This document shows positions 1 to 48,027 of a DNA stretch of 48,027 bases, piece by piece. The translations under genes and the position numbers were made by a program. Position 1 is the stretch's first letter, and each line of letters starts with the position of its first letter. Source of the DNA: a virus; the IMG/VR virus record IMGVR_UViG_3300032236_000715, positions 1 to 48,027 of that record; one strand, given 5' to 3'. The notes under the pieces are model-generated. The model was not told the DNA's origin and did no database searches. It was given only the letters and a program-made list of their open reading frames with translations.

Positions 1-1
1 A

Positions 2-271
2 GTAACAGCCTGTACAGCAACTACAGTAACTTATGCTGTCACAGGAACATACACAAGAACTAGCGGTGGTACTGTAACGGGCGTACCAATTCCAAACTTG
101 ATGGTTGCTGGTAAAGCGCCTATTGCTTCTGCTACAAAGAACACAAACCCAGTTACCACAACACAAGGTATCAATATTGGCGAAATGCTAGTATACAGCT
201 CGGCATTAAGTGATAGTCAGATTACAGCATTAACAACGTATTTAAAGAACAAGTGGTTGGGTACGAACTAA
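2..271 (+). CDS. C-terminal part of a LamG-like (concanavalin-fold) tail or fibre protein, 5' truncated
   Basis: An open frame runs from the window edge to TAA at 269-271, giving about 89 residues; the start lies outside the window. The end carries the pattern GEMLVYSSALSD, then QITALTTYL and KNKWLG. This is the usual last strand and helix of LamG/concanavalin-like lectin domains in phage tail proteins. The rest is Thr/Val-rich, as in fibre proteins. It is followed 24 bases later by a small gene and then a giant fibre gene, so a role in receptor binding or virion decoration is likely. The family call rests on the motif alone. Confidence 0.6.
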   Translation, partial: VTACTATTVTYAVTGTYTRTSGGTVTGVPIPNLMVAGKAPIASATKNTNPVTTTQGINIGEMLVYSSALSDSQITALTTYLKNKWLGTN

Positions 272-295
272 GTATAGTATATAGGAATAACAATT

Positions 296-583
296 ATGAA
301 AATGGCAGACATACTACACAACATAGCAGATCTATTAGATAAAGTAGAAGATGATAAGCCAGCACAGGCTCCTGTTGTGGTTAATGTCAATAACGGTACT
401 GCTCAAACTCAATCTCACGAATCACATGGTGATGATGGTGATGACAGTACTAAACACGAACAGCCTATGATGGTTCCTCCGCTACAACAAAAAATTGAAA
501 TGATGAAAAAACTAGCAGGGATTCCTAGCAAATTGGATCAACAGATTGATTTAGTAGACGACGACGAGCCATTCGGAGGTTAA
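296..583 (+). CDS. Small acidic phage protein of unknown function
   Basis: 95 residues, ATG start with AGGAATAACAATT upstream. The N-terminus (MADILHNIADLLDKVED) is helical. The middle is a low-complexity His/Asp/Thr stretch and the C-terminus is acidic (DDDEPFGG). It lies 5 bases upstream of the fibre gene at 589 and is probably cotranscribed with it. Similar small acidic proteins accompany structural genes in T4-like marine phages, but I recognise no defined function. Confidence 0.55.
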   Translation: MKMADILHNIADLLDKVEDDKPAQAPVVVNVNNGTAQTQSHESHGDDGDDSTKHEQPMMVPPLQQKIEMMKKLAGIPSKLDQQIDLVDDDEPFGG

Positions 584-588
584 TCTCC

Positions 589-3500
589 GTGGCTTTCATT
601 CAAAAGTTTTTTACTGGTAGACAAAGTTATAGCAATGGTGAAAGCCGTATTGGAGAACTAGGTCGTCTTTGGTATGACAGTATAACCAACACTATCCGTG
701 TTAGCGATGGTACACCTGGAGGTAGGATTGTCAGTGGCGCTAGCATGGGGTCTACTGTTTATGAAGGCCCAACACCTCCGCCTAACCCACAAGCAGGTTG
801 GTTATGGTGGGACTCAACAAGCGGCGACTTATTTGTCTACTACGAGGGCAACTGGGTAGCGGCAACAGCTATTCCTAACTCAACTTATACGTTACCCAAA
901 GCTACATCGAGTACACTAGGTGGTGTTGAGATTGGCACTAACATAAACATAGATGGCAACGGTAAGATCAGTGTAGATTTTGCTGGCCTGGCCACTGAGA
1001 CTTATGTCACTAACTTATTAAACAACTACAACGATCTAGGCAACTTTGTAGTCAACGGCACGAATCTACAGTCATTATCAGGCACAGTCACTAATGCTGA
1101 TATCATCTTAAACCCTAACGGCACAGGTAGTGTTCAAGTACCCAAACTCAAAGTAGGTTCTGGCGGCAGTATCTTGGCCTACAACCTTACCATAGAAGCT
1201 TTCATTACCAGCTATCAATTAGTCAGCATAGTGGCTAGCAGTACAGGTCCTAGCGACAATCTAGCTTCAGGTACATATGGTAACATCAACGGTGTTCCTG
1301 CTCCGTGGACTGTGTTCCGTTTGACCCCAGGATCAAGTGGCACAGCTATCAGTGCTATACAGATTAACGACATCTTAACTGGTGCCGGTATCATTCCTAG
1401 TGTAGTGGGCGATCGTGGCGCAGGCGGTCCTGCTGGACTTTGGGACAGCTATGTTATTGTCAACTTAGATCTAGCAGGACTTGGACAAGTACAGCCTGTG
1501 CCAGGAGCTGTGTTCAGTCTTACACGCCCACTGGCCAAACCTAACTTCCAAGTACAAAGTGCTACAGGCACAGACATTTTCCTAGACAGTCAAGGCCTGG
1601 GTGATGTCATTGTCAATACCAATGTGTTGCCACTCACTACCAACATCAGTAACTTGGGTTCGCCAACACAGCGTTGGAAGTCAGTGTACATTGGTCCAGG
1701 TACTATCTATGTATTAGATGAAACATTAGGCAAGGACATTGCTCTTGGTGCTAGAGATGGACTACTCTATGTACAAAACGGTGGTGGACTAACAGTTGGC
1801 GAGTTTACCTTAATTGACAATCAGATCAAGATTGCCGATAGCACTCGTGAAATCGTTATTGGTACCACTGAGGCCACCGGTTTCGTTACATTCAATCGTC
1901 CTATCAAAGTACAAAACAATCATAACGTCACAGCATTTGAAGTGGATCGTTCAGGACTTACTACTATACGCACACCTAGCGGTATAAGTTATCAAAACGC
2001 CACTCTAAGTATTATTGGTACTATCAACGGACATGTTCAACCTCGTCCCGCTACCTATGACGGTACACTTATACAGCTAACAGCACAGGATGGCAAGAGT
2101 TCGCGTATAAGCTCAGACAGCTTTGGCGCAGGAGTATATCCGGCTTATGCTGGTCGTGCGGCCCGTGGCACAGTGGACTCACCGAGTGCTATGATCAGTG
2201 GTGATGTCTTATCACGCTTTTCATCAGTAGGCTATGGCTCAACAGCCTATATGACTGGCATTGCTAGATTTGATGCCATAGCCGCAGAAAACTTCAGCGA
2301 CTCTGCCGCTGGCACTAAATTTTCATTCCAAAATGCGCCTGTTGGCACTACGGCCGCCCAAGTGTCTGCTACTATTGACAGCACTGGTCTGAAGTTTACA
2401 GAATCAGTTGACACTAACGCAGGTATTACATTCCGTAATGGTGATCGTCTAACCTATTTCCCAACGCCTGTTGGACATGCTGACTATTACTTAAAATCCA
2501 ACGGCACTACGATGTCGTGGCAAGCTGTGCCTGTACCAGTAAACTCTGTAGTATACAAAGGCAGTTGGGACGCTAATGGCAATTCACCTGTACTGACCTC
2601 TACCACAGCAGGAGGAGTCACAGCCATACAGGGTTGGGAATATTCTATCAGTGCTGACGGCACACAAAATATTAACGGCTCAGGTAATGTGGCCTATGCC
2701 GCCGGCGGTTTTGTGATCTATAATGGCACAACTTGGGATTATATCGCTCCAGTAACAGGTGTCAGCAGTATTAAGTTTGATGGCGGTGCCACACAAACTG
2801 GTGCTGTGTTGGTCACTAGCTCAGACATAGTTAGCACTATCAACACTGGCGCATTGCCTATAAACAAGTTGGCCGCAAGTTCCATAACAGTTTCAGCTGG
2901 GCAAGGTCTAGCAGGTGGTGGTACCGTAGCATTAGGTGGTACCGTAACATTATCTAATGCTGGTGTTACTAGTATTGCTGTAGGTAGCAATAATGTAAGT
3001 GGAATCACTTTAACGGCATCGGCTAACACAGGATCAACTACTGTAAGTTTGAGTGGCAGCATCGCCGGACTTACTACAACTAACCTAAGCAACTCTGCTG
3101 GCATCACAAACAATCAACTGGCCAACTCAACTATTAGCGGAGTAGCCTTAGGTGGCACACTGGCTAACCTAACAGCTGGTACAGGCATCACATTCAGCAC
3201 AGGAACTACTTACAATGGTAGTTCAGCTATCACTATCAGTAGCACTATCACACAGTATACAGATACTATTGCTAGACAAGCAATCAGTTTAACCAGCAAC
3301 ACACCAACAGGTACAACTAGCACACTGACTTATAATAACACTACCGGTGTATTTGTGTTTACATCTGCGGCAGCTCCTACACCGCAGGTCAACAGTGATT
3401 GGAATGCTGTCAGTGGTCTAGCACAGATATTAAACAAACCAACAGTAGTATCAGCATTTACTAACGATGCGGCCTACATCACACTATCAAGTTTAACTTG

Positions 3501-4101
3501 GACTAATGTTACAGGTAAACCTACATTTGCCACAGTGGCAACTACAGGTAGCTATACTGATCTAATCAACAAGCCTACAATACCCGCGGCACAAATACAA
3601 AGCGATTGGAATCAAACTAATAATGCCAGCTTAGACTATATCAAGAACAAGCCTACAATACCCGCACAGGGCGTTACCACAGTTGCGCCAACTACACTAG
3701 ACAGTACACATCACGTAGCTGGTACAATTTCAGGCACTACGCTAACATTAACTACAGATGCTACCACTGCTAACACAGCTAACACTATTGTACTTCGCGA
3801 TAGCTATGGAAACATACATAATTCAGGCTGGATTGTTGGAACACACGTAACCAGCACAGATTATACTGTAACTAACAATGATTTTTGGATTGGTTGTTCT
3901 GCAAAACATATTACAATTACTTTACCATCTACTTCAGAAAACGGTCGTCAATATCAAATAGCAGATACAGTTCATAGCGGTACTCCTGCACAAACTATCA
4001 CAGCCGCTAGTCCTGCTACTGTAGTAGGAAATACATCAACTAGTCAGCAAGGGCAAATGGTAACAGCAACGTATGTTGGCGGTGTTTGGTACTGTAATTA
4101 A
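589..4101 (+). CDS. Giant tail-fibre-like structural protein
   Basis: 1170 residues from a GTG start. GGAGG lies 10 bases upstream, and ATG alternatives would be internal. The N-terminal 60 residues match the fibre-head pattern seen in T4-like aquatic phages (GESRIGELGRLWYDSITN, IRVSDGTPGG). The body is Gly/Ser/Thr/Asn-rich with repetitive short strands. Near residues 930-1040 there are repeated SDWN..., NKPT(I/V) and YIKNKPTIP units typical of phage fibres. The C-terminus (DFWIGCSAKHITITLP) resembles a fibre tip segment. No signal peptide or membrane helix is seen. The protein probably binds a host surface structure. Together with the upstream lectin-like gene and the disrupted gene at 4128 it forms a fibre locus. 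Confidence 0.75.
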   Translation: MAFIQKFFTGRQSYSNGESRIGELGRLWYDSITNTIRVSDGTPGGRIVSGASMGSTVYEGPTPPPNPQAGWLWWDSTSGDLFVYYEGNWVAATAIPNSTYTLPKATSSTLGGVEIGTNINIDGNGKISVDFAGLATETYVTNLLNNYNDLGNFVVNGTNLQSLSGTVTNADIILNPNGTGSVQVPKLKVGSGGSILAYNLTIEAFITSYQLVSIVASSTGPSDNLASGTYGNINGVPAPWTVFRLTPGSSGTAISAIQINDILTGAGIIPSVVGDRGAGGPAGLWDSYVIVNLDLAGLGQVQPVPGAVFSLTRPLAKPNFQVQSATGTDIFLDSQGLGDVIVNTNVLPLTTNISNLGSPTQRWKSVYIGPGTIYVLDETLGKDIALGARDGLLYVQNGGGLTVGEFTLIDNQIKIADSTREIVIGTTEATGFVTFNRPIKVQNNHNVTAFEVDRSGLTTIRTPSGISYQNATLSIIGTINGHVQPRPATYDGTLIQLTAQDGKSSRISSDSFGAGVYPAYAGRAARGTVDSPSAMISGDVLSRFSSVGYGSTAYMTGIARFDAIAAENFSDSAAGTKFSFQNAPVGTTAAQVSATIDSTGLKFTESVDTNAGITFRNGDRLTYFPTPVGHADYYLKSNGTTMSWQAVPVPVNSVVYKGSWDANGNSPVLTSTTAGGVTAIQGWEYSISADGTQNINGSGNVAYAAGGFVIYNGTTWDYIAPVTGVSSIKFDGGATQTGAVLVTSSDIVSTINTGALPINKLAASSITVSAGQGLAGGGTVALGGTVTLSNAGVTSIAVGSNNVSGITLTASANTGSTTVSLSGSIAGLTTTNLSNSAGITNNQLANSTISGVALGGTLANLTAGTGITFSTGTTYNGSSAITISSTITQYTDTIARQAISLTSNTPTGTTSTLTYNNTTGVFVFTSAAAPTPQVNSDWNAVSGLAQILNKPTVVSAFTNDAAYITLSSLTWTNVTGKPTFATVATTGSYTDLINKPTIPAAQIQSDWNQTNNASLDYIKNKPTIPAQGVTTVAPTTLDSTHHVAGTISGTTLTLTTDATTANTANTIVLRDSYGNIHNSGWIVGTHVTSTDYTVTNNDFWIGCSAKHITITLPSTSENGRQYQIADTVHSGTPAQTITAASPATVVGNTSTSQQGQMVTATYVGGVWYCN

Positions 4102-4127
4102 CGGCAAATATAGAAAAGGACACATAA

Positions 4128-4237
4128 ATGGCAATCTTAAACTTCCCATCAAGCCCAACAACTAACCAAGAGTACACTGGTACTGAGTACCAGTAGGCGC
4201 TGTTGGTGCTAATACTGTTGCTGGCACATGGGCTTAA
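4128..4237 (+). pseudogene. Frame-disrupted remnant of a short tail protein
   Basis: ATG at 4128 opens MAILNFPSSPTTNQEYTG, a very common N-terminus of tail and baseplate-associated proteins in T4-like marine phages. The frame reaches TAG at 4194. The -1 frame from 4193 continues sensibly as VGAVGANTVAGTWA to TAA at 4235. A single-base change near 4185-4193 would join the two into a protein of about 35 residues. It could be a decaying gene, an assembly error or a very small fibre cap. The TAG is also in frame with the peptidase gene that begins at 4251. Confidence 0.4.
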
Positions 4238-4250
4238 GGTAAATACACAT

Positions 4251-4655
4251 ATGAAAGTTACAGAAATACTCACCGAAGGCTTAAACAAAAAGGATACGTA
4301 TGCGATCCTGCACGATTTTATTCGTTTTGCCGCAGAAGACTTAGAGCTAAAAACATTGCCAAAACTAGACTTTAGATTTGATAATGAACGTGCTTTACAG
4401 CACAAGAGCTTTGGTGGGTACGGTGGCGAGCACATTAACATCACTGTTAAAAATCGCCACATTATGGATGTATGCCGTACACTAGCACATGAACTTGTAC
4501 ATTACAAGCAAGATTTAAATCACGAGTTAGATGGGCCAGATCCAGGTGCTACCGGTAGTCCACAAGAAAATGAAGCTAACGCTCGCGCCGCAGTTATCAT
4601 GCGTAACTGGGGCAAGAAGCATCCTGAATACTTCGATCAAGAATCAATAGCTTAA
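4251..4655 (+). CDS. HELVH-motif zinc metallopeptidase-like protein
   Basis: 134 residues from ATG at 4251; a longer reading from upstream lacks a good start. The motif AHELVHYKQD (residues about 81-90) is a gluzincin-type HExxH zinc site. ENEANARAAV about 20 residues later supplies the likely third ligand Glu. The N-terminus MKVTEILTEG is a common opening of small proteins in this phage group. It is likely a SprT/IrrE-like or virion-associated protease. Its substrate is unknown. The convergent gene at 4652 overlaps its stop codon. Confidence 0.65.
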   Translation: MKVTEILTEGLNKKDTYAILHDFIRFAAEDLELKTLPKLDFRFDNERALQHKSFGGYGGEHINITVKNRHIMDVCRTLAHELVHYKQDLNHELDGPDPGATGSPQENEANARAAVIMRNWGKKHPEYFDQESIA

Positions 4656-5014
4656 CTGTTAATCTCGCGGTATTTCAACATGGCCAATTGTCTGGCTAAA
4701 AACAATCTCCAACGTACTTGTTCGCTGATTCCGTCTGGGTGTTCAATCTTAGTTAAGTCACGACGTCTATAGCCAGTTGCTAAATCATCGTTTTCGGCAA
4801 CATCATCGTCGGTATCGTCCATACCAAAAGGTATAGCACGTTGGACTTTACTTTTTACTACCCGACGATGCTTTGCATGGGCCTGTACGTTTTGTGTCGC
4901 AGTCTGCGGTCGGGCAACGGTAGCTGTAGGCTTCCCAATATTCTCGTTCCCACTTGCCAGGCTTGTCATCAAAATTGTTGCGGTCAGTAGAGTAAACTTT
5001 ACTGAGAGTTTCAT
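4652..5014 (-). CDS. Secreted or periplasmic small protein of unknown function
   Basis: 120 residues. GAGGA precedes the ATG at 5014. The N-terminus (MKLSVKFTLLTATILMTSLASG) looks like a signal peptide, followed by a basic segment, an acidic patch (MDDTDDDVAENDD) and a C-terminal helix (EQVRWRLFLARQLAML). I recognise no family. Its first 165 bases overlap a second frame (4848-5033) that has its own strong ribosome site, so which frame is used there is uncertain. Confidence 0.5.
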   Translation of the reverse strand: MKLSVKFTLLTATILMTSLASGNENIGKPTATVARPQTATQNVQAHAKHRRVVKSKVQRAIPFGMDDTDDDVAENDDLATGYRRRDLTKIEHPDGISEQVRWRLFLARQLAMLKYREINS

Positions 5015-5033
5015 AGTTAGTCCTCATTAGCAT
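4848..5033 (-). CDS. Alternative overlapping small ORF
   Basis: 61 residues from ATG at 5033, preceded by AAGGAGG at ideal distance, a stronger ribosome site than that of the overlapping 120-residue gene. The segment NFDDKPGKWEREYWEAY resembles the style of the small protein encoded at 6515 (AAEVDYWQRQYE). It ends in a Cys/Lys/Ser-rich tail. It may be real, may be coupled to the overlapping frame, or may be coincidental. Confidence 0.3.
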   Translation of the reverse strand: MLMRTNYETLSKVYSTDRNNFDDKPGKWEREYWEAYSYRCPTADCDTKRTGPCKASSGSKK

Positions 5034-5109
5034 AATAGCCTCCTTAGGCACATATACATATACAACGCCTTAGCCTTTAATTAAGTTGACAAATTTTGGG
5101 CAAAATAAA

Positions 5110-5125
5110 AGGGCCCGTAGGCCCT
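5110..5125 (-). terminator. Rho-independent terminator of the 5162-6676 minus-strand cluster
   Basis: On the minus strand AGGGCC and GGCCCT form a six-pair stem with a four-base loop, followed directly by TTTTATTTTG. It sits about 37 bases after the stop of the 5162 gene. Confidence 0.7.
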
Positions 5126-5161
5126 AGTGAATGTTACGCTATTCTGGCGAAAAAGCTATGC

Positions 5162-5446
5162 TTATTTTTTTGCGCCGGTATTTACGAACGCATACATCTT
5201 TTCAGCGGCTTCAAGAACTTTATCAATACCTGGAAACTCTGGCATACCAACAGTAGTAACTACTTGGCCAGTCTTTTCATCGCGCTTGGCAGTTAACTCC
5301 CAACCTGCAAACTTAGTAGAGTATTCTTGTCCTACTAGGTCCTTAGCCATTGCTAAGATGTCTGTGCGGATTTCATATCCGTTTTTGCTAAATTTTACTT
5401 CTGGAACTTTCATTGATTCTGGTAATGGAAATTTTGGGTCTGACAT
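5162..5446 (-). CDS. Conserved T4-like phage protein of unknown function
   Basis: 94 residues. ATG at 5446 is preceded by GGGAGC. The segment NGYEIRTDILAMAKDLV followed by an aromatic FAGWE is a pattern I associate with small conserved proteins of T4-like aquatic phages. No membrane segment is seen. It lies 2 bases downstream of the phasin-like gene and shares its terminator, so the two are probably cotranscribed. Confidence 0.6.
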   Translation of the reverse strand: MSDPKFPLPESMKVPEVKFSKNGYEIRTDILAMAKDLVGQEYSTKFAGWELTAKRDEKTGQVVTTVGMPEFPGIDKVLEAAEKMYAFVNTGAKK

Positions 5447-5448
5447 AA

Positions 5449-5664
5449 TTAAGCTCCCTTCTTTGAGTAGATCATATCGCTAGCGTTCTTAACGAATGCT
5501 TGGGCAATATCTAGTGAGCTTTGAACTGAACCTTTAGCAAACTTAGTTTGTGCATCAACTAGTTTGTTTAGTTCTGCTTTGAACTTGTCGTCTTTAACGA
5601 ATGTCTCAACGAAAGTCTTTTTTGCGCCTTGAACGGCGTCGATGTATGAATCAAATGTAAACAT
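5449..5664 (-). CDS. Phasin-like protein
   Basis: 71 residues, starting at ATG 5664 behind AGGAGATTATT; a longer in-frame start at 5715 lacks a ribosome site. The protein is one amphipathic helix (FDSYIDAVQGAKKTFVE, LVDAQTKFAKGSVQSSLDIAQAF). The AxTKFAKxxVxSSLDIAxAF-like stretch matches the phasin family, which coats polyhydroxyalkanoate granules in proteobacteria. It is shorter than typical phasins (100-190 residues). A phage copy might act on granules or as a small chaperone-like coat protein; this is inference. Confidence 0.6.
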   Translation of the reverse strand: MFTFDSYIDAVQGAKKTFVETFVKDDKFKAELNKLVDAQTKFAKGSVQSSLDIAQAFVKNASDMIYSKKGA

Positions 5665-5695
5665 AATAATCTCCTGTGTGTATGTTTGTGTGTGA

Positions 5696-5711
5696 ACAGC
5701 AATTTTGCTGT
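5696..5711. promoter_or_regulatory. Hairpin in the leader of the phasin gene
   Basis: ACAGCA and TGCTGT form a six-pair inverted repeat with a four-base loop, 32 bases upstream of the phasin start. A TAATAAATA late-promoter-like box on the minus strand lies at 5717-5725. Transcription from that box would place the hairpin at the 5' end of the message. Confidence 0.35.
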
Positions 5712-5733
5712 CCATGTATTTATTATATAATAA

Positions 5734-6291
5734 TTATTTCAGCATAGCAAATGGTCTGGCAAAACGCTTGCCTAGATAATCTACTATTGCTAAATTACTG
5801 TCTGTAGCTTCTGTTAAGAATGTAGTAATATTAGGGCTATCTAGCTCTATATCAGCCATTGTTTCGCCCTGTTCACTATGGATGTGTATACCATGCTTTA
5901 AACACAAGTGTTTGATAGCGGCATTGGTACTTAAACATACCATACAGCCTTTGAGCTTGTTATGTATACGGCACCATGTTATAGCACGTTGCATTAGCCT
6001 ACTGCCCATGCCTTGCCCTTGATAGCCTTTGAGCACACTAAATGCTAGCTCAAGTTCTTCTTGGTCGGATATATGCCCAATAGCTACAAAGTCTAAATCG
6101 TCATTTTCGATAGCAAATAATACATTTCTTTCGGGTTCGGATTCAAACTTATCGCAAAGTGCATCTATCATTTCGTCTTTGATTTGATAACCAAAACGCA
6201 GATACTTACTAGCTTCGTCTAAGGCTTTTAAGTGTTTACGGTATTTAGGATACTCATGTGGGAGTACCCTGCGAACTGTAGTGTACGGCAT
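5734..6291 (-). CDS. GNAT-family N-acetyltransferase
   Basis: 185 residues. The acetyl-CoA loop is visible as GYQGQGMGSRLM (about residues 90-101, Q/RxxGxG/A). It is preceded by the beta-4 strand ELAFSV and followed by CRIHNKLKGCMVCLSTNAAIKHLCLKHG, the usual alpha4-beta6 region. GNAT enzymes transfer acetyl groups to amines on small molecules, tRNA or proteins. The substrate cannot be told from sequence. The gene is 1 base from the small gene at 6293 and belongs to the minus-strand cluster starting at 6676. Confidence 0.8.
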   Translation of the reverse strand: MPYTTVRRVLPHEYPKYRKHLKALDEASKYLRFGYQIKDEMIDALCDKFESEPERNVLFAIENDDLDFVAIGHISDQEELELAFSVLKGYQGQGMGSRLMQRAITWCRIHNKLKGCMVCLSTNAAIKHLCLKHGIHIHSEQGETMADIELDSPNITTFLTEATDSNLAIVDYLGKRFARPFAMLK

Positions 6292-6292
6292 A

Positions 6293-6415
6293 TTACTTCA
6301 AATTCATTATAGCTTGCGCTGTCTTATGATCGCCCATACGAGCAAAGTGTGCGGCCGCTTTAGCTTGGCCAACGCTATGGAAAAAGTCCCATACTGCTTC
6401 TAAAAACTTTTTCAT
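6293..6415 (-). CDS. 40-residue phage protein
   Basis: ATG at 6415, stop TAA at 6295-6293. The sequence MKKFLEAVWDFFHSVGQAK, then AAAHFARMGDHKTAQAIM, is a helical hairpin of a kind repeatedly found in T4-like aquatic phages. Its start codon overlaps the TGA of the preceding 33-residue gene (ATGA), which indicates translational coupling. Function unknown. Confidence 0.55.
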   Translation of the reverse strand: MKKFLEAVWDFFHSVGQAKAAAHFARMGDHKTAQAIMNLK

Positions 6416-6513
6416 TGTGCTATCACCAAGTAAATGACCATAGCTACAACTAGCCATGCCGCAATTTTAGGTCCTAATTCGGACTTTTCCATACGAATGA
6501 TTAAGTCCATCAT
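6412..6513 (-). CDS. 33-residue single-span membrane peptide
   Basis: ATG at 6513 with GAGGACTTTAAT upstream; the ribosome site lies in the end of the previous gene. The peptide has a charged N-terminus (MMDLIIRMEKSELGPK) and one hydrophobic helix (IAAWLVVAMVIYLVIA). It is coupled by ATGA overlap to the 40-residue gene. It is likely an inner-membrane micropeptide of unknown role. Confidence 0.5.
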   Translation of the reverse strand: MMDLIIRMEKSELGPKIAAWLVVAMVIYLVIAQ

Positions 6514-6514
6514 A

Positions 6515-6676
6515 TTAAAGTCCTCTTCCCCAATATTTTGCTTCTGTTTCATATTGACGTTGCCAATAGTCTACTTCTGCCGCGTTTGATGGGTTCTTGC
6601 TGTTGATGTATTGTTCCAAGCGTGATTGCTGTGGTGTTTCGAATAACTTGGTAAGTTTTTCTAATAGTTTTGACAT
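6515..6676 (-). CDS. 53-residue phage protein
   Basis: The start chosen is ATG 6676, behind AAGGAGACACAAA. The ends are MSKLLEKLTKLFE and NAAEVDYWQRQYETEAKYW. The PSNAAEVDYW pattern recurs in small proteins of T4-like phages. It is the first gene of the minus-strand cluster running to 5162. Function unknown. Confidence 0.55.
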   Translation of the reverse strand: MSKLLEKLTKLFETPQQSRLEQYINSKNPSNAAEVDYWQRQYETEAKYWGRGL

Positions 6677-6717
6677 TTTGTGTCTCCTTAAGTGTATGTG
6701 TAATATCAGTAAAAACG

Positions 6718-6795
6718 TTATCATGGTTTCTACTGAGTATTTAGCAAGTATACATGGCATCGCAACATTTTTCAACTCATTTGAAACTATGATAA
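6718..6795. promoter_or_regulatory. Divergent control region with a long inverted repeat
   Basis: The region separates minus-strand genes (start 6676) from plus-strand genes (start 6836). Arms 6718-6730 and 6783-6795 are complementary at 12 of 13 positions, with 52 bases between them. A minus-strand TAAATAC box lies between the arms and an AATAAATATA box lies at 6811-6820 on the plus strand. This would suit a shared operator or looped control element. Confidence 0.4.
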
Positions 6796-6835
6796 TTAGA
6801 TAGTATAATCAATAAATATACGAAAGAGAACCAAT

Positions 6836-7087
6836 ATGCGTAAAAGCACCCGTAGTATTTTACAAGAACTTAATGACGTTGGATTAAGCCGTAACACGGA
6901 TCTAGTTATAGAAAGCCGCGGCAGTAACATTATTCAAAGCGCCATTAATTTACTAGAGATGATTCGAGAATCGTATGATATCGAAACAGCATCAGAGTTA
7001 GAACGCAGGTTCATTAATTCAATCAAAGGCGCCGACCCTACCAAATTTAAACGTGGGATCAAGCGTATCCAGGAAGACAGAGAATGA
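6836..7087 (+). CDS. Conserved small phage protein
   Basis: 83 residues; GAAAGAGAACC lies upstream of the ATG. It is helical and charged (RSILQELNDVGLS, IQSAINLLEMIRESYD, ELERRFINSIKG). It resembles conserved T4-like marine phage proteins of unknown function. Its TGA overlaps the ATG of the next gene (ATGA at 7084), so the pair is translationally coupled. Confidence 0.6.
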   Translation: MRKSTRSILQELNDVGLSRNTDLVIESRGSNIIQSAINLLEMIRESYDIETASELERRFINSIKGADPTKFKRGIKRIQEDRE

Positions 7088-7938
7088 GTGGAAATGCATT
7101 TAAAAAACTAGGTATTGGTCCATTAGACGATCCGAGTTTTCAACCAACCAAAGGTGTTATCATTCGTGTAACTCCGGAAATCTATCATCACATTAGACAA
7201 GAAGTAGAACCTATGCTACAAGAGCTAGGCGATACCGGACACTGGAAAACTGGCTCAAGCGGTAGCTGGCACCCAGAACACAGATACGCAGCCAAAGGCA
7301 CACATAGAGCAGACAGTGGAGATATTGATGTTTGGTTAGATGCAGATGCAATTAAACATGCTAACGGCCTGCCACACGAAACAGCATTACCGGATGTTAA
7401 ACAAGTGGTTGCTGACAAGTTCAATGGTACATTCGTTGTAGTCAAAGCCGCAGAAGTACACGTGGCTATTCCAGCAGACAAAGAAGTCAGCGGACTACCA
7501 GCTTACTATCAATTGGACTTCTTTGTGCGCCATAAAGCACACGGTATTGCCGCTCACCACGAACACGATTACAGTATCAAAGATACGCCCTACAAAGGTG
7601 TAGACCAGCAGTTGGCTATGTCTAGTTTAGTTAATACTATTCCAGGGCATCCAGAGCGTACATACCAATACAACGGTATGGGCGGTGAACTTAAAGATCG
7701 TGCTACTGGTAAGGTAGTTACACAAGACCTAGATGAACTAGTTAAAATGCTAGGAGTTCCAGGATTAACTAGCGATGATGTAGGTAACGTAGAAGGCATT
7801 CTAGCCAAGCTACCGGGTGGCATCAATAACCCACGTTTAGCACAGTTTAAAGCAGATATGGCCAAGAAAAACGCTACTAAACTCAAAGAAGGTAGTGCAG
7901 ACTGGTTCAAAATTATCTCCAGAAAAATAGCCATATAA
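7084..7938 (+). CDS. Nucleotidyltransferase-fold phage protein
   Basis: 284 residues. GSSGSWHPEHR followed by ADSGDIDVWLDAD (about residues 78-90) and YQLDFFVR (about 141-148) gives the pattern G-S, DxD and a third Asp of the nucleotidyltransferase (pol-beta-like) fold. Phages of this group often carry such genes, sometimes annotated as nucleotidyltransferases, with unknown substrates. The C-terminal third (GGINNPRLAQF, GSADWFKII) is a separate helical part. A second protein of similar fold is encoded at 9448. Confidence 0.6.
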   Translation: MSGNAFKKLGIGPLDDPSFQPTKGVIIRVTPEIYHHIRQEVEPMLQELGDTGHWKTGSSGSWHPEHRYAAKGTHRADSGDIDVWLDADAIKHANGLPHETALPDVKQVVADKFNGTFVVVKAAEVHVAIPADKEVSGLPAYYQLDFFVRHKAHGIAAHHEHDYSIKDTPYKGVDQQLAMSSLVNTIPGHPERTYQYNGMGGELKDRATGKVVTQDLDELVKMLGVPGLTSDDVGNVEGILAKLPGGINNPRLAQFKADMAKKNATKLKEGSADWFKIISRKIAI

Positions 7939-7940
7939 GC

Positions 7941-7954
7941 ACCAAAATTTTGGT
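7941..7954. repeat. 14-base perfect palindrome
   Basis: ACCAAAATTTTGGT lies just after the stop at 7938 and 5 bases upstream of a TATAAATA late promoter box. It could be a protein-binding site or a weak terminator. Confidence 0.4.
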
Positions 7955-7958
7955 TTGG

Positions 7959-7966
7959 TATAAATA
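7959..7966 (+). promoter_or_regulatory. T4-type late promoter, exact TATAAATA
   Basis: An exact match to the T4 late promoter consensus, 70 bases upstream of the gene at 8036. The intervening leader can fold (GGCTTTTTAAGAAAGCC at about 7977-7993 and CTCGAAGAGTTCGGG at about 7995-8009). Confidence 0.65.
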
Positions 7967-8035
7967 ATATTACAAAGGCTTTTTAAGAAAGCCGCTCGAA
8001 GAGTTCGGGCAGTATGGTAAGATTAGGAGAATATT

Positions 8036-8509
8036 ATGCCATCACTATTAGGAACATACGTAACCGCTAACTACGGTCGCATGACAGCTCAACAAACCTA
8101 CGCTGTAGGTGAGCCATTCACAAACTTTGGAACACGTCAACTACAAATCATCAAGGTTTTAGTTAGCGGTTCTAACACAGACTTCACAACAGCAAACGGC
8201 CAAACAGGTTCATATGCTGATTCAAACAGCTTGTTCAGCGCCGCAATCCGTGCTTTACAACAATTTGGTGAAGTATACGCAGTATACACACCAGTAGCTA
8301 CTGGTTTCATCGCAGTTGTAGCATTTGATACAGCTAACACAGCTGACAGCGGTAACGGCCCAAGTGCTAAAACACAAAACTTGGCACCAGACTTTACTGC
8401 AAACGGTTTAATCGAAGGTTCTATCAAAGCTGCCGTTGATTCAATCGCTTCAACAACATCTACAATCACTGTTACTGCACCAACAATCGCAATTGGTACA
8501 ACATTGTAA
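8036..8509 (+). CDS. Probable virion structural protein
   Basis: 157 residues, no Cys, rich in Thr/Ala/Gly/Asn. The ribosome site is TTAGGAGAATATT. The opening MPSLLGTYVTANYGRM is of a kind seen in small virion proteins of T4-like aquatic phages. An exact late promoter sits upstream and a strong terminator directly downstream, so it is a monocistronic late gene and probably abundant. The exact virion position is unknown. Confidence 0.55.
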   Translation: MPSLLGTYVTANYGRMTAQQTYAVGEPFTNFGTRQLQIIKVLVSGSNTDFTTANGQTGSYADSNSLFSAAIRALQQFGEVYAVYTPVATGFIAVVAFDTANTADSGNGPSAKTQNLAPDFTANGLIEGSIKAAVDSIASTTSTITVTAPTIAIGTTL

Positions 8510-8540
8510 TTTGTTTTAATTCTCAGGGATGGGAAGACTA

Positions 8541-8566
8541 AGCCTACTTTTATAGTAGGCTTTTTT
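8541..8566 (+). terminator. Strong rho-independent terminator
   Basis: AGCCTAC (8541-8547) pairs perfectly with GTAGGCT (8555-8561), with a seven-base loop and a following run of Ts. It ends the 8036 transcript. Confidence 0.85.
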
Positions 8567-8584
8567 ACGACTGTTAAATATAGC

Positions 8585-8986
8585 ATGGAATACAAGCTCT
8601 ATACACTAGTCGATATAACCCATACCGGACAATATAGATCCGAGATGGGCACAGAAGTTTTGCGTTGGAAAGAACAAAACTTTAATACGGTATTACAAAC
8701 ACTTGGAATACGTGCCAACATCAGCTACGCACACAGTCCTATGGTGTCTGAAGTTAAAGGTAGTCTTGTGGGGTTCGATACTGACAAGATTATTAGAGTG
8801 TGGCGCTTTGATTTTTATACAGAACGCGACTACTTGTTTGAAAAAGATGGAGATCCTGTAGGGCTACTTAAAGACGACTTTACTCTAGTTCCGTACATCA
8901 ATGGTTTGGATGAAGACATGACTCAAAAGTACGCAGTTTTCAATCCAGAGGATCCAGGCAAAAACATTGCTTTTTTTCAAAAGTAA
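8585..8986 (+). CDS. Conserved T4-like phage protein of unknown function
   Basis: 133 residues. The segments LVDITHTGQYRSE, RWKEQNFNTVLQTLGIRANI and VWRFDFYTERDYLFE, with GDPVGLLKDDF, match a widely conserved T4-like cyanophage and pelagiphage hypothetical protein as I remember it. No catalytic motif or membrane helix is visible. A GTTAAATA late-type box lies 8 bases upstream of the start. The gene probably belongs to the conserved phage core rather than to the accessory cargo. Confidence 0.65.
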   Translation: MEYKLYTLVDITHTGQYRSEMGTEVLRWKEQNFNTVLQTLGIRANISYAHSPMVSEVKGSLVGFDTDKIIRVWRFDFYTERDYLFEKDGDPVGLLKDDFTLVPYINGLDEDMTQKYAVFNPEDPGKNIAFFQK

Positions 8987-9076
8987 TAAATACAACATCA
9001 GGCAAACAAGGCAACATACATTTTTTAGGCAAATGCTCATATCAGGGCAGAACTTAAACTTTAATGGAGTGCCTCA

Positions 9077-9430
9077 ATGGCCACGGCAACAACGAAAAAA
9101 CCACGTACATCGGTAGAAGCAGTACCACAATTGGCAACTTTGCCAGAGCGTGTCGCCGTACTTGAAGTCAAAGTAAACAACATCGATGAAAAAATCGATG
9201 AGATGAAAGCTCACCAATCGGAAAACCACACAGGAATTCTAGAAGCATTAAAAGCAATGCGTGAAGAATCAACTGCTCAACACACTGAGCTAGCGGGTAA
9301 AGTTAAAGAATTACAAACAGTCAAAGACAAATGGATACGCTACAGCATGGTCGGCCTAGCATTTGCCGCTGGCGCTGGCTGGATACATGCTACTAACATT
9401 CAAGCAGTTTTAAAGATCTTCGGCCTGTAA
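9077..9430 (+). CDS. Coiled-coil protein with a C-terminal membrane helix
   Basis: 117 residues. Residues 20-90 are heptad-like (ERVAVLEVKVNNIDEKIDEM, ELAGKVKELQTVKDKW). They are followed by one hydrophobic helix (MVGLAFAAGAGWIHA) near the C-terminus. The topology resembles XhlA/haemolysin-like phage lysis or membrane-anchoring proteins. It stands alone with no endolysin beside it, so the lysis role is only a possibility. Confidence 0.5.
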   Translation: MATATTKKPRTSVEAVPQLATLPERVAVLEVKVNNIDEKIDEMKAHQSENHTGILEALKAMREESTAQHTELAGKVKELQTVKDKWIRYSMVGLAFAAGAGWIHATNIQAVLKIFGL

Positions 9431-9447
9431 TTCAGTTAAATACATGA

Positions 9448-10140
9448 ATGCAAGTCCAAGAACTATTCATAGATCCTAATCCACATCACCACGAGCTGAA
9501 CCCAGCTTTATGGGAAAACAATACCTTACGTAAAGAAGTAAGACACAAGCTATTACAAATAGCTAGACATTTTGCTGACTTTTTAAATGTGTCTAGATTA
9601 AATCTAGCAGATGTGACAATTAGCGGATCTAGTGCGGGATATAACTACAGTGACTACAGCGATATTGATTTGCATTTGGTAGTGCATACTAAAGGCGAAA
9701 ATGCTGAGTTATTTTCAGCTAAAAAGAATCAATACAACAGTACTTACAAAGTAGAACTAAAAGGTATCCCAGTAGAACTGTATGTACAACCAGCAGATCA
9801 AACACACCATAGTGCCGGTATCTATAGTGTACTTGATGATAAATGGATTAGCAAGCCTGAGCATACAGAGCCTACTATTGATCCAAAAGATATTAAAGCA
9901 AAAGCTCGTAATTATGCTGGTAAAGTTAATTCAGCAATTCGTAGTGGTGAACTCAATCGTTGCCGTGACGCAATGGAAGAACTTTATCGCCTACGTAAAG
10001 CAGGACTAGAAGCTAACGGCGAACAAAGTGTAGAAAACCTAGCTTTCAAGTTGCTCAGAGCTAGAGGGCAAATTGAAAAATTGCGTAAATACATACACAA
10101 ATTAGAGAGTGCTGAATTAAGCCTCGGAGAACAAAAATGA
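9448..10140 (+). CDS. MNT-like nucleotidyltransferase-fold protein
   Basis: 230 residues. The motif SGSSAGYNYSDYSDIDLHLVV (about residues 58-78) has the GS...DxD signature of minimal nucleotidyltransferases. IPVELYVQP supplies the third acidic position (Glu in VELYV). The C-terminal half is a helical bundle (SAIRSGELNRCRDAMEELYR, LLRARGQIEKLRKYI). Family members include aminoglycoside nucleotidyltransferases and the MNT antitoxin class that AMPylates HEPN toxins. No HEPN partner is visible here. Its TGA overlaps the next ATG (10137). Confidence 0.65.
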   Translation: MQVQELFIDPNPHHHELNPALWENNTLRKEVRHKLLQIARHFADFLNVSRLNLADVTISGSSAGYNYSDYSDIDLHLVVHTKGENAELFSAKKNQYNSTYKVELKGIPVELYVQPADQTHHSAGIYSVLDDKWISKPEHTEPTIDPKDIKAKARNYAGKVNSAIRSGELNRCRDAMEELYRLRKAGLEANGEQSVENLAFKLLRARGQIEKLRKYIHKLESAELSLGEQK

Positions 10141-10766
10141 AAATTAAAGACATATTAGGCGAAGACGATGTAAAGATGGAACCAGCGCCTTCTAACATGC
10201 AACAAGTTAAAAATGCTAACGGAGATGTTATCGCAACTGGCCCAGCTGATAAATTAGCCGCAGTACAACAAGCCGCCAAAGATGGTGTAGATTTTACTCC
10301 AGGTCTCGATCAGCAAACCAGTGAAGATCAAGAAGGCGATGCAAATCCCCGCACTAAAATGATTCATGCACTAGCACATAAAATGGGTTGGGGTGTTAGC
10401 GATTTAGAGTTATTAAAAGATCACGAGCTAGCGGCACTATATCGTAAGCACGGTGACATTGACGAAGTACAAAGTCCATTCCCAAGTCGTAACCCAGGAA
10501 CACCGGCCGCCGCAGATGCTGCCGCACAAGCCGCCGCACCACAACAACCACACCAAAGTGTAATGCCAAGTCGTAATGCTCCTACACAAGAAGCACACCA
10601 CGATTTAGTCAGTCAAGGCAATCACGATGTAGGCGGAGATGCTACTGATCGTTTTATCGATCAAGTTAGAGACAAGCGTTGGGAAAAAGCAAACAGAAAC
10701 GAAAGTGCTTCGTTGAAAGAAAGCGACCCACTATATAAGATGTTAACTATTGCTGGCCTAAAATGA
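10137..10766 (+). CDS. Ala/Gln-rich phage protein of unknown function
   Basis: 209 residues. It begins MKIKDILGED, like several small genes here. There is an N-terminal segment DVIATGPADKLAAVQQAA, a central helix (MIHALAHKMGWGVSDLELL) and a long disordered Ala/Pro/Gln stretch (about 118-150). Both ends are joined to neighbours by ATGA overlaps (10137, 10763), so 9448-11014 is a coupled set. It may be a virion or morphogenesis component; no family could be named. Confidence 0.5.
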   Translation: MKIKDILGEDDVKMEPAPSNMQQVKNANGDVIATGPADKLAAVQQAAKDGVDFTPGLDQQTSEDQEGDANPRTKMIHALAHKMGWGVSDLELLKDHELAALYRKHGDIDEVQSPFPSRNPGTPAAADAAAQAAAPQQPHQSVMPSRNAPTQEAHHDLVSQGNHDVGGDATDRFIDQVRDKRWEKANRNESASLKESDPLYKMLTIAGLK

Positions 10767-11014
10767 AAATAAGCGAACTAATAGTTGGAACAGTAGAACC
10801 TGAAGGCAAGAAGTTTGACTTGCTTTCTGGGTTTTATATTTGGACTACTAAAGAAGAAGATAAACTATTAGAAAAACTCAAAGACCCTATTAAACTAGGA
10901 CATCTAAGTGAGCACGATCAATTCAGAGTTCAGGCCTTGATTCGCAAATCACTAGTTACAAAAGTAGGCCAAGACAATCCTACAGTAGTAGCTAATAAGT
11001 ATTCAACTAAATAA
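10763..11014 (+). CDS. Small phage protein of unknown function
   Basis: 83 residues. It starts MKISELIVGTVEPEGKKFDL and has a helical, charged C-terminal half (HLSEHDQFRVQALIRKSL). The ATG overlaps the stop of the upstream gene. No recognised domain. Confidence 0.5.
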   Translation: MKISELIVGTVEPEGKKFDLLSGFYIWTTKEEDKLLEKLKDPIKLGHLSEHDQFRVQALIRKSLVTKVGQDNPTVVANKYSTK

Positions 11015-11075
11015 AAGTGCCAGTCGCGATGCGTCAACATCCACTGACTCTAACAGTTTATAGGAACTATCAGCA

Positions 11076-11528
11076 ATGTATTTACAACATTACGTCTACG
11101 CATACCTGCGAAAAGACAATACTCCATATTATATAGGTAAAGGCGTGAAAGATCGAGCGTATCATTCACACGGCAGAGTTCCGGTGCCTAAAGATAAAAA
11201 TAGAATTGTATTTTTAGAATGCAATCTTACTAACGTCGGTGCTTGTGCTATTGAACGCAGGATGATTCGATGGTATGGCAGAAAAGATCTAGGAACAGGA
11301 ATATTAATAAACATGACAGCTGGAGGTGACGGCTCATATGGGGTAAAGTGGAGTGCCGAAGCTAAATCAAGGTTTTCACAGACGAAAAAAACAGAGCTTC
11401 ATAAACTTGCAATTAGCAAAGCTAAAAAAGGTGTGCAAAAAGACCCTGGCCATAAAGAGAAAATTCGAGCCGCAATAACTGAATGGCATGCTCAGCGAAA
11501 GCTAAGTAAACAATATGAAGCAGTCTAA
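11076..11528 (+). CDS. GIY-YIG endonuclease, probable homing type
   Basis: 150 residues; ATG at 11076. The GIY-YIG core is visible as VYAYLR...PYYIGKG (residues 5-24), with Arg in KDRAYHS and Glu in the later helix ([12 protein letters not shown]). The C-terminal part ([29 protein letters not shown]) resembles NUMOD3 DNA-binding repeats. It looks like a free-standing homing endonuclease of the Seg type, which cuts related genomes lacking it. It sits between two conserved phage genes, and the next gene overlaps its 3' end by 14 bases. Confidence 0.8.
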
Positions 11529-11973
11529 ATCAACAAAACCAAAAGCGAAAGTAATTAAAGAATTAGCTTCGCAATTTGAAGAAGAACTTAAAAGCACCTT
11601 GCCTATAAGTGTTTTGCCTAACGGCAACATCGCATATAAACAATATCTAATCAAGCATACCGCACAAGGTGATTGGGGAATCTATAAACGTACAGTAATG
11701 GACCCAATTGGTGTATTCTATCTTAAATCTAGTGCGCTTATGGCCGCTAAAGCCTATGATAGAAATGACTTGAACAAGATGTTTGAAATCAAACGTATGG
11801 ACACTGACTACAGAAATAGTCATTCGGACAGCTTGATTTTTGCTAATAATATTAAAAAAGCTAAGGATTTTGGCAGATACATTGTGTTGCTAAACAAATT
11901 AGAATACAGCCAGGAACGAACTGAGCATTTCAAGGAACAGATTTCCAGAATGTTTAAGTGGTCGTTTGTATAA
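11515..11973 (+). CDS. Conserved phage protein of unknown function
   Basis: 152 residues. It has a Lys-rich N-terminus and a segment ([27 protein letters not shown]) suggesting a small beta domain, then helices ([25 protein letters not shown]). The pattern of asking for a default node or image feature resembles other T4-like marine phage proteins, but no catalytic motif is seen. Its stop overlaps the late promoter at 11969. Confidence 0.5.
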
Positions 11974-11976
11974 ATA
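11969..11976 (+). promoter_or_regulatory. T4-type late promoter, exact TATAAATA
   Basis: Exact TATAAATA followed by CACTATAG, 26 bases upstream of the gene at 12003. It overlaps the stop codon of the previous gene. Confidence 0.6.
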
Positions 11977-12002
11977 CACTATAGAAGCTTAGGGACACTA
12001 CC

Positions 12003-13010
12003 ATGCAAATTAGAGACATTTCAAAGCCAATCACTAGCAAACAGCTTAACGAAAGCCTTGCTAAGAACTTTGGCTACAAATTAAACTTAGAACAGTTTAC
12101 AACAGAACAACTATGTGACGCACAAAATAAATTGCGTACAAAAATTAGCCAGTTTGAAGTTAGCGAAAGCTACGAAGGTATGCAAAAGAATGTATCGTAC
12201 CAAAAAACTCGTGCTATGTTAGATTGCGTTAATCAGGCAATTTTAGAACGTGAAATGAACGAAGGCGCAAAACCTGACTTCCTAGATATGGACAAAGACG
12301 GGAACAAGAAAGAAGCTATGAAAAAGGCAATCAAAGACAAAAAGAAAAACAAGTCAGTAGAAGAAAATTACGTTAATGCTACATTCCGTTCTCGTGCAAG
12401 TCAATATTCAGTTCCAATGAGCTGGATTGACAATGCTATTCAAAGAGTTGAATTAGGCGAAAGCGATCGCAGAGAATTAAAGGCTGAACTATTAACTCGT
12501 TACGATTTAAATGAATCACAGGCTAGCTATGTATTGCTAGAAGGCGAAGAAGAAAAAGCTGAAAACATTATGGCCAGTAAGGATATGGTTGAACGTATCA
12601 CTGGTTGGTTAGAAGATACTGCTCAATTAAAAGCTGAACAGCTTTTAGAATTATTAGACTCTATAAGAGAAACACAAGGCAGTGATGTTGCTCAACAATA
12701 CCAAGATGCAGTTAAGCCTGCACTTGAATCATTATATGCCGCATTAGAACAAAGCCGTCAAGGCTTATCACAAGGCCTAGCACTATTATCAGGCGGTGAG
12801 GCTGCTCAATCAATGGGCTCAGGCGCTCCAAGCACTCCTTCAGTTCCAGGTGCTGAACCAGGAATGGGCGCACCAGGTGAAGAAGAAGCAGGTGCTGAAG
12901 CAGGAGAAGAAGAAGTTCCTCCACCAGAAGGCGCAGTAGGCAGAGAAAAGCGTGAAAGCGTAGACTACAGTCGTCGTTTAGGCATGCTACTTAACTCAAA
13001 AAAAAAGTAA
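12003..13010 (+). CDS. Probable virion morphogenesis protein, zero-frame product of a candidate -1 frameshift gene
   Basis: 335 residues. The N-terminal helical region (about 1-90) is followed by an EF-hand-like acidic loop (DFLDMDKDGNKKEAMKKA, about 93-110). A helical middle follows (LGESDRRELKAELLTRYDL), and then a Gly/Ala/Glu/Pro-rich flexible segment (about 262-310). The end is Lys-rich. It comes from a late promoter, which suggests a virion or scaffold role, but the family is not certain. The last codons are an A AAA AAG heptamer at 13001-13007 immediately before TAA. A 112-codon open -1 frame without a start codon follows (13007-13345). Slippage there would give a 447-residue product. 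Confidence 0.6.
   Translation: MQIRDISKPITSKQLNESLAKNFGYKLNLEQFTTEQLCDAQNKLRTKISQFEVSESYEGMQKNVSYQKTRAMLDCVNQAILEREMNEGAKPDFLDMDKDGNKKEAMKKAIKDKKKNKSVEENYVNATFRSRASQYSVPMSWIDNAIQRVELGESDRRELKAELLTRYDLNESQASYVLLEGEEEKAENIMASKDMVERITGWLEDTAQLKAEQLLELLDSIRETQGSDVAQQYQDAVKPALESLYAALEQSRQGLSQGLALLSGGEAAQSMGSGAPSTPSVPGAEPGMGAPGEEEAGAEAGEEEVPPPEGAVGREKRESVDYSRRLGMLLNSKKK
13001..13007 (+). promoter_or_regulatory. Candidate -1 ribosomal frameshift heptamer A AAA AAG
   Basis: The zero frame reads TCA AAA AAA AAG TAA. The heptamer A AAA AAG is the one used in E. coli dnaX. A perfect seven-pair stem (13037-13043 with 13052-13058, eight-base loop) follows after 29 bases, farther than a classical stimulator. 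The alternative is an undercalled 10-A homopolymer. Confidence 0.6.
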
Positions 13011-13345
13011 TTCAAACAATACGTGAATCAGTAGACCCCTTAGTTTTAACACTAAGGGCTCTACAATCCGCGGCCAACGATCAACACTCTGAAGCCCAAT
13101 TAACTTGGGATGCAATTAATCATGCAGGACAAAACTACGGTGCTCCTGACATTGACTATGATCGTTTTGCACAACGATTTGACACAGATCCAATTATCAA
13201 ACAACTAGTACAACGTTTTGACGGCCACGGTGTTGTTATCAAAACAGATAAGAAAGAACCAAAGCCAGGGCAAGGCGAACCAGTAGGTAAAAGTATGAAA
13301 GCTGGTGCCGCAATGGCCGCAACAAAACGAACAGATAAGGCTTGA
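13007..13345 (+). CDS. -1-frame C-terminal extension of the 12003 gene
   Basis: This open -1 frame encodes 112 residues and ends at TGA 13343-13345. It has no ATG, GTG or TTG until close to its end, so it cannot be made from its own start. The sequence is protein-like: DPLVLTLRALQSAANDQHSE, INHAGQNYGAPDIDYDRFAQ, then RFDGHGVVIK and a basic Gly/Pro/Lys tail (KEPKPGQGEPVGKSMKAG). It lies in a stretch otherwise empty of genes. The best reading is a frameshifted fusion domain. A homopolymer error in one continuous gene is the main alternative. Confidence 0.65.
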   Translation, partial: VIQTIRESVDPLVLTLRALQSAANDQHSEAQLTWDAINHAGQNYGAPDIDYDRFAQRFDTDPIIKQLVQRFDGHGVVIKTDKKEPKPGQGEPVGKSMKAGAAMAATKRTDKA

Positions 13346-13385
13346 CAACATAAGGTCATATAGTTTAATATACTGTATGACCTTA
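13342..13385 (+). promoter_or_regulatory. Sigma70-like promoter with a perfect 10-base inverted repeat
   Basis: TTGACA (13342-13347) is followed after 18 bases by TAATAT (13366-13371). TAAGGTCATA (13351-13360) and TATGACCTTA (13376-13385) are perfect reverse complements. The second arm contains the ATG of the nuclease gene (13377). The repeat could be an operator, or an RNA hairpin over the start if transcription begins upstream. Confidence 0.5.
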
Positions 13386-14093
13386 TTAACTGAAAGATAT
13401 AACTATACTCCTTTAAACAGAGAAAGTGTAGAAGGTAAGCGTTTATACGCAACACCAGACGGGAACAAGCTCCCAAGCGTCACAACAATCCTAGACAAGA
13501 CCAAGCCATTTGAAAAGGTACAAGCCTTAATGAATTGGAAAAAGGCTGTTGGCGAAAAGAAAGCACAAGAGATCGTTACTGAAGCGGCTAGTCGTGGAAC
13601 TAGGATGCACAAGTACATTGAAGACTACATTGTGCAAGGTACACTGAATGATCCTGGAACAAATCCATACTCGGTACAAAGCCACAAGATGGCTAAACAC
13701 ATTATTGAACATGGACTTAAAAATGTCAATGAAGTATGGGGTGTAGAAGTAGGCTTGTACTACCCTGGATTATATGCTGGCAGTACAGACTGTGTGGGCG
13801 TACATTTAAATGATCCAGCAATCATGGACCATAAGCAAACTAATAAGCCTAAAAAAGAAGAGTGGATCGAAGATTATTACTTACAAATGACTGCTTATGC
13901 TCTAGCACACAATGAAGTACATAAAACTAATATCCGCAAGGGCGTAGTGTTTATGTGCGTAAAACCGCCTGAAATTAAGCCTATGGTGTGGGGAGAACCC
14001 GCATATCAGGAGTTTATCCTAAAACCTGAAGATTTCGATTACTGGGAAAAACGCTGGTGGGATAGGGTGGAACAATACTACAGAGAGAACTGA
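13377..14093 (+). CDS. PD-(D/E)XK (RecB/Cas4-like) nuclease
   Basis: 238 residues from ATG 13377; a start 24 codons earlier would read through promoter-like sequence. Visible motifs are the helix with ASRGTRMHKYIEDYI (His motif I, about 73-87), GVEVGLYYPGLYAGSTDCVG (Asp of motif II), and AIMDHKQTNKPKKEEWIEDYYLQMTAYALAHN (DxK and the QxxxY motif, about 155-186). This is the RecB/Cas4-like exonuclease arrangement without iron-sulphur cysteines. It probably takes part in phage DNA recombination or host DNA degradation. A tail-spike gene follows. Confidence 0.75.
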   Translation: MTLLTERYNYTPLNRESVEGKRLYATPDGNKLPSVTTILDKTKPFEKVQALMNWKKAVGEKKAQEIVTEAASRGTRMHKYIEDYIVQGTLNDPGTNPYSVQSHKMAKHIIEHGLKNVNEVWGVEVGLYYPGLYAGSTDCVGVHLNDPAIMDHKQTNKPKKEEWIEDYYLQMTAYALAHNEVHKTNIRKGVVFMCVKPPEIKPMVWGEPAYQEFILKPEDFDYWEKRWWDRVEQYYREN

Positions 14094-14099
14094 TAAATA
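14092..14099 (+). promoter_or_regulatory. T4-type late promoter, GATAAATA
   Basis: One mismatch to TATAAATA, 21 bases upstream of the tail-spike ATG at 14121. It overlaps the stop of the previous gene. Confidence 0.55.
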
Positions 14100-14120
14100 T
14101 CCTATATAGAGGATATTTCC

Positions 14121-16046
14121 ATGGCTGTAGTCCAAATCTCGAGAATTCAAGTACGTCGCGGTAAAGCGAACAGTGGCACAGGTTTGCCACAACTAGCCAC
14201 CGGTGAGTTAGCATGGGCTATCGACACCCAAGAGTTATACATTGGTAACGGTGCAGTTAGCGAAGGATCGCCAGCTGTAGGCAATACTAGATTATTAACT
14301 GAAAACGATTTAAGTAGCTACAGCAACCTTATTGGTTTGTTGAGCTATACTTACAAAGTTAACGATGCGGCAATAACCACAGGACCAAGCGCCAACAGTC
14401 CTATTGCTCGTACATTCCAAGACAGATTAGACGATACTGTAACACTTGCAGACTTTGGTACAGTTGGTAATGGTGTAGTAGATGATACTGCGGCCTTACA
14501 ACGTGCTATTAACCAGTTGTTTTTAAACCCTAGCGAATTAGCACACGCCTATAACAATACATATCCTAGCGGTACACCTGATGCTGTGCGAGCACGTAGG
14601 GTATTAGAACTTCCTCCAGGAATTTATTCAATCTCAAGTACAATTTATGTTCCTAGTTATGCCACCCTACAAGGTGCAGGCGCTGACAAGACTATCATTT
14701 ACTACAACCCAACTGGATTATATGTAGGATCGACTACTAATAATAGTACTACAGTAACTTTATTCAGTGCAAGCACAAGTATGCTAGGTGCAACTATTGT
14801 AGGAACAAACATTCCAGCTAACACAACTATCATTTCAGTTATTCCAGGACAGAACGTTACTATTAGCACTCAAGCAACTGCAACGGGATCTAACATTAGT
14901 TTTACAATTTCATTAATAGGGCCTGCTATTCAGTTTGTTAATGATTCAAGCACCATTGGTAATCCAAGTCCTATTTCACAAACATTATATGTTACACAGC
15001 CACGCAATATTCACATGAGTGGTATTACTGTTCATAGTAGTAGCGGTAAGAATACTTGTATGCAACTAGATAGTGTTCGTGACAGCACATTTGAGAACTT
15101 GTTACTACAAGGTGACTGGGCCAACACTTACAATGCTAGATGTATTGGTATGACACTAAATGCTACCGGCGCTTTAGTAACTTGCGAACGTAACATCTTT
15201 AAAGATATTGTGTTCAGTAGTTTCAGTTACGGCGTATTTGCCAAGTATGATGCTATGAATAATGTATTTGAAAACTGTTACTTTAATGATGGCTTCCAAG
15301 GCATTAGCATGGGTGCTGGATCAAACGCAGTTACTGACGGACAACTATACGGCCCACGTCAAACACAAATTGTTAATTGTAAGTTTTACAACCTTAAACA
15401 AGAAGGTGTATACTTAGAACGCGGATACGGTAATAACGTAGTAGGTTCAAAATTTATCAACGTGGGTAACAATGGCGGTGGAAACATCACAGCTCAATTC
15501 CCACAAATATATTTTAAAACATTTGGTAACAACTGTACAGACACATACTCAGATAGAGCCGCAGACCTAATGACATCAAACTTAGGAACAACACCTTACG
15601 TTCCTGAAATGAGCGGACATGGTATCTATCGTAGTTTTGGATCAACTCAATTAACTTTGGGTAATCCAAGTAGCAGTATGTTCTTGTTCCGTTTACCGGT
15701 TAGTATGGACAACAATGGTAACCCTGTTGGATCAATTAACTACACTATCAATTACTTGTATCAAAGCTCAAGTCATAATTTTAGTCGCAGAGGAACTATG
15801 ACTATTGCCGCAAACATCGATGCAAGAAAAATACAATTGAGCGACGAATATGATTTTGCAGGCGCTGACAACTCCTTAGAAGCAACTGCGGTTATATTGG
15901 ATTTTACTGCTAACTTTTTAGACTTTAACGGGAACACTTATACAGGCGCTTCCGGACAAGTTCCATATTCAGTAGCTATTAAATTTACAAACAACTTGTC
16001 AGCAGAAGCTGGTTATTTGGATTTCAATTATACAGTCAATTTGTAA
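14121..16046 (+). CDS. Tail-spike protein with pectate-lyase-type beta-helix
   Basis: 641 residues. The head (residues 1-60) has the fibre N-terminal pattern IQVRRGKANSGTGLPQLATG and ELAWAIDTQELYIGNG. Residues about 108-125 read VTLADFGTVGNGVVDDTAALQRA, the hallmark of pectate-lyase-3 beta-helix spikes. Next come VLELPPGIYSISSTI and TLQGAGADKTII, then beta-helix rungs with NVFENCYF and NNVVGSKFINV. The last 130 residues are a separate beta domain. Such spikes usually bind or cleave surface polysaccharide. Active-site acids cannot be assigned by eye. Confidence 0.8.
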   Translation: MAVVQISRIQVRRGKANSGTGLPQLATGELAWAIDTQELYIGNGAVSEGSPAVGNTRLLTENDLSSYSNLIGLLSYTYKVNDAAITTGPSANSPIARTFQDRLDDTVTLADFGTVGNGVVDDTAALQRAINQLFLNPSELAHAYNNTYPSGTPDAVRARRVLELPPGIYSISSTIYVPSYATLQGAGADKTIIYYNPTGLYVGSTTNNSTTVTLFSASTSMLGATIVGTNIPANTTIISVIPGQNVTISTQATATGSNISFTISLIGPAIQFVNDSSTIGNPSPISQTLYVTQPRNIHMSGITVHSSSGKNTCMQLDSVRDSTFENLLLQGDWANTYNARCIGMTLNATGALVTCERNIFKDIVFSSFSYGVFAKYDAMNNVFENCYFNDGFQGISMGAGSNAVTDGQLYGPRQTQIVNCKFYNLKQEGVYLERGYGNNVVGSKFINVGNNGGGNITAQFPQIYFKTFGNNCTDTYSDRAADLMTSNLGTTPYVPEMSGHGIYRSFGSTQLTLGNPSSSMFLFRLPVSMDNNGNPVGSINYTINYLYQSSSHNFSRRGTMTIAANIDARKIQLSDEYDFAGADNSLEATAVILDFTANFLDFNGNTYTGASGQVPYSVAIKFTNNLSAEAGYLDFNYTVNL

Positions 16047-16063
16047 TATCAAACTCATAGACA

Positions 16064-16096
16064 AACAAAATAAATGCGTATATAATTTATTTTGTT
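16064..16096. repeat. 12-base perfect inverted repeat upstream of nrdA
   Basis: AACAAAATAAAT (16064-16075) and ATTTATTTTGTT (16085-16096) are perfect complements with a nine-base loop. It lies 18 bases after the spike stop and may act as a weak AT-only terminator or as an operator. The rest of 16097-16248 holds no other gene that I can support. Confidence 0.4.
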
Positions 16097-16248
16097 ACTA
16101 TGATAAAATATACACCGAACCTGGCTGAAATCCCTTCAAAACCCTACAAAAATCAAAGACTAAGATTATATCCTTGGTCGATATAGTCACCACTAAATAC
16201 TACCTAAACCGCGAAACACACAACACATTACAATTAAAAGAAAGAGCA

Positions 16249-18594
16249 ATGACCAAGATTACAGTTATTAAAAGAGATGGAAGCAGAGAGCCGCTAATGA
16301 TCGAAAAGTGGCAAGCTCAGGTAGCGAAAGTTTGTAAAGGTATTGCTGACGTCAGTCAGAGTATGATTGAGATCAAGAGCCAGCCGCATTTTTATGATGG
16401 CATCACTACAAACGAAATTGATAACATAACCTTACGTGCTATAGTTGATTTGATTGACGTGGAACACAATCCAGACGTCGGCCATACAAACTATCAATAT
16501 GTAGCAGGTAAACAGCGACTAAGCATTTTACGCAAAGATGTATACGGTGGGTACGAAGTTCCTAGCTTATATTCTATTGTAAAGAAAAACATCGAAGTCG
16601 GGTTATATACACCAGAACTACTTGAGTGGTATACCGAAGACGATTGGAACAAGATGGACGATATGCTAGACCATGAAAAAGATGAAACTTATTCATATGC
16701 CGCAATCGAACAATTAATTGAAAAGTATCTTGTAAAGAATCGAGCCACTAAACAGACTTATGAAACACCACAAATTCGTTACATGGTTGCCGCGGCTACT
16801 GTGTTCCATAAAGAAGAACCTAACCAAGCTCGTATGCGCTATATCAAGGAATACTATAACGCGGCTAGCGATGGCCTATTTACTCTTGCTACTCCTGTTT
16901 TGGCAGGTCTGGGAACTCCGACAAAACAATTCAGTTCCTGTGTCCTTATTCGTAGCGACGACGATCTTGACAGTATTTTTGCTAGTGGAGAAATGATGGC
17001 CAAGTATGCTAGCAAACGTGCTGGCATTGGTTTAGAGATTGGCCGCTTACGTCCACTAGGATCACCTATTCGCGGTGGCGAGATCATGCATACTGGTATG
17101 ATTCCATTCTTGAAGAAGTGGTTTGGAGATTTAAGAAGTTGTTCACAAGGAGGCATTCGTAATGCTAGTGCTACAGTTTTTTACCCTATCTGGCATCATC
17201 AGTTTGATGATCTTATTGTGCTTAAAAATAATCAAGGAACGGAAGAAACTCGCGTCCGCCATATGGACTACGGTGTTGTCTTGTCTGCGTTCTTTTGGAG
17301 ACGTTTTAAGAACAAAGAAGACATAACATTCTTTGATCCAAATGAAGTGCCTGACTTATACGAAGCATTCTACAAGAACACAGAACTATTTGAAGAGTTA
17401 TATGTCAAGTATGAGAAGCGTACAGATTTAAGAAAGAAAAAAATGTCTGCTGAAGAAGTATTCAAGAGCGGCATCTTAAAAGAGCGTACCGATACAGGAC
17501 GTATCTATCTTGTGTTTATTGACAATGTCATGAACCAAGGACCGTTTGATCCTGAGTACCATACAATTTATCAAAGTAATTTATGCTGTGAAATCCTATT
17601 ACCTACTAAACCTTTTAAGCGTCTTGATGATGCTGACGGCCGCATTGCTCTTTGCACACTCGGCTCGATCAACTGGGGAGCATTCCGTAATCCAGAAGAT
17701 ATGCGCCGTGCTTGCCGTATTCTACAGCGTAGTCTATGCAACATACTTGATTACCAGGATTTCTTATCCATTCAATCTAAGTTAAGTAATGACGAAATTC
17801 AACCATTAGGAATTGGTGTTACTAATCTAGCCTACTGGCATGCCAAGCGTAGTTTACGCTACGGCGAAAAGGACGCATTACAAGAAGTTAAATCATGGAT
17901 GGAACATCAAGCATTTTATCTTACAGAAGCCACTGTTGAATTGGCTAAAGAACGCGGACCGTGTACACATAGTGAGAAGACACGATATGGGCAGGGCACT
18001 TTCCCTTGGGAACTACGTGCCGCTGGCTCTAATGAATTAGCGGACTTTACTCCAGAGCTTGACTGGGAAACCTTACGCACTAATATGAAACAGTATGGAG
18101 TTAGAAATGGTACACTAATGGCTGTTGCTCCTGTTGAGTCTAGTAGTGTTGTTATTAATAGTACTAATGGCATTGAAATGCCAATGAGTTTGATTAGTAC
18201 TAAAGAATCAAAAGCAGGATCGTTTACACAAGTTGTTCCAGAGTATCATAAACTTAAGAACAAGTATCAACTAATGTGGGAACAGACTGATTGTGCCGGT
18301 TACTTGAAGACTGCGGCTGTGCTTGCGGCCTATGTTGACCAATCAATTAGTACAAACACTTTCTACAATCCAGCTCACTGGCCGGATCGTAAAGTACCAA
18401 CTACATTGATTGCTAAGAACTTGATGCAAGCTCATGTATGGGGATTGAAGACATTTTACTACAGCTTGATTAACAAAGCAGGTAGTAAAATGGCAGTAGA
18501 GCCTACACCAGAGATGACTCAGGTAAATGGTGTACAAGTAAATGGTTATCATCAAGAAGAATTAGAAGATGATTGCGAGGCATGTAAGCTATGA
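16249..18594 (+). CDS. nrdA: Ribonucleoside-diphosphate reductase class Ia, alpha subunit
   Basis: 781 residues from ATG 16249, behind AAAGAAAGAGC; upstream in-frame codons lack a ribosome site. The N-terminal ATP cone is visible (ITVIKRDGSREPLMIEKWQAQ). The catalytic core shows FSSCVLI (first redox Cys), QSNLCCEILLPT (radical Cys with Asn and Glu) and ALCTLGSIN (second redox Cys). The C-terminal shuttle pair is CEACKL. The enzyme reduces ribonucleotides to deoxyribonucleotides with NrdB and a thiol donor. It overlaps the next gene by ATGA. nrdB lies downstream after two inserted genes, and glutaredoxin follows. There is no sign of an intein or break. Confidence 0.95.
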   Translation: MTKITVIKRDGSREPLMIEKWQAQVAKVCKGIADVSQSMIEIKSQPHFYDGITTNEIDNITLRAIVDLIDVEHNPDVGHTNYQYVAGKQRLSILRKDVYGGYEVPSLYSIVKKNIEVGLYTPELLEWYTEDDWNKMDDMLDHEKDETYSYAAIEQLIEKYLVKNRATKQTYETPQIRYMVAAATVFHKEEPNQARMRYIKEYYNAASDGLFTLATPVLAGLGTPTKQFSSCVLIRSDDDLDSIFASGEMMAKYASKRAGIGLEIGRLRPLGSPIRGGEIMHTGMIPFLKKWFGDLRSCSQGGIRNASATVFYPIWHHQFDDLIVLKNNQGTEETRVRHMDYGVVLSAFFWRRFKNKEDITFFDPNEVPDLYEAFYKNTELFEELYVKYEKRTDLRKKKMSAEEVFKSGILKERTDTGRIYLVFIDNVMNQGPFDPEYHTIYQSNLCCEILLPTKPFKRLDDADGRIALCTLGSINWGAFRNPEDMRRACRILQRSLCNILDYQDFLSIQSKLSNDEIQPLGIGVTNLAYWHAKRSLRYGEKDALQEVKSWMEHQAFYLTEATVELAKERGPCTHSEKTRYGQGTFPWELRAAGSNELADFTPELDWETLRTNMKQYGVRNGTLMAVAPVESSSVVINSTNGIEMPMSLISTKESKAGSFTQVVPEYHKLKNKYQLMWEQTDCAGYLKTAAVLAAYVDQSISTNTFYNPAHWPDRKVPTTLIAKNLMQAHVWGLKTFYYSLINKAGSKMAVEPTPEMTQVNGVQVNGYHQEELEDDCEACKL

Positions 18595-19259
18595 AGATAG
18601 GTTTTTTCGGTGACAGCTTTTGTTCCGATTTAACAGATCGCCCAGACCGCAATTCAGGTTATGAGACATACATTAACAAATTAAAAAAACATTATAATGC
18701 TGAAATTGTAAATCTCGGAGTAGCTGGTAGTTCTATATATGACAGTATATTATTGCAAATAAAGCCATTCATTGATAAAAATGAGCACCCAGATATTTGT
18801 ATTTTTGTTTGGACTAATTATGGAAGAATTTTTCATAGGAGTGTACGCAACATGATGCCTGGAACATTGCCGAGACTACTCCGGGATAGTAAAGCAAATA
18901 AAACACCAATAATTAGTGCCGCTATTGAGTACTATGCACATTTGTTGGATTGGGAATTACATGAATATCAATATAAATCTGCATTGCACTATTTTGATTT
19001 AAATATACTATCTAATTTTCCAAAAACAACAAAAGTATTACATCTATGGGCGTTTGAGAACGAGTATAGTTGGAAAAATGGAACACTAGTATTGATTCCA
19101 AATTACAAGTATTTGATGGCATTGGCCGCAGATGGCAGAAAAGTACCCAGCGGTGATATAGATCCCGAGTTAAATCATTTAGACGGTGAGCACAAAAATA
19201 TTTTAGTATTTGAAACAATAAAAACAGCAATAGATAATTATGAGTACTCCTTATGTTAG
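18591..19259 (+). CDS. SGNH-hydrolase-like protein
   Basis: 222 residues. Block I is FFGDSFCSD (residues 4-12, Ser in GDSF). Block II is NLGVAGSSIYDS. Block III is ICIFVWTNYGR. The end carries HLDGEHKN, a DxxH pattern suitable for the Asp/His pair. SGNH enzymes are esterases or acyl-transferring enzymes. Phage copies may deacetylate surface sugars or modify phage products. It is inserted between nrdA and nrdB, overlaps nrdA by ATGA, and ends in TAG, a rare stop in this window, overlapping the next start. Confidence 0.65.
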   Translation: MKIGFFGDSFCSDLTDRPDRNSGYETYINKLKKHYNAEIVNLGVAGSSIYDSILLQIKPFIDKNEHPDICIFVWTNYGRIFHRSVRNMMPGTLPRLLRDSKANKTPIISAAIEYYAHLLDWELHEYQYKSALHYFDLNILSNFPKTTKVLHLWAFENEYSWKNGTLVLIPNYKYLMALAADGRKVPSGDIDPELNHLDGEHKNILVFETIKTAIDNYEYSLC

Positions 19260-19909
19260 AAACTATTTGTGATATATTAGTCGACGCATACAAGCGTAAT
19301 TGGATTACTAGCCGCGATGGCAATGTAAGCATTCGTCATCACGACCGTGACCACTTTTACATCACACCAAGTGGCGTTCGTAAACAAACACTACAACCTG
19401 ATCAGTTTAAGAAAATTAGTATTGACAGGAGTATTCAAAGTGGTTATGGTAGTGCTAGTTTTAACTACAACTGGAGAGACTTACCTTATACCGATATCAG
19501 TAAGAATTTAGTACCTAGCGGAGAAATCCCATTACACTTTGGTCTACAAAAAGAAATGGGTCAGCACAAAGACGAAGTTCGTGTAGTTGTACATGTGCAT
19601 CCTACTTATTGTATTGCGGCTATGCATGCCGGTATTGATTTAAGTACTATCAGTGATGCGTTTCCGGAACTTAATCGATATACTCGAGTAGCACCCAATG
19701 TGCCAGATGTTCCTCCAATTAGTCAGGAACTTGCAGATGAATGCCATAAAAGTTTAAAGTTGGATCGAGATGGAAACATTGCTTACGATATTGTAGGCAT
19801 TAAAGGCCACGGAGTAGTTGCTATTGATACAAGCCCATGGCGTGCCTATGAGCATATAGAAAGATTAGAACATATTTGCAAGATAGTACTTGCATCAGGA
19901 AAATATTAA
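19253..19909 (+). CDS. Class II aldolase/adducin-family protein
   Basis: 218 residues. The zinc-binding pair is in VVHVHPTYC (about residues 104-112), with a third His in GIKGHGVVA (about 184-192). VPSGEIPLHFGL (about 81-92) provides the catalytic-type Glu. SRDGNVSIR and FYITPSGVRK form the usual N-terminal ligand region. Family members act on phosphorylated sugars (fuculose-1-phosphate aldolase, ribulose-5-phosphate epimerase). The substrate here is unknown, though a sugar role for surface or nucleotide-sugar metabolism is plausible. Its TAA overlaps the ATG of nrdB (TAATG). Confidence 0.8.
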   Translation: MLETICDILVDAYKRNWITSRDGNVSIRHHDRDHFYITPSGVRKQTLQPDQFKKISIDRSIQSGYGSASFNYNWRDLPYTDISKNLVPSGEIPLHFGLQKEMGQHKDEVRVVVHVHPTYCIAAMHAGIDLSTISDAFPELNRYTRVAPNVPDVPPISQELADECHKSLKLDRDGNIAYDIVGIKGHGVVAIDTSPWRAYEHIERLEHICKIVLASGKY

Positions 19910-21009
19910 TGAGTAAAGAACAATATAATTTAAAAACCAAAACAGATTATCTACAACGTAAAATGTTTTTGGACCCAGCAGGGCCAGTTACCATTCAACG
20001 TTTTGAAGAAGTTAAGTATAACAAAGTTGCAGACTTCGAAAAGACAGCACGTGGTTTCTTTTGGGTACCTGAAGAAATTAGTCTAGCTAAAGATGCAAAC
20101 GATTTTAAAGATGCTAGTGATGCCGTTAAACACATCTTCACTAGCAACTTGTTACGTCAAACAGCGTTAGATAGTTTACAAGGTCGCGGTCCAAGTCAAG
20201 TGTTTGCTCCTGTTATCAGCTTGCCTGAATTAGAAGCACTAGTCTACAACTGGACATTTTTTGAGACAAACATTCATTCACGTAGTTATAGTCACATCAT
20301 TCGTAACATCTACAACGTGCCTAAGGAAGTGTTTAACACCATTCACGATACACAAGCTATTGTTGAAATGGCTAGTAGTGTAGGTAACTACTATGAAGCA
20401 CTACACCAAATTAATTGCCGCAAAGAACTAGGTTTAGATGTAACTGAAAAAGAACATATCAAAGCAGTCTATTTGGCACTACACGCATCATACGCACTAG
20501 AAGCGTTCCGCTTTATGGTTAGTTTTGCTACAAGTCTAGCAATGGTAGAGAACAAGATCTTTATCGGTAATGGTAACATTATCAGTTTGATTCTACAAGA
20601 CGAGTTGCTACACAAAGGCTGGACAGCATTCTTAATTAACCAAGTGGTTAAGGAAGATCCTCGATTTGCCGAAGTAAAATCAGAATGCGAACAAGAAGTA
20701 TATAATTTGTATATGGATGTTATTCGCGAAGAAAAACAATGGGCTGATTATTTGTTCAGCAAAGGTCCAGTTATTGGATTGAATGCTAACATTCTAAAAG
20801 ACTTTGTTGACTATACCGCAGTTGGTGCATTGAAAGACATTGGCATCAAATATCAACAAGCCGCACCAAAGTCTACACCTATTCCTTGGTTTAATAAGCA
20901 TAGTGATACAAGTAAGAAACAAACAGCATTACAAGAAAACGAAAGTACAAACTACGTTATCGGTGTAATGGGCGAAGGCATCGACTACGATGCATTGCCA
21001 GCATTATAA
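19909..21009 (+). CDS. nrdB: Ribonucleoside-diphosphate reductase class Ia, beta subunit
   Basis: 366 residues from ATG 19909. Diiron and radical motifs are visible: ALDSLQGRGP (Asp ligand), FFETNIHSRSYSHI (Glu, His and radical Tyr), EAFRFMVSFATS (Glu) and QDELLHKGW (ExxH). In the first helix the Glu and His are separated by three residues (E-T-N-I-H) instead of the canonical two (ExxH). This looks like a one-residue insertion. The C-terminus (GVMGEGIDYDALPAL) is the NrdA-docking tail. It overlaps the aldolase gene and is followed by glutaredoxin, which completes a nucleotide-reduction operon. Confidence 0.93.
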   Translation: MSKEQYNLKTKTDYLQRKMFLDPAGPVTIQRFEEVKYNKVADFEKTARGFFWVPEEISLAKDANDFKDASDAVKHIFTSNLLRQTALDSLQGRGPSQVFAPVISLPELEALVYNWTFFETNIHSRSYSHIIRNIYNVPKEVFNTIHDTQAIVEMASSVGNYYEALHQINCRKELGLDVTEKEHIKAVYLALHASYALEAFRFMVSFATSLAMVENKIFIGNGNIISLILQDELLHKGWTAFLINQVVKEDPRFAEVKSECEQEVYNLYMDVIREEKQWADYLFSKGPVIGLNANILKDFVDYTAVGALKDIGIKYQQAAPKSTPIPWFNKHSDTSKKQTALQENESTNYVIGVMGEGIDYDALPAL

Positions 21010-21024
21010 TTAGAAGGAAAATAA

Positions 21025-21252
21025 ATGAAAGCAATAGTATGGAGTAAAAACGCCTGTCCATTTTGCGACCAAGCAAAAGGATTACTCAAAATGAAAGGCA
21101 TCGAATTTGAAGAAAGAAATGTTAATAAAGATTGGACCAAGGAGCAGTTGCTAGAAGCAGTGCCTAATGCCAGAACTGTCCCACAAATATTTTTAGACGA
21201 TAAATTAATAGGCGGGTTTACAGAACTCAAGAAACATTTCGAAAAGGTATAA
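21025..21252 (+). CDS. Glutaredoxin
   Basis: 75 residues. The active site is CPFC (residues 12-15), with the cis-Pro loop ARTVPQIF and the glutathione-site Gly pair in IGGFTEL. AAGGAAAATAA precedes the ATG. It is the likely electron donor for the phage NrdA/NrdB reductase encoded immediately upstream. Its length is typical of phage and bacterial Grx. Confidence 0.93.
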   Translation: MKAIVWSKNACPFCDQAKGLLKMKGIEFEERNVNKDWTKEQLLEAVPNARTVPQIFLDDKLIGGFTELKKHFEKV

Positions 21253-21253
21253 C

Positions 21254-21544
21254 ATGTTAATCAATAAAGGTATCGCAGAAGGCGAAGTAGTTACAATCAA
21301 AACAACAGCTGGAGAAGAAATTGTAGCCAAACTAGTAGAAGAAACTCCAATGGGTGTCACAGTTAGCAAACCATTGTGTTTAACAGCTACTAAAGATGGT
21401 GTAGGTTTGGTACCATTCTTGTTTACAACAGATCCAGATAAAGATGTTACTATCAGTAAAAATAGCATCATGGTATTGGCACCAACTATCAAAGATGCGG
21501 CCGATCGTTACACAGAACAAACTACTGGGATTAAACTAGTATAA
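21254..21544 (+). CDS. Small beta-barrel, Sm-like phage protein
   Basis: 96 residues. The N-terminal half (GEVVTIKTTAGEEIVAKLVE, then MGVTVSKPLCL) has the alternating strand pattern of an Sm/Lsm-like barrel. Such proteins are common next to nucleotide-metabolism genes in T4-like aquatic phages. RNA binding is suggested by the fold but not shown. The ATG follows the glutaredoxin stop by 1 base, and the stop overlaps the PAAR gene start (ATAATGG). Confidence 0.55.
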   Translation: MLINKGIAEGEVVTIKTTAGEEIVAKLVEETPMGVTVSKPLCLTATKDGVGLVPFLFTTDPDKDVTISKNSIMVLAPTIKDAADRYTEQTTGIKLV

Positions 21545-21852
21545 TGGGAAGCATTTCAGTAGCCGGTGATACTAACGTACACGGAGGAGCTCCGTTTGAT
21601 ACGGGCTTGAGTACTACAGTACTTGCCGGCGGCAAAGGTGTTGTACTCGCTGGTGTATCTGGCAGTAACGAAAATGACGATCAATACAATCAAAATCGTC
21701 GAGCACACCCGCAAGGTGTCTCATCAAATCAAACAGCACAAGGCGGAAGCAGTTCAGTATTTGCTAACGGTAACCCTATACATCGTGTAGGCGATGCTCG
21801 AATCGATGGGTCAACAGCTGGTCCTGGTATTGAATCTTGCCAAGTTGGTTGA
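21544..21852 (+). CDS. PAAR-motif tail spike tip protein
   Basis: 102 residues. There is a PAAR-like opening (VAGDTNVHGGAPFDTG), a middle with AHPQGVSSN, and FANGNPIHRVGDARIDGS, the typical Pro-Ala-Ala-Arg-type turns (here NPIHRVGD). PAAR proteins sharpen the gp5/VgrG central spike of contractile tails. Its presence supports a myovirus tail. It lies in an operon with the Sm-like protein and RNR genes, as seen in several T4-like marine phages. Confidence 0.8.
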   Translation: MGSISVAGDTNVHGGAPFDTGLSTTVLAGGKGVVLAGVSGSNENDDQYNQNRRAHPQGVSSNQTAQGGSSSVFANGNPIHRVGDARIDGSTAGPGIESCQVG

Positions 21853-21915
21853 TTTTAATTCCCTAACACTATAAACTATCACTAAGTAATCTTACTTGCC
21901 TAAAAGGAGAAACAA

Positions 21916-22110
21916 ATGGCTACAAATAAATTTTCAGAATTCACAGCACTAGTAGAAGCAATGGAAGGCGACTTCGAAAAATTCTACGATAAAGAAGTAG
22001 GTGCCGCAGGTACTCGTGTACGTAAGCACTTGCAAGAACTGGCTAAGTTGTGTAAAGAAACACGTAACGATGTTACAGCAGTTAAAAACGCACGTAAAGA
22101 AGCCAAATAA
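21916..22110 (+). CDS. Histone H1-like (Hc1-type) DNA-binding protein
   Basis: 64 residues; ribosome site AAAAGGAGAAACAA. The helical core is FTALVEAMEGDFEKFYDKEV, then GTRVRKHLQELAKLCKETR and a Lys/Arg-rich end (VKNARKEAK). This resembles bacterial histone H1-like proteins of the Hc1 type. It may coat or organise phage or host DNA. No wing or zinc motif is present. The call is by pattern only. Confidence 0.6.
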   Translation: MATNKFSEFTALVEAMEGDFEKFYDKEVGAAGTRVRKHLQELAKLCKETRNDVTAVKNARKEAK

Positions 22111-22164
22111 GTCAACTAAATATTAGTCTAAGGCGTTATTATATTATACGCTAAGGAGAGTAGT

Positions 22165-22506
22165 ATGAAAGATAAGTTAATTATCAGTTCAGTATTTGCT
22201 AGTATTTTGGCAATGAGTGCCTTATTTGCATATAGTCCGAATGCCCAAGCGCATGAAGGCTTTCGCGGAGGCTACAGAGGCGGATGTTATGGTTGCGGAT
22301 GGGTTGCTCCTGCGTTAATTGGCGGTGTAATTGGATATGAATTAAGCCGCCCTCATTACTATGAACAACCTGTTGTTATTCAACAACAACCAGTTATTGT
22401 GCAACAACCACAGCCTGTAGTTCAATCGCCGCCATACGGATATCATTGGCAAGAAATGGTTGATCCACAAACAGGTGTGCGTAAAATCGTAGCAGTTCCA
22501 AACTAA
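22165..22506 (+). CDS. Exported Gly/Pro/Gln-rich envelope protein
   Basis: 113 residues; AAGGAGAGTAGT precedes the ATG. There is a signal peptide (LIISSVFASILAMSALFAY, cleavage near AQA-HE). Next come a Gly-rich Cys-containing part (GGYRGGCYGCGW), a short glycine-zipper-like helix (PALIGGVIGYELSR) and a Gln/Pro/Val repeat (VIQQQPVIVQQPQPVV). The C-terminus (YHWQEMVDPQTGVRKIV) is similar to bacterial periplasmic proteins. It probably locates to the host envelope. Function unknown. Confidence 0.55.
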   Translation: MKDKLIISSVFASILAMSALFAYSPNAQAHEGFRGGYRGGCYGCGWVAPALIGGVIGYELSRPHYYEQPVVIQQQPVIVQQPQPVVQSPPYGYHWQEMVDPQTGVRKIVAVPN

Positions 22507-22507
22507 G

Positions 22508-22562
22508 TTGACAGTCTCCAAAAGTGATGCTATAATAGTAGCATTGTTAAAACTTTTGGAGA
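22508..22562 (+). promoter_or_regulatory. Consensus sigma70 promoter inside a 10-base inverted repeat
   Basis: TTGACA (22508-22513), a 17-base spacer and TATAAT (22531-22536) are a perfect match to consensus. TCTCCAAAAG (22515-22524) and CTTTTGGAGA (22553-22562) are perfect complements on either side of the -10 box. The second arm contains the GGAG ribosome site of the gene that follows. Confidence 0.75.
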
Positions 22563-22568
22563 TTTATT

Positions 22569-22964
22569 TTGAGTATGCATTTAGAAGGCCCGTGGCTCAG
22601 CACTACTGGCAAGCGAAAAGGTAAAAAGAAATTTGCTTCAGCAGAACATGCAAGAAAGGCTAGAGAATTGGACGAGTCTTGGAAAGAGCTCCAGAAGAAA
22701 TGGGGCATAGAGGCAGAAGAAAAGAAACGTGCTCGCGCTATGAGTGCTCCAAGTTTGAGCGGACACTATAGTTTGAAAATTCCTGAAGGGCGTAACACAA
22801 CCGCCCATCTTAAGAGTGTTGATACTGGCGGCAATGCAACACTAAAAGCACCAAAAGTATACACTGGTACTAAAGTAAAAGGTATTGCAACCATGCATAA
22901 GAGCAATGCAGTGCCGGTTTTCAGTGATGAAGAAGCAGTTGACATTTCCAAAATGAGACGTTAA
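22569..22964 (+). CDS. Basic phage protein of unknown function
   Basis: 131 residues if the TTG at 22569 is used; it lies 7 bases from GGAG. The ATG at 22575 is the alternative but is 13 bases away. The N-terminal half is Lys/Arg-rich and helical (GKKKFASAEHARKARELDES). The C-terminal half (ATLKAPKVYTGTKVKGIATM) is extended. It is driven by its own consensus promoter, so it is probably expressed early by host polymerase. No family recognised. Confidence 0.55.
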   Translation: MSMHLEGPWLSTTGKRKGKKKFASAEHARKARELDESWKELQKKWGIEAEEKKRARAMSAPSLSGHYSLKIPEGRNTTAHLKSVDTGGNATLKAPKVYTGTKVKGIATMHKSNAVPVFSDEEAVDISKMRR

Positions 22965-22967
22965 ACT

Positions 22968-23135
22968 GTGACTAAGTATAAACATAGTACTTTTCCTCTG
23001 CAAAATGAGGATAATTACTTATTGTACCTCAAAAGGTTTGAGTTACAACAAGCAGTAAGGCTTTTAACGCATAAGGAGAATGTATCAGAGCCATATAACA
23101 ACATGACGGAACTAGCGATTCCTGATCCAGCGTAA
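22968..23135 (+). CDS. 55-residue protein with GTG start
   Basis: The frame GTG 22968 to TAA 23133-23135 fills the space between two genes and reads as protein: KYKHSTFPLQNEDNYLLYL, KRFELQQAVRLLTHKENV and MTELAIPDPA. The upstream ribosome site is weak, so translation may depend on the previous gene, whose stop lies 3 bases upstream. The family is unknown. Confidence 0.5.
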   Translation: MTKYKHSTFPLQNEDNYLLYLKRFELQQAVRLLTHKENVSEPYNNMTELAIPDPA

Positions 23136-23147
23136 AGGAGAAAGAAG

Positions 23148-23678
23148 ATGATACGCATTATCAAAACAGTAATATTCCTACTAGCAACCGTGTTAGTAGT
23201 ATCAGTTGGTTATGAAGCAGTAGCTCATAAACTAGCAGTATTAAAACAAGCCCGCGAGCAAGCGAGCCCAGTTACAGCTCAAATGAGACAACAACAATTA
23301 GATTGTCTAGCTCGTAACATTTACCATGAAGCCGGATACGAGCCTTTTGAAGGAAAGGTGGCCGTAGCCCAAGTTACAATCAATCGTGCAGAGAGTGGAA
23401 ATTTCCCTAGCGATATTTGCAAGGTTGTATATCAAAAAAACGTAGTATACGAAAAAGTATTTTGCCAGTTTAGCTGGTACTGCGACAGCGCCAGTGTTAA
23501 GAAACCAATGAACGGCCCTGTATATTTAGAAAGTATGGAAGTAGCAAAGAAAGTGCTATTGGAAGGATTCCGTCTTGACGGAGTTAAAGGAGCATTGTAT
23601 TATCATGCTGATTACATTAACCCAGGCTGGAATCGTGAGAAAGTCACAAAGATCGGCCATCACATTTTTTATAAGTAA
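23148..23678 (+). CDS. SleB/CwlJ-type cell wall hydrolase with N-terminal membrane anchor
   Basis: 176 residues; AAAGGAGAAAGAAG precedes the ATG. Residues 5-24 form a signal anchor (IKTVIFLLATVLVVSVGY). The hydrolase domain begins CLARNIYHEAGYEP, where the Glu is the catalytic candidate. It continues with GKVAVAQVTINRAESGNFP and CQFSWYCD. SleB-type enzymes are lytic transglycosylases acting on peptidoglycan. As part of a phage it may work in lysis. The anchor suggests export by the host (SAR-like or Sec-dependent). The membrane protein next to it may be its partner. Confidence 0.8.
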   Translation: MIRIIKTVIFLLATVLVVSVGYEAVAHKLAVLKQAREQASPVTAQMRQQQLDCLARNIYHEAGYEPFEGKVAVAQVTINRAESGNFPSDICKVVYQKNVVYEKVFCQFSWYCDSASVKKPMNGPVYLESMEVAKKVLLEGFRLDGVKGALYYHADYINPGWNREKVTKIGHHIFYK

Positions 23679-23686
23679 GGACTAAG

Positions 23687-24022
23687 ATGAATTCGCAAAA
23701 AATCAAACAAGGATTACACGATGTATTCGACTTGGATCTTTGGGTTAAAAACATTAAAGAACACGCACCGCATGTAAGTGCTGAAACTATGGGTTGGGTA
23801 GCTATTGTGCTTTTACATCTAGCTACAATCCCTACTATGGTTGCTGTCTTAACAGGATTGACTGAAAAAATGCCTCCTGTAGATATGGTATTGTTTAGCT
23901 GGGCTGGATTGTTCTGCTTTTTCCTAAAAGCTACAATCCAAAAGGATTTGCTTAATATCGTAACTATCGGATTGGGCTTTTTCTGCCAAGCGGCCCTGCT
24001 TGCTTTGATAGTGTTCAAGTGA
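23687..24022 (+). CDS. Three-span membrane protein, possible holin
   Basis: 111 residues. About 30 soluble residues are followed by three hydrophobic helices (WVAIVLLHLATIPTMVAVL, MVLFSWAGLFCFFL, IVTIGLGFFCQAALLALIVF). It starts 8 bases after the SleB-type hydrolase, so a holin or regulator role is possible. A similar protein could be a conserved phage membrane protein. The lysis role is inferred from position. Confidence 0.55.
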   Translation: MNSQKIKQGLHDVFDLDLWVKNIKEHAPHVSAETMGWVAIVLLHLATIPTMVAVLTGLTEKMPPVDMVLFSWAGLFCFFLKATIQKDLLNIVTIGLGFFCQAALLALIVFK

Positions 24023-24029
24023 TACACTG

Positions 24030-24037
24030 GATAAATA
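24030..24037 (+). promoter_or_regulatory. T4-type late promoter, GATAAATA
   Basis: GATAAATAC followed by ACTATAAT, 23 bases upstream of the structural gene at 24061. Confidence 0.55.
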
Positions 24038-24060
24038 CACTATAATTAAGGAGCAGGCAA

Positions 24061-24753
24061 ATGGCCGGATCAGGATATCAACAAGACTCAAATCAGTTAA
24101 CACCATCACTTTATCAAGTGGTTTTAACTATGTCAAACACAACATACTACCCAGCGGCATCTGGCACAACCACAGCTAACGGTAGTGTAAACCCATACGA
24201 ATGGGGCAACTCATCATATACTAATGCTACTACAATGACAGCTAGTCAAGCACAATATCTAGCTCAGGGCAATTTGCGCTGGCAACAAATCTTAAATGGT
24301 TTGGACGGTGTTGCTGATTGCCGTATTTTAGATGTAATAGTCGCTGGTAATACAAGTGGCACAGATGCTACAACCCAACCTACTAGTGTTACATTTACTG
24401 TAGCATTTGATCGCGACGAGTTTATCATCGGCGAATGGAACAACTACTTAAAGTCATTGGGTAAGAACGCAAGTGGTACATTCACTAACGCAGACGGTTT
24501 AGCTGGTAACACAGCATACGTGGGTGTTGGTGGTACGGCAGTTACAACAACAGCATTGGCAATTCAAGATATTGTTACTAACGCTATTTTGAGTAACACT
24601 ACACGTTTTGGAAGAGTTTACAATCCAACATCAAGCAGTGATAGCCAAGTTAAAGTTACTATTACCCAACCAAATGCCACAGCATCGAATATTTTCGGTA
24701 CAGTGGGAGTCACTCAAATCAGTGGAACTACCTTAGCAGGTACTCCGCTCTAA
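24061..24753 (+). CDS. Probable virion protein of unknown position
   Basis: 230 residues; the ribosome site is TTAAGGAGCAGGCAA. It is Thr/Ser/Asn-rich with a mixed beta pattern. There is one clear structured segment (VTFTVAFDRDEFIIGEWNNYLKS split by turns) and a Gly-rich loop (AYVGVGGTAVTT). It is expressed from a late promoter, like the 8036 gene. It could be a baseplate, neck or head decoration protein. No family is recognised. Confidence 0.5.
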   Translation: MAGSGYQQDSNQLTPSLYQVVLTMSNTTYYPAASGTTTANGSVNPYEWGNSSYTNATTMTASQAQYLAQGNLRWQQILNGLDGVADCRILDVIVAGNTSGTDATTQPTSVTFTVAFDRDEFIIGEWNNYLKSLGKNASGTFTNADGLAGNTAYVGVGGTAVTTTALAIQDIVTNAILSNTTRFGRVYNPTSSSDSQVKVTITQPNATASNIFGTVGVTQISGTTLAGTPL

Positions 24754-24769
24754 ATAGAAATGGCTTAGG

Positions 24770-26023
24770 ATGATATTAGCGTATCTACTACTATTAACAG
24801 GTTTAACAATATCGGCGGTCGCAATTTACTACTCTGTAGTAGGTTTGACCGCTATATTTTCCGCGGCGGCAATCCCTATTATTATTATGGGGTCAGCCCT
24901 TGAAGTAGGCAAACTAGTATGCGCCTCTTGGTTAAAAGCTAACTGGGAGAAAGCTCCTAAGTTCATGAAGTACTATATGACTATTGCAGTCATAGTATTG
25001 ATGCTCATTACCTCAATGGGTATCTTCGGATTCCTCTCCAAAGCACACAACGATCAAACACTAGTAAGTGGTGACGTTGGCAGTAAGATTGCAATATATG
25101 ACGAAAAAATCAAAACTGCAAAAGACAATATTGAAGCCGACCGTAAACAACTTAAACAGATGGATGAAGCTGTTGACCAAATCATGGGTCGAAGTACAGA
25201 TGAAAAGGGTGCGGACAAAGCAAATGCTGTGCGTAAATCACAACAACGTGACCGTCAGGCGCTTGCCAAAGACATCGAAGCCAACCAGAAAATTGTTGCA
25301 CAACTTAATGACGAAGCCGCACCTATCCGTGCAGAAGTACGCAAGGTCGAAGCTGAGGTAGGGCCGATAAAATACATCGCGGCATTTATCTACGGAACCT
25401 CGCCAGACGAGTCAATGTTAGAAAGAGCAGTTACCTGGATCATCATCTTAATTGTTGTTGTGTTTGATCCATTAGCGGTTATTATGTTGCTAGCCGCACA
25501 AATGACATTTGCATGGACTAAAGAACAAAAAGAAAATAATTGGATTGATGAACAAGTAGACGACTTGAACAATTCTGCCTTCGTTGCCGATGTTGGCGAA
25601 AAACCTATACTAGAAGAAAAAGCAGAAATAGAAAAAGAGTTTGAAGGTGTTCGTGTTCCTGGTGGCGAATGGATACAGACAGGTCCTGAAATTGAATCTA
25701 CACAACCAGCAGTTGATTATCATTTTGTTGAAGAATTCCATGAAGAAGATCCACCGCCACTAACTGCTGATAGTACTACATCTATTGTAGAACCTGAAAT
25801 TCCAATGCCTATTGAACAATGGAATAAGATGATTGAAGAAGCAGAAAAAGCCGCAGAAGAATCTGCGATGGCTGACCGTTTGGCAAAAGGTGAAACATAT
25901 ATAGATGGAGAAGGAAAAGAGACTCCAACGGAACCAGTATACTCAGAAGAAGACGGTTCAAAAAAAAAGACTTATATGATCAAGGATCCGACAGGACAGA
26001 TACAAACAAAGACGAGGGAGTAA
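24770..26023 (+). CDS. Large membrane protein with coiled coil, zero-frame product of a second candidate -1 frameshift gene
   Basis: 417 residues. Three N-terminal membrane segments are clear (YLLLLTGLTISAVAIYY, AIPIIIMGSALEVG, YYMTIAVIVLMLITSMGIF). A coiled-coil loop follows (about 97-195, with DEKIKTAKDNIEADRKQ), then two more spans (WIIILIVVVFDPLAVIMLL). An acidic cytoplasmic tail follows. Proteins of this form are conserved in T4-like marine phages. At codon 400 lies TCA AAA AAA AAG, the same slippery tract as in the 12003 gene. The zero frame continues 17 residues (TYMIKDPTGQIQTKTRE) to TAA. The -1 frame stays open for 108 codons, giving 508 residues. Confidence 0.65.
   Translation: MILAYLLLLTGLTISAVAIYYSVVGLTAIFSAAAIPIIIMGSALEVGKLVCASWLKANWEKAPKFMKYYMTIAVIVLMLITSMGIFGFLSKAHNDQTLVSGDVGSKIAIYDEKIKTAKDNIEADRKQLKQMDEAVDQIMGRSTDEKGADKANAVRKSQQRDRQALAKDIEANQKIVAQLNDEAAPIRAEVRKVEAEVGPIKYIAAFIYGTSPDESMLERAVTWIIILIVVVFDPLAVIMLLAAQMTFAWTKEQKENNWIDEQVDDLNNSAFVADVGEKPILEEKAEIEKEFEGVRVPGGEWIQTGPEIESTQPAVDYHFVEEFHEEDPPPLTADSTTSIVEPEIPMPIEQWNKMIEEAEKAAEESAMADRLAKGETYIDGEGKETPTEPVYSEEDGSKKKTYMIKDPTGQIQTKTRE
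25963..25969 (+). promoter_or_regulatory. Candidate -1 ribosomal frameshift heptamer A AAA AAG
   Basis: Nine As (25960-25968) are followed by G. The zero frame reads TCA AAA AAA AAG, identical in register to 12998-13007. Only a weak GATC-AAG-GATC hairpin is seen downstream. Frame change nearer the zero-frame stop, or an undercalled homopolymer, are alternatives. Confidence 0.55.
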
Positions 26024-26295
26024 TTGGCTACGTACAAAATGCAGAACAAAATCAAAATAGCCTGTGGGCAAGAATACAAGGTATAAAACCAATAGACAGC
26101 TTACATAAGGAATACTCAGAAAATAAATTTGCAGATTTTGAAGTAGATCCGCAAATTGATCAAGAACTATTTAATTTTGTAAAAGAAACTAGAGTACATG
26201 GTCCTAGATTTGACGATTATCCTGAAAAAAAATTAAAATCTTTTGAAGAGCGTATACATGAACTTAGGAAAAATAACACTAATAACTCCGCCTGA
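25969..26295 (+). CDS. -1-frame C-terminal extension of the 24770 gene
   Basis: This open frame encodes 108 residues to TGA 26293-26295. It has no ATG, GTG or TTG before its last part, so it needs a frame change to be made. The sequence is clearly protein-like: GYVQNAEQNQNSLWARIQG, then FVKETRVHGPRFDDY and KSFEERIHELRKN. It fills a 220-base stretch that otherwise has no gene, and its end overlaps the start of the next gene (26258). Confidence 0.6.
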   Translation, partial: DLYDQGSDRTDTNKDEGVIGYVQNAEQNQNSLWARIQGIKPIDSLHKEYSENKFADFEVDPQIDQELFNFVKETRVHGPRFDDYPEKKLKSFEERIHELRKNNTNNSA

Positions 26296-26674
26296 TAGAT
26301 TATTCAATATGAATTTGAGTTATCTATTAGTAAAGCCTAGCAACTTTGTTAAAGAACAGTTTCAAACTATTCTAAGCCAAAGTATCGATGATTTAAATGT
26401 ATTCATCTTTGATCACGATGATATGGATACTAGCTGGTTGCTAAGTGTAGCCATGCAAGTAGATTGCGTTATTATCGATGTGGACAACTGCGATGAAATG
26501 ACACAGAAATTTGTCACTTTTATGCTAGCCCAACCTAACGCATACTATATAACTAGTGACGAAACTACTCCATATAAATTGATAAGTAAAAATCGTATCT
26601 ACGATTTGGAATGGATAGTAGAACAACTAAAAAGCGAAGAGGACGCTGAAGACGATGATACACAAGAAGAGTAA
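26258..26674 (+). CDS. Acidic phage protein of unknown function
   Basis: 138 residues from ATG 26258 (GAAGAGCGTATAC upstream). Alternating strands and helices (SYLLVKPSNFVKEQFQTIL, LNVFIFDHDDMDTSWLLSVA, CVIIDVDNCDEMTQ) suggest a Rossmann-like or receiver-like fold. It ends in a highly acidic tail (SEEDAEDDDTQEE). Its 3' end overlaps the bS21 gene by 20 bases, so the pair is coupled. No catalytic motif can be named. Confidence 0.5.
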   Translation: MNLGKITLITPPDRLFNMNLSYLLVKPSNFVKEQFQTILSQSIDDLNVFIFDHDDMDTSWLLSVAMQVDCVIIDVDNCDEMTQKFVTFMLAQPNAYYITSDETTPYKLISKNRIYDLEWIVEQLKSEEDAEDDDTQEE

Positions 26675-26888
26675 AGGTACCGGCATTACCGTCAAAGACG
26701 GTGAAAATATTAACCAAAGTTTACGTAGATTTAAGCGTAAAATGGAAGAAGCTGGGACTTTGGACACCCTGCGTTCAAAAGAGTTCTACGAAAAACCTAC
26801 CACAGAGCGTAAGCGTAAAAAAGGTGCGGCCAAAGCACGTTGGCGTAAAAAGCTCAAAAGCGACCAATTACCTCCAAAATTATATTGA
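26655..26888 (+). CDS. rpsU: Ribosomal protein bS21
   Basis: 77 residues. The core ITVKDGENINQSLRRFKRKM and REFYEKPTTERKRKK-like segment (here SKEFYEKPTTERKRKKG) matches bS21 along its whole length. bS21 sits by the anti-Shine-Dalgarno end of 16S rRNA and affects mRNA selection. Phages that carry it may exchange it into host ribosomes to favour phage messages. The N-terminus is slightly extended (MIHKKSKGTG). It is translationally coupled to the upstream acidic gene. Confidence 0.93.
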   Translation: MIHKKSKGTGITVKDGENINQSLRRFKRKMEEAGTLDTLRSKEFYEKPTTERKRKKGAAKARWRKKLKSDQLPPKLY

Positions 26889-26913
26889 CATAATACTATA
26901 ATAGTGTTATAAT
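26885..26913 (+). promoter_or_regulatory. Consensus sigma70 promoter with palindromic spacer
   Basis: TTGACA (26885-26890), 17 bases and TATAAT (26908-26913) are exact consensus. The spacer holds TAATACTAT-A-ATAGTGTTA (26891-26909), a palindrome with one mismatch, placed where a repressor would block polymerase. It drives the exonuclease gene at 26940. Confidence 0.75.
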
Positions 26914-26939
26914 ATAAGTTCAATTAAAGAAAGAACTTA

Positions 26940-27524
26940 ATGGCTAATACTGATATTATGATTGACTTGGAGACGTTAAACACTACTCCAGATGCATCCA
27001 TCCTTACAATAGGTGCAGTCAAATTTGATCCGTTTGGATCCGAAATTAAAGAACCCGCAATGGATAGTTTCTATGTTAAAGTAGACGTAGATAGTTGCGA
27101 CAGGATTGGCTTAACTACTAATGACGATACTATTGCATGGTGGGCTCAGCAAAGTAAAGAAGCCCAAGAAGCGGCATTTGATCCCGAAGGCCGTATTGAT
27201 ATCGAAGATGCATTTGCACAATTATATAAATTCTGTTGGGGAGCCAAACGTGTCTGGTCAAATGGTAGTTGTTTTGATATTGTTATCTGTGAACATGTTT
27301 TTCGCAAAATTAACAGAGCCATTCCTTGGAAGTTCTGGGAAGTGCGTGATGTGCGTACAGCATTCGACCTTGGCATCAACCCACAACGTCCTCCCGTAAC
27401 AGCACACCATGCGCTAGAAGATGCTTGGAATCAAGCAGTAGGAATACAAAATGTCTACAATACTCTCCGAACTAGCACAACTAGCAGTGGCACTTACATC
27501 AATCCCTTTGCAAAGACCAACTGA
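26940..27524 (+). CDS. DEDDh 3'-5' exonuclease, DexA-like
   Basis: 194 residues. Motif I is MIDLETLNT (Asp and Glu). Motif II is WSNGSCFDIVI (Asp). Motif III is AHHALEDAWNQA (His and Asp). The segment DDTIAWWAQQS is a familiar feature of the T4 DexA-like group. The enzyme degrades DNA or RNA from 3' ends. It has its own consensus promoter and is followed by the MazG-like gene after 1 base. Confidence 0.85.
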   Translation: MANTDIMIDLETLNTTPDASILTIGAVKFDPFGSEIKEPAMDSFYVKVDVDSCDRIGLTTNDDTIAWWAQQSKEAQEAAFDPEGRIDIEDAFAQLYKFCWGAKRVWSNGSCFDIVICEHVFRKINRAIPWKFWEVRDVRTAFDLGINPQRPPVTAHHALEDAWNQAVGIQNVYNTLRTSTTSSGTYINPFAKTN

Positions 27525-27525
27525 T

Positions 27526-27852
27526 ATGCACTATACAAACACAGACAATCCAATCGATTTTCCAAAGGCAAATAAAATGGATTCACAAACTAGAGAAGTA
27601 ATGAACATTCTTTCTGAAGAATGTGCTGAAGTAATTCAAGCAATTAGCAAATGTCATCGTTTTGGTATTGACAATTATAAACCTGGTAAACCAAAAACCA
27701 ATCGTGAGCATTTAGAAGAAGAGCTAGGCGATTTAATGGCCATGATTGACATCCTCCACGAAATGGATGTTGTTAGTTATACCAATATTGAACTCGCATC
27801 TAAAGCTAAAATTGAAAAGCTCAAGAAATGGTCAACTATCGAAAACTTATAA
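27526..27852 (+). CDS. MazG-like nucleotide pyrophosphohydrolase
   Basis: 108 residues from ATG 27526; ATG 27577 is an alternative. The all-alpha NTP-PPase signature is ILSEECAEVIQAISK (EExxE) followed by LEEELGDLMAMIDIL (ExxD). MazG-type enzymes hydrolyse nucleoside triphosphates and, in some phages, are thought to alter (p)ppGpp or dNTP pools. Its 3' end overlaps the peptidase gene by 25 bases. Confidence 0.8.
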   Translation: MHYTNTDNPIDFPKANKMDSQTREVMNILSEECAEVIQAISKCHRFGIDNYKPGKPKTNREHLEEELGDLMAMIDILHEMDVVSYTNIELASKAKIEKLKKWSTIENL

Positions 27853-28556
27853 TCCTTTTAGGATTATTAGTTAGTTTCCACAGTCATGCATATGGCTGGT
27901 CTAAAGTAACTGCTAAAAGTTGGCTTGTTGCAGACGGGTTTGGAAATATACTCCAAAGTGAGAACTCCAACGAAGTGCGTAGTATTGCCAGCATTAGTAA
28001 ACTAATGACTGTGATGGTTGTACTAGACCAGCATCAGGATCTAACAGAAAAAATAGGCGAGCATACTAGACTCGATACTATTAATTTGGCTCTAGTGAAA
28101 TCGGACAATAAAGCCGCATTAACATTATGTGAGCATTATCCCGGCGGCACACCTGAGTGTATACGTGCAATGAATACAAAGGCTCACTTTCTAGAAATGC
28201 CCAATACTAGATTTGCAGAAGCCAGCGGGCTAAGTGTATTCAATGTAAGTACTGCAACGGAATTAATTAAACTAGTTATGGCCGCAAAAGATTATCCTGA
28301 AATCCGCGATGCCGCACAAACTACAGAAATTAAAATTAAAATCCGCAACAAGTGGTTTATATTTCACAATACCAACCCCATCATAGGCAAAAAGCATAAA
28401 TTTATAGTAAGCAAGACGGGTTATATTAATGCGTCGGGTGGCTGTATTGTAATGATGCTAGACACTGATATAGGACAAAGAATCGTAGTAGTTTTGGGCA
28501 GTAAGAATACACGCACACGTATTCCAGAAGCAGATTTTATTGCCGAAAAATATTAA
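27828..28556 (+). CDS. D-alanyl-D-alanine carboxypeptidase/endopeptidase, PBP7-like
   Basis: 242 residues. Signal peptide LIILLGLLVSFHSHAYG. The penicillin-binding motifs are SIASISKLMTV (SxxK, Ser about 55), LVKSDNKAA (SxN) and VSKTGYIN (KTG). Its length suits a minimal catalytic domain of the PBP7/DacA group without a C-terminal anchor. It acts on peptidoglycan cross-links in the periplasm. In a phage it may loosen the wall for lysis or curli export. The start overlaps the MazG-like gene. Confidence 0.85.
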   Translation: MVNYRKLIILLGLLVSFHSHAYGWSKVTAKSWLVADGFGNILQSENSNEVRSIASISKLMTVMVVLDQHQDLTEKIGEHTRLDTINLALVKSDNKAALTLCEHYPGGTPECIRAMNTKAHFLEMPNTRFAEASGLSVFNVSTATELIKLVMAAKDYPEIRDAAQTTEIKIKIRNKWFIFHNTNPIIGKKHKFIVSKTGYINASGGCIVMMLDTDIGQRIVVVLGSKNTRTRIPEADFIAEKY

Positions 28557-28571
28557 AGATTTTCTGACAGA

Positions 28572-28579
28572 GATAAATA
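28572..28579 (+). promoter_or_regulatory. T4-type late promoter of dnaK, GATAAATA
   Basis: T4 late transcription starts about six bases after this box, which here is 28585, exactly where the leader hairpin begins. Confidence 0.55.
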
Positions 28580-28584
28580 AATTT

Positions 28585-28630
28585 GTAGAGCGCCGTAAGG
28601 GCCTACATATTCTTGCTTAAACAAAGGAGA
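28585..28630 (+). promoter_or_regulatory. dnaK leader: bulged hairpin plus ROSE-like thermometer hairpin
   Basis: Hairpin I (28585-28606) pairs GUAG/CUAC, then GC/GC and CC/GG around a GUAA tetraloop, with a bulged A and a bulged G. Hairpin II pairs UCUUGCUU (28611-28618) with AAGGAGA (28624-28630). All seven bases of the ribosome site are paired, and a single G of the UUGCU motif is bulged. UUGCU pairing with AGGA around a bulged G is the signature of ROSE-type RNA thermometers. The same arrangement occurs before hsp20 (30577-30625). Confidence 0.7.
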
Positions 28631-28635
28631 AAAAT

Positions 28636-30564
28636 ATGAGCAAAATCATCGGTATCGACTTAGGTACAACAAATAGCTGTGTAGCAATTCTAGAAAACGG
28701 AGTTGCAAAAGTAATCGAAAACAGCGAAGGTGCTAGAACAACACCATCAATCATTGCATATACAAAAGACGAAGTTTTAGTAGGTGCAACAGCAAAACGA
28801 CAAGCAGTCACAAATCCAAAGAATACAATTTACGCGGCCAAGCGTTTAATCGGACGTAAGTTTGATGAAAAAGAAGTCCAGAAGGACATCGACTTGATGC
28901 CTTACAATATTGTCAAGGCAGACAACGGTGATGCTTGGATCGAAGCTAACGGAGAGAAACTTGCTCCTCCACAAGTGTCAGCTGAAGTTTTGCGTAAAAT
29001 GAAAAAGACAGCAGAGGATTATCTTGGTACAACAGTTACTCAAGCGGTTATCACAGTTCCCGCATACTTTAACGACTCACAAAGACAAGCTACTAAAGAC
29101 GCTGGTAAAATCGCCGGCTTGGAAGTACTCCGTATTATTAACGAGCCTACTGCGGCAGCTCTTGCTTATGGTGTTGATAAAGAGTCTAAAAAGGATCGCA
29201 AAATTGCTGTTTACGACCTTGGTGGTGGTACATTCGACGTATCAATCATTGAAATCGCAAATCTCGACGGCGATAAACAAATCGAAGTTTTAAGTACAAA
29301 CGGCGACACATTCTTGGGCGGCGAAGACTTTGACCAAGCTATTATGGATTACTTGGTAGACGAGTTCAAGAAAGACAACGCCATCGATCTTAAATCAGAT
29401 GTACTAGCTTTACAACGTTTGAAAGAAGCCGCAGAAAAGGCTAAGATTGAATTGTCAAGCAGTCAATCTACAAGCGTTAACTTGCCATACATCACAGCAG
29501 ATGCTAGTGGTCCTAAGCACATGAATGTTACAATCACACGTAGCAAGTTTGAACAAATGGTTGAGAAATTAATCGAGCGTTCAATTGAGCCATGTAAGAT
29601 TGCTATGCAAGATGCTAAAGTAACACCAGCAGACATCGACGAAGTTATTCTAGTTGGTGGTCAAACACGTATGCCTAAAGTACAAGAAGCAGTTGAAAAA
29701 CTATTCGGCAAGGCTCCACGTAAAGACGTTAACCCAGACGAGGCAGTTGCCGCTGGCGCCGCAGTACAAGGTGCCGTTCTAGCAGGCGACAAGACTGACG
29801 TATTGTTATTGGACGTAACTCCATTAACATTGGGCATTGAAACAATGGGCGGTGTATTCACCAAGTTGATTCACAAGAATACAACAATCCCAACTAAGCA
29901 TTCACAAGTATTCTCAACAGCAGAAGACAACCAACCAGCAGTTACTATTAAGATTGCTCAAGGTGAACGTGAAATCTACAAGTATAACAAACAACTAGGC
30001 GAGTTCAATTTGGAAGGTATTGCACCAGCAATGCGTGGCATGCCACAAATTGAAGTTACACTTGATATTGACGCAAACGGTATTTTGAATGTAAGTGCTA
30101 AGGACAAGAACACCGGCAAAGAAAACAAGATTACCATTAAGTCAGACTCAGGTTTAACAGATGCAGAAATTCAGCGTATGATCCGCGAAGGCGAAGAAAA
30201 CGAAGAAGCTGACCGCAAAGCTAAGGCTTTAATCGAAATTCGCAATCGTGCTGAAGGCGATATCCATTCAATTGGCAAAGACTTTGAAACATACAAAGAC
30301 AAGCTAACTGAAGAAGATAAGACTGCTTATCAAACTAAACTTGATGAGTTGAAAGAGATCATGAAAGGCGAGGATGTAGAAGCTATTGAAACTGCCTTAG
30401 GCAAATGGTTTGATACAACTAAGCCAATTATGACAGTTAAGCAAGCTGACCAGCTAGAGAAGGAATCACAAACAGATTTCGCCAAAGCTGAGAACGCAAG
30501 CAAACCAGAAGCAGAAACTGTAGATGCGGCTTTCAAAGAAGTTGACGATACAGAAAAGAAGTAA
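28636..30564 (+). CDS. dnaK: Hsp70 chaperone DnaK
   Basis: 642 residues, full length. Nucleotide-binding motifs include [19 protein letters not shown] at the start, [33 protein letters not shown] and [13 protein letters not shown]. The linker [15 protein letters not shown] is intact, as are the substrate-binding beta domain and helical lid. The C-terminus is acidic ([11 protein letters not shown]). It binds unfolded polypeptides with ATP. No dnaJ or grpE lies in the window, so it would rely on host cochaperones. A complete dnaK is rare in phages and was probably acquired from a bacterium. It is followed by hsp20 and clpS. Confidence 0.97.
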
Positions 30565-30570
30565 TATAAT
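30542..30570 (+). promoter_or_regulatory. Sigma70-like promoter of hsp20
   Basis: TTGACG (30542-30547), 17 bases and TATAAT (30565-30570). It lies at the very end of dnaK. Initiation about seven bases later falls at 30577, the first base of the leader hairpin. Confidence 0.65.
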
Positions 30571-30576
30571 AAAATC

Positions 30577-30625
30577 GTAGGGCGCCTTAATTGGGCCCTA
30601 CACATTCTTGCTTAATATAAGGAGA
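30577..30625 (+). promoter_or_regulatory. hsp20 leader: bulged hairpin plus ROSE-like thermometer hairpin
   Basis: Hairpin I (30577-30601) is GUAGG-GC-(G)-CC, loop UUAAUU, GG-GC-CCUAC. Relative to the dnaK copy the bulged A is replaced by a G-C pair and the loop has changed, while the bulged G and stem are kept. Hairpin II pairs UCUUGCUU (30606-30613) with AAGGAGA (30619-30625); its loop is AAUAU instead of AAACA. Conserved stems with changed loops support a selected RNA structure. Confidence 0.72.
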
Positions 30626-30633
30626 TAAACAAA

Positions 30634-31062
30634 ATGGCAACAATGCAATTAAGAGCAATAAACCCAGCTGATCTAGCTCAAATCAGCAGAGCACTTGTAG
30701 GATTTGATACAATCTTTAATCAACGCCTACAGCAAGCAAACGGAAACTATCCTCCACATAATATTGTGAAGTATAGTGATAGCGAATACGCTATCGAAGT
30801 AGCAGTAGCTGGATTTAGTAAGGACGAGATCAATGTTGAAGTTGATCAAGACCAATTGATTGTCCGTGGTACACAAAAAACCGCAGACGAATCAAAAGAG
30901 TATTTGCATCGTGGACTAGCTAGTCGTGATTTCGAACAAAGCTGGACACTTGCAGAATACATGGAAGTAAAAGATGCTGAAGTAAAAGACGGTATGTTGA
31001 TTATTAGTATTCAACGTATTGTTCCTGAAGCATTACAACCACGTCAGATTGTAATTAAGTAA
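30634..31062 (+). CDS. Small heat-shock protein Hsp20, IbpA-like
   Basis: 142 residues. The alpha-crystallin domain (about 42-130) has YAIEVAVAGFSKDEINVEVD, LIVRGTQK, YLHRGLASRDFEQSWTL and ends GMLIISIQR. The N-terminus (GFDTIFNQRLQQA) and C-terminal I-x-I-like PRQIVIK are typical of the IbpA/HspA class. It binds unfolding proteins without ATP and hands them to DnaK, encoded upstream. ROSE thermometers are best known upstream of hsp20 genes in alpha- and gammaproteobacteria, which agrees with the leader found here. Confidence 0.93.
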   Translation: MATMQLRAINPADLAQISRALVGFDTIFNQRLQQANGNYPPHNIVKYSDSEYAIEVAVAGFSKDEINVEVDQDQLIVRGTQKTADESKEYLHRGLASRDFEQSWTLAEYMEVKDAEVKDGMLIISIQRIVPEALQPRQIVIK

Positions 31063-31068
31063 ACAACC

Positions 31069-31086
31069 GGGGGAGGCAACTCCCCC
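31069..31086 (+). promoter_or_regulatory. GC-rich intergenic hairpin between hsp20 and clpS
   Basis: GGGGGAG (31069-31075) and CTCCCCC (31080-31086) pair perfectly around a GCAA tetraloop. Only a short T run follows, so it may stabilise hsp20 mRNA or partly terminate transcription. Confidence 0.55.
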
Positions 31087-31105
31087 ACTTTTGAAAAGAT
31101 TAAAA

Positions 31106-31408
31106 ATGCCAACTACAGATATCCAACTAGATGAAACAATCAAAGTTACTATTTCAGAACCAAAACGCTGGAAAGTAATTATCCTAAATGATGACTCTAC
31201 ACCAATGGAGTTTGTCACATCAATTCTAGTAGAAATTTTTAAACATACACAAGCCACTGCTTCAGACATTATGTTGCAAGTACACCAAACTGGTAGCGGC
31301 GTTGCTGGAGTCTATAGTTTTGAAATTGCCGAAGCTAAAGCAGTTGAAGCAACAAACCAAGCTCGTACCAACGGGCATCCATTACAGATTAAATTGGAAG
31401 AAGAATGA
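31106..31408 (+). CDS. clpS: ClpS-like N-degron adaptor
   Basis: 100 residues from ATG 31106; a TTG at 31091 is an alternative. Core ClpS motifs: WKVIILNDDSTPMEFVTSIL (the NDD pocket residues), the FKHT helix, IMLQVHQTGSGVAGVYSFEIAE (substrate pocket and ClpA-facing surface). ClpS delivers N-end-rule substrates to ClpAP. Phage ClpS could redirect host proteolysis. The stop overlaps the heme oxygenase ATG (ATGA), so it is coupled to the bilin genes. Confidence 0.9.
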   Translation: MPTTDIQLDETIKVTISEPKRWKVIILNDDSTPMEFVTSILVEIFKHTQATASDIMLQVHQTGSGVAGVYSFEIAEAKAVEATNQARTNGHPLQIKLEEE

Positions 31409-31959
31409 GTTTAAAAGATCTTACACACGAAGCACATAAAGAAGCAGAAACAAAACCATTTGTAAAAATTCTGTTTTCAGGAAAAATCAATCCTGAGTTG
31501 TATGCTGTGTATCTTTTTAACCAGCATAAGATTTATGACTTGTTAGAAGCCTTTGCTATGATGCACGGGCTTATGAATGATTATCCTACAATTCGCAGAG
31601 CACCGAACATTCTTGCAGATTTTAACGAATTGTGGACAGACAAAGACAACTTGCCTGAAACATTACCAGTTGTAGAAAAGTATCACAAATATCTAATGTC
31701 TATTAAAGACGATCCTAAAAAGCTTCTAGCACATTTATACGTTAGACACTTTGGTGATCTGTCTGGAGGACAAATGATTGCTAAACGTGTACCCGGATCT
31801 GGTAAATATTACCAATTCGACGGAGATCCTGATCAAATTAAAAACATCTTACGTTCTAAATTAGATGACAGTCTTGCAGATGAAGCAATTCTATCGTTTA
31901 AGTTTGCCGGTGAATTGTTTGAAAACATGATGGAACTAGTCGAGTTTAAAGATGAGTAA
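31405..31959 (+). CDS. Heme oxygenase
   Basis: 184 residues. The proximal heme ligand is the His in LTHEAHKEAE (near residue 8 or 11). The distal helix is visible as RHFGDLSGGQMIAKRV (about 113-128), the GDLSGGQ hallmark. It oxidises heme to biliverdin, iron and CO. Cyanophages use it for phycobilin synthesis. Here it is followed by a bilin reductase that overlaps its 3' end, so biliverdin is the likely intermediate. Confidence 0.93.
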   Translation: MSLKDLTHEAHKEAETKPFVKILFSGKINPELYAVYLFNQHKIYDLLEAFAMMHGLMNDYPTIRRAPNILADFNELWTDKDNLPETLPVVEKYHKYLMSIKDDPKKLLAHLYVRHFGDLSGGQMIAKRVPGSGKYYQFDGDPDQIKNILRSKLDDSLADEAILSFKFAGELFENMMELVEFKDE

Positions 31960-32632
31960 AGTATGGGACACGTTAATAAACATTCAGCACCTATTGGAGA
32001 CGGAATTTGGCCGGACTGGGACTGAAATTTTCGAGCCTGGAATGGATCGTTTTAACCAACCTGGTTGGATTAATAGGGTATGGACTTCTGATCGTTATCG
32101 CCGCGCTCACGTTGACGTGGTTGATGCGAGAGATACTAAAGGACTCTGGATGATGCATTGTTGCATCTTCCCACATACACATAACCCTGCTCCGATTTAT
32201 GGCTTTGATGTAGTAGCCGGCAAAAACAAAATGACCGGATGTTTCCACGATTTTAGTCCGGCTGGAGACCAGTTCCATCCTATGATCGAATGGTTTGGAA
32301 CAGAAGTTGCTAAACTAGAATGGCGTAAACCACGTGCTTTACCCGACTGGGCACAGCGTATCTTTACAGAGCATATGGTTGCCGCTGGTAACGTTAGTGA
32401 CGAAGCAGAGTTAGATCAAATTACATCTATGGCTCAAACTACTCTAACACACTATCTAGATTCAGTAGGCGAAACCAATAATACTGTGCTAGATACTACT
32501 AGTTTCCAAAATTATTATTGCGATAATCAAAAGCAAAACCCGCATACACCTAAAGTTATGGCTAGTTTAGGGCTAAACGAGGAAGATGTAAAAGTATTCA
32601 TACAGGAATGTTTGTTCCCTGAAATAGTATAA
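31952..32632 (+). CDS. Ferredoxin-dependent bilin reductase (PcyA/PebS/PcyX family)
   Basis: 226 residues. The diagnostic stretch is APIYGFDVVAGKNKMTG followed by CFHDFSPAGD (about 87-113), matching the conserved G-x-D and DFSP blocks of the family. C-terminal ending EECLFPEIV-like helices (here IQECLFPEIV) fit too. These enzymes reduce biliverdin to phycobilins using ferredoxin. Its length (226) and pairing with heme oxygenase resemble the viral ho-pcyX pair reported from marine metagenomes. The exact product (phycoerythrobilin or phycocyanobilin) cannot be told by eye. Confidence 0.82.
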   Translation: MSKVWDTLINIQHLLETEFGRTGTEIFEPGMDRFNQPGWINRVWTSDRYRRAHVDVVDARDTKGLWMMHCCIFPHTHNPAPIYGFDVVAGKNKMTGCFHDFSPAGDQFHPMIEWFGTEVAKLEWRKPRALPDWAQRIFTEHMVAAGNVSDEAELDQITSMAQTTLTHYLDSVGETNNTVLDTTSFQNYYCDNQKQNPHTPKVMASLGLNEEDVKVFIQECLFPEIV

Positions 32633-32635
32633 ATA
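32628..32635 (+). promoter_or_regulatory. T4-type late promoter, exact TATAAATA
   Basis: Exact box only 7 bases upstream of the ATG at 32643. Initiation about six bases after the box would give a nearly leaderless message, or a downstream start may be used. Confidence 0.5.
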
Positions 32636-32642
32636 TTGTACT

Positions 32643-34100
32643 ATGCGTGTACTAGAGATTATTCAAGAAGCCACACTAATTCCTGGCGAACTATTTAAAC
32701 CTAAATATTTAGGGTGGCGCCCTCAAGCCTTATTGGCAAAACTTCAAAACCCACAAGCTGTTTTTAGAGAAAAACTTAAAGACGGTAGCTATGTAGATGT
32801 TCTAGCGGCTCCTGGTGAATTAGCAAGATTAACTACTGAAGTTAATAATGCTTTACAGCAGTTAGAAGCAAATCCTCACGGAGTTAGACCTCCAAGTTTA
32901 TTCTTAAACACAGCAGATGGACGTACCGTTCCTTTTTCTAATATTGAAAAAGATGAATTACAAACGCCTAAAGGTAAAGCATCTAGTGATGTAAACGTAC
33001 AACCTATTGGTATTGGTATTGCCGCAGACCCAATCAATGCTCCTGGCACAAAAAAGAAAGATCGCGTTATACTAACTCCATCGGAAGAAATTAAAAAAGC
33101 TCTCGATGCTAATAAAGGTGTAGTGGCTGGAGATCTTGGCGAGATCATTGCTAGTAATACAGTACTAGATAATGCTGGAGAGTTAGGAGCGGCTATTAAA
33201 CAAGCGGCAGTAGAGATTAGTCAAGGTCTAAATCCTGACTTATCAAGATACGATGAAAAAATACAAAAACGTATTGCTATCGATGCAGGTGAATACTTAG
33301 GTATATTAGCATTAGCTAGCGGTACTGCAAAATGGGCAGGCGGCAAGAAAGCCAAGTTCTTAAACTTCTTAGGCACTCCTGATTTTTCTGGATTAACCGT
33401 TATATTCCCAGGCGAACAAAACTCTAGCCTAAGTGATAGTTACGGTGTACAAAACGCAAATACTGGTCAAACAATCTTTATTAGTAGTAAAGGTGGTATT
33501 GGTTCAACTGCTAGTGGTGCCGCACCAAGTCTAAACGGATTAACCATTCCAGATACATTGATTAAAAAGAAACGTACTGGTAATGCTGTAGATTTCATTA
33601 CACTTATGCAAGAAGTAAAGGTTGCAGAACAACCATTAGCCGGTTTAAACTTTTTAAATTACTATCATAAACAAGCATTACGTGGAACTGTTTACGAAGG
33701 TCTTGGAAACGTAAACGGTGGGCATATCTTTACACAAGACGATATCATAGCAATTATTGATAGTGTTAGAACAGGCGAAGAACTAGATCCAAAGTTTGAT
33801 GTTATTATACAATCAAGAAAATTTACTTCCTTATCAACACCTGGCGGAAAACTATTGTACTGTGCCGCAAAGGATCTTGTAGATATTGTCAATACAACAC
33901 AGCCTATGAGAGATTTTAGAACAATTATCCTAGAACTACTAGGCGAAAACTTCGTACAAATCTTCTCAAGAGTAGTTGGTAAAAAGCTAGTATTTGATGT
34001 ACTATGGCCAGGTAAAGTTGACGGTAACGTTGGATTATGGACTAAGATCGAAGCGTCTAATCCATCAGGTGCAGGTTTAAGTTTCAAAATTACTGACTAA
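32643..34100 (+). CDS. Large conserved phage protein of unknown function
   Basis: 485 residues. It begins MRVLEIIQEATLIPGELF, the short helical opening shared by several late genes here. A flexible segment (about 118-145, INAPGTKKKDRVILTPSEE) is followed by helical and mixed parts (VVAGDLGEIIASNTVLDNAG, GLTVIFPGEQNSS, GGKLLYCAAKDLVDIVN). The block SGTAKWAGGKKAKFLNFLG resembles a nuclease-like or head-protein fold, but I cannot assign it. It carries a late promoter and is probably virion related. Confidence 0.5.
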   Translation: MRVLEIIQEATLIPGELFKPKYLGWRPQALLAKLQNPQAVFREKLKDGSYVDVLAAPGELARLTTEVNNALQQLEANPHGVRPPSLFLNTADGRTVPFSNIEKDELQTPKGKASSDVNVQPIGIGIAADPINAPGTKKKDRVILTPSEEIKKALDANKGVVAGDLGEIIASNTVLDNAGELGAAIKQAAVEISQGLNPDLSRYDEKIQKRIAIDAGEYLGILALASGTAKWAGGKKAKFLNFLGTPDFSGLTVIFPGEQNSSLSDSYGVQNANTGQTIFISSKGGIGSTASGAAPSLNGLTIPDTLIKKKRTGNAVDFITLMQEVKVAEQPLAGLNFLNYYHKQALRGTVYEGLGNVNGGHIFTQDDIIAIIDSVRTGEELDPKFDVIIQSRKFTSLSTPGGKLLYCAAKDLVDIVNTTQPMRDFRTIILELLGENFVQIFSRVVGKKLVFDVLWPGKVDGNVGLWTKIEASNPSGAGLSFKITD

Positions 34101-34161
34101 AAATATCTTAGGTTTTCTTAATCTAGAGCAAGTAAAACAGCTAGTTTAATCTTTGTTCCTA

Positions 34162-34182
34162 TCTTATTAAATAATAATAAGA
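34162..34182. repeat. Perfect 8-base inverted repeat in the csgF leader
   Basis: TCTTATTA and TAATAAGA with a five-base loop, 19 bases before the csgF start. It may be a weak terminator of the 32643 gene or a leader hairpin. Confidence 0.4.
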
Positions 34183-34201
34183 CTTAGTGGGAGCGAAGAC
34201 C

Positions 34202-34711
34202 ATGTCAAAAAAAGTACTATCAGTACTATTATTATTACCTTTATTGTGTGTAGCCGCGCCTCAAGGCGACTATCAGTTTAAATCACCGTCGTTTAACGGC
34301 AACGGTTATAGTAGTCATGTCTTGACTATTGAAAATCAAGAATATACAAGACAACAAGCACAAATCGCCGCAGTTAAAGCTGCCGCCGATGCCGCAATTG
34401 CCGCTTCTAATAATACAAACTTATCTAAGTTTATGAATAACTTAGAGTCACGTATATACGCACAAATTTCACAAAATATAGCAACTGCTATGTTTGCTAA
34501 TAACGGTTGTAGCCCAACTACTGCTAGTTCTTGCCAAGGCTCTGTTAATTTCCAAGGAAATCAAATTGGTTGGCAAAAAGTTAATGATGCGTTAAATTGC
34601 ACAGGTTCGTCTACTGGACAGTGTATCCAATTAAGTGTACAAGCCCCGGGCGAAACTACACCGACATACATTTATGTTCCACTAAGTTCATTTGTAATGC
34701 CAGGACAATAA
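34202..34711 (+). CDS. csgF: Curli assembly factor CsgF-like
   Basis: 169 residues from ATG 34202 (GGGAGCGAAGACC upstream). Signal peptide SVLLLLPLLCVAAP. The mature N-terminus reads DYQFKSPSFNGNGYSSHVL, matching the CsgF N-terminal plug that enters CsgG (F-x-N/S-P-x-F-G/N). A helical Ala-rich region (AVKAAADAAIAAS) follows. The C-terminal half has an added disulphide-capable part (NNGCSPTTASSCQGS). CsgF sits at the CsgG exit and anchors the nucleator. It lies 1 base upstream of csgG. Confidence 0.82.
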   Translation: MSKKVLSVLLLLPLLCVAAPQGDYQFKSPSFNGNGYSSHVLTIENQEYTRQQAQIAAVKAAADAAIAASNNTNLSKFMNNLESRIYAQISQNIATAMFANNGCSPTTASSCQGSVNFQGNQIGWQKVNDALNCTGSSTGQCIQLSVQAPGETTPTYIYVPLSSFVMPGQ

Positions 34712-34712
34712 T

Positions 34713-35579
34713 ATGAAAAAAATACTATTATCTCTAGCAATAATTTCGTCATTGAGCGGTTGTGCTTTAATACAAAGTACTGGATTTACTGAAACTGACC
34801 CTACCAAAACTACACAAATGAAGGGTGTTAAAAAAGAATTTGATACAGTTCCTTCCCCGGCAGCTGGCAAGCCGCTGAGTGTAGCAGTTTACAGTTTTAG
34901 CGATAAAACAGGACAAAGACGCCCACAGGCAAATATTGCTAGTTTATCAACAGCAGTTACACAAGGTGGCGAAACATTCTTAATCCAAGCACTACAAAAT
35001 GTAGGGCGCGGAGAATGGTTTGAAGTAGTTGAGCGTGTAGGTATTGATAATTTAACTAAAGAAAGATTAATTATCCGTCAAATGCGTGAAGCATATGAAG
35101 GAAATAATGCCAAACCATTAATGCCAATGCAGTTTGCTGGTATTATTTTGGAAGGTGGTATTGTAGGTTACGATACAAGCACTACAAGTGGTGGTGCTGG
35201 TATGCGTATATTCGGTATTGGTAAACAAACTCAGTGGTCAACTGATACCGTTACTGTAAGTTTGCGAGCAGTTAGCGTAAACACAGGTAAAGTGCTAGCA
35301 ACTGTAGCTGTACAAAAAACAATATTAAGTACAGCAGATAGTGCAACAGCATTGAAGTTCTTCGATCAAGGCACACAGGCATTTGAAGCGGAAGCAGGTT
35401 TAACTATTAATGAGCCAGGAACATACGCTGTTAAAGCGGCAACGGAAATGGCAGTGGTTGAATTAATCAAAGAAGGTCATAGAAAAGGTATGTGGGACTT
35501 TAAACAAGAGCAACCAGTTGCTCCTGTAGCTAAGGTAGAACCCGAAGTAAAGAAGGAAGAAACTTCAGAAGTAAAATAA
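34713..35579 (+). CDS. csgG: Curli secretion channel CsgG-like lipoprotein
   Basis: 288 residues. Lipobox LSGCA at residues 14-18 (Cys 17). Then VAVYSFSDKTGQRRP, FEVVERVGIDNLTKERLIIRQ, GIILEGGIVGYDTSTTSGGAGMR-type strands and FGIGKQTQWSTDTVTVSLR follow CsgG closely. The eyelet loop differs: E. coli has Tyr-Pro-Ala-Ser-Asn-Phe, whereas here it reads PQANIASL, without the aromatic Tyr and Phe. A C-terminal Pro/Glu/Lys tail (EQPVAPVAKVEPEVKK) is extra. CsgG forms the nonameric outer-membrane pore for curlin. Confidence 0.93.
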   Translation: MKKILLSLAIISSLSGCALIQSTGFTETDPTKTTQMKGVKKEFDTVPSPAAGKPLSVAVYSFSDKTGQRRPQANIASLSTAVTQGGETFLIQALQNVGRGEWFEVVERVGIDNLTKERLIIRQMREAYEGNNAKPLMPMQFAGIILEGGIVGYDTSTTSGGAGMRIFGIGKQTQWSTDTVTVSLRAVSVNTGKVLATVAVQKTILSTADSATALKFFDQGTQAFEAEAGLTINEPGTYAVKAATEMAVVELIKEGHRKGMWDFKQEQPVAPVAKVEPEVKKEETSEVK

Positions 35580-35621
35580 AAGGACAGTAGCGAGAACAAT
35601 AAAAATAATGGACTTAGGTCC

Positions 35622-35666
35622 AAGGAGCGATGTTAGAGACTAGAAATCTAACATTATGAAAAAATG
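35622..35666 (+). promoter_or_regulatory. Curlin leader: ribosome site separated from the start by a hairpin
   Basis: AAGGAG (35622-35627) is too far from the curlin ATG (35664) by linear distance. ATGTTAGA (35630-35637) and TCTAACAT (35647-35654) form a perfect eight-pair stem with a nine-base loop between them. With the stem folded, about 11 bases remain between the ribosome site and ATG. Two tiny frames (from 35630 and 35656) also start here and end at once. Confidence 0.5.
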
Positions 35667-36638
35667 GTTCAAAGTATAAAAGGCGCTGGTGGGTTGTCGA
35701 GAAAATTACTCACTATTCTGGTGTTGTCTGCAATGTCAACACTGGGTCACGCAACTGACAACAGCATTTATATCGATCAGTCTGGGGATAATTCTGTAAT
35801 TAATATTACTCAAGACGGTGCTGGAAATACGGTTAATGGTATTCTAACAAGTGGATCTGCTAGTACCAACCCGCAAGACAATGCCAAGTTGTCTGGTAAT
35901 AACCAAATGGTTACAATCCAACAAACTGGTCCAAATAACAAATTATCTTTAGGTGCAACTACAACTGTAGGATCTAACGGTAAGGGCATTACTATCAACT
36001 ATAATGTAAGCAGTGGCGAAGGCAACAACGTAGCTTATATTAATAGCAATAACAACGGACAGGGTACTAGTGCTGGAAGTCTTATCGATGTTACTCAGTC
36101 CGGCGGATATGCTAATTTACGTGTAAACATGCTAGGTTCTAATAATGCATTAACAGCATTGCAGTCTGGTGGAACTCAAAATTCATTAACTGCTAATATT
36201 AGTGCAGACAGCGTAGTTGCTAATGTAAGTCAAACAGGTGGCGGCAGTAACGCTACAACACTTAACTTAACTGGCGATAAAGGGCTAGTTAACATTACTA
36301 CTGTTGGCGCAAGTAACTTAACAAGTATTACACAAGACGGTGGAAGCACCAACGGTAATCAAGTTAACTATACTGCAACCGGTTCTGGTAACAATTTAAC
36401 TGTCGATCAAAGTGGTTTATTTGATAACACAGCTAACGTAACATTGCGTAGCGGAAGTAATAATAACCAAATTAACTTAACACAAAGTGGCGGAAATACT
36501 ATCGGTCAGTATGCTAGCATTGATTTAAGTGGTACTGGAAATACTATCGGTATCACACAATCAGGGATAGCTGACAACGCTACTAGTTTAAAAATTAGTG
36601 GTAGTAATAATAATTACGCTATAATCCAAAGACGTTAA
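35664..36638 (+). CDS. Curlin-repeat protein (CsgA/CsgB-like)
   Basis: 324 residues. Signal peptide LLTILVLSAMSTLGHA with cleavage near GHA-TDN. The mature part is built of curlin-type repeats with Gln-x-Gly and Asn spacing. Examples are IDQSGDNSVINITQDGAGN, VTIQQTGPNNKL, IDVTQSGGYANL, NLTQSGGNTIG and ITQSGIADNATSL. It is about twice the length of E. coli CsgA. It should be secreted through CsgG and form amyloid. It ends INNYAII-QRR-like (YAIIQRR), as terminal curlin strands often do. It is a candidate fibre subunit. Confidence 0.85.
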   Translation: MVQSIKGAGGLSRKLLTILVLSAMSTLGHATDNSIYIDQSGDNSVINITQDGAGNTVNGILTSGSASTNPQDNAKLSGNNQMVTIQQTGPNNKLSLGATTTVGSNGKGITINYNVSSGEGNNVAYINSNNNGQGTSAGSLIDVTQSGGYANLRVNMLGSNNALTALQSGGTQNSLTANISADSVVANVSQTGGGSNATTLNLTGDKGLVNITTVGASNLTSITQDGGSTNGNQVNYTATGSGNNLTVDQSGLFDNTANVTLRSGSNNNQINLTQSGGNTIGQYASIDLSGTGNTIGITQSGIADNATSLKISGSNNNYAIIQRR

Positions 36639-36639
36639 G

Positions 36640-36810
36640 ATGATTAACTCTGAGCTACAAAAGATGTATCAGGCGTGGCAACAAGGTAATGAAAATTACG
36701 TTCGCGACTGGTACGCTTTTGTAGAATGGGCCGCAAGATTAAATCGTCAGTCTACTGAGCAGGTGCTAGCACAGTTAAATACTTGTCGCTGGTTTAATAA
36801 AGGTGACTAA
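36640..36810 (+). CDS. 56-residue protein between curlin and FecR-like genes
   Basis: ATG 36640 to TAA 36808-36810. The sequence starts MINSELQKMYQAWQQGNENY, then VRDWYAFVEWAARLNRQST and ends TCRWFNKGD. It is helical and Trp-rich, without a signal peptide, so it is cytoplasmic unlike its neighbours. Its TAA overlaps the ATG of the next gene (TAATG), indicating coupling. The function is unknown, and a regulator role is possible. Confidence 0.55.
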   Translation: MINSELQKMYQAWQQGNENYVRDWYAFVEWAARLNRQSTEQVLAQLNTCRWFNKGD

Positions 36811-37916
36811 TGAAACTCCGAAATATGCTGATTGTAATATTCTCGACTATGTCGCAGATATCCTACGGTGCAATCGGAACCGTAACGGAACAAGTCAATA
36901 CCCCGCCATCAATCCAAAGAAAGACACAAACCATATCAGGCGCCAAGGGTACTGGCGTGGAAATGAACGACGCAATCAAAACACAACAAGGTAAAGTGGG
37001 TATAACATTTGATGACGATACCCGTGTTCAGGTAAACGAAAACTCTAAGCTAGTTATAGACGACTTTGTTTACGATCCAAAAAGCAAAGCAGGTAAATTA
37101 GGTGCTAAGATTGCTCTTGGTACTGTACGTTATGCTAGCGGTGCTATTGCTCACAACGATCCAAAAAGTGTAGCATTAAGTACACCTACAGCAACTATCG
37201 GCGTTCGAGGTACAGATTTTACAGCAACCGTAGAAGAACTAGGACAGAGTACAATTATCCTATTACCTAGTTGTCCTAATGACCGTCGAAATCGCACAGT
37301 AAAAGATATTGAAGCAAACTGTAAAACTGGCGAAATCACTGTTGAAACAGATGCAGGTATTGTTATTTTAAATCAACCGTTCCAAGTGACTAAAGTAGAA
37401 AGTCGCAGTTTACCGCCTATGAAGCCGGTAGTATTAAATTTAAGTGAAGATGCTATTGGTAATATGTTAATTCTAAGTCCTCCGAAAGAAGTTAAAGAGC
37501 AAACTAAAATTGAACGTTCGGGAAAAAACCCTTTAGATATAGATTTTTTAAAATTTACAGGTTTAGATAATGCACTAGAAGCACAAATGGCTATCATGTA
37601 TCAAGACAAACTAAGTCAAAACTTCTTAGACAATCAATTCCTTGCTAACATATTTGATCAGCTAGGCAACGGACTAAATGAAAATTTATTAGCACCAGTT
37701 GACTCTGTATTGCCGGACTATAAAAAGTCTAGCGGCATTGTGGCTTTTAAAGATGAGATAAGTGTTGGGCTTTGTAGAGATAACGGTAGTGATCAACAGT
37801 GTGTAACAACACCCTTAACACAGAACAGTACTATATACCAACAACAAGGCAGTTTAGAATTTAAAAATCGTATTAATCAAGGTGGTAATACTATTATTAC
37901 TCTAATACAAAAATGA
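36810..37916 (+). CDS. FecR-domain periplasmic protein
   Basis: 368 residues. Signal peptide NMLIVIFSTMSQISYGAIG. The FecR domain (about 40-150) shows VEMNDAIKTQQGKVGITFDDDTRVQV-type strands, LVIDDFVYDPKSK, ALGTVRYASGAIA and ATIGVRGTDFTATV, a very characteristic FecR hairpin. The C-terminal half is unlike FecR sigma regulators: it lacks a membrane anchor and ends in a Gln/Asn-rich part (SLEFKNRINQGGNTIITLIQ). FecR domains of this form often sit beside CHASE2 proteins in bacteria. ATGA overlaps the next gene. Confidence 0.85.
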   Translation: MKLRNMLIVIFSTMSQISYGAIGTVTEQVNTPPSIQRKTQTISGAKGTGVEMNDAIKTQQGKVGITFDDDTRVQVNENSKLVIDDFVYDPKSKAGKLGAKIALGTVRYASGAIAHNDPKSVALSTPTATIGVRGTDFTATVEELGQSTIILLPSCPNDRRNRTVKDIEANCKTGEITVETDAGIVILNQPFQVTKVESRSLPPMKPVVLNLSEDAIGNMLILSPPKEVKEQTKIERSGKNPLDIDFLKFTGLDNALEAQMAIMYQDKLSQNFLDNQFLANIFDQLGNGLNENLLAPVDSVLPDYKKSSGIVAFKDEISVGLCRDNGSDQQCVTTPLTQNSTIYQQQGSLEFKNRINQGGNTIITLIQK

Positions 37917-40006
37917 TAAAACGTATACTACAATCTCTTTTCACACTAATGTTTTGTATCAATGCATTTGGTCAAGATATGTACGATATCATTGCGACTG
38001 CCTATGTTACAACAACCATCAGTCAAAAAGTAGTATTCAATTCAACAATGCAACAAGGCGGTACATTTACATTCAGTGCCTTGGCCCATAACGGTGGTGG
38101 CCGTGCGGGACAAAGCGATACTGCTAACGTAAAGATACAGTTCTATACCTCATCAAACGCATTAGTGGCTACAGTAAATTCAAATTATTCTGCTAACTTG
38201 CCAATACCAAATGCTGTCTGCGGAAACCCTTGTGTCGATCCAAATGTACCATGGACAACATTGACCACAAGTACTACATTGACGGCAGCTCAAGCGGCAA
38301 CTGTAGCTTATGCTACAATTAGTATGTATGGCATCGATGGTAGTTATTGGGCAGGTGACTACGGTCCTTGGTATCGTGCTCCGACTTTTACTCTTAATGG
38401 CGGCCCTAACATGGTATATAATCCAGAGTTTGGCCCTTATAACGGAATAACAGCACAAGGATGGACAAGTAGTCCAGGATTTGGTGCATGTCAAGGTGCA
38501 TGGGGCGGAAGTAATGCTTGTATTGTAAACAGTGCAGGTGTTCCTGGTACAAACACTACAGGCTTAGTTGCTAATCAAAACGGTGGAGGCCCAAGTGCTA
38601 CTGGCGGCACAACCAGCGGACAACCAGGCGGCTATAATAGTACTATGACCACTACTAATGCAAACGGTGCGCCTGTCAGAACAGTTACTAGTACCACAAC
38701 AACTAATCAAACACAAACTATTATTAGTGGGAATAGACAAATTGTAATAACTACACCTGTTACAGTTACAAACTATAGTGACGGAACATCGACCACTAGT
38801 TCTGGGACAGCAACAAATACAACAGTATCGAGTAGTGCATTTACTGGTGTACATTTTGGTGCTAGCCAAGTTGCAGACACACAATGGAATGTTAATGCTT
38901 GTATGAATACAAGTACTTGTCAAATTTATAGTACATTGCCGGGTGGCACTTATGAAACAGGTAGCTGGACCCCTATAAATGCAAACCAGTATATAACATT
39001 TATACCTAATACCGGTGCCGACAGTGCAAGTAATCCGTGGGTTATGATACTTGTAAATTCAGACGGCACATATACTGTATTAGGTACTGGTCGAATTGTA
39101 GTACAAGGTGTAGATGAATTTGGTAACATTTATTTGTTCTTTACTAACGATAACTACAACGGAACCTTACTGAGTGGTAATCTTGGACTTAGTGGACAAG
39201 GTGTTACATTTACCGGCACACAAAATCCCACAGTGTCTGACACTAACACATTATCTAGCAACATGAGTACAACTCCTCTTGCTCCAGGACAAACTGGTGG
39301 TACACCTATTCCGCCGCGTCCACCGTTTGATGGAACTATTAATCAAACAAATGCTCCTACTACTCAGGTAATAGGTAGTGGGCCTACCTATACAGCTCCA
39401 GTTGATGCTGTTGACAAACAAACTAGAGTTAATACTTGGAATAACAGCACACAACAATATAACAATATGTTGTATGTTGACCAAGTTGGAGAACATAACA
39501 ATGTAACTATTACGCAGTCTGGTATTAAGAATAAAATTGATATGACTATTAGCGGAAATGGTAACAATATTACATCAGAGCAAACTGGATCTAATTATAT
39601 GAAAATGGATGTTCCAGGATGGGGCAATGCTATAACAACTAATCAAACAAATACTGTAGGATCGAACTATGCTGAAACTAAAATACAAGGTAACGGCAAC
39701 ACAGTTAATCATACACAAAATGGCAACGGTAATCAAGTATTGTTCAGCAAGATATCAGGGGATATCAATACTGTCACAACAACACAGTCTGGTGCTGGCG
39801 CACACGTAGCAGATGTAACTCTAACAGGAAATTATAACAATGCTATAATTGGACAGTCTGGCGATATTGCTAACAAAGCTAATATTAACTTAACTAACGC
39901 TGGCGGGCCTGCCACTGTAGATCTACAGCAATCAGGCGGAAAATCAGTAACAATCATACAAAGTTGTGCAAACCCAGCAGGATGTAACACTACAATCCGT
40001 CAGTAA
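37913..40006 (+). CDS. Secreted hybrid protein with C-terminal curlin repeats
   Basis: 697 residues. Signal peptide ILQSLFTLMFCINAFGQ. Residues about 30-180 are a beta-rich jelly-roll-like domain (VVFNSTMQQGGTFTFSALA, GIDGSYWAGDYGPWYR). A Thr/Ser/Asn-rich linker region follows (200-300), and then a second beta domain with PGGTYETGSWTPI. The last 180 residues are curlin repeats (VDQVGEHNNVTITQSGIKN, ISGNGNNITSEQTG, IQGNGNTVNHTQNGNGN, VDLQQSGGKSV). It could act as a capped, surface-exposed curlin or nucleator with an adhesive head. ATGA-coupled to the FecR-like gene. Confidence 0.75.
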   Translation: MIKRILQSLFTLMFCINAFGQDMYDIIATAYVTTTISQKVVFNSTMQQGGTFTFSALAHNGGGRAGQSDTANVKIQFYTSSNALVATVNSNYSANLPIPNAVCGNPCVDPNVPWTTLTTSTTLTAAQAATVAYATISMYGIDGSYWAGDYGPWYRAPTFTLNGGPNMVYNPEFGPYNGITAQGWTSSPGFGACQGAWGGSNACIVNSAGVPGTNTTGLVANQNGGGPSATGGTTSGQPGGYNSTMTTTNANGAPVRTVTSTTTTNQTQTIISGNRQIVITTPVTVTNYSDGTSTTSSGTATNTTVSSSAFTGVHFGASQVADTQWNVNACMNTSTCQIYSTLPGGTYETGSWTPINANQYITFIPNTGADSASNPWVMILVNSDGTYTVLGTGRIVVQGVDEFGNIYLFFTNDNYNGTLLSGNLGLSGQGVTFTGTQNPTVSDTNTLSSNMSTTPLAPGQTGGTPIPPRPPFDGTINQTNAPTTQVIGSGPTYTAPVDAVDKQTRVNTWNNSTQQYNNMLYVDQVGEHNNVTITQSGIKNKIDMTISGNGNNITSEQTGSNYMKMDVPGWGNAITTNQTNTVGSNYAETKIQGNGNTVNHTQNGNGNQVLFSKISGDINTVTTTQSGAGAHVADVTLTGNYNNAIIGQSGDIANKANINLTNAGGPATVDLQQSGGKSVTIIQSCANPAGCNTTIRQ

Positions 40007-40024
40007 ATTTCAGCTAAATATTTC

Positions 40025-42067
40025 ATGCTGAAAAAAATCCTTTTAAGCCCTTGGACTGCGCTTCTAACACTTACGTTAGTAGTGGGCATACGTATTGCAG
40101 ATCCTACCTTTGTTGAAAGCGTAAGACTACGTTACTTTGATACACTCATAACATCAAAAGCGCCTACTGAAAATAACATATATACTGTTAACATAGACGA
40201 GGCTTCAATTGAAAAATACGGATGGCCGATTGGTCGTGCAGATTATGCCAAAGTTGTACGAGATTTGTACTCGCACGGAGCAGGGCTTGTTGTACTTAAT
40301 GTACTCATGTCCGAAACAGACCGTACAGGTGGAGATAGTGCGCTGGCTCAAGCTCTGAGCAAATATCCAGTAGTGTTATCTAGTGTCCCTGCTAACAAAA
40401 CTAAAAATACTCCACGTGCTCCAGGCAGTGCCGTAATTGGTGCTGAAAACGGAGACATCATTCCTAGGTATGCTGGTTTAATTGCTAACGTACCACAACT
40501 AGAAAATAATGCCGCAGGTGTTGGTATTATTAATTCAATGACAGAAATAGACGGTGTTACTCGTCGTTTACCTTTAGTAGTGGCAGTAGATGACAAAATC
40601 TATCCAGGACTAGCATTAGAAACATTACGTGTTGCAACAGGCAACACAACATTCCAAGTTAAATTAAGTCCGCTAGGTGTAGACAAAATGCGCTTACCTG
40701 GCGACATTGGTATTATTACCACAGACGAAAAAAGTCGTGTATGGGTCGATTGGAGTCAAAAGAACAAACAAGTATCGTTAACAGACTTACCTAAAGACTT
40801 TGGCGGTGCTATTGTAATTGTTGGACCAACTGCCGCTGGTATTGCTAATCCTGTACCTACAAGTTTAGGATCAGTATGGCCACAAGATGTACAAGCCGCA
40901 GTTATGGGCACAATGATTAACAAAGTTGTTATCGAGCGACCAGCATGGGCTGACTACGCTGAGATTGGTGCCTTAGCAGTACTAGGCATAGTATTACTAT
41001 TTTTAACAAGGTGGACTTATGTTGGACTTGGCGCTGGTGTTAGTTTCGTTGCTATTTCTATTTTTGGTAGTAGATTTGCTTTTAACGATTACCTTTTCCT
41101 TATTGACAGTACTATGGTGGCTGGTGGCATTGTATTGGTTATGCTACATGCTTACGGGGTTAAGTTCGTAAGTGAATTCTTACAAAAGCAGGCAATTAAA
41201 AAACAGTTTGCTGGTTACTGCTCTAAGGAAGTTGTAGAACTACTACAAAAAGATCCAGACTTAATCAAGCGTGGTGTACGTAAAGATGTATCAGTTATGT
41301 TCTCTGACTTGCGTGGATTTACACCTATTGGAGAACACTACGGTGATGACGTTGCTGGACTTGGCAAGTACATGAACGGCTACATGGATGCTATTAGTCA
41401 GCCAATGCTAGATAACAAAGGTATGGTTATTAAGTATGTAGGCGATGCAAGTATGCACATACATGGTGCTCCTATTGAAGATCCTAATCATGCTCGCACT
41501 ATCGTTAAGGTAGGACTCGAGATGTTAGACAAGGTAGACGAGTACACTAAGCTAATGGAAGCACAAGGATTACCACCAGCCGCAATGGGTTGGGGTTGTA
41601 ACTCAGGTATTGGCTTTATTGGTGAGATGGGTTCAACAGAACGACACAGCTATGACATCTTAGGTGACATGGTTAGTACTGCGGCTCGTTTAGAAGCACG
41701 TTGTAAGGCTTATGGCGTACTATGTATTATTGGTGCTGAAACTTACAACCGTACTAAAGATGACTTCTTCTACCTAATGCTAGATAATTTACAACCAAAA
41801 GGTAAAACTGTAGCAGACTTAATCTATACAGCACTACGCACACGCGGTGTAGATTATAGTAAAGATAAAGAACAACACGAAGAAATGCATGCCTTATACA
41901 AAGCTAAGAAGTTTGACGAAGCAGCCGCTATGTGTAAGAAACTAAAAGGCAACTTTGGTGGACAGATGGACAAATATTATAAGATATGGATTGAGCGTTG
42001 CGACTTTATGAAGCAACAAGACCTACCAGATAACTGGAATGGGGAATTCATAGCACATGAAAAATAA
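40025..42067 (+). CDS. CHASE2-domain class III adenylate cyclase
   Basis: 680 residues. One N-terminal membrane span (WTALLTLTLVVGIRIA) leads to a CHASE2 sensor domain (about 28-300). This shows RYFDTLITSKAPTENNIYTVNIDEASIEKYGW-type strands, GAGLVVLNVLMSE and DGVTRRLPLVV. Three membrane spans follow (about 308-385), then the cyclase domain. Metal Asp residues lie in FSDLRGFT (D428) and KYVGDAS (D474), with substrate Lys 470. The transition-state position, normally Asn, is Ser 551 in GDMVSTAARLE; Arg 555 is kept. It would make cAMP in response to a periplasmic signal, possibly through the FecR-like protein. Cyclases are very rare in phages. Confidence 0.92.
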   Translation: MLKKILLSPWTALLTLTLVVGIRIADPTFVESVRLRYFDTLITSKAPTENNIYTVNIDEASIEKYGWPIGRADYAKVVRDLYSHGAGLVVLNVLMSETDRTGGDSALAQALSKYPVVLSSVPANKTKNTPRAPGSAVIGAENGDIIPRYAGLIANVPQLENNAAGVGIINSMTEIDGVTRRLPLVVAVDDKIYPGLALETLRVATGNTTFQVKLSPLGVDKMRLPGDIGIITTDEKSRVWVDWSQKNKQVSLTDLPKDFGGAIVIVGPTAAGIANPVPTSLGSVWPQDVQAAVMGTMINKVVIERPAWADYAEIGALAVLGIVLLFLTRWTYVGLGAGVSFVAISIFGSRFAFNDYLFLIDSTMVAGGIVLVMLHAYGVKFVSEFLQKQAIKKQFAGYCSKEVVELLQKDPDLIKRGVRKDVSVMFSDLRGFTPIGEHYGDDVAGLGKYMNGYMDAISQPMLDNKGMVIKYVGDASMHIHGAPIEDPNHARTIVKVGLEMLDKVDEYTKLMEAQGLPPAAMGWGCNSGIGFIGEMGSTERHSYDILGDMVSTAARLEARCKAYGVLCIIGAETYNRTKDDFFYLMLDNLQPKGKTVADLIYTALRTRGVDYSKDKEQHEEMHALYKAKKFDEAAAMCKKLKGNFGGQMDKYYKIWIERCDFMKQQDLPDNWNGEFIAHEK

Positions 42068-42248
42068 TATTTTACCAAACTTTATCGAGCAGTGGTCAAA
42101 AGATCCACTTAGTTTACCAGTATTAATATTTGTTCATTGGTATTTCCTGCCGTACTTTATAGCAGGAAATAGTGATGTAGATGAGTGGGTAAGTTCAGTC
42201 AGTATGAACGGTGCTAGATGGTCTAATCTTTGCAAGCCCTACAAGTGA
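42057..42248 (+). CDS. 63-residue protein overlapping the cyclase end
   Basis: ATG 42057 overlaps the end of the cyclase gene. The protein is MKNNILPNFIEQWSKDPLSL, then a hydrophobic part (PVLIFVHWYFLPYFIAG) and a polar end. It overlaps the convergent desaturase gene by 54 bases, which lowers confidence. Unknown function. Confidence 0.35.
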   Translation: MKNNILPNFIEQWSKDPLSLPVLIFVHWYFLPYFIAGNSDVDEWVSSVSMNGARWSNLCKPYK

Positions 42249-42920
42249 TAGCAACTTAATCCACATCCAACCTTCGTCGAATTCAAACCAGCGTTGACGG
42301 AAACTAGCATTAGCACCATCTGCATGGTGATTATTATGTAGCTCTTCGCCACCGATAATAAATGCTATCGGAAATAAGTTGCGACTAGTATCCTTAGTAT
42401 CTGTATTACGATATCCAATCCAGTGTCCTAGTCCGTTGATAACACCTGCGGCCCAGAAAGGAATCCATATCATTTGAATACCCCACACTATAAAGCCCCA
42501 TGGTCCAAAAAGAACAAGGTTTATAACCAGCATCGATAGAATACCAAGGCGGCTACGTGTGGAGTAAACATTGCGCTCTAGCCAATCATCAGGAGTACCT
42601 ACTCCTAACTTTTCAACCATAGCTATATCTTTACTTGCAGTATGATATAAAAATGCACCACCAAACAATACACGCCAAATGCCGTATACTTGCGGACTAT
42701 GTGGATCGTTAGGAGTATCGCTTCCTTGATGATGCTTGCGATGTATCGCTACCCATTGTTTAGTGACCATGCCTGTTGTAAGCCATAGCCAGAATCTCAT
42801 AAAGTGATTAACTAACGGGTGGAATGTAACTGCCCTGTGTGTTTGACCTCTATGCAAAAATAGAGTAACACACACTATGGTGATGTGTGTCATCACCAGT
42901 GTGTATATGATTGCGTTCAT
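42195..42920 (-). CDS. Acyl-lipid/acyl-CoA delta-9-type fatty acid desaturase
   Basis: 241 residues. All three His boxes are present: HRGQTH (about 23-28), HRKHH (about 60-64) and HNNHH (about 195-199). The membrane spans lie around them (IIYTLVMTHITIVCVTLFL, MLVINLVLFGPWGFIVWGI). A diiron centre built by these His residues inserts a double bond into acyl chains. A phage copy would change host membrane fluidity. The ATG overlaps the stop of the small gene upstream (TAATG). It is shorter than most bacterial desaturases but the core is complete. Confidence 0.92.
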   Translation of the reverse strand: MNAIIYTLVMTHITIVCVTLFLHRGQTHRAVTFHPLVNHFMRFWLWLTTGMVTKQWVAIHRKHHQGSDTPNDPHSPQVYGIWRVLFGGAFLYHTASKDIAMVEKLGVGTPDDWLERNVYSTRSRLGILSMLVINLVLFGPWGFIVWGIQMIWIPFWAAGVINGLGHWIGYRNTDTKDTSRNLFPIAFIIGGEELHNNHHADGANASFRQRWFEFDEGWMWIKLLSLVGLAKIRPSSTVHTD

Positions 42921-43111
42921 TAAGCGTATGTTTCAGTAGCGTCTGGCGTTTTGACATGCAATAATTCGCCTTCTGCATTGTACACTTTAGTAGTGTGTGC
43001 GCCGGTAACTTCTGCATGTTCAATAGCTTCTTCTAATGTTTCAAAAAATGCATCTACTGTGCTTAACAAACCGTTAACCCAGTGATGACTTCTTACGTGA
43101 TGGTGTCCCAT
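42920..43111 (-). CDS. Small His-rich protein of unknown function
   Basis: 63 residues; GGAG precedes the ATG. It starts MGHHHVRSHHWVNGLLS and ends VYNAEGELLHVKTPDATE. The middle (AFFETLEEAIEHAEVTGAHTTKVYN) is a short alpha-beta unit also seen in other small phage and bacterial proteins. The His-rich start may bind metal, which would fit the diiron desaturase next to it (TAATG overlap). The upstream glycosyltransferase ends in TAG, and its frame runs directly into this gene. Confidence 0.55.
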   Translation of the reverse strand: MGHHHVRSHHWVNGLLSTVDAFFETLEEAIEHAEVTGAHTTKVYNAEGELLHVKTPDATETYA

Positions 43112-43120
43112 GTTTTTCTC

Positions 43121-44173
43121 CTAACTGAAGTATTTAGCCCAAATTTCAGCAGTATTACTAGTGTATTGAGTAAGGCTTTGCTGTTGTTTGAGTACATTCA
43201 GCTGTGGAAGATCGTATGCTTGATGTAGTTGTCGTATGATATCTTTAGTATCGTTAGGATCTGCACTAAATTCAGGCAACGCCCATGGGATTTCATCTGC
43301 ATTACCTATTAATGGAATACCTTGACTAATTAAATCTGCACCGACAATATTAAATGTTTCGCTAAGATTACATTGTAAGCCTATGTCCATTTGAGCACAT
43401 AATTCTAAAAACTCTTCTCTTGGACGCCATAGGTGATTAACTAGCTCGTGTCCTTTGCCGTGTATTTGTTGGAATACACTCTTTAAGTTTTTAATAACAG
43501 GACCGCCTTGCATTTCAATACGGCCTGCATTAATATGAAATCTTAATTTTTTCCTTTTTTGTTCTGCAAATCCTATTGCGGCGATTGCTTGTAGCAAATG
43601 ATTCTTTAAAGGACGAACTGCACCAAAGCAACTAATATCTATAGTATCTTTGTCTCTGTTGAATTCTTTAGTTTTATATTCCTGTGGATAGTAGTTAGGC
43701 AAATATACAATACGTTCAGCAGTTTGCTCATCAGTCCAGCCGTTTCTATGTTGTAAGTAGATTTTAACTTCTTCCATCATACGTGGCGCATTAATGCCAA
43801 ATATAATGTTCTTAAAACCACTATAATCTGCTAACCAATCCATAGCCATACTTTCTCCAGCTAAGAATGGCATTTCTGAATGTACACGCACTACCCATTT
43901 AACATTAGGATGTAACCGTTGTAATGCTACAAACTTTTGCGGTACAACCCATATAGCTTCTATGATTACATGTGTGGGTTTATATAAATGTACCTGACGA
44001 TCAATTTTATTATAATCTTCAACAACTTCTAATTTACTTTCAATACCTTGTTCTATTAACATGTCGTTCATAAACTTTGCACTATTATAAAGACCTGTGC
44101 TGAGCCCGACATGAGTATGCACCTTGGCATCAAAGTCGGGACGACGTTTTAAAATGAATAATACACGAGACAT
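43121..44173 (-). CDS. GT-B-type glycosyltransferase
   Basis: 350 residues. The N-terminal Rossmann half begins MSRVLFILKRRPDF and includes VIIEAIWVVPQKFVAL and VKWVVRVHSEMPF. The C-terminal half has a nucleotide-sugar binding part (ISCFGAVRPLKNHLLQAIAA, GLQCNLSETFNIVGADLISQGIPLIG), the usual family-4-like donor site with Glu in SETFN. It probably transfers a sugar to phage DNA, virion protein or a host surface polymer. It is transcribed from a GATAAATA box at 44203-44210 and ends in TAG. Confidence 0.8.
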   Translation of the reverse strand: MSRVLFILKRRPDFDAKVHTHVGLSTGLYNSAKFMNDMLIEQGIESKLEVVEDYNKIDRQVHLYKPTHVIIEAIWVVPQKFVALQRLHPNVKWVVRVHSEMPFLAGESMAMDWLADYSGFKNIIFGINAPRMMEEVKIYLQHRNGWTDEQTAERIVYLPNYYPQEYKTKEFNRDKDTIDISCFGAVRPLKNHLLQAIAAIGFAEQKRKKLRFHINAGRIEMQGGPVIKNLKSVFQQIHGKGHELVNHLWRPREEFLELCAQMDIGLQCNLSETFNIVGADLISQGIPLIGNADEIPWALPEFSADPNDTKDIIRQLHQAYDLPQLNVLKQQQSLTQYTSNTAEIWAKYFS

Positions 44174-44202
44174 GAAATTCGCTACCTTTTTGTTTACGAG
44201 AA

Positions 44203-44210
44203 TATTTATC
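44203..44210 (-). promoter_or_regulatory. T4-type late promoter, GATAAATA, minus strand
   Basis: GATAAATATTC on the minus strand, 29 bases upstream of the glycosyltransferase ATG. Confidence 0.55.
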
Positions 44211-44246
44211 TTTATAGTAGCACATTAAGATTACGAAGAGAACAAA

Positions 44247-44318
44247 ATGCCACTTTTAGGAACTTGCGGTAGCGAATCGGTTGTTCCAGGGCAGTGGCCG
44301 CCCGCACACTTTCGGTAA
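44247..44318 (+). CDS. 23-residue ORF, doubtful
   Basis: MPLLGTCGSESVVPGQWPPA then HFR, preceded by GAAGAGAACAAA. MPLLGT is a known opening of small marine phage proteins, so this may be a remnant. The region also contains nested inverted repeats (CACAC...GTGTG and CGGTA-ACTAG-TACCG, about 44305-44340). Confidence 0.2.
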   Translation: MPLLGTCGSESVVPGQWPPAHFR

Positions 44319-44344
44319 CTAGTACCGGTCCTAAGGTGTGTTCT

Positions 44345-44722
44345 TTATGAGCTTCCGCCCTTTGCTTCTTTGTCGTCTGACGAGTCTGTATTCTTCGCAC
44401 CGATCTTGTCAGCTTCGTCCATAGCATCGTGGAACTTGGCATTGGCCTTTGCTTCTACTATTGCAGTTTCCATAACACGATCCGATTCAATCATTTTACC
44501 ACGTAGGTGTAAGACTGTGTTTACTTTTTGATTTAAACGAATCAAGTCGTTGTCCAACATACGGATGCGATCTATAAGTGCAATAAGCACAGTATTGGCA
44601 TCACTGATAACAGGCTTAACTTCTTCAGTTGCCCATTTCCAAACATAGTTGATAATGAAGCCCATCCCAACCGCCATGACGATTGGGAAACCATACTTAT
44701 TGACTAACTCTACAACATCCAT
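44345..44722 (-). CDS. Membrane-anchored protein, holin (BhlA)-like
   Basis: 125 residues; AAGGAGAAAGAT precedes the ATG. One N-terminal membrane helix (FPIVMAVGMGFIINYVWKW) is followed by a coiled-coil part (ALIDRIRMLDNDLIRLNQKV) and an acidic C-terminus (DSSDDKEAKGG). This topology resembles BhlA/UviB-type putative holins. The neighbouring 45668 gene has the same plan. Lysis function is inferred only. Confidence 0.5.
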   Translation of the reverse strand: MDVVELVNKYGFPIVMAVGMGFIINYVWKWATEEVKPVISDANTVLIALIDRIRMLDNDLIRLNQKVNTVLHLRGKMIESDRVMETAIVEAKANAKFHDAMDEADKIGAKNTDSSDDKEAKGGSS

Positions 44723-44732
44723 ATCTTTCTCC

Positions 44733-45317
44733 TTAGAAGAACAGGAATACGCCCTGAAGGCTTAATAATAAACCGAATCCTGCTACAATAAAACTACTCC
44801 AGAACAACATCATACTAACAGCAAGAATACTTGCTGACAGCACAACGATGGCCATTTGATAAGCAGTTGATGCATAACCAATCCATGGGCTACGTTGTTT
44901 AGCGTCATCACGTTCTGCTTCCAACTTTTTAGCCTTGGCCATTAGATCTTTCTTACCTTCGCCTGGCTCGTTTTCGTAACGATCAATCCTGGCCTTCATA
45001 TCTGCGGCACGAGCTTTATCACCGTTGTGTTCAGCTTCGTACAAGTTTTGTTCTGCTAATGATTGCTTGATTGATTTAGCTTGGTAGAAACTGTAAGTGT
45101 CGTTAGCTTTGATAGTATTGTTTAATACTGTGCTACCTAACTTACCGCCGTACCATGCGTTAACTGCCAGACATAGAGCAAATACGTTAATAACCATACC
45201 TGCTTTGTCTTTGATCTTTGCTTCACGTTCGCTACGTGAACCGACTGGAGGCTTTGGTGCGTCCGGATCTTTAGGTTGTTTGTTGATTAGATTTAATACT
45301 GAATCTAGTAATGCCAT
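44733..45317 (-). CDS. DUF4337-like membrane protein
   Basis: 194 residues; CGGAGAAAAATA precedes the ATG. A first span (AGMVINVFALCLAVNAWYG) is followed by NDTYSFYQAKSIKQSLAEQN, the characteristic block of DUF4337 proteins. A coiled coil (KKLEAERDDAKQ) and two C-terminal spans (MAIVVLSASILAVSMMLFW, FIVAGFGLLLSLQGVFLFF) complete it. The function of DUF4337 is not known. It sits with two small membrane proteins. Confidence 0.7.
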   Translation of the reverse strand: MALLDSVLNLINKQPKDPDAPKPPVGSRSEREAKIKDKAGMVINVFALCLAVNAWYGGKLGSTVLNNTIKANDTYSFYQAKSIKQSLAEQNLYEAEHNGDKARAADMKARIDRYENEPGEGKKDLMAKAKKLEAERDDAKQRSPWIGYASTAYQMAIVVLSASILAVSMMLFWSSFIVAGFGLLLSLQGVFLFF

Positions 45318-45517
45318 TATTTTTCTCCGTTAAAATTAATTCTATGACCCTTGGCAAATGCTCTAACTGGGTCCACTTTACGTAACATAGCTTTACCATT
45401 GATGTTAGTAACTTCGAACAAATCTCCGCTCCTCCAACCTAGTTTATCTATGTCCAATTCTTCGTCCAGGATAATTCCGTTTGGGCTTAGGTCCCAATTG
45501 TAATCCATGTAAAACAT
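45317..45517 (-). CDS. Small conserved phage protein
   Basis: 66 residues from ATG 45517, behind AAAGGAACTAGAC. The segment LGWRSGDLFEVTNINGKAML is a small beta-barrel pattern (AbrB- or SH3-like) seen in T4-like marine phages. Stop and next ATG are adjacent to DUF4337. Function unknown. Confidence 0.5.
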   Translation of the reverse strand: MFYMDYNWDLSPNGIILDEELDIDKLGWRSGDLFEVTNINGKAMLRKVDPVRAFAKGHRINFNGEK

Positions 45518-45519
45518 GT

Positions 45520-45687
45520 CTAGTTCCTTTTTAAAATATCGCATAAACGGTCAGCCGCTTTACGTATATCTTCACTGAGTGTGCCCACACCAATTGTTTG
45601 CTCCACGTGCCTTGCTATATTATGAAGTTGTACAACATCTTCGTCTAGAAGTGCTAGTTGAATATTATTAATCTCGTCTTGCATCAT
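45520..45687 (-). CDS. Small helical phage protein
   Basis: 55 residues from ATG 45687 (GGAAAGA upstream). Helical throughout (INNIQLALLDEDVVQLHNI, DIRKAADRLCDIL). It overlaps the end of the upstream holin-like gene by 20 bases and is 2 bases from the next. Function unknown. Confidence 0.45.
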   Translation of the reverse strand: MMQDEINNIQLALLDEDVVQLHNIARHVEQTIGVGTLSEDIRKAADRLCDILKRN

Positions 45688-45949
45688 TCTTTCCGTCTGC
45701 ACGAGCAATACGATCTACGTCTGGACGCAACCCAAGCGCATTTGACACGATTGTATCAATACGTACAACGTCGTGGTTCATTGTTTTAACACGGTTATCT
45801 AAAGCGGTGATGATTCCCGCCATTCCTTTGATGGATCCAAGTACACCTTGTAGCAACAAGCGGATGGTTAGATACACGAAATATCCACCCGCTAAAGCAG
45901 CCGCTACAGGCATACCCAAATCACCTATGATTTTGAATATGTCGCCCAT
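45668..45949 (-). CDS. Membrane-anchored protein similar in plan to the 44345 gene
   Basis: 93 residues from ATG 45949 (GGGAGCGAATCAA upstream). The N-terminal span is MPVAAALAGGYFVYLTIRLLL and a coiled-coil tail follows (ITALDNRVKTMNHDVVRID). The plan (short cytoplasmic N-terminus, one span, coiled coil, charged end) is that of BhlA-type holins. It is the first gene of the minus-strand set down to 44345. Confidence 0.45.
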   Translation of the reverse strand: MGDIFKIIGDLGMPVAAALAGGYFVYLTIRLLLQGVLGSIKGMAGIITALDNRVKTMNHDVVRIDTIVSNALGLRPDVDRIARADGKNDARRD

Positions 45950-46036
45950 TTGATTCGCTCCCGGCTTTATATGAGTATTTATTAAAATTTTAGCCAAAAT
46001 ACTTGCTATAAATCTGCGTTTATGTTTAAATACAGT

Positions 46037-46132
46037 ATGACAATAATGTTCTGGATAATTATCGCATTAGTTGTTGGGCTAGCAATTTGGTGGCTCATGG
46101 ACTGGCATGATAAGCATCCGAATGGTGAGTAA
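46037..46132 (+). CDS. 31-residue membrane micropeptide
   Basis: ATG 46037 to TAA 46130-46132. It is one hydrophobic helix (MFWIIIALVVGLAIWWLM) with a short polar end (DWHDKHPNGE). A TTTAAATAC late-like box lies just upstream. The peptide probably sits in the inner membrane. Function unknown. Confidence 0.4.
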   Translation: MTIMFWIIIALVVGLAIWWLMDWHDKHPNGE

Positions 46133-46149
46133 CTTTAAAGGAGTCTGCT

Positions 46150-46215
46150 ATGACAAAAGGTCGCGTAAAATCAGTAAAAGCTCGTGCAATGAGAGCAACA
46201 CGTAAAAAGAGGTAA
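46150..46215 (+). CDS. 21-residue basic micropeptide, first of a tandem pair
   Basis: ATG 46150, with AAAGGAGTCTGCT upstream. MTKGRVKSVKARAMRATRKK, then R. Twelve of 21 residues are Lys, Arg or His-like basic positions. It shares the AMRAT-x-KKR ending with the next ORF. It is likely a nucleic-acid or ribosome binding peptide, by charge alone. Confidence 0.45.
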   Translation: MTKGRVKSVKARAMRATRKKR

Positions 46216-46220
46216 TCACT

Positions 46221-46289
46221 ATGGCAAGAAAAATTGCAGAACGCAGAATGAAGCAAGCCGCAATGCGAGCTACTAAAAAGAAGCGTTAA
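46221..46289 (+). CDS. 22-residue basic micropeptide, second of a tandem pair
   Basis: ATG 46221, five bases after the previous stop. MARKIAERRMKQAAMRATKK, then KR. The shared ending AMRAT-[R/K]-KKR suggests duplication. The tmRNA acceptor piece begins within about 15 bases of its stop. Confidence 0.45.
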   Translation: MARKIAERRMKQAAMRATKKKR

Positions 46290-46299
46290 TTAAAGAATT

Positions 46300-46361
46300 G
46301 TTGTAACTCCTTCAAAGCGAAGGAATCTCGGACGTGGGTTCGACTCCCACCAGGTCCACCA
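46300..46361 (+). ncRNA. ssrA: tmRNA acceptor piece of a circularly permuted gene
   Basis: The piece ends GTGGG-TTCGACT-CCCAC (T arm), CAGGTCC (acceptor 3' strand), A and CCA at 46359-46361. CAGGTCC pairs with GGGCCTG at 46432, six Watson-Crick pairs and one G-U. The 5' end of the piece is approximate. AATCTCGGACGTGGGTTCGA is close to the conserved bacterial tmRNA 3' region. In one-piece genes this segment lies at the 3' end; here it comes first. Confidence 0.85.
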
Positions 46362-46431
46362 TAAAGTACATTAGCCAACACCCAACATACCGGGATAGTA
46401 AGATGGCATTGCCGCTAGTGTACTTCATAAT
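46362..46431 (+). ncRNA. tmRNA intervening segment, removed during maturation
   Basis: AAGTACATTAGC (46364-46375) pairs with GCTAGTGTACTT (46414-46425), twelve pairs with one U-G. This joins the CCA end to the 5' end of the coding piece, as in known two-piece tmRNA precursors. Confidence 0.7.
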
Positions 46432-46640
46432 GGGCCTGCCATGGTTTCGACGGGGTTAGATAGTAGAGACGGCAACACGAGAGGCGATGGACGTAATCCA
46501 AGCAAATAACGTAAATGCAAAAGCAAATACATTCGAGTTTTTCCAAGTTCCAGTTAGCATCAGTGCTAATGACGAATTTGCACTAGCTGCCTAAGAAACA
46601 GCACTCGCGAGGAAGGAAAGTCCTTGTCACCTAACTTACC
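46432..46640 (+). ncRNA. ssrA: tmRNA coding piece with tag ANDEFALAA
   Basis: It starts GGGCCTG, followed by a D-arm-like TTCGACGGGG. The resume codon is GCT at 46565, preceded by ATCAGT. The tag reads Ala-Asn-Asp-Glu-Phe-Ala-Leu-Ala-Ala and ends at TAA 46592-46594. The ALAA end is that recognised by ClpXP/ClpAP in bacteria. The tag is closest to betaproteobacterial tags (ANDERFALAA-like, from memory). The 3' end is approximate; a terminator follows directly. tmRNA frees stalled ribosomes and marks the nascent chain for proteolysis. Confidence 0.85.
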
Positions 46641-46667
46641 AAAATGGCTCCTTTTGGAGCCATTTTT
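46641..46667 (+). terminator. Strong terminator of the tmRNA gene
   Basis: AAAATGGCTCC and GGAGCCATTTT pair perfectly with a TTTT loop, followed by further Ts. Confidence 0.85.
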
Positions 46668-46751
46668 ATTGCTCTTAGTGCTAATACGGATATATAATAT
46701 TCTTAATGACGAATTATGTCATTAAAAACTTTATATAAAGAGGATTTACAA

Positions 46752-47309
46752 ATGAAGAAAATTTTAGCAATCTTGGCTATGGTGACAATCAGCAGTGGTG
46801 TTTTCGCCGCATCAGCTCAACTCGAATATATCGATTGGGATGGAAAAAGTGGCACAGCTAATTCTCAAGAAGCCAAATTAACTGTTAAAGAAGAAATTAA
46901 CAAGAACTTTGCAGGCGATGTTGCATTTTCACAAAACTGGAAAGACAACAACGGCGGCCTAAGTTCACGTATGGAAACAGGCTTAACTGGTACATACCCA
47001 GTAGCAGGAATTAGTTTGTATACTCGCGCCGCAATCGGTGAGAAGTTTACAAATACTTCTAACTTCGGTTACTACTCTGTAGAGCCTGGTGTTATGGCAC
47101 CGATCGGTTCAACAGGCGTAACTGCTAAAGTTGGGTTCCGTTTCCGCAATGCGTTTGATCCAAATGCATACGCTGATACAACACGCACATGGCGTGCCGG
47201 TCTTTCTTATGACTTGACTAAGAAAGATACTATCGGTGTTCGTTATGATCGCACACGTGGTGACACAAACGCCAATGGTGTTGCAATTAACTACACACGC
47301 GGTTTCTAA
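46752..47309 (+). CDS. Outer-membrane beta-barrel (porin-like) protein
   Basis: 185 residues from ATG 46752 (AGAGGATTTACAA upstream). Signal peptide KKILAILAMVTISSGVFAA. The mature part alternates strands throughout (AQLEYIDWDGK, GDVAFSQNWKDN, ISLYTRAAIGEKF, KVGFRFRNAFD, WRAGLSYDLTKKDTIGVRYD). It ends INYTRGF with terminal Phe, the beta-barrel assembly signal. It resembles small porins (KdgM-like), about eight to ten strands. It could change uptake or block superinfection by altering a receptor. It sits alone after the tmRNA. Confidence 0.75.
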   Translation: MKKILAILAMVTISSGVFAASAQLEYIDWDGKSGTANSQEAKLTVKEEINKNFAGDVAFSQNWKDNNGGLSSRMETGLTGTYPVAGISLYTRAAIGEKFTNTSNFGYYSVEPGVMAPIGSTGVTAKVGFRFRNAFDPNAYADTTRTWRAGLSYDLTKKDTIGVRYDRTRGDTNANGVAINYTRGF

Positions 47310-47326
47310 TTTAATTAGATTCTACC

Positions 47327-47352
47327 AAAGGGCCTTGATAGGCCCTTTTTTT
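47327..47352 (+). terminator. Terminator of the barrel gene overlapping the tRNA promoter
   Basis: AAAGGGCC (47327-47334) and GGCCCTTT (47341-47348) pair perfectly, followed by Ts. The loop TTGATA (47335-47340) also serves as a -35 box, with TATAAT at 47357-47362 (16-base spacer), for the tRNA at 47372. Confidence 0.8.
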
Positions 47353-47371
47353 ATGCTATAATAAACACATC

Positions 47372-47447
47372 GCGCTATTAGCTTAGTGGTAGAGCCGGAG
47401 CTTCTAAACCTCTTGTGTCGTGGGTTCGATTCCCACATAGCGCACCA
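47372..47447 (+). tRNA. tRNA with CCA encoded; anticodon reads best as CUA (amber), Arg-UCU is the alternative
   Basis: A perfect seven-pair acceptor stem (GCGCTAT/ATAGCGC) and T stem (GTGGG/CCCAC) with loop TTCGATT are seen, with CCA encoded at 47445-47447. D-stem GCTT/GAGC. The anticodon stem is GGAGC/CCTCT: four pairs (one G-U) with a C-C mismatch next to the loop. With a seven-base loop TTCTAAA the anticodon is CTA at 47404-47406, which would read UAG. Setting the loop one base earlier (CTTCTAA) gives UCU for Arg, but then the stem has only two good pairs. Confidence 0.8.
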
Positions 47448-47468
47448 CTCAACAAAGAAAGCAGTATT

Positions 47469-47690
47469 ATGGATATGGATCAAGCGGCAGTATTTTTAGC
47501 CGGAAGTATTTTAACAGTTATTGGATTTTTAATTATCTTAGGTGGTATTGTTATTGCCAATAATATCATACATAAGTATTGGAAATCATTTGGATGGTCG
47601 ATTATGCCTACGTGGACACAAGAGCCACAACGCTTTGCCACTCCAGAAGAAGCAGAAAGAATTGCGCCTAGTTTAGACAAGGCTAAATAA
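47469..47690 (+). CDS. Single-span membrane protein of unknown function
   Basis: 73 residues from ATG 47469. It begins MDMDQAAVFLAGSILTVIGF, the membrane span runs to IILGGIVIANNII, and a soluble tail follows (WKSFGWSIMPTWTQEPQRF, EEAERIAPSLDK). It stands between the tRNA and the truncated gene at 47767. No family recognised. Confidence 0.45.
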   Translation: MDMDQAAVFLAGSILTVIGFLIILGGIVIANNIIHKYWKSFGWSIMPTWTQEPQRFATPEEAERIAPSLDKAK

Positions 47691-47692
47691 TT

Positions 47693-47745
47693 TTGTAGCA
47701 TGGTGCTACAACTAACACTCTTTAAATGATAGGTACTTAGAGTGT
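47693..47745. repeat. Two hairpins in the leader of the last gene
   Basis: TTGTAGCA (47693-47700) and TGCTACAA (47704-47711) form a perfect stem with a three-base loop. ACACTCT (47715-47721) and AGAGTGT (47739-47745) form a second. They lie upstream of the ATG at 47767. Confidence 0.45.
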
Positions 47746-47766
47746 GTACCGTAAAAAGGAAGAACC

Positions 47767-48027
47767 ATGATGTATAATCAAAAATTAGTAGCCTCTATCA
47801 AATCAAAAGGCAAGGTCCTACGTGAATTCAAGGACACAGTCTATATTCCATTTGCTAGCGAATATAGTATCTTACTAAAAAACCTCAATACAACTCGTGC
47901 TGTCGTAAATGTGTTTATCGACGGAGAGAATGTCGTTCCTGGCGGATTGGTCATTGACCCGGGTCGGACTGTCGACTTAGAGCGTTGGATTAAAAACGGC
48001 AATCTCTCCGAAGGTAACAAGTTCAAG
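47767..48027 (+). CDS. Conserved phage protein, 3' truncated by the window
   Basis: 87 residues without a stop. AAGGAAGAACC precedes ATG 47767. The segments VASIKSKGKVLREFKDTVYI, PFASEYSILLKNLNTTRAVV and GGLVIDPGRTVDLERWIKNG match a small beta-rich protein found in many tailed phages, often called a virion or head-associated protein. The match is from memory. Confidence 0.6.
   Translation, partial: MMYNQKLVASIKSKGKVLREFKDTVYIPFASEYSILLKNLNTTRAVVNVFIDGENVVPGGLVIDPGRTVDLERWIKNGNLSEGNKFK

Follow-up and report, generated by a model that had tools for sequence, protein, structure and literature searches.

Programmed -1 frameshifting is known in phage structural genes, as in G/GT of phage lambda, where a -1 shift near the end of a morphogenesis gene gives a minority protein extended at its C-terminus. 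In Escherichia coli dnaX (tau/gamma), the heptamer A_AAA_AAG and a downstream hairpin give two products from one start. Thermus dnaX and the Shigella type III system instead use transcriptional slippage, in which an A run of about nine leads to an extended product; the run of Thermus dnaX is A9 (PMC3711429). The A2 head protein is another frameshifted phage structural gene cited in PMC10885494. The locus described here shares the heptamer, a downstream hairpin and two predicted products with E. coli dnaX, but its frameshift would yield the longer product and its tract is A9 rather than A6G. With the slippage systems it shares the length of the A run and a predicted extended product. The likeness to lambda G/GT lies in the place of the shift and in the predicted minority extended protein; no sequence relation to it was found.

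The window is a stretch of 48,027 nucleotides of viral DNA (IMG/VR record IMGVR_UViG_3300032236_000715, positions 1 to 48,027). The gene under study, gene 1, and its surroundings comprise the following features.

12003..13010, + strand: gene 1, 0-frame product of 335 aa, helical, probably virion-associated (profile family A3; remote match to PHROG 14154)
12998..13007, + strand: slippery tract A9G (A9, 12998-13006; G, 13007)
13001-13007, + strand: heptamer A_AAA_AAG in the ribosomal register, with an overlapping A_AAA_AAA just before it (12998-13004)
13008..13010, + strand: 0-frame stop TAA, immediately 3' of the A9G tract
13007..13345, + strand: -1 extension of gene 1, 112 codons (13007-13342) plus TGA (13343-13345), predicted winged-helix-like domain
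13031..13064, + strand: RNA stem-loop of 5+8 bp, 23 nt past the end of the heptamer
13377..14093, + strand: PD-(D/E)XK exonuclease-like gene, next after the gene 1/extension pair

The junction reads ...CTT AAC TCA AAA AAA AAG TAA TTC..., and the gene end TCA AAA AAA AAG TAA given in the original prediction is exact, as read at 12998-13010. The claim that the -1 frame is open for 112 codons, start-less and protein-like was also confirmed: the translated 112-aa extension looks like protein, and ATG, GTG and TTG are absent from its first 20 codons in the window. Upstream of the extension, the -1 frame is shut by TAA at 12992-12994, so that no start is possible further upstream. The joined product would be 447 aa long.

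Relatives were collected by scanning IMG/VR with gene 1 and with the extension, and the removal of duplicates left 71 distinct junctions. The tract had at least nine A's (A9 or A10) at all 71 homologous gene 1 junctions, each with A_AAA_AAG/A/C in the 0-frame register. Most junctions were TCA-A9G-TAA (56); TCA-A10-TAA occurred in six, TCA-A9C-TAA in four and GGA-A9G-GTT-TAA in two, together with single ACA or CCA variants. The 0-frame stop adjoined the tract in 69 of the 71 and stood one codon further in two. Two contigs from bacterial genome records carried A9G followed by TCC TAG or TCA TAG. A scan for the pattern returned 20 contigs, 19 of which held the gene 1/extension pair. The -1 extension was present at every one of the 71 junctions as a single family of about 100-122 codons. 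Of 155 pairs compared, the 40 closest ones shown had an extension dN/dS of approximately 0.04-0.4. A joined frame in homologues had been named as a point to check; the gene 1 junctions instead kept split frames.

The codons at the junction were equally constrained. The wobble A before the tract was invariant across Ser, Pro, Thr and Gly codons; all 66 Ser codons at the tract were TCA, whereas these genes use TCA for 32% of their Ser residues. The chance of the all-TCA result was about 3e-9 for 17 thinned sequences, a value to be taken as a guide only because the sequences share ancestry and the residue there is not Ser in a few of the 17. Across 1,164 further genes from these phages, runs of at least nine A's were seen 4 times against 72 expected from synonymous shuffles, a ratio of 0.06, so that the occurrence of such a run at all gene 1 junctions is far beyond chance.

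These data also bear on the chief caveat of the original prediction, that the nine-A run might be a sequencing error. A nine-base homopolymer within a metagenomic record is open to the suspicion of sequencing or assembly error, or of a decayed gene, and in one relative of a second gene described below (L196), A10 is accompanied by a continuous frame. However, the frame relation is identical at the 71 distinct junctions with three tract endings (A9G, A10-TAA and A9C), which excludes sequencing error, and purifying selection acts on both sides of the tract. The 0-frame stop is conserved as well, so that a simple missed A does not explain the gene 1 junction. We therefore give this explanation a negligible probability. 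Judged by sequence comparison, gene 1 is very probably a programmed two-product gene of jumbo-like phages, its signal being kept in more than 70 relatives, and the conserved tract, stop and start-less extension uphold the claim of two products of 335 and 447 residues. The fusion would very probably be made by a programmed -1 event, either ribosomal or transcriptional.

The extension might instead be an independent gene whose translation begins by termination-reinitiation from a weak start codon, for instance an ATT overlapping TAA. The arrangement in more distant relatives lends some weight to this view. In most of the more distant relatives among L029-L059 each part is a gene of its own, the two being linked by ATGA, by TAATG or by a close spacing, and the Pseudomonas phage PA5oct and the Salicola phage SCTP-2 also have separate genes. 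GTA ATG is retained at three slip-type loci (L117, L126 and L165). On the other hand, 62 of the 71 junctions have no ATG, GTG or TTG between the upstream -1 stop and codon 5 of the extension, about a third of them have AAT, ACT, AGT, ACC or ACA as the second codon, and the invariant A9 tract would be superfluous. Reinitiation thus seems highly improbable at the slip-type junctions.

The coupled relatives appear to record how the junction arose. The gene 1 extension is homologous to their separate downstream protein (hhalign probability 99.5, E 9e-23). A tree of 87 proteins grouped the slip-type rows in a single clade (branch support 94/99), outside which fell the two-gene type; the branches leading to PA5oct and SCTP-2, on the opposite side, were very long, and the root was weakly placed. 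On the simplest history, the slippery junction apparently arose once and took the place of the downstream gene's start codon, and the frameshift arrangement would supersede an older one in which the extension was its own gene with an overlapping ATG start. Both the start point of this switch (two coupled genes) and its end point (a frameshift fusion) are visible and deeply sampled.

A coupled relative led to two distant homologues of gene 1, PA5oct gp247 and SCTP-2 gp8. The pairs gp247-gp246 and gp8-gp7 occupy the same place before an exonuclease gene as the gene 1/extension pair, the exonuclease gene lying downstream in SCTP-2 and one gene further on in PA5oct. Unlike the window phage, both phages have two genes without a slippery tract. 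gp247 is annotated as a virion structural protein, and the PA5oct record bears an ESI-MS/MS mark for both it and gp246. Neither PA5oct gp246 nor SCTP-2 gp7 showed significant homology to the gene 1 extension, and hence it is position alone that supports a virion role for the extension.

We next considered whether the ribosome or the polymerase slips. If ribosomes do, most translation would stop at TAA and give the 335-aa protein, while a minority of ribosomes, moving back by one base at either A_AAA_AAG or the A_AAA_AAA that overlaps it, would read 112 codons more; the resulting 447-aa protein would carry a further small domain. The original prediction had identified A AAA AAG as the strong heptamer of E. 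coli dnaX; in agreement, the final Lys codon was AAG in 58 of 65 cases, compared with an AAG usage of 34%. In the 1,164 other genes, A6G occurred at 0.26 of expectation in the ribosomal register and at 0.89 and 0.41 in the other registers (0.41 from few sites), and A6C at 0.29 in the ribosomal register and at 0.93 and 0.80 in the others. This register-dependent avoidance points to ribosomes slipping on these heptamers; the lowered A6G in one non-ribosomal register tells against that reading.

The RNA downstream was found to be structured. Compared with dinucleotide shuffles, the 55 nt past the junction folded far more readily (mean z -3.4 and -3.0); control windows were mostly at z of about 0 to -0.4, and the +60 window was at -1.3. 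The stem was kept while its sequence changed (CCCTTAG/CTAAGGG, CCGTTAG/CTAACGG and CCATTAG/CTAATGG), and the share of paired cells was 0.72. Column shuffles gave 0.665, with 0.683 as the highest of 500, and sliding lowered the share to 0.29-0.46. Arg in the 3' arm of the hairpin was encoded by AGG in 32 of 36 rows, versus 4 of 1149 in the gene body. The selected hairpin was present at about 70% of gene 1 sites and weak or missing in approximately 15-20 of the 71, about 30% lacking a strong one; its spacing was 1-30 nt, often longer than usual for -1 stimulators. It probably stimulates the slip in most lineages. One subclade of the two-gene relatives is also structured here, moderately (z about -2.4), and the hairpin may therefore have another role. 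In contrast to E. coli dnaX, hairpin spacing is variable and a Shine-Dalgarno-like stimulator upstream of the tract is lacking, none being found in 69 of the 71 gene 1 junctions; not every -1 frameshift site needs one, but its lack weighs against the ribosomal reading.

Alternatively, RNA polymerase could add one A at A9 in a programmed manner, so that some mRNAs carry A10 with the fusion in frame. The length of the tract accords with this mechanism: a run of at least nine is invariant in gene 1 although the heptamer needs just six A's and a G, and the ninth A, for which A_AAA_AAG has no need, counts against the ribosomal reading. Elsewhere in the 1,164 genes, A8 runs fell to 0.18 of expectation in total and A7 was depleted in all registers. 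The depletion of A8 and of longer runs regardless of frame points to slippage by polymerase or during replication. In addition, the +1 frame is shut within 3 codons at 75% of junctions compared with 40% expected, as would be the case if indels of both signs occur. Polymerase slippage does not, however, account for the dependence of A6G/A6C avoidance on register or for the preference of AAG over AAA as the last codon. The selected hairpin lies downstream, in RNA that the polymerase has not yet made, and a clear upstream hairpin was not found. The hairpin with its AGG bias and the register-dependent avoidance, together with the AAG ending, set this locus apart from Thermus dnaX and Shigella type III and favour ribosomes. 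We regard transcriptional slippage as possible but rather unlikely, and ribosomal -1 frameshifting at TCA-AAA-AAA-AAG-TAA as the probable source of the gene 1 fusion, where we infer the ribosomal nature, the efficiency and the virion role.

The same tract occurs a second time in the window, in a gene termed gene 2.

24770..26023, + strand: gene 2, 417 aa, membrane/coiled-coil-like, an open reading frame with TCA AAA AAA AAG at 25958-25969
25960..25969, + strand: second A9G tract, with the 0-frame stop 17 codons downstream
25969..26295, + strand: -1 extension of gene 2, 108 codons

Gene 2 has no evident sequence relation to gene 1, and its site is an internal replicate of the finding. Among 45 gene 2 sites in relatives, 42 were A9G and three A8G. 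The prevalence of A9 and the lack of downstream structure in gene 2 sites as a group are in line with transcriptional slippage, whereas the three sites with only A8 are not. The gene 2 extension is conserved in relatives (...YVQN-EQ...) and shorter in some, at about 37-41 codons; the frame is continuous over the homologous extension in L196 (A10), L220 and L242 (shorter). A single genome would slip at two genes, and the case lends itself as a natural test between the ribosomal and the transcriptional mechanism. Taken together, the phage group may have turned two coupled virion genes into one frameshifted gene, trading a start codon for A9, with the identical A9G in a second, unrelated gene; a single rate of slippage, by ribosome, polymerase or both, would then govern two product ratios at once. 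We put the chances of this wider picture at about even. Novel here are the gene family and phage group, the two sites per genome and the visible switch from two genes; no earlier report of gene 1 was found in the literature searched. Over 100 codons in two conserved proteins of this widely sampled phage group would escape gene callers.

In four relatives of gene 2 (L218, L223, L224 and L229), the region past the conserved N-terminal part gives way to a different C-terminal domain (...GDMWLRTDRLPSALYKFNGN...). In a seemingly unrelated gene of another viral contig (L265:818-840), the same motif TCAAAAAAAAAGTAATT is accompanied by a -1 frame of 79 codons.

The function of gene 1 was examined by database and structure searches. 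Gene 1 matched PHROG 14154 (virion structural protein) remotely, with an E value of 1e-6. Its AlphaFold model was all-helical (mean pLDDT 71; pTM 0.31, low), with an acidic low-confidence stretch near the C-terminus, and a BFVD search returned mostly uncharacterised phage proteins. The AlphaFold2 model of the extension had a moderate mean pLDDT of 70.6; a fold search of the PDB gave weak matches throughout, many of them winged-helix domains, and the extension is predicted to be a small winged-helix-like domain. Sequence searches of the PDB gave no match. When gene 1 and the extension were compared directly with isolate phages, tblastn found nothing, a short motif at most being shared with cyanophages; alignment A1 was too variable as a search query.

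The gene had been likened to frameshifted morphogenesis genes such as the tail and scaffold genes of other phages. A link to the virion is supported through the distant homologue found in virions, but a chaperone role like that of lambda G/GT is not. A chaperone of the lambda type would be absent from the finished virion; gp247 was detected in PA5oct virions, which speaks against such a role through a homologue. The gene pair is followed by exonuclease, tail-spike-like and ribonucleotide reductase genes, with no adjoining tape measure gene, and gene order and the virion homologue together speak against a tail assembly chaperone. Most likely, the arrangement would hold plain and extended subunits of a virion-associated protein at a fixed ratio within the particle.

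Two RNA genes were identified elsewhere in the window. A permuted tmRNA of betaproteobacterial type lies at 46261-46594 (Rfam RF01850, 114 bits; RF04321, 132 bits), with the tag ANDEFALAA, and its type suggests that the phage host is betaproteobacterial. A tRNA with the anticodon CUA, a possible amber suppressor, lies at 47372-47447 (Rfam tRNA, 57.7 bits).
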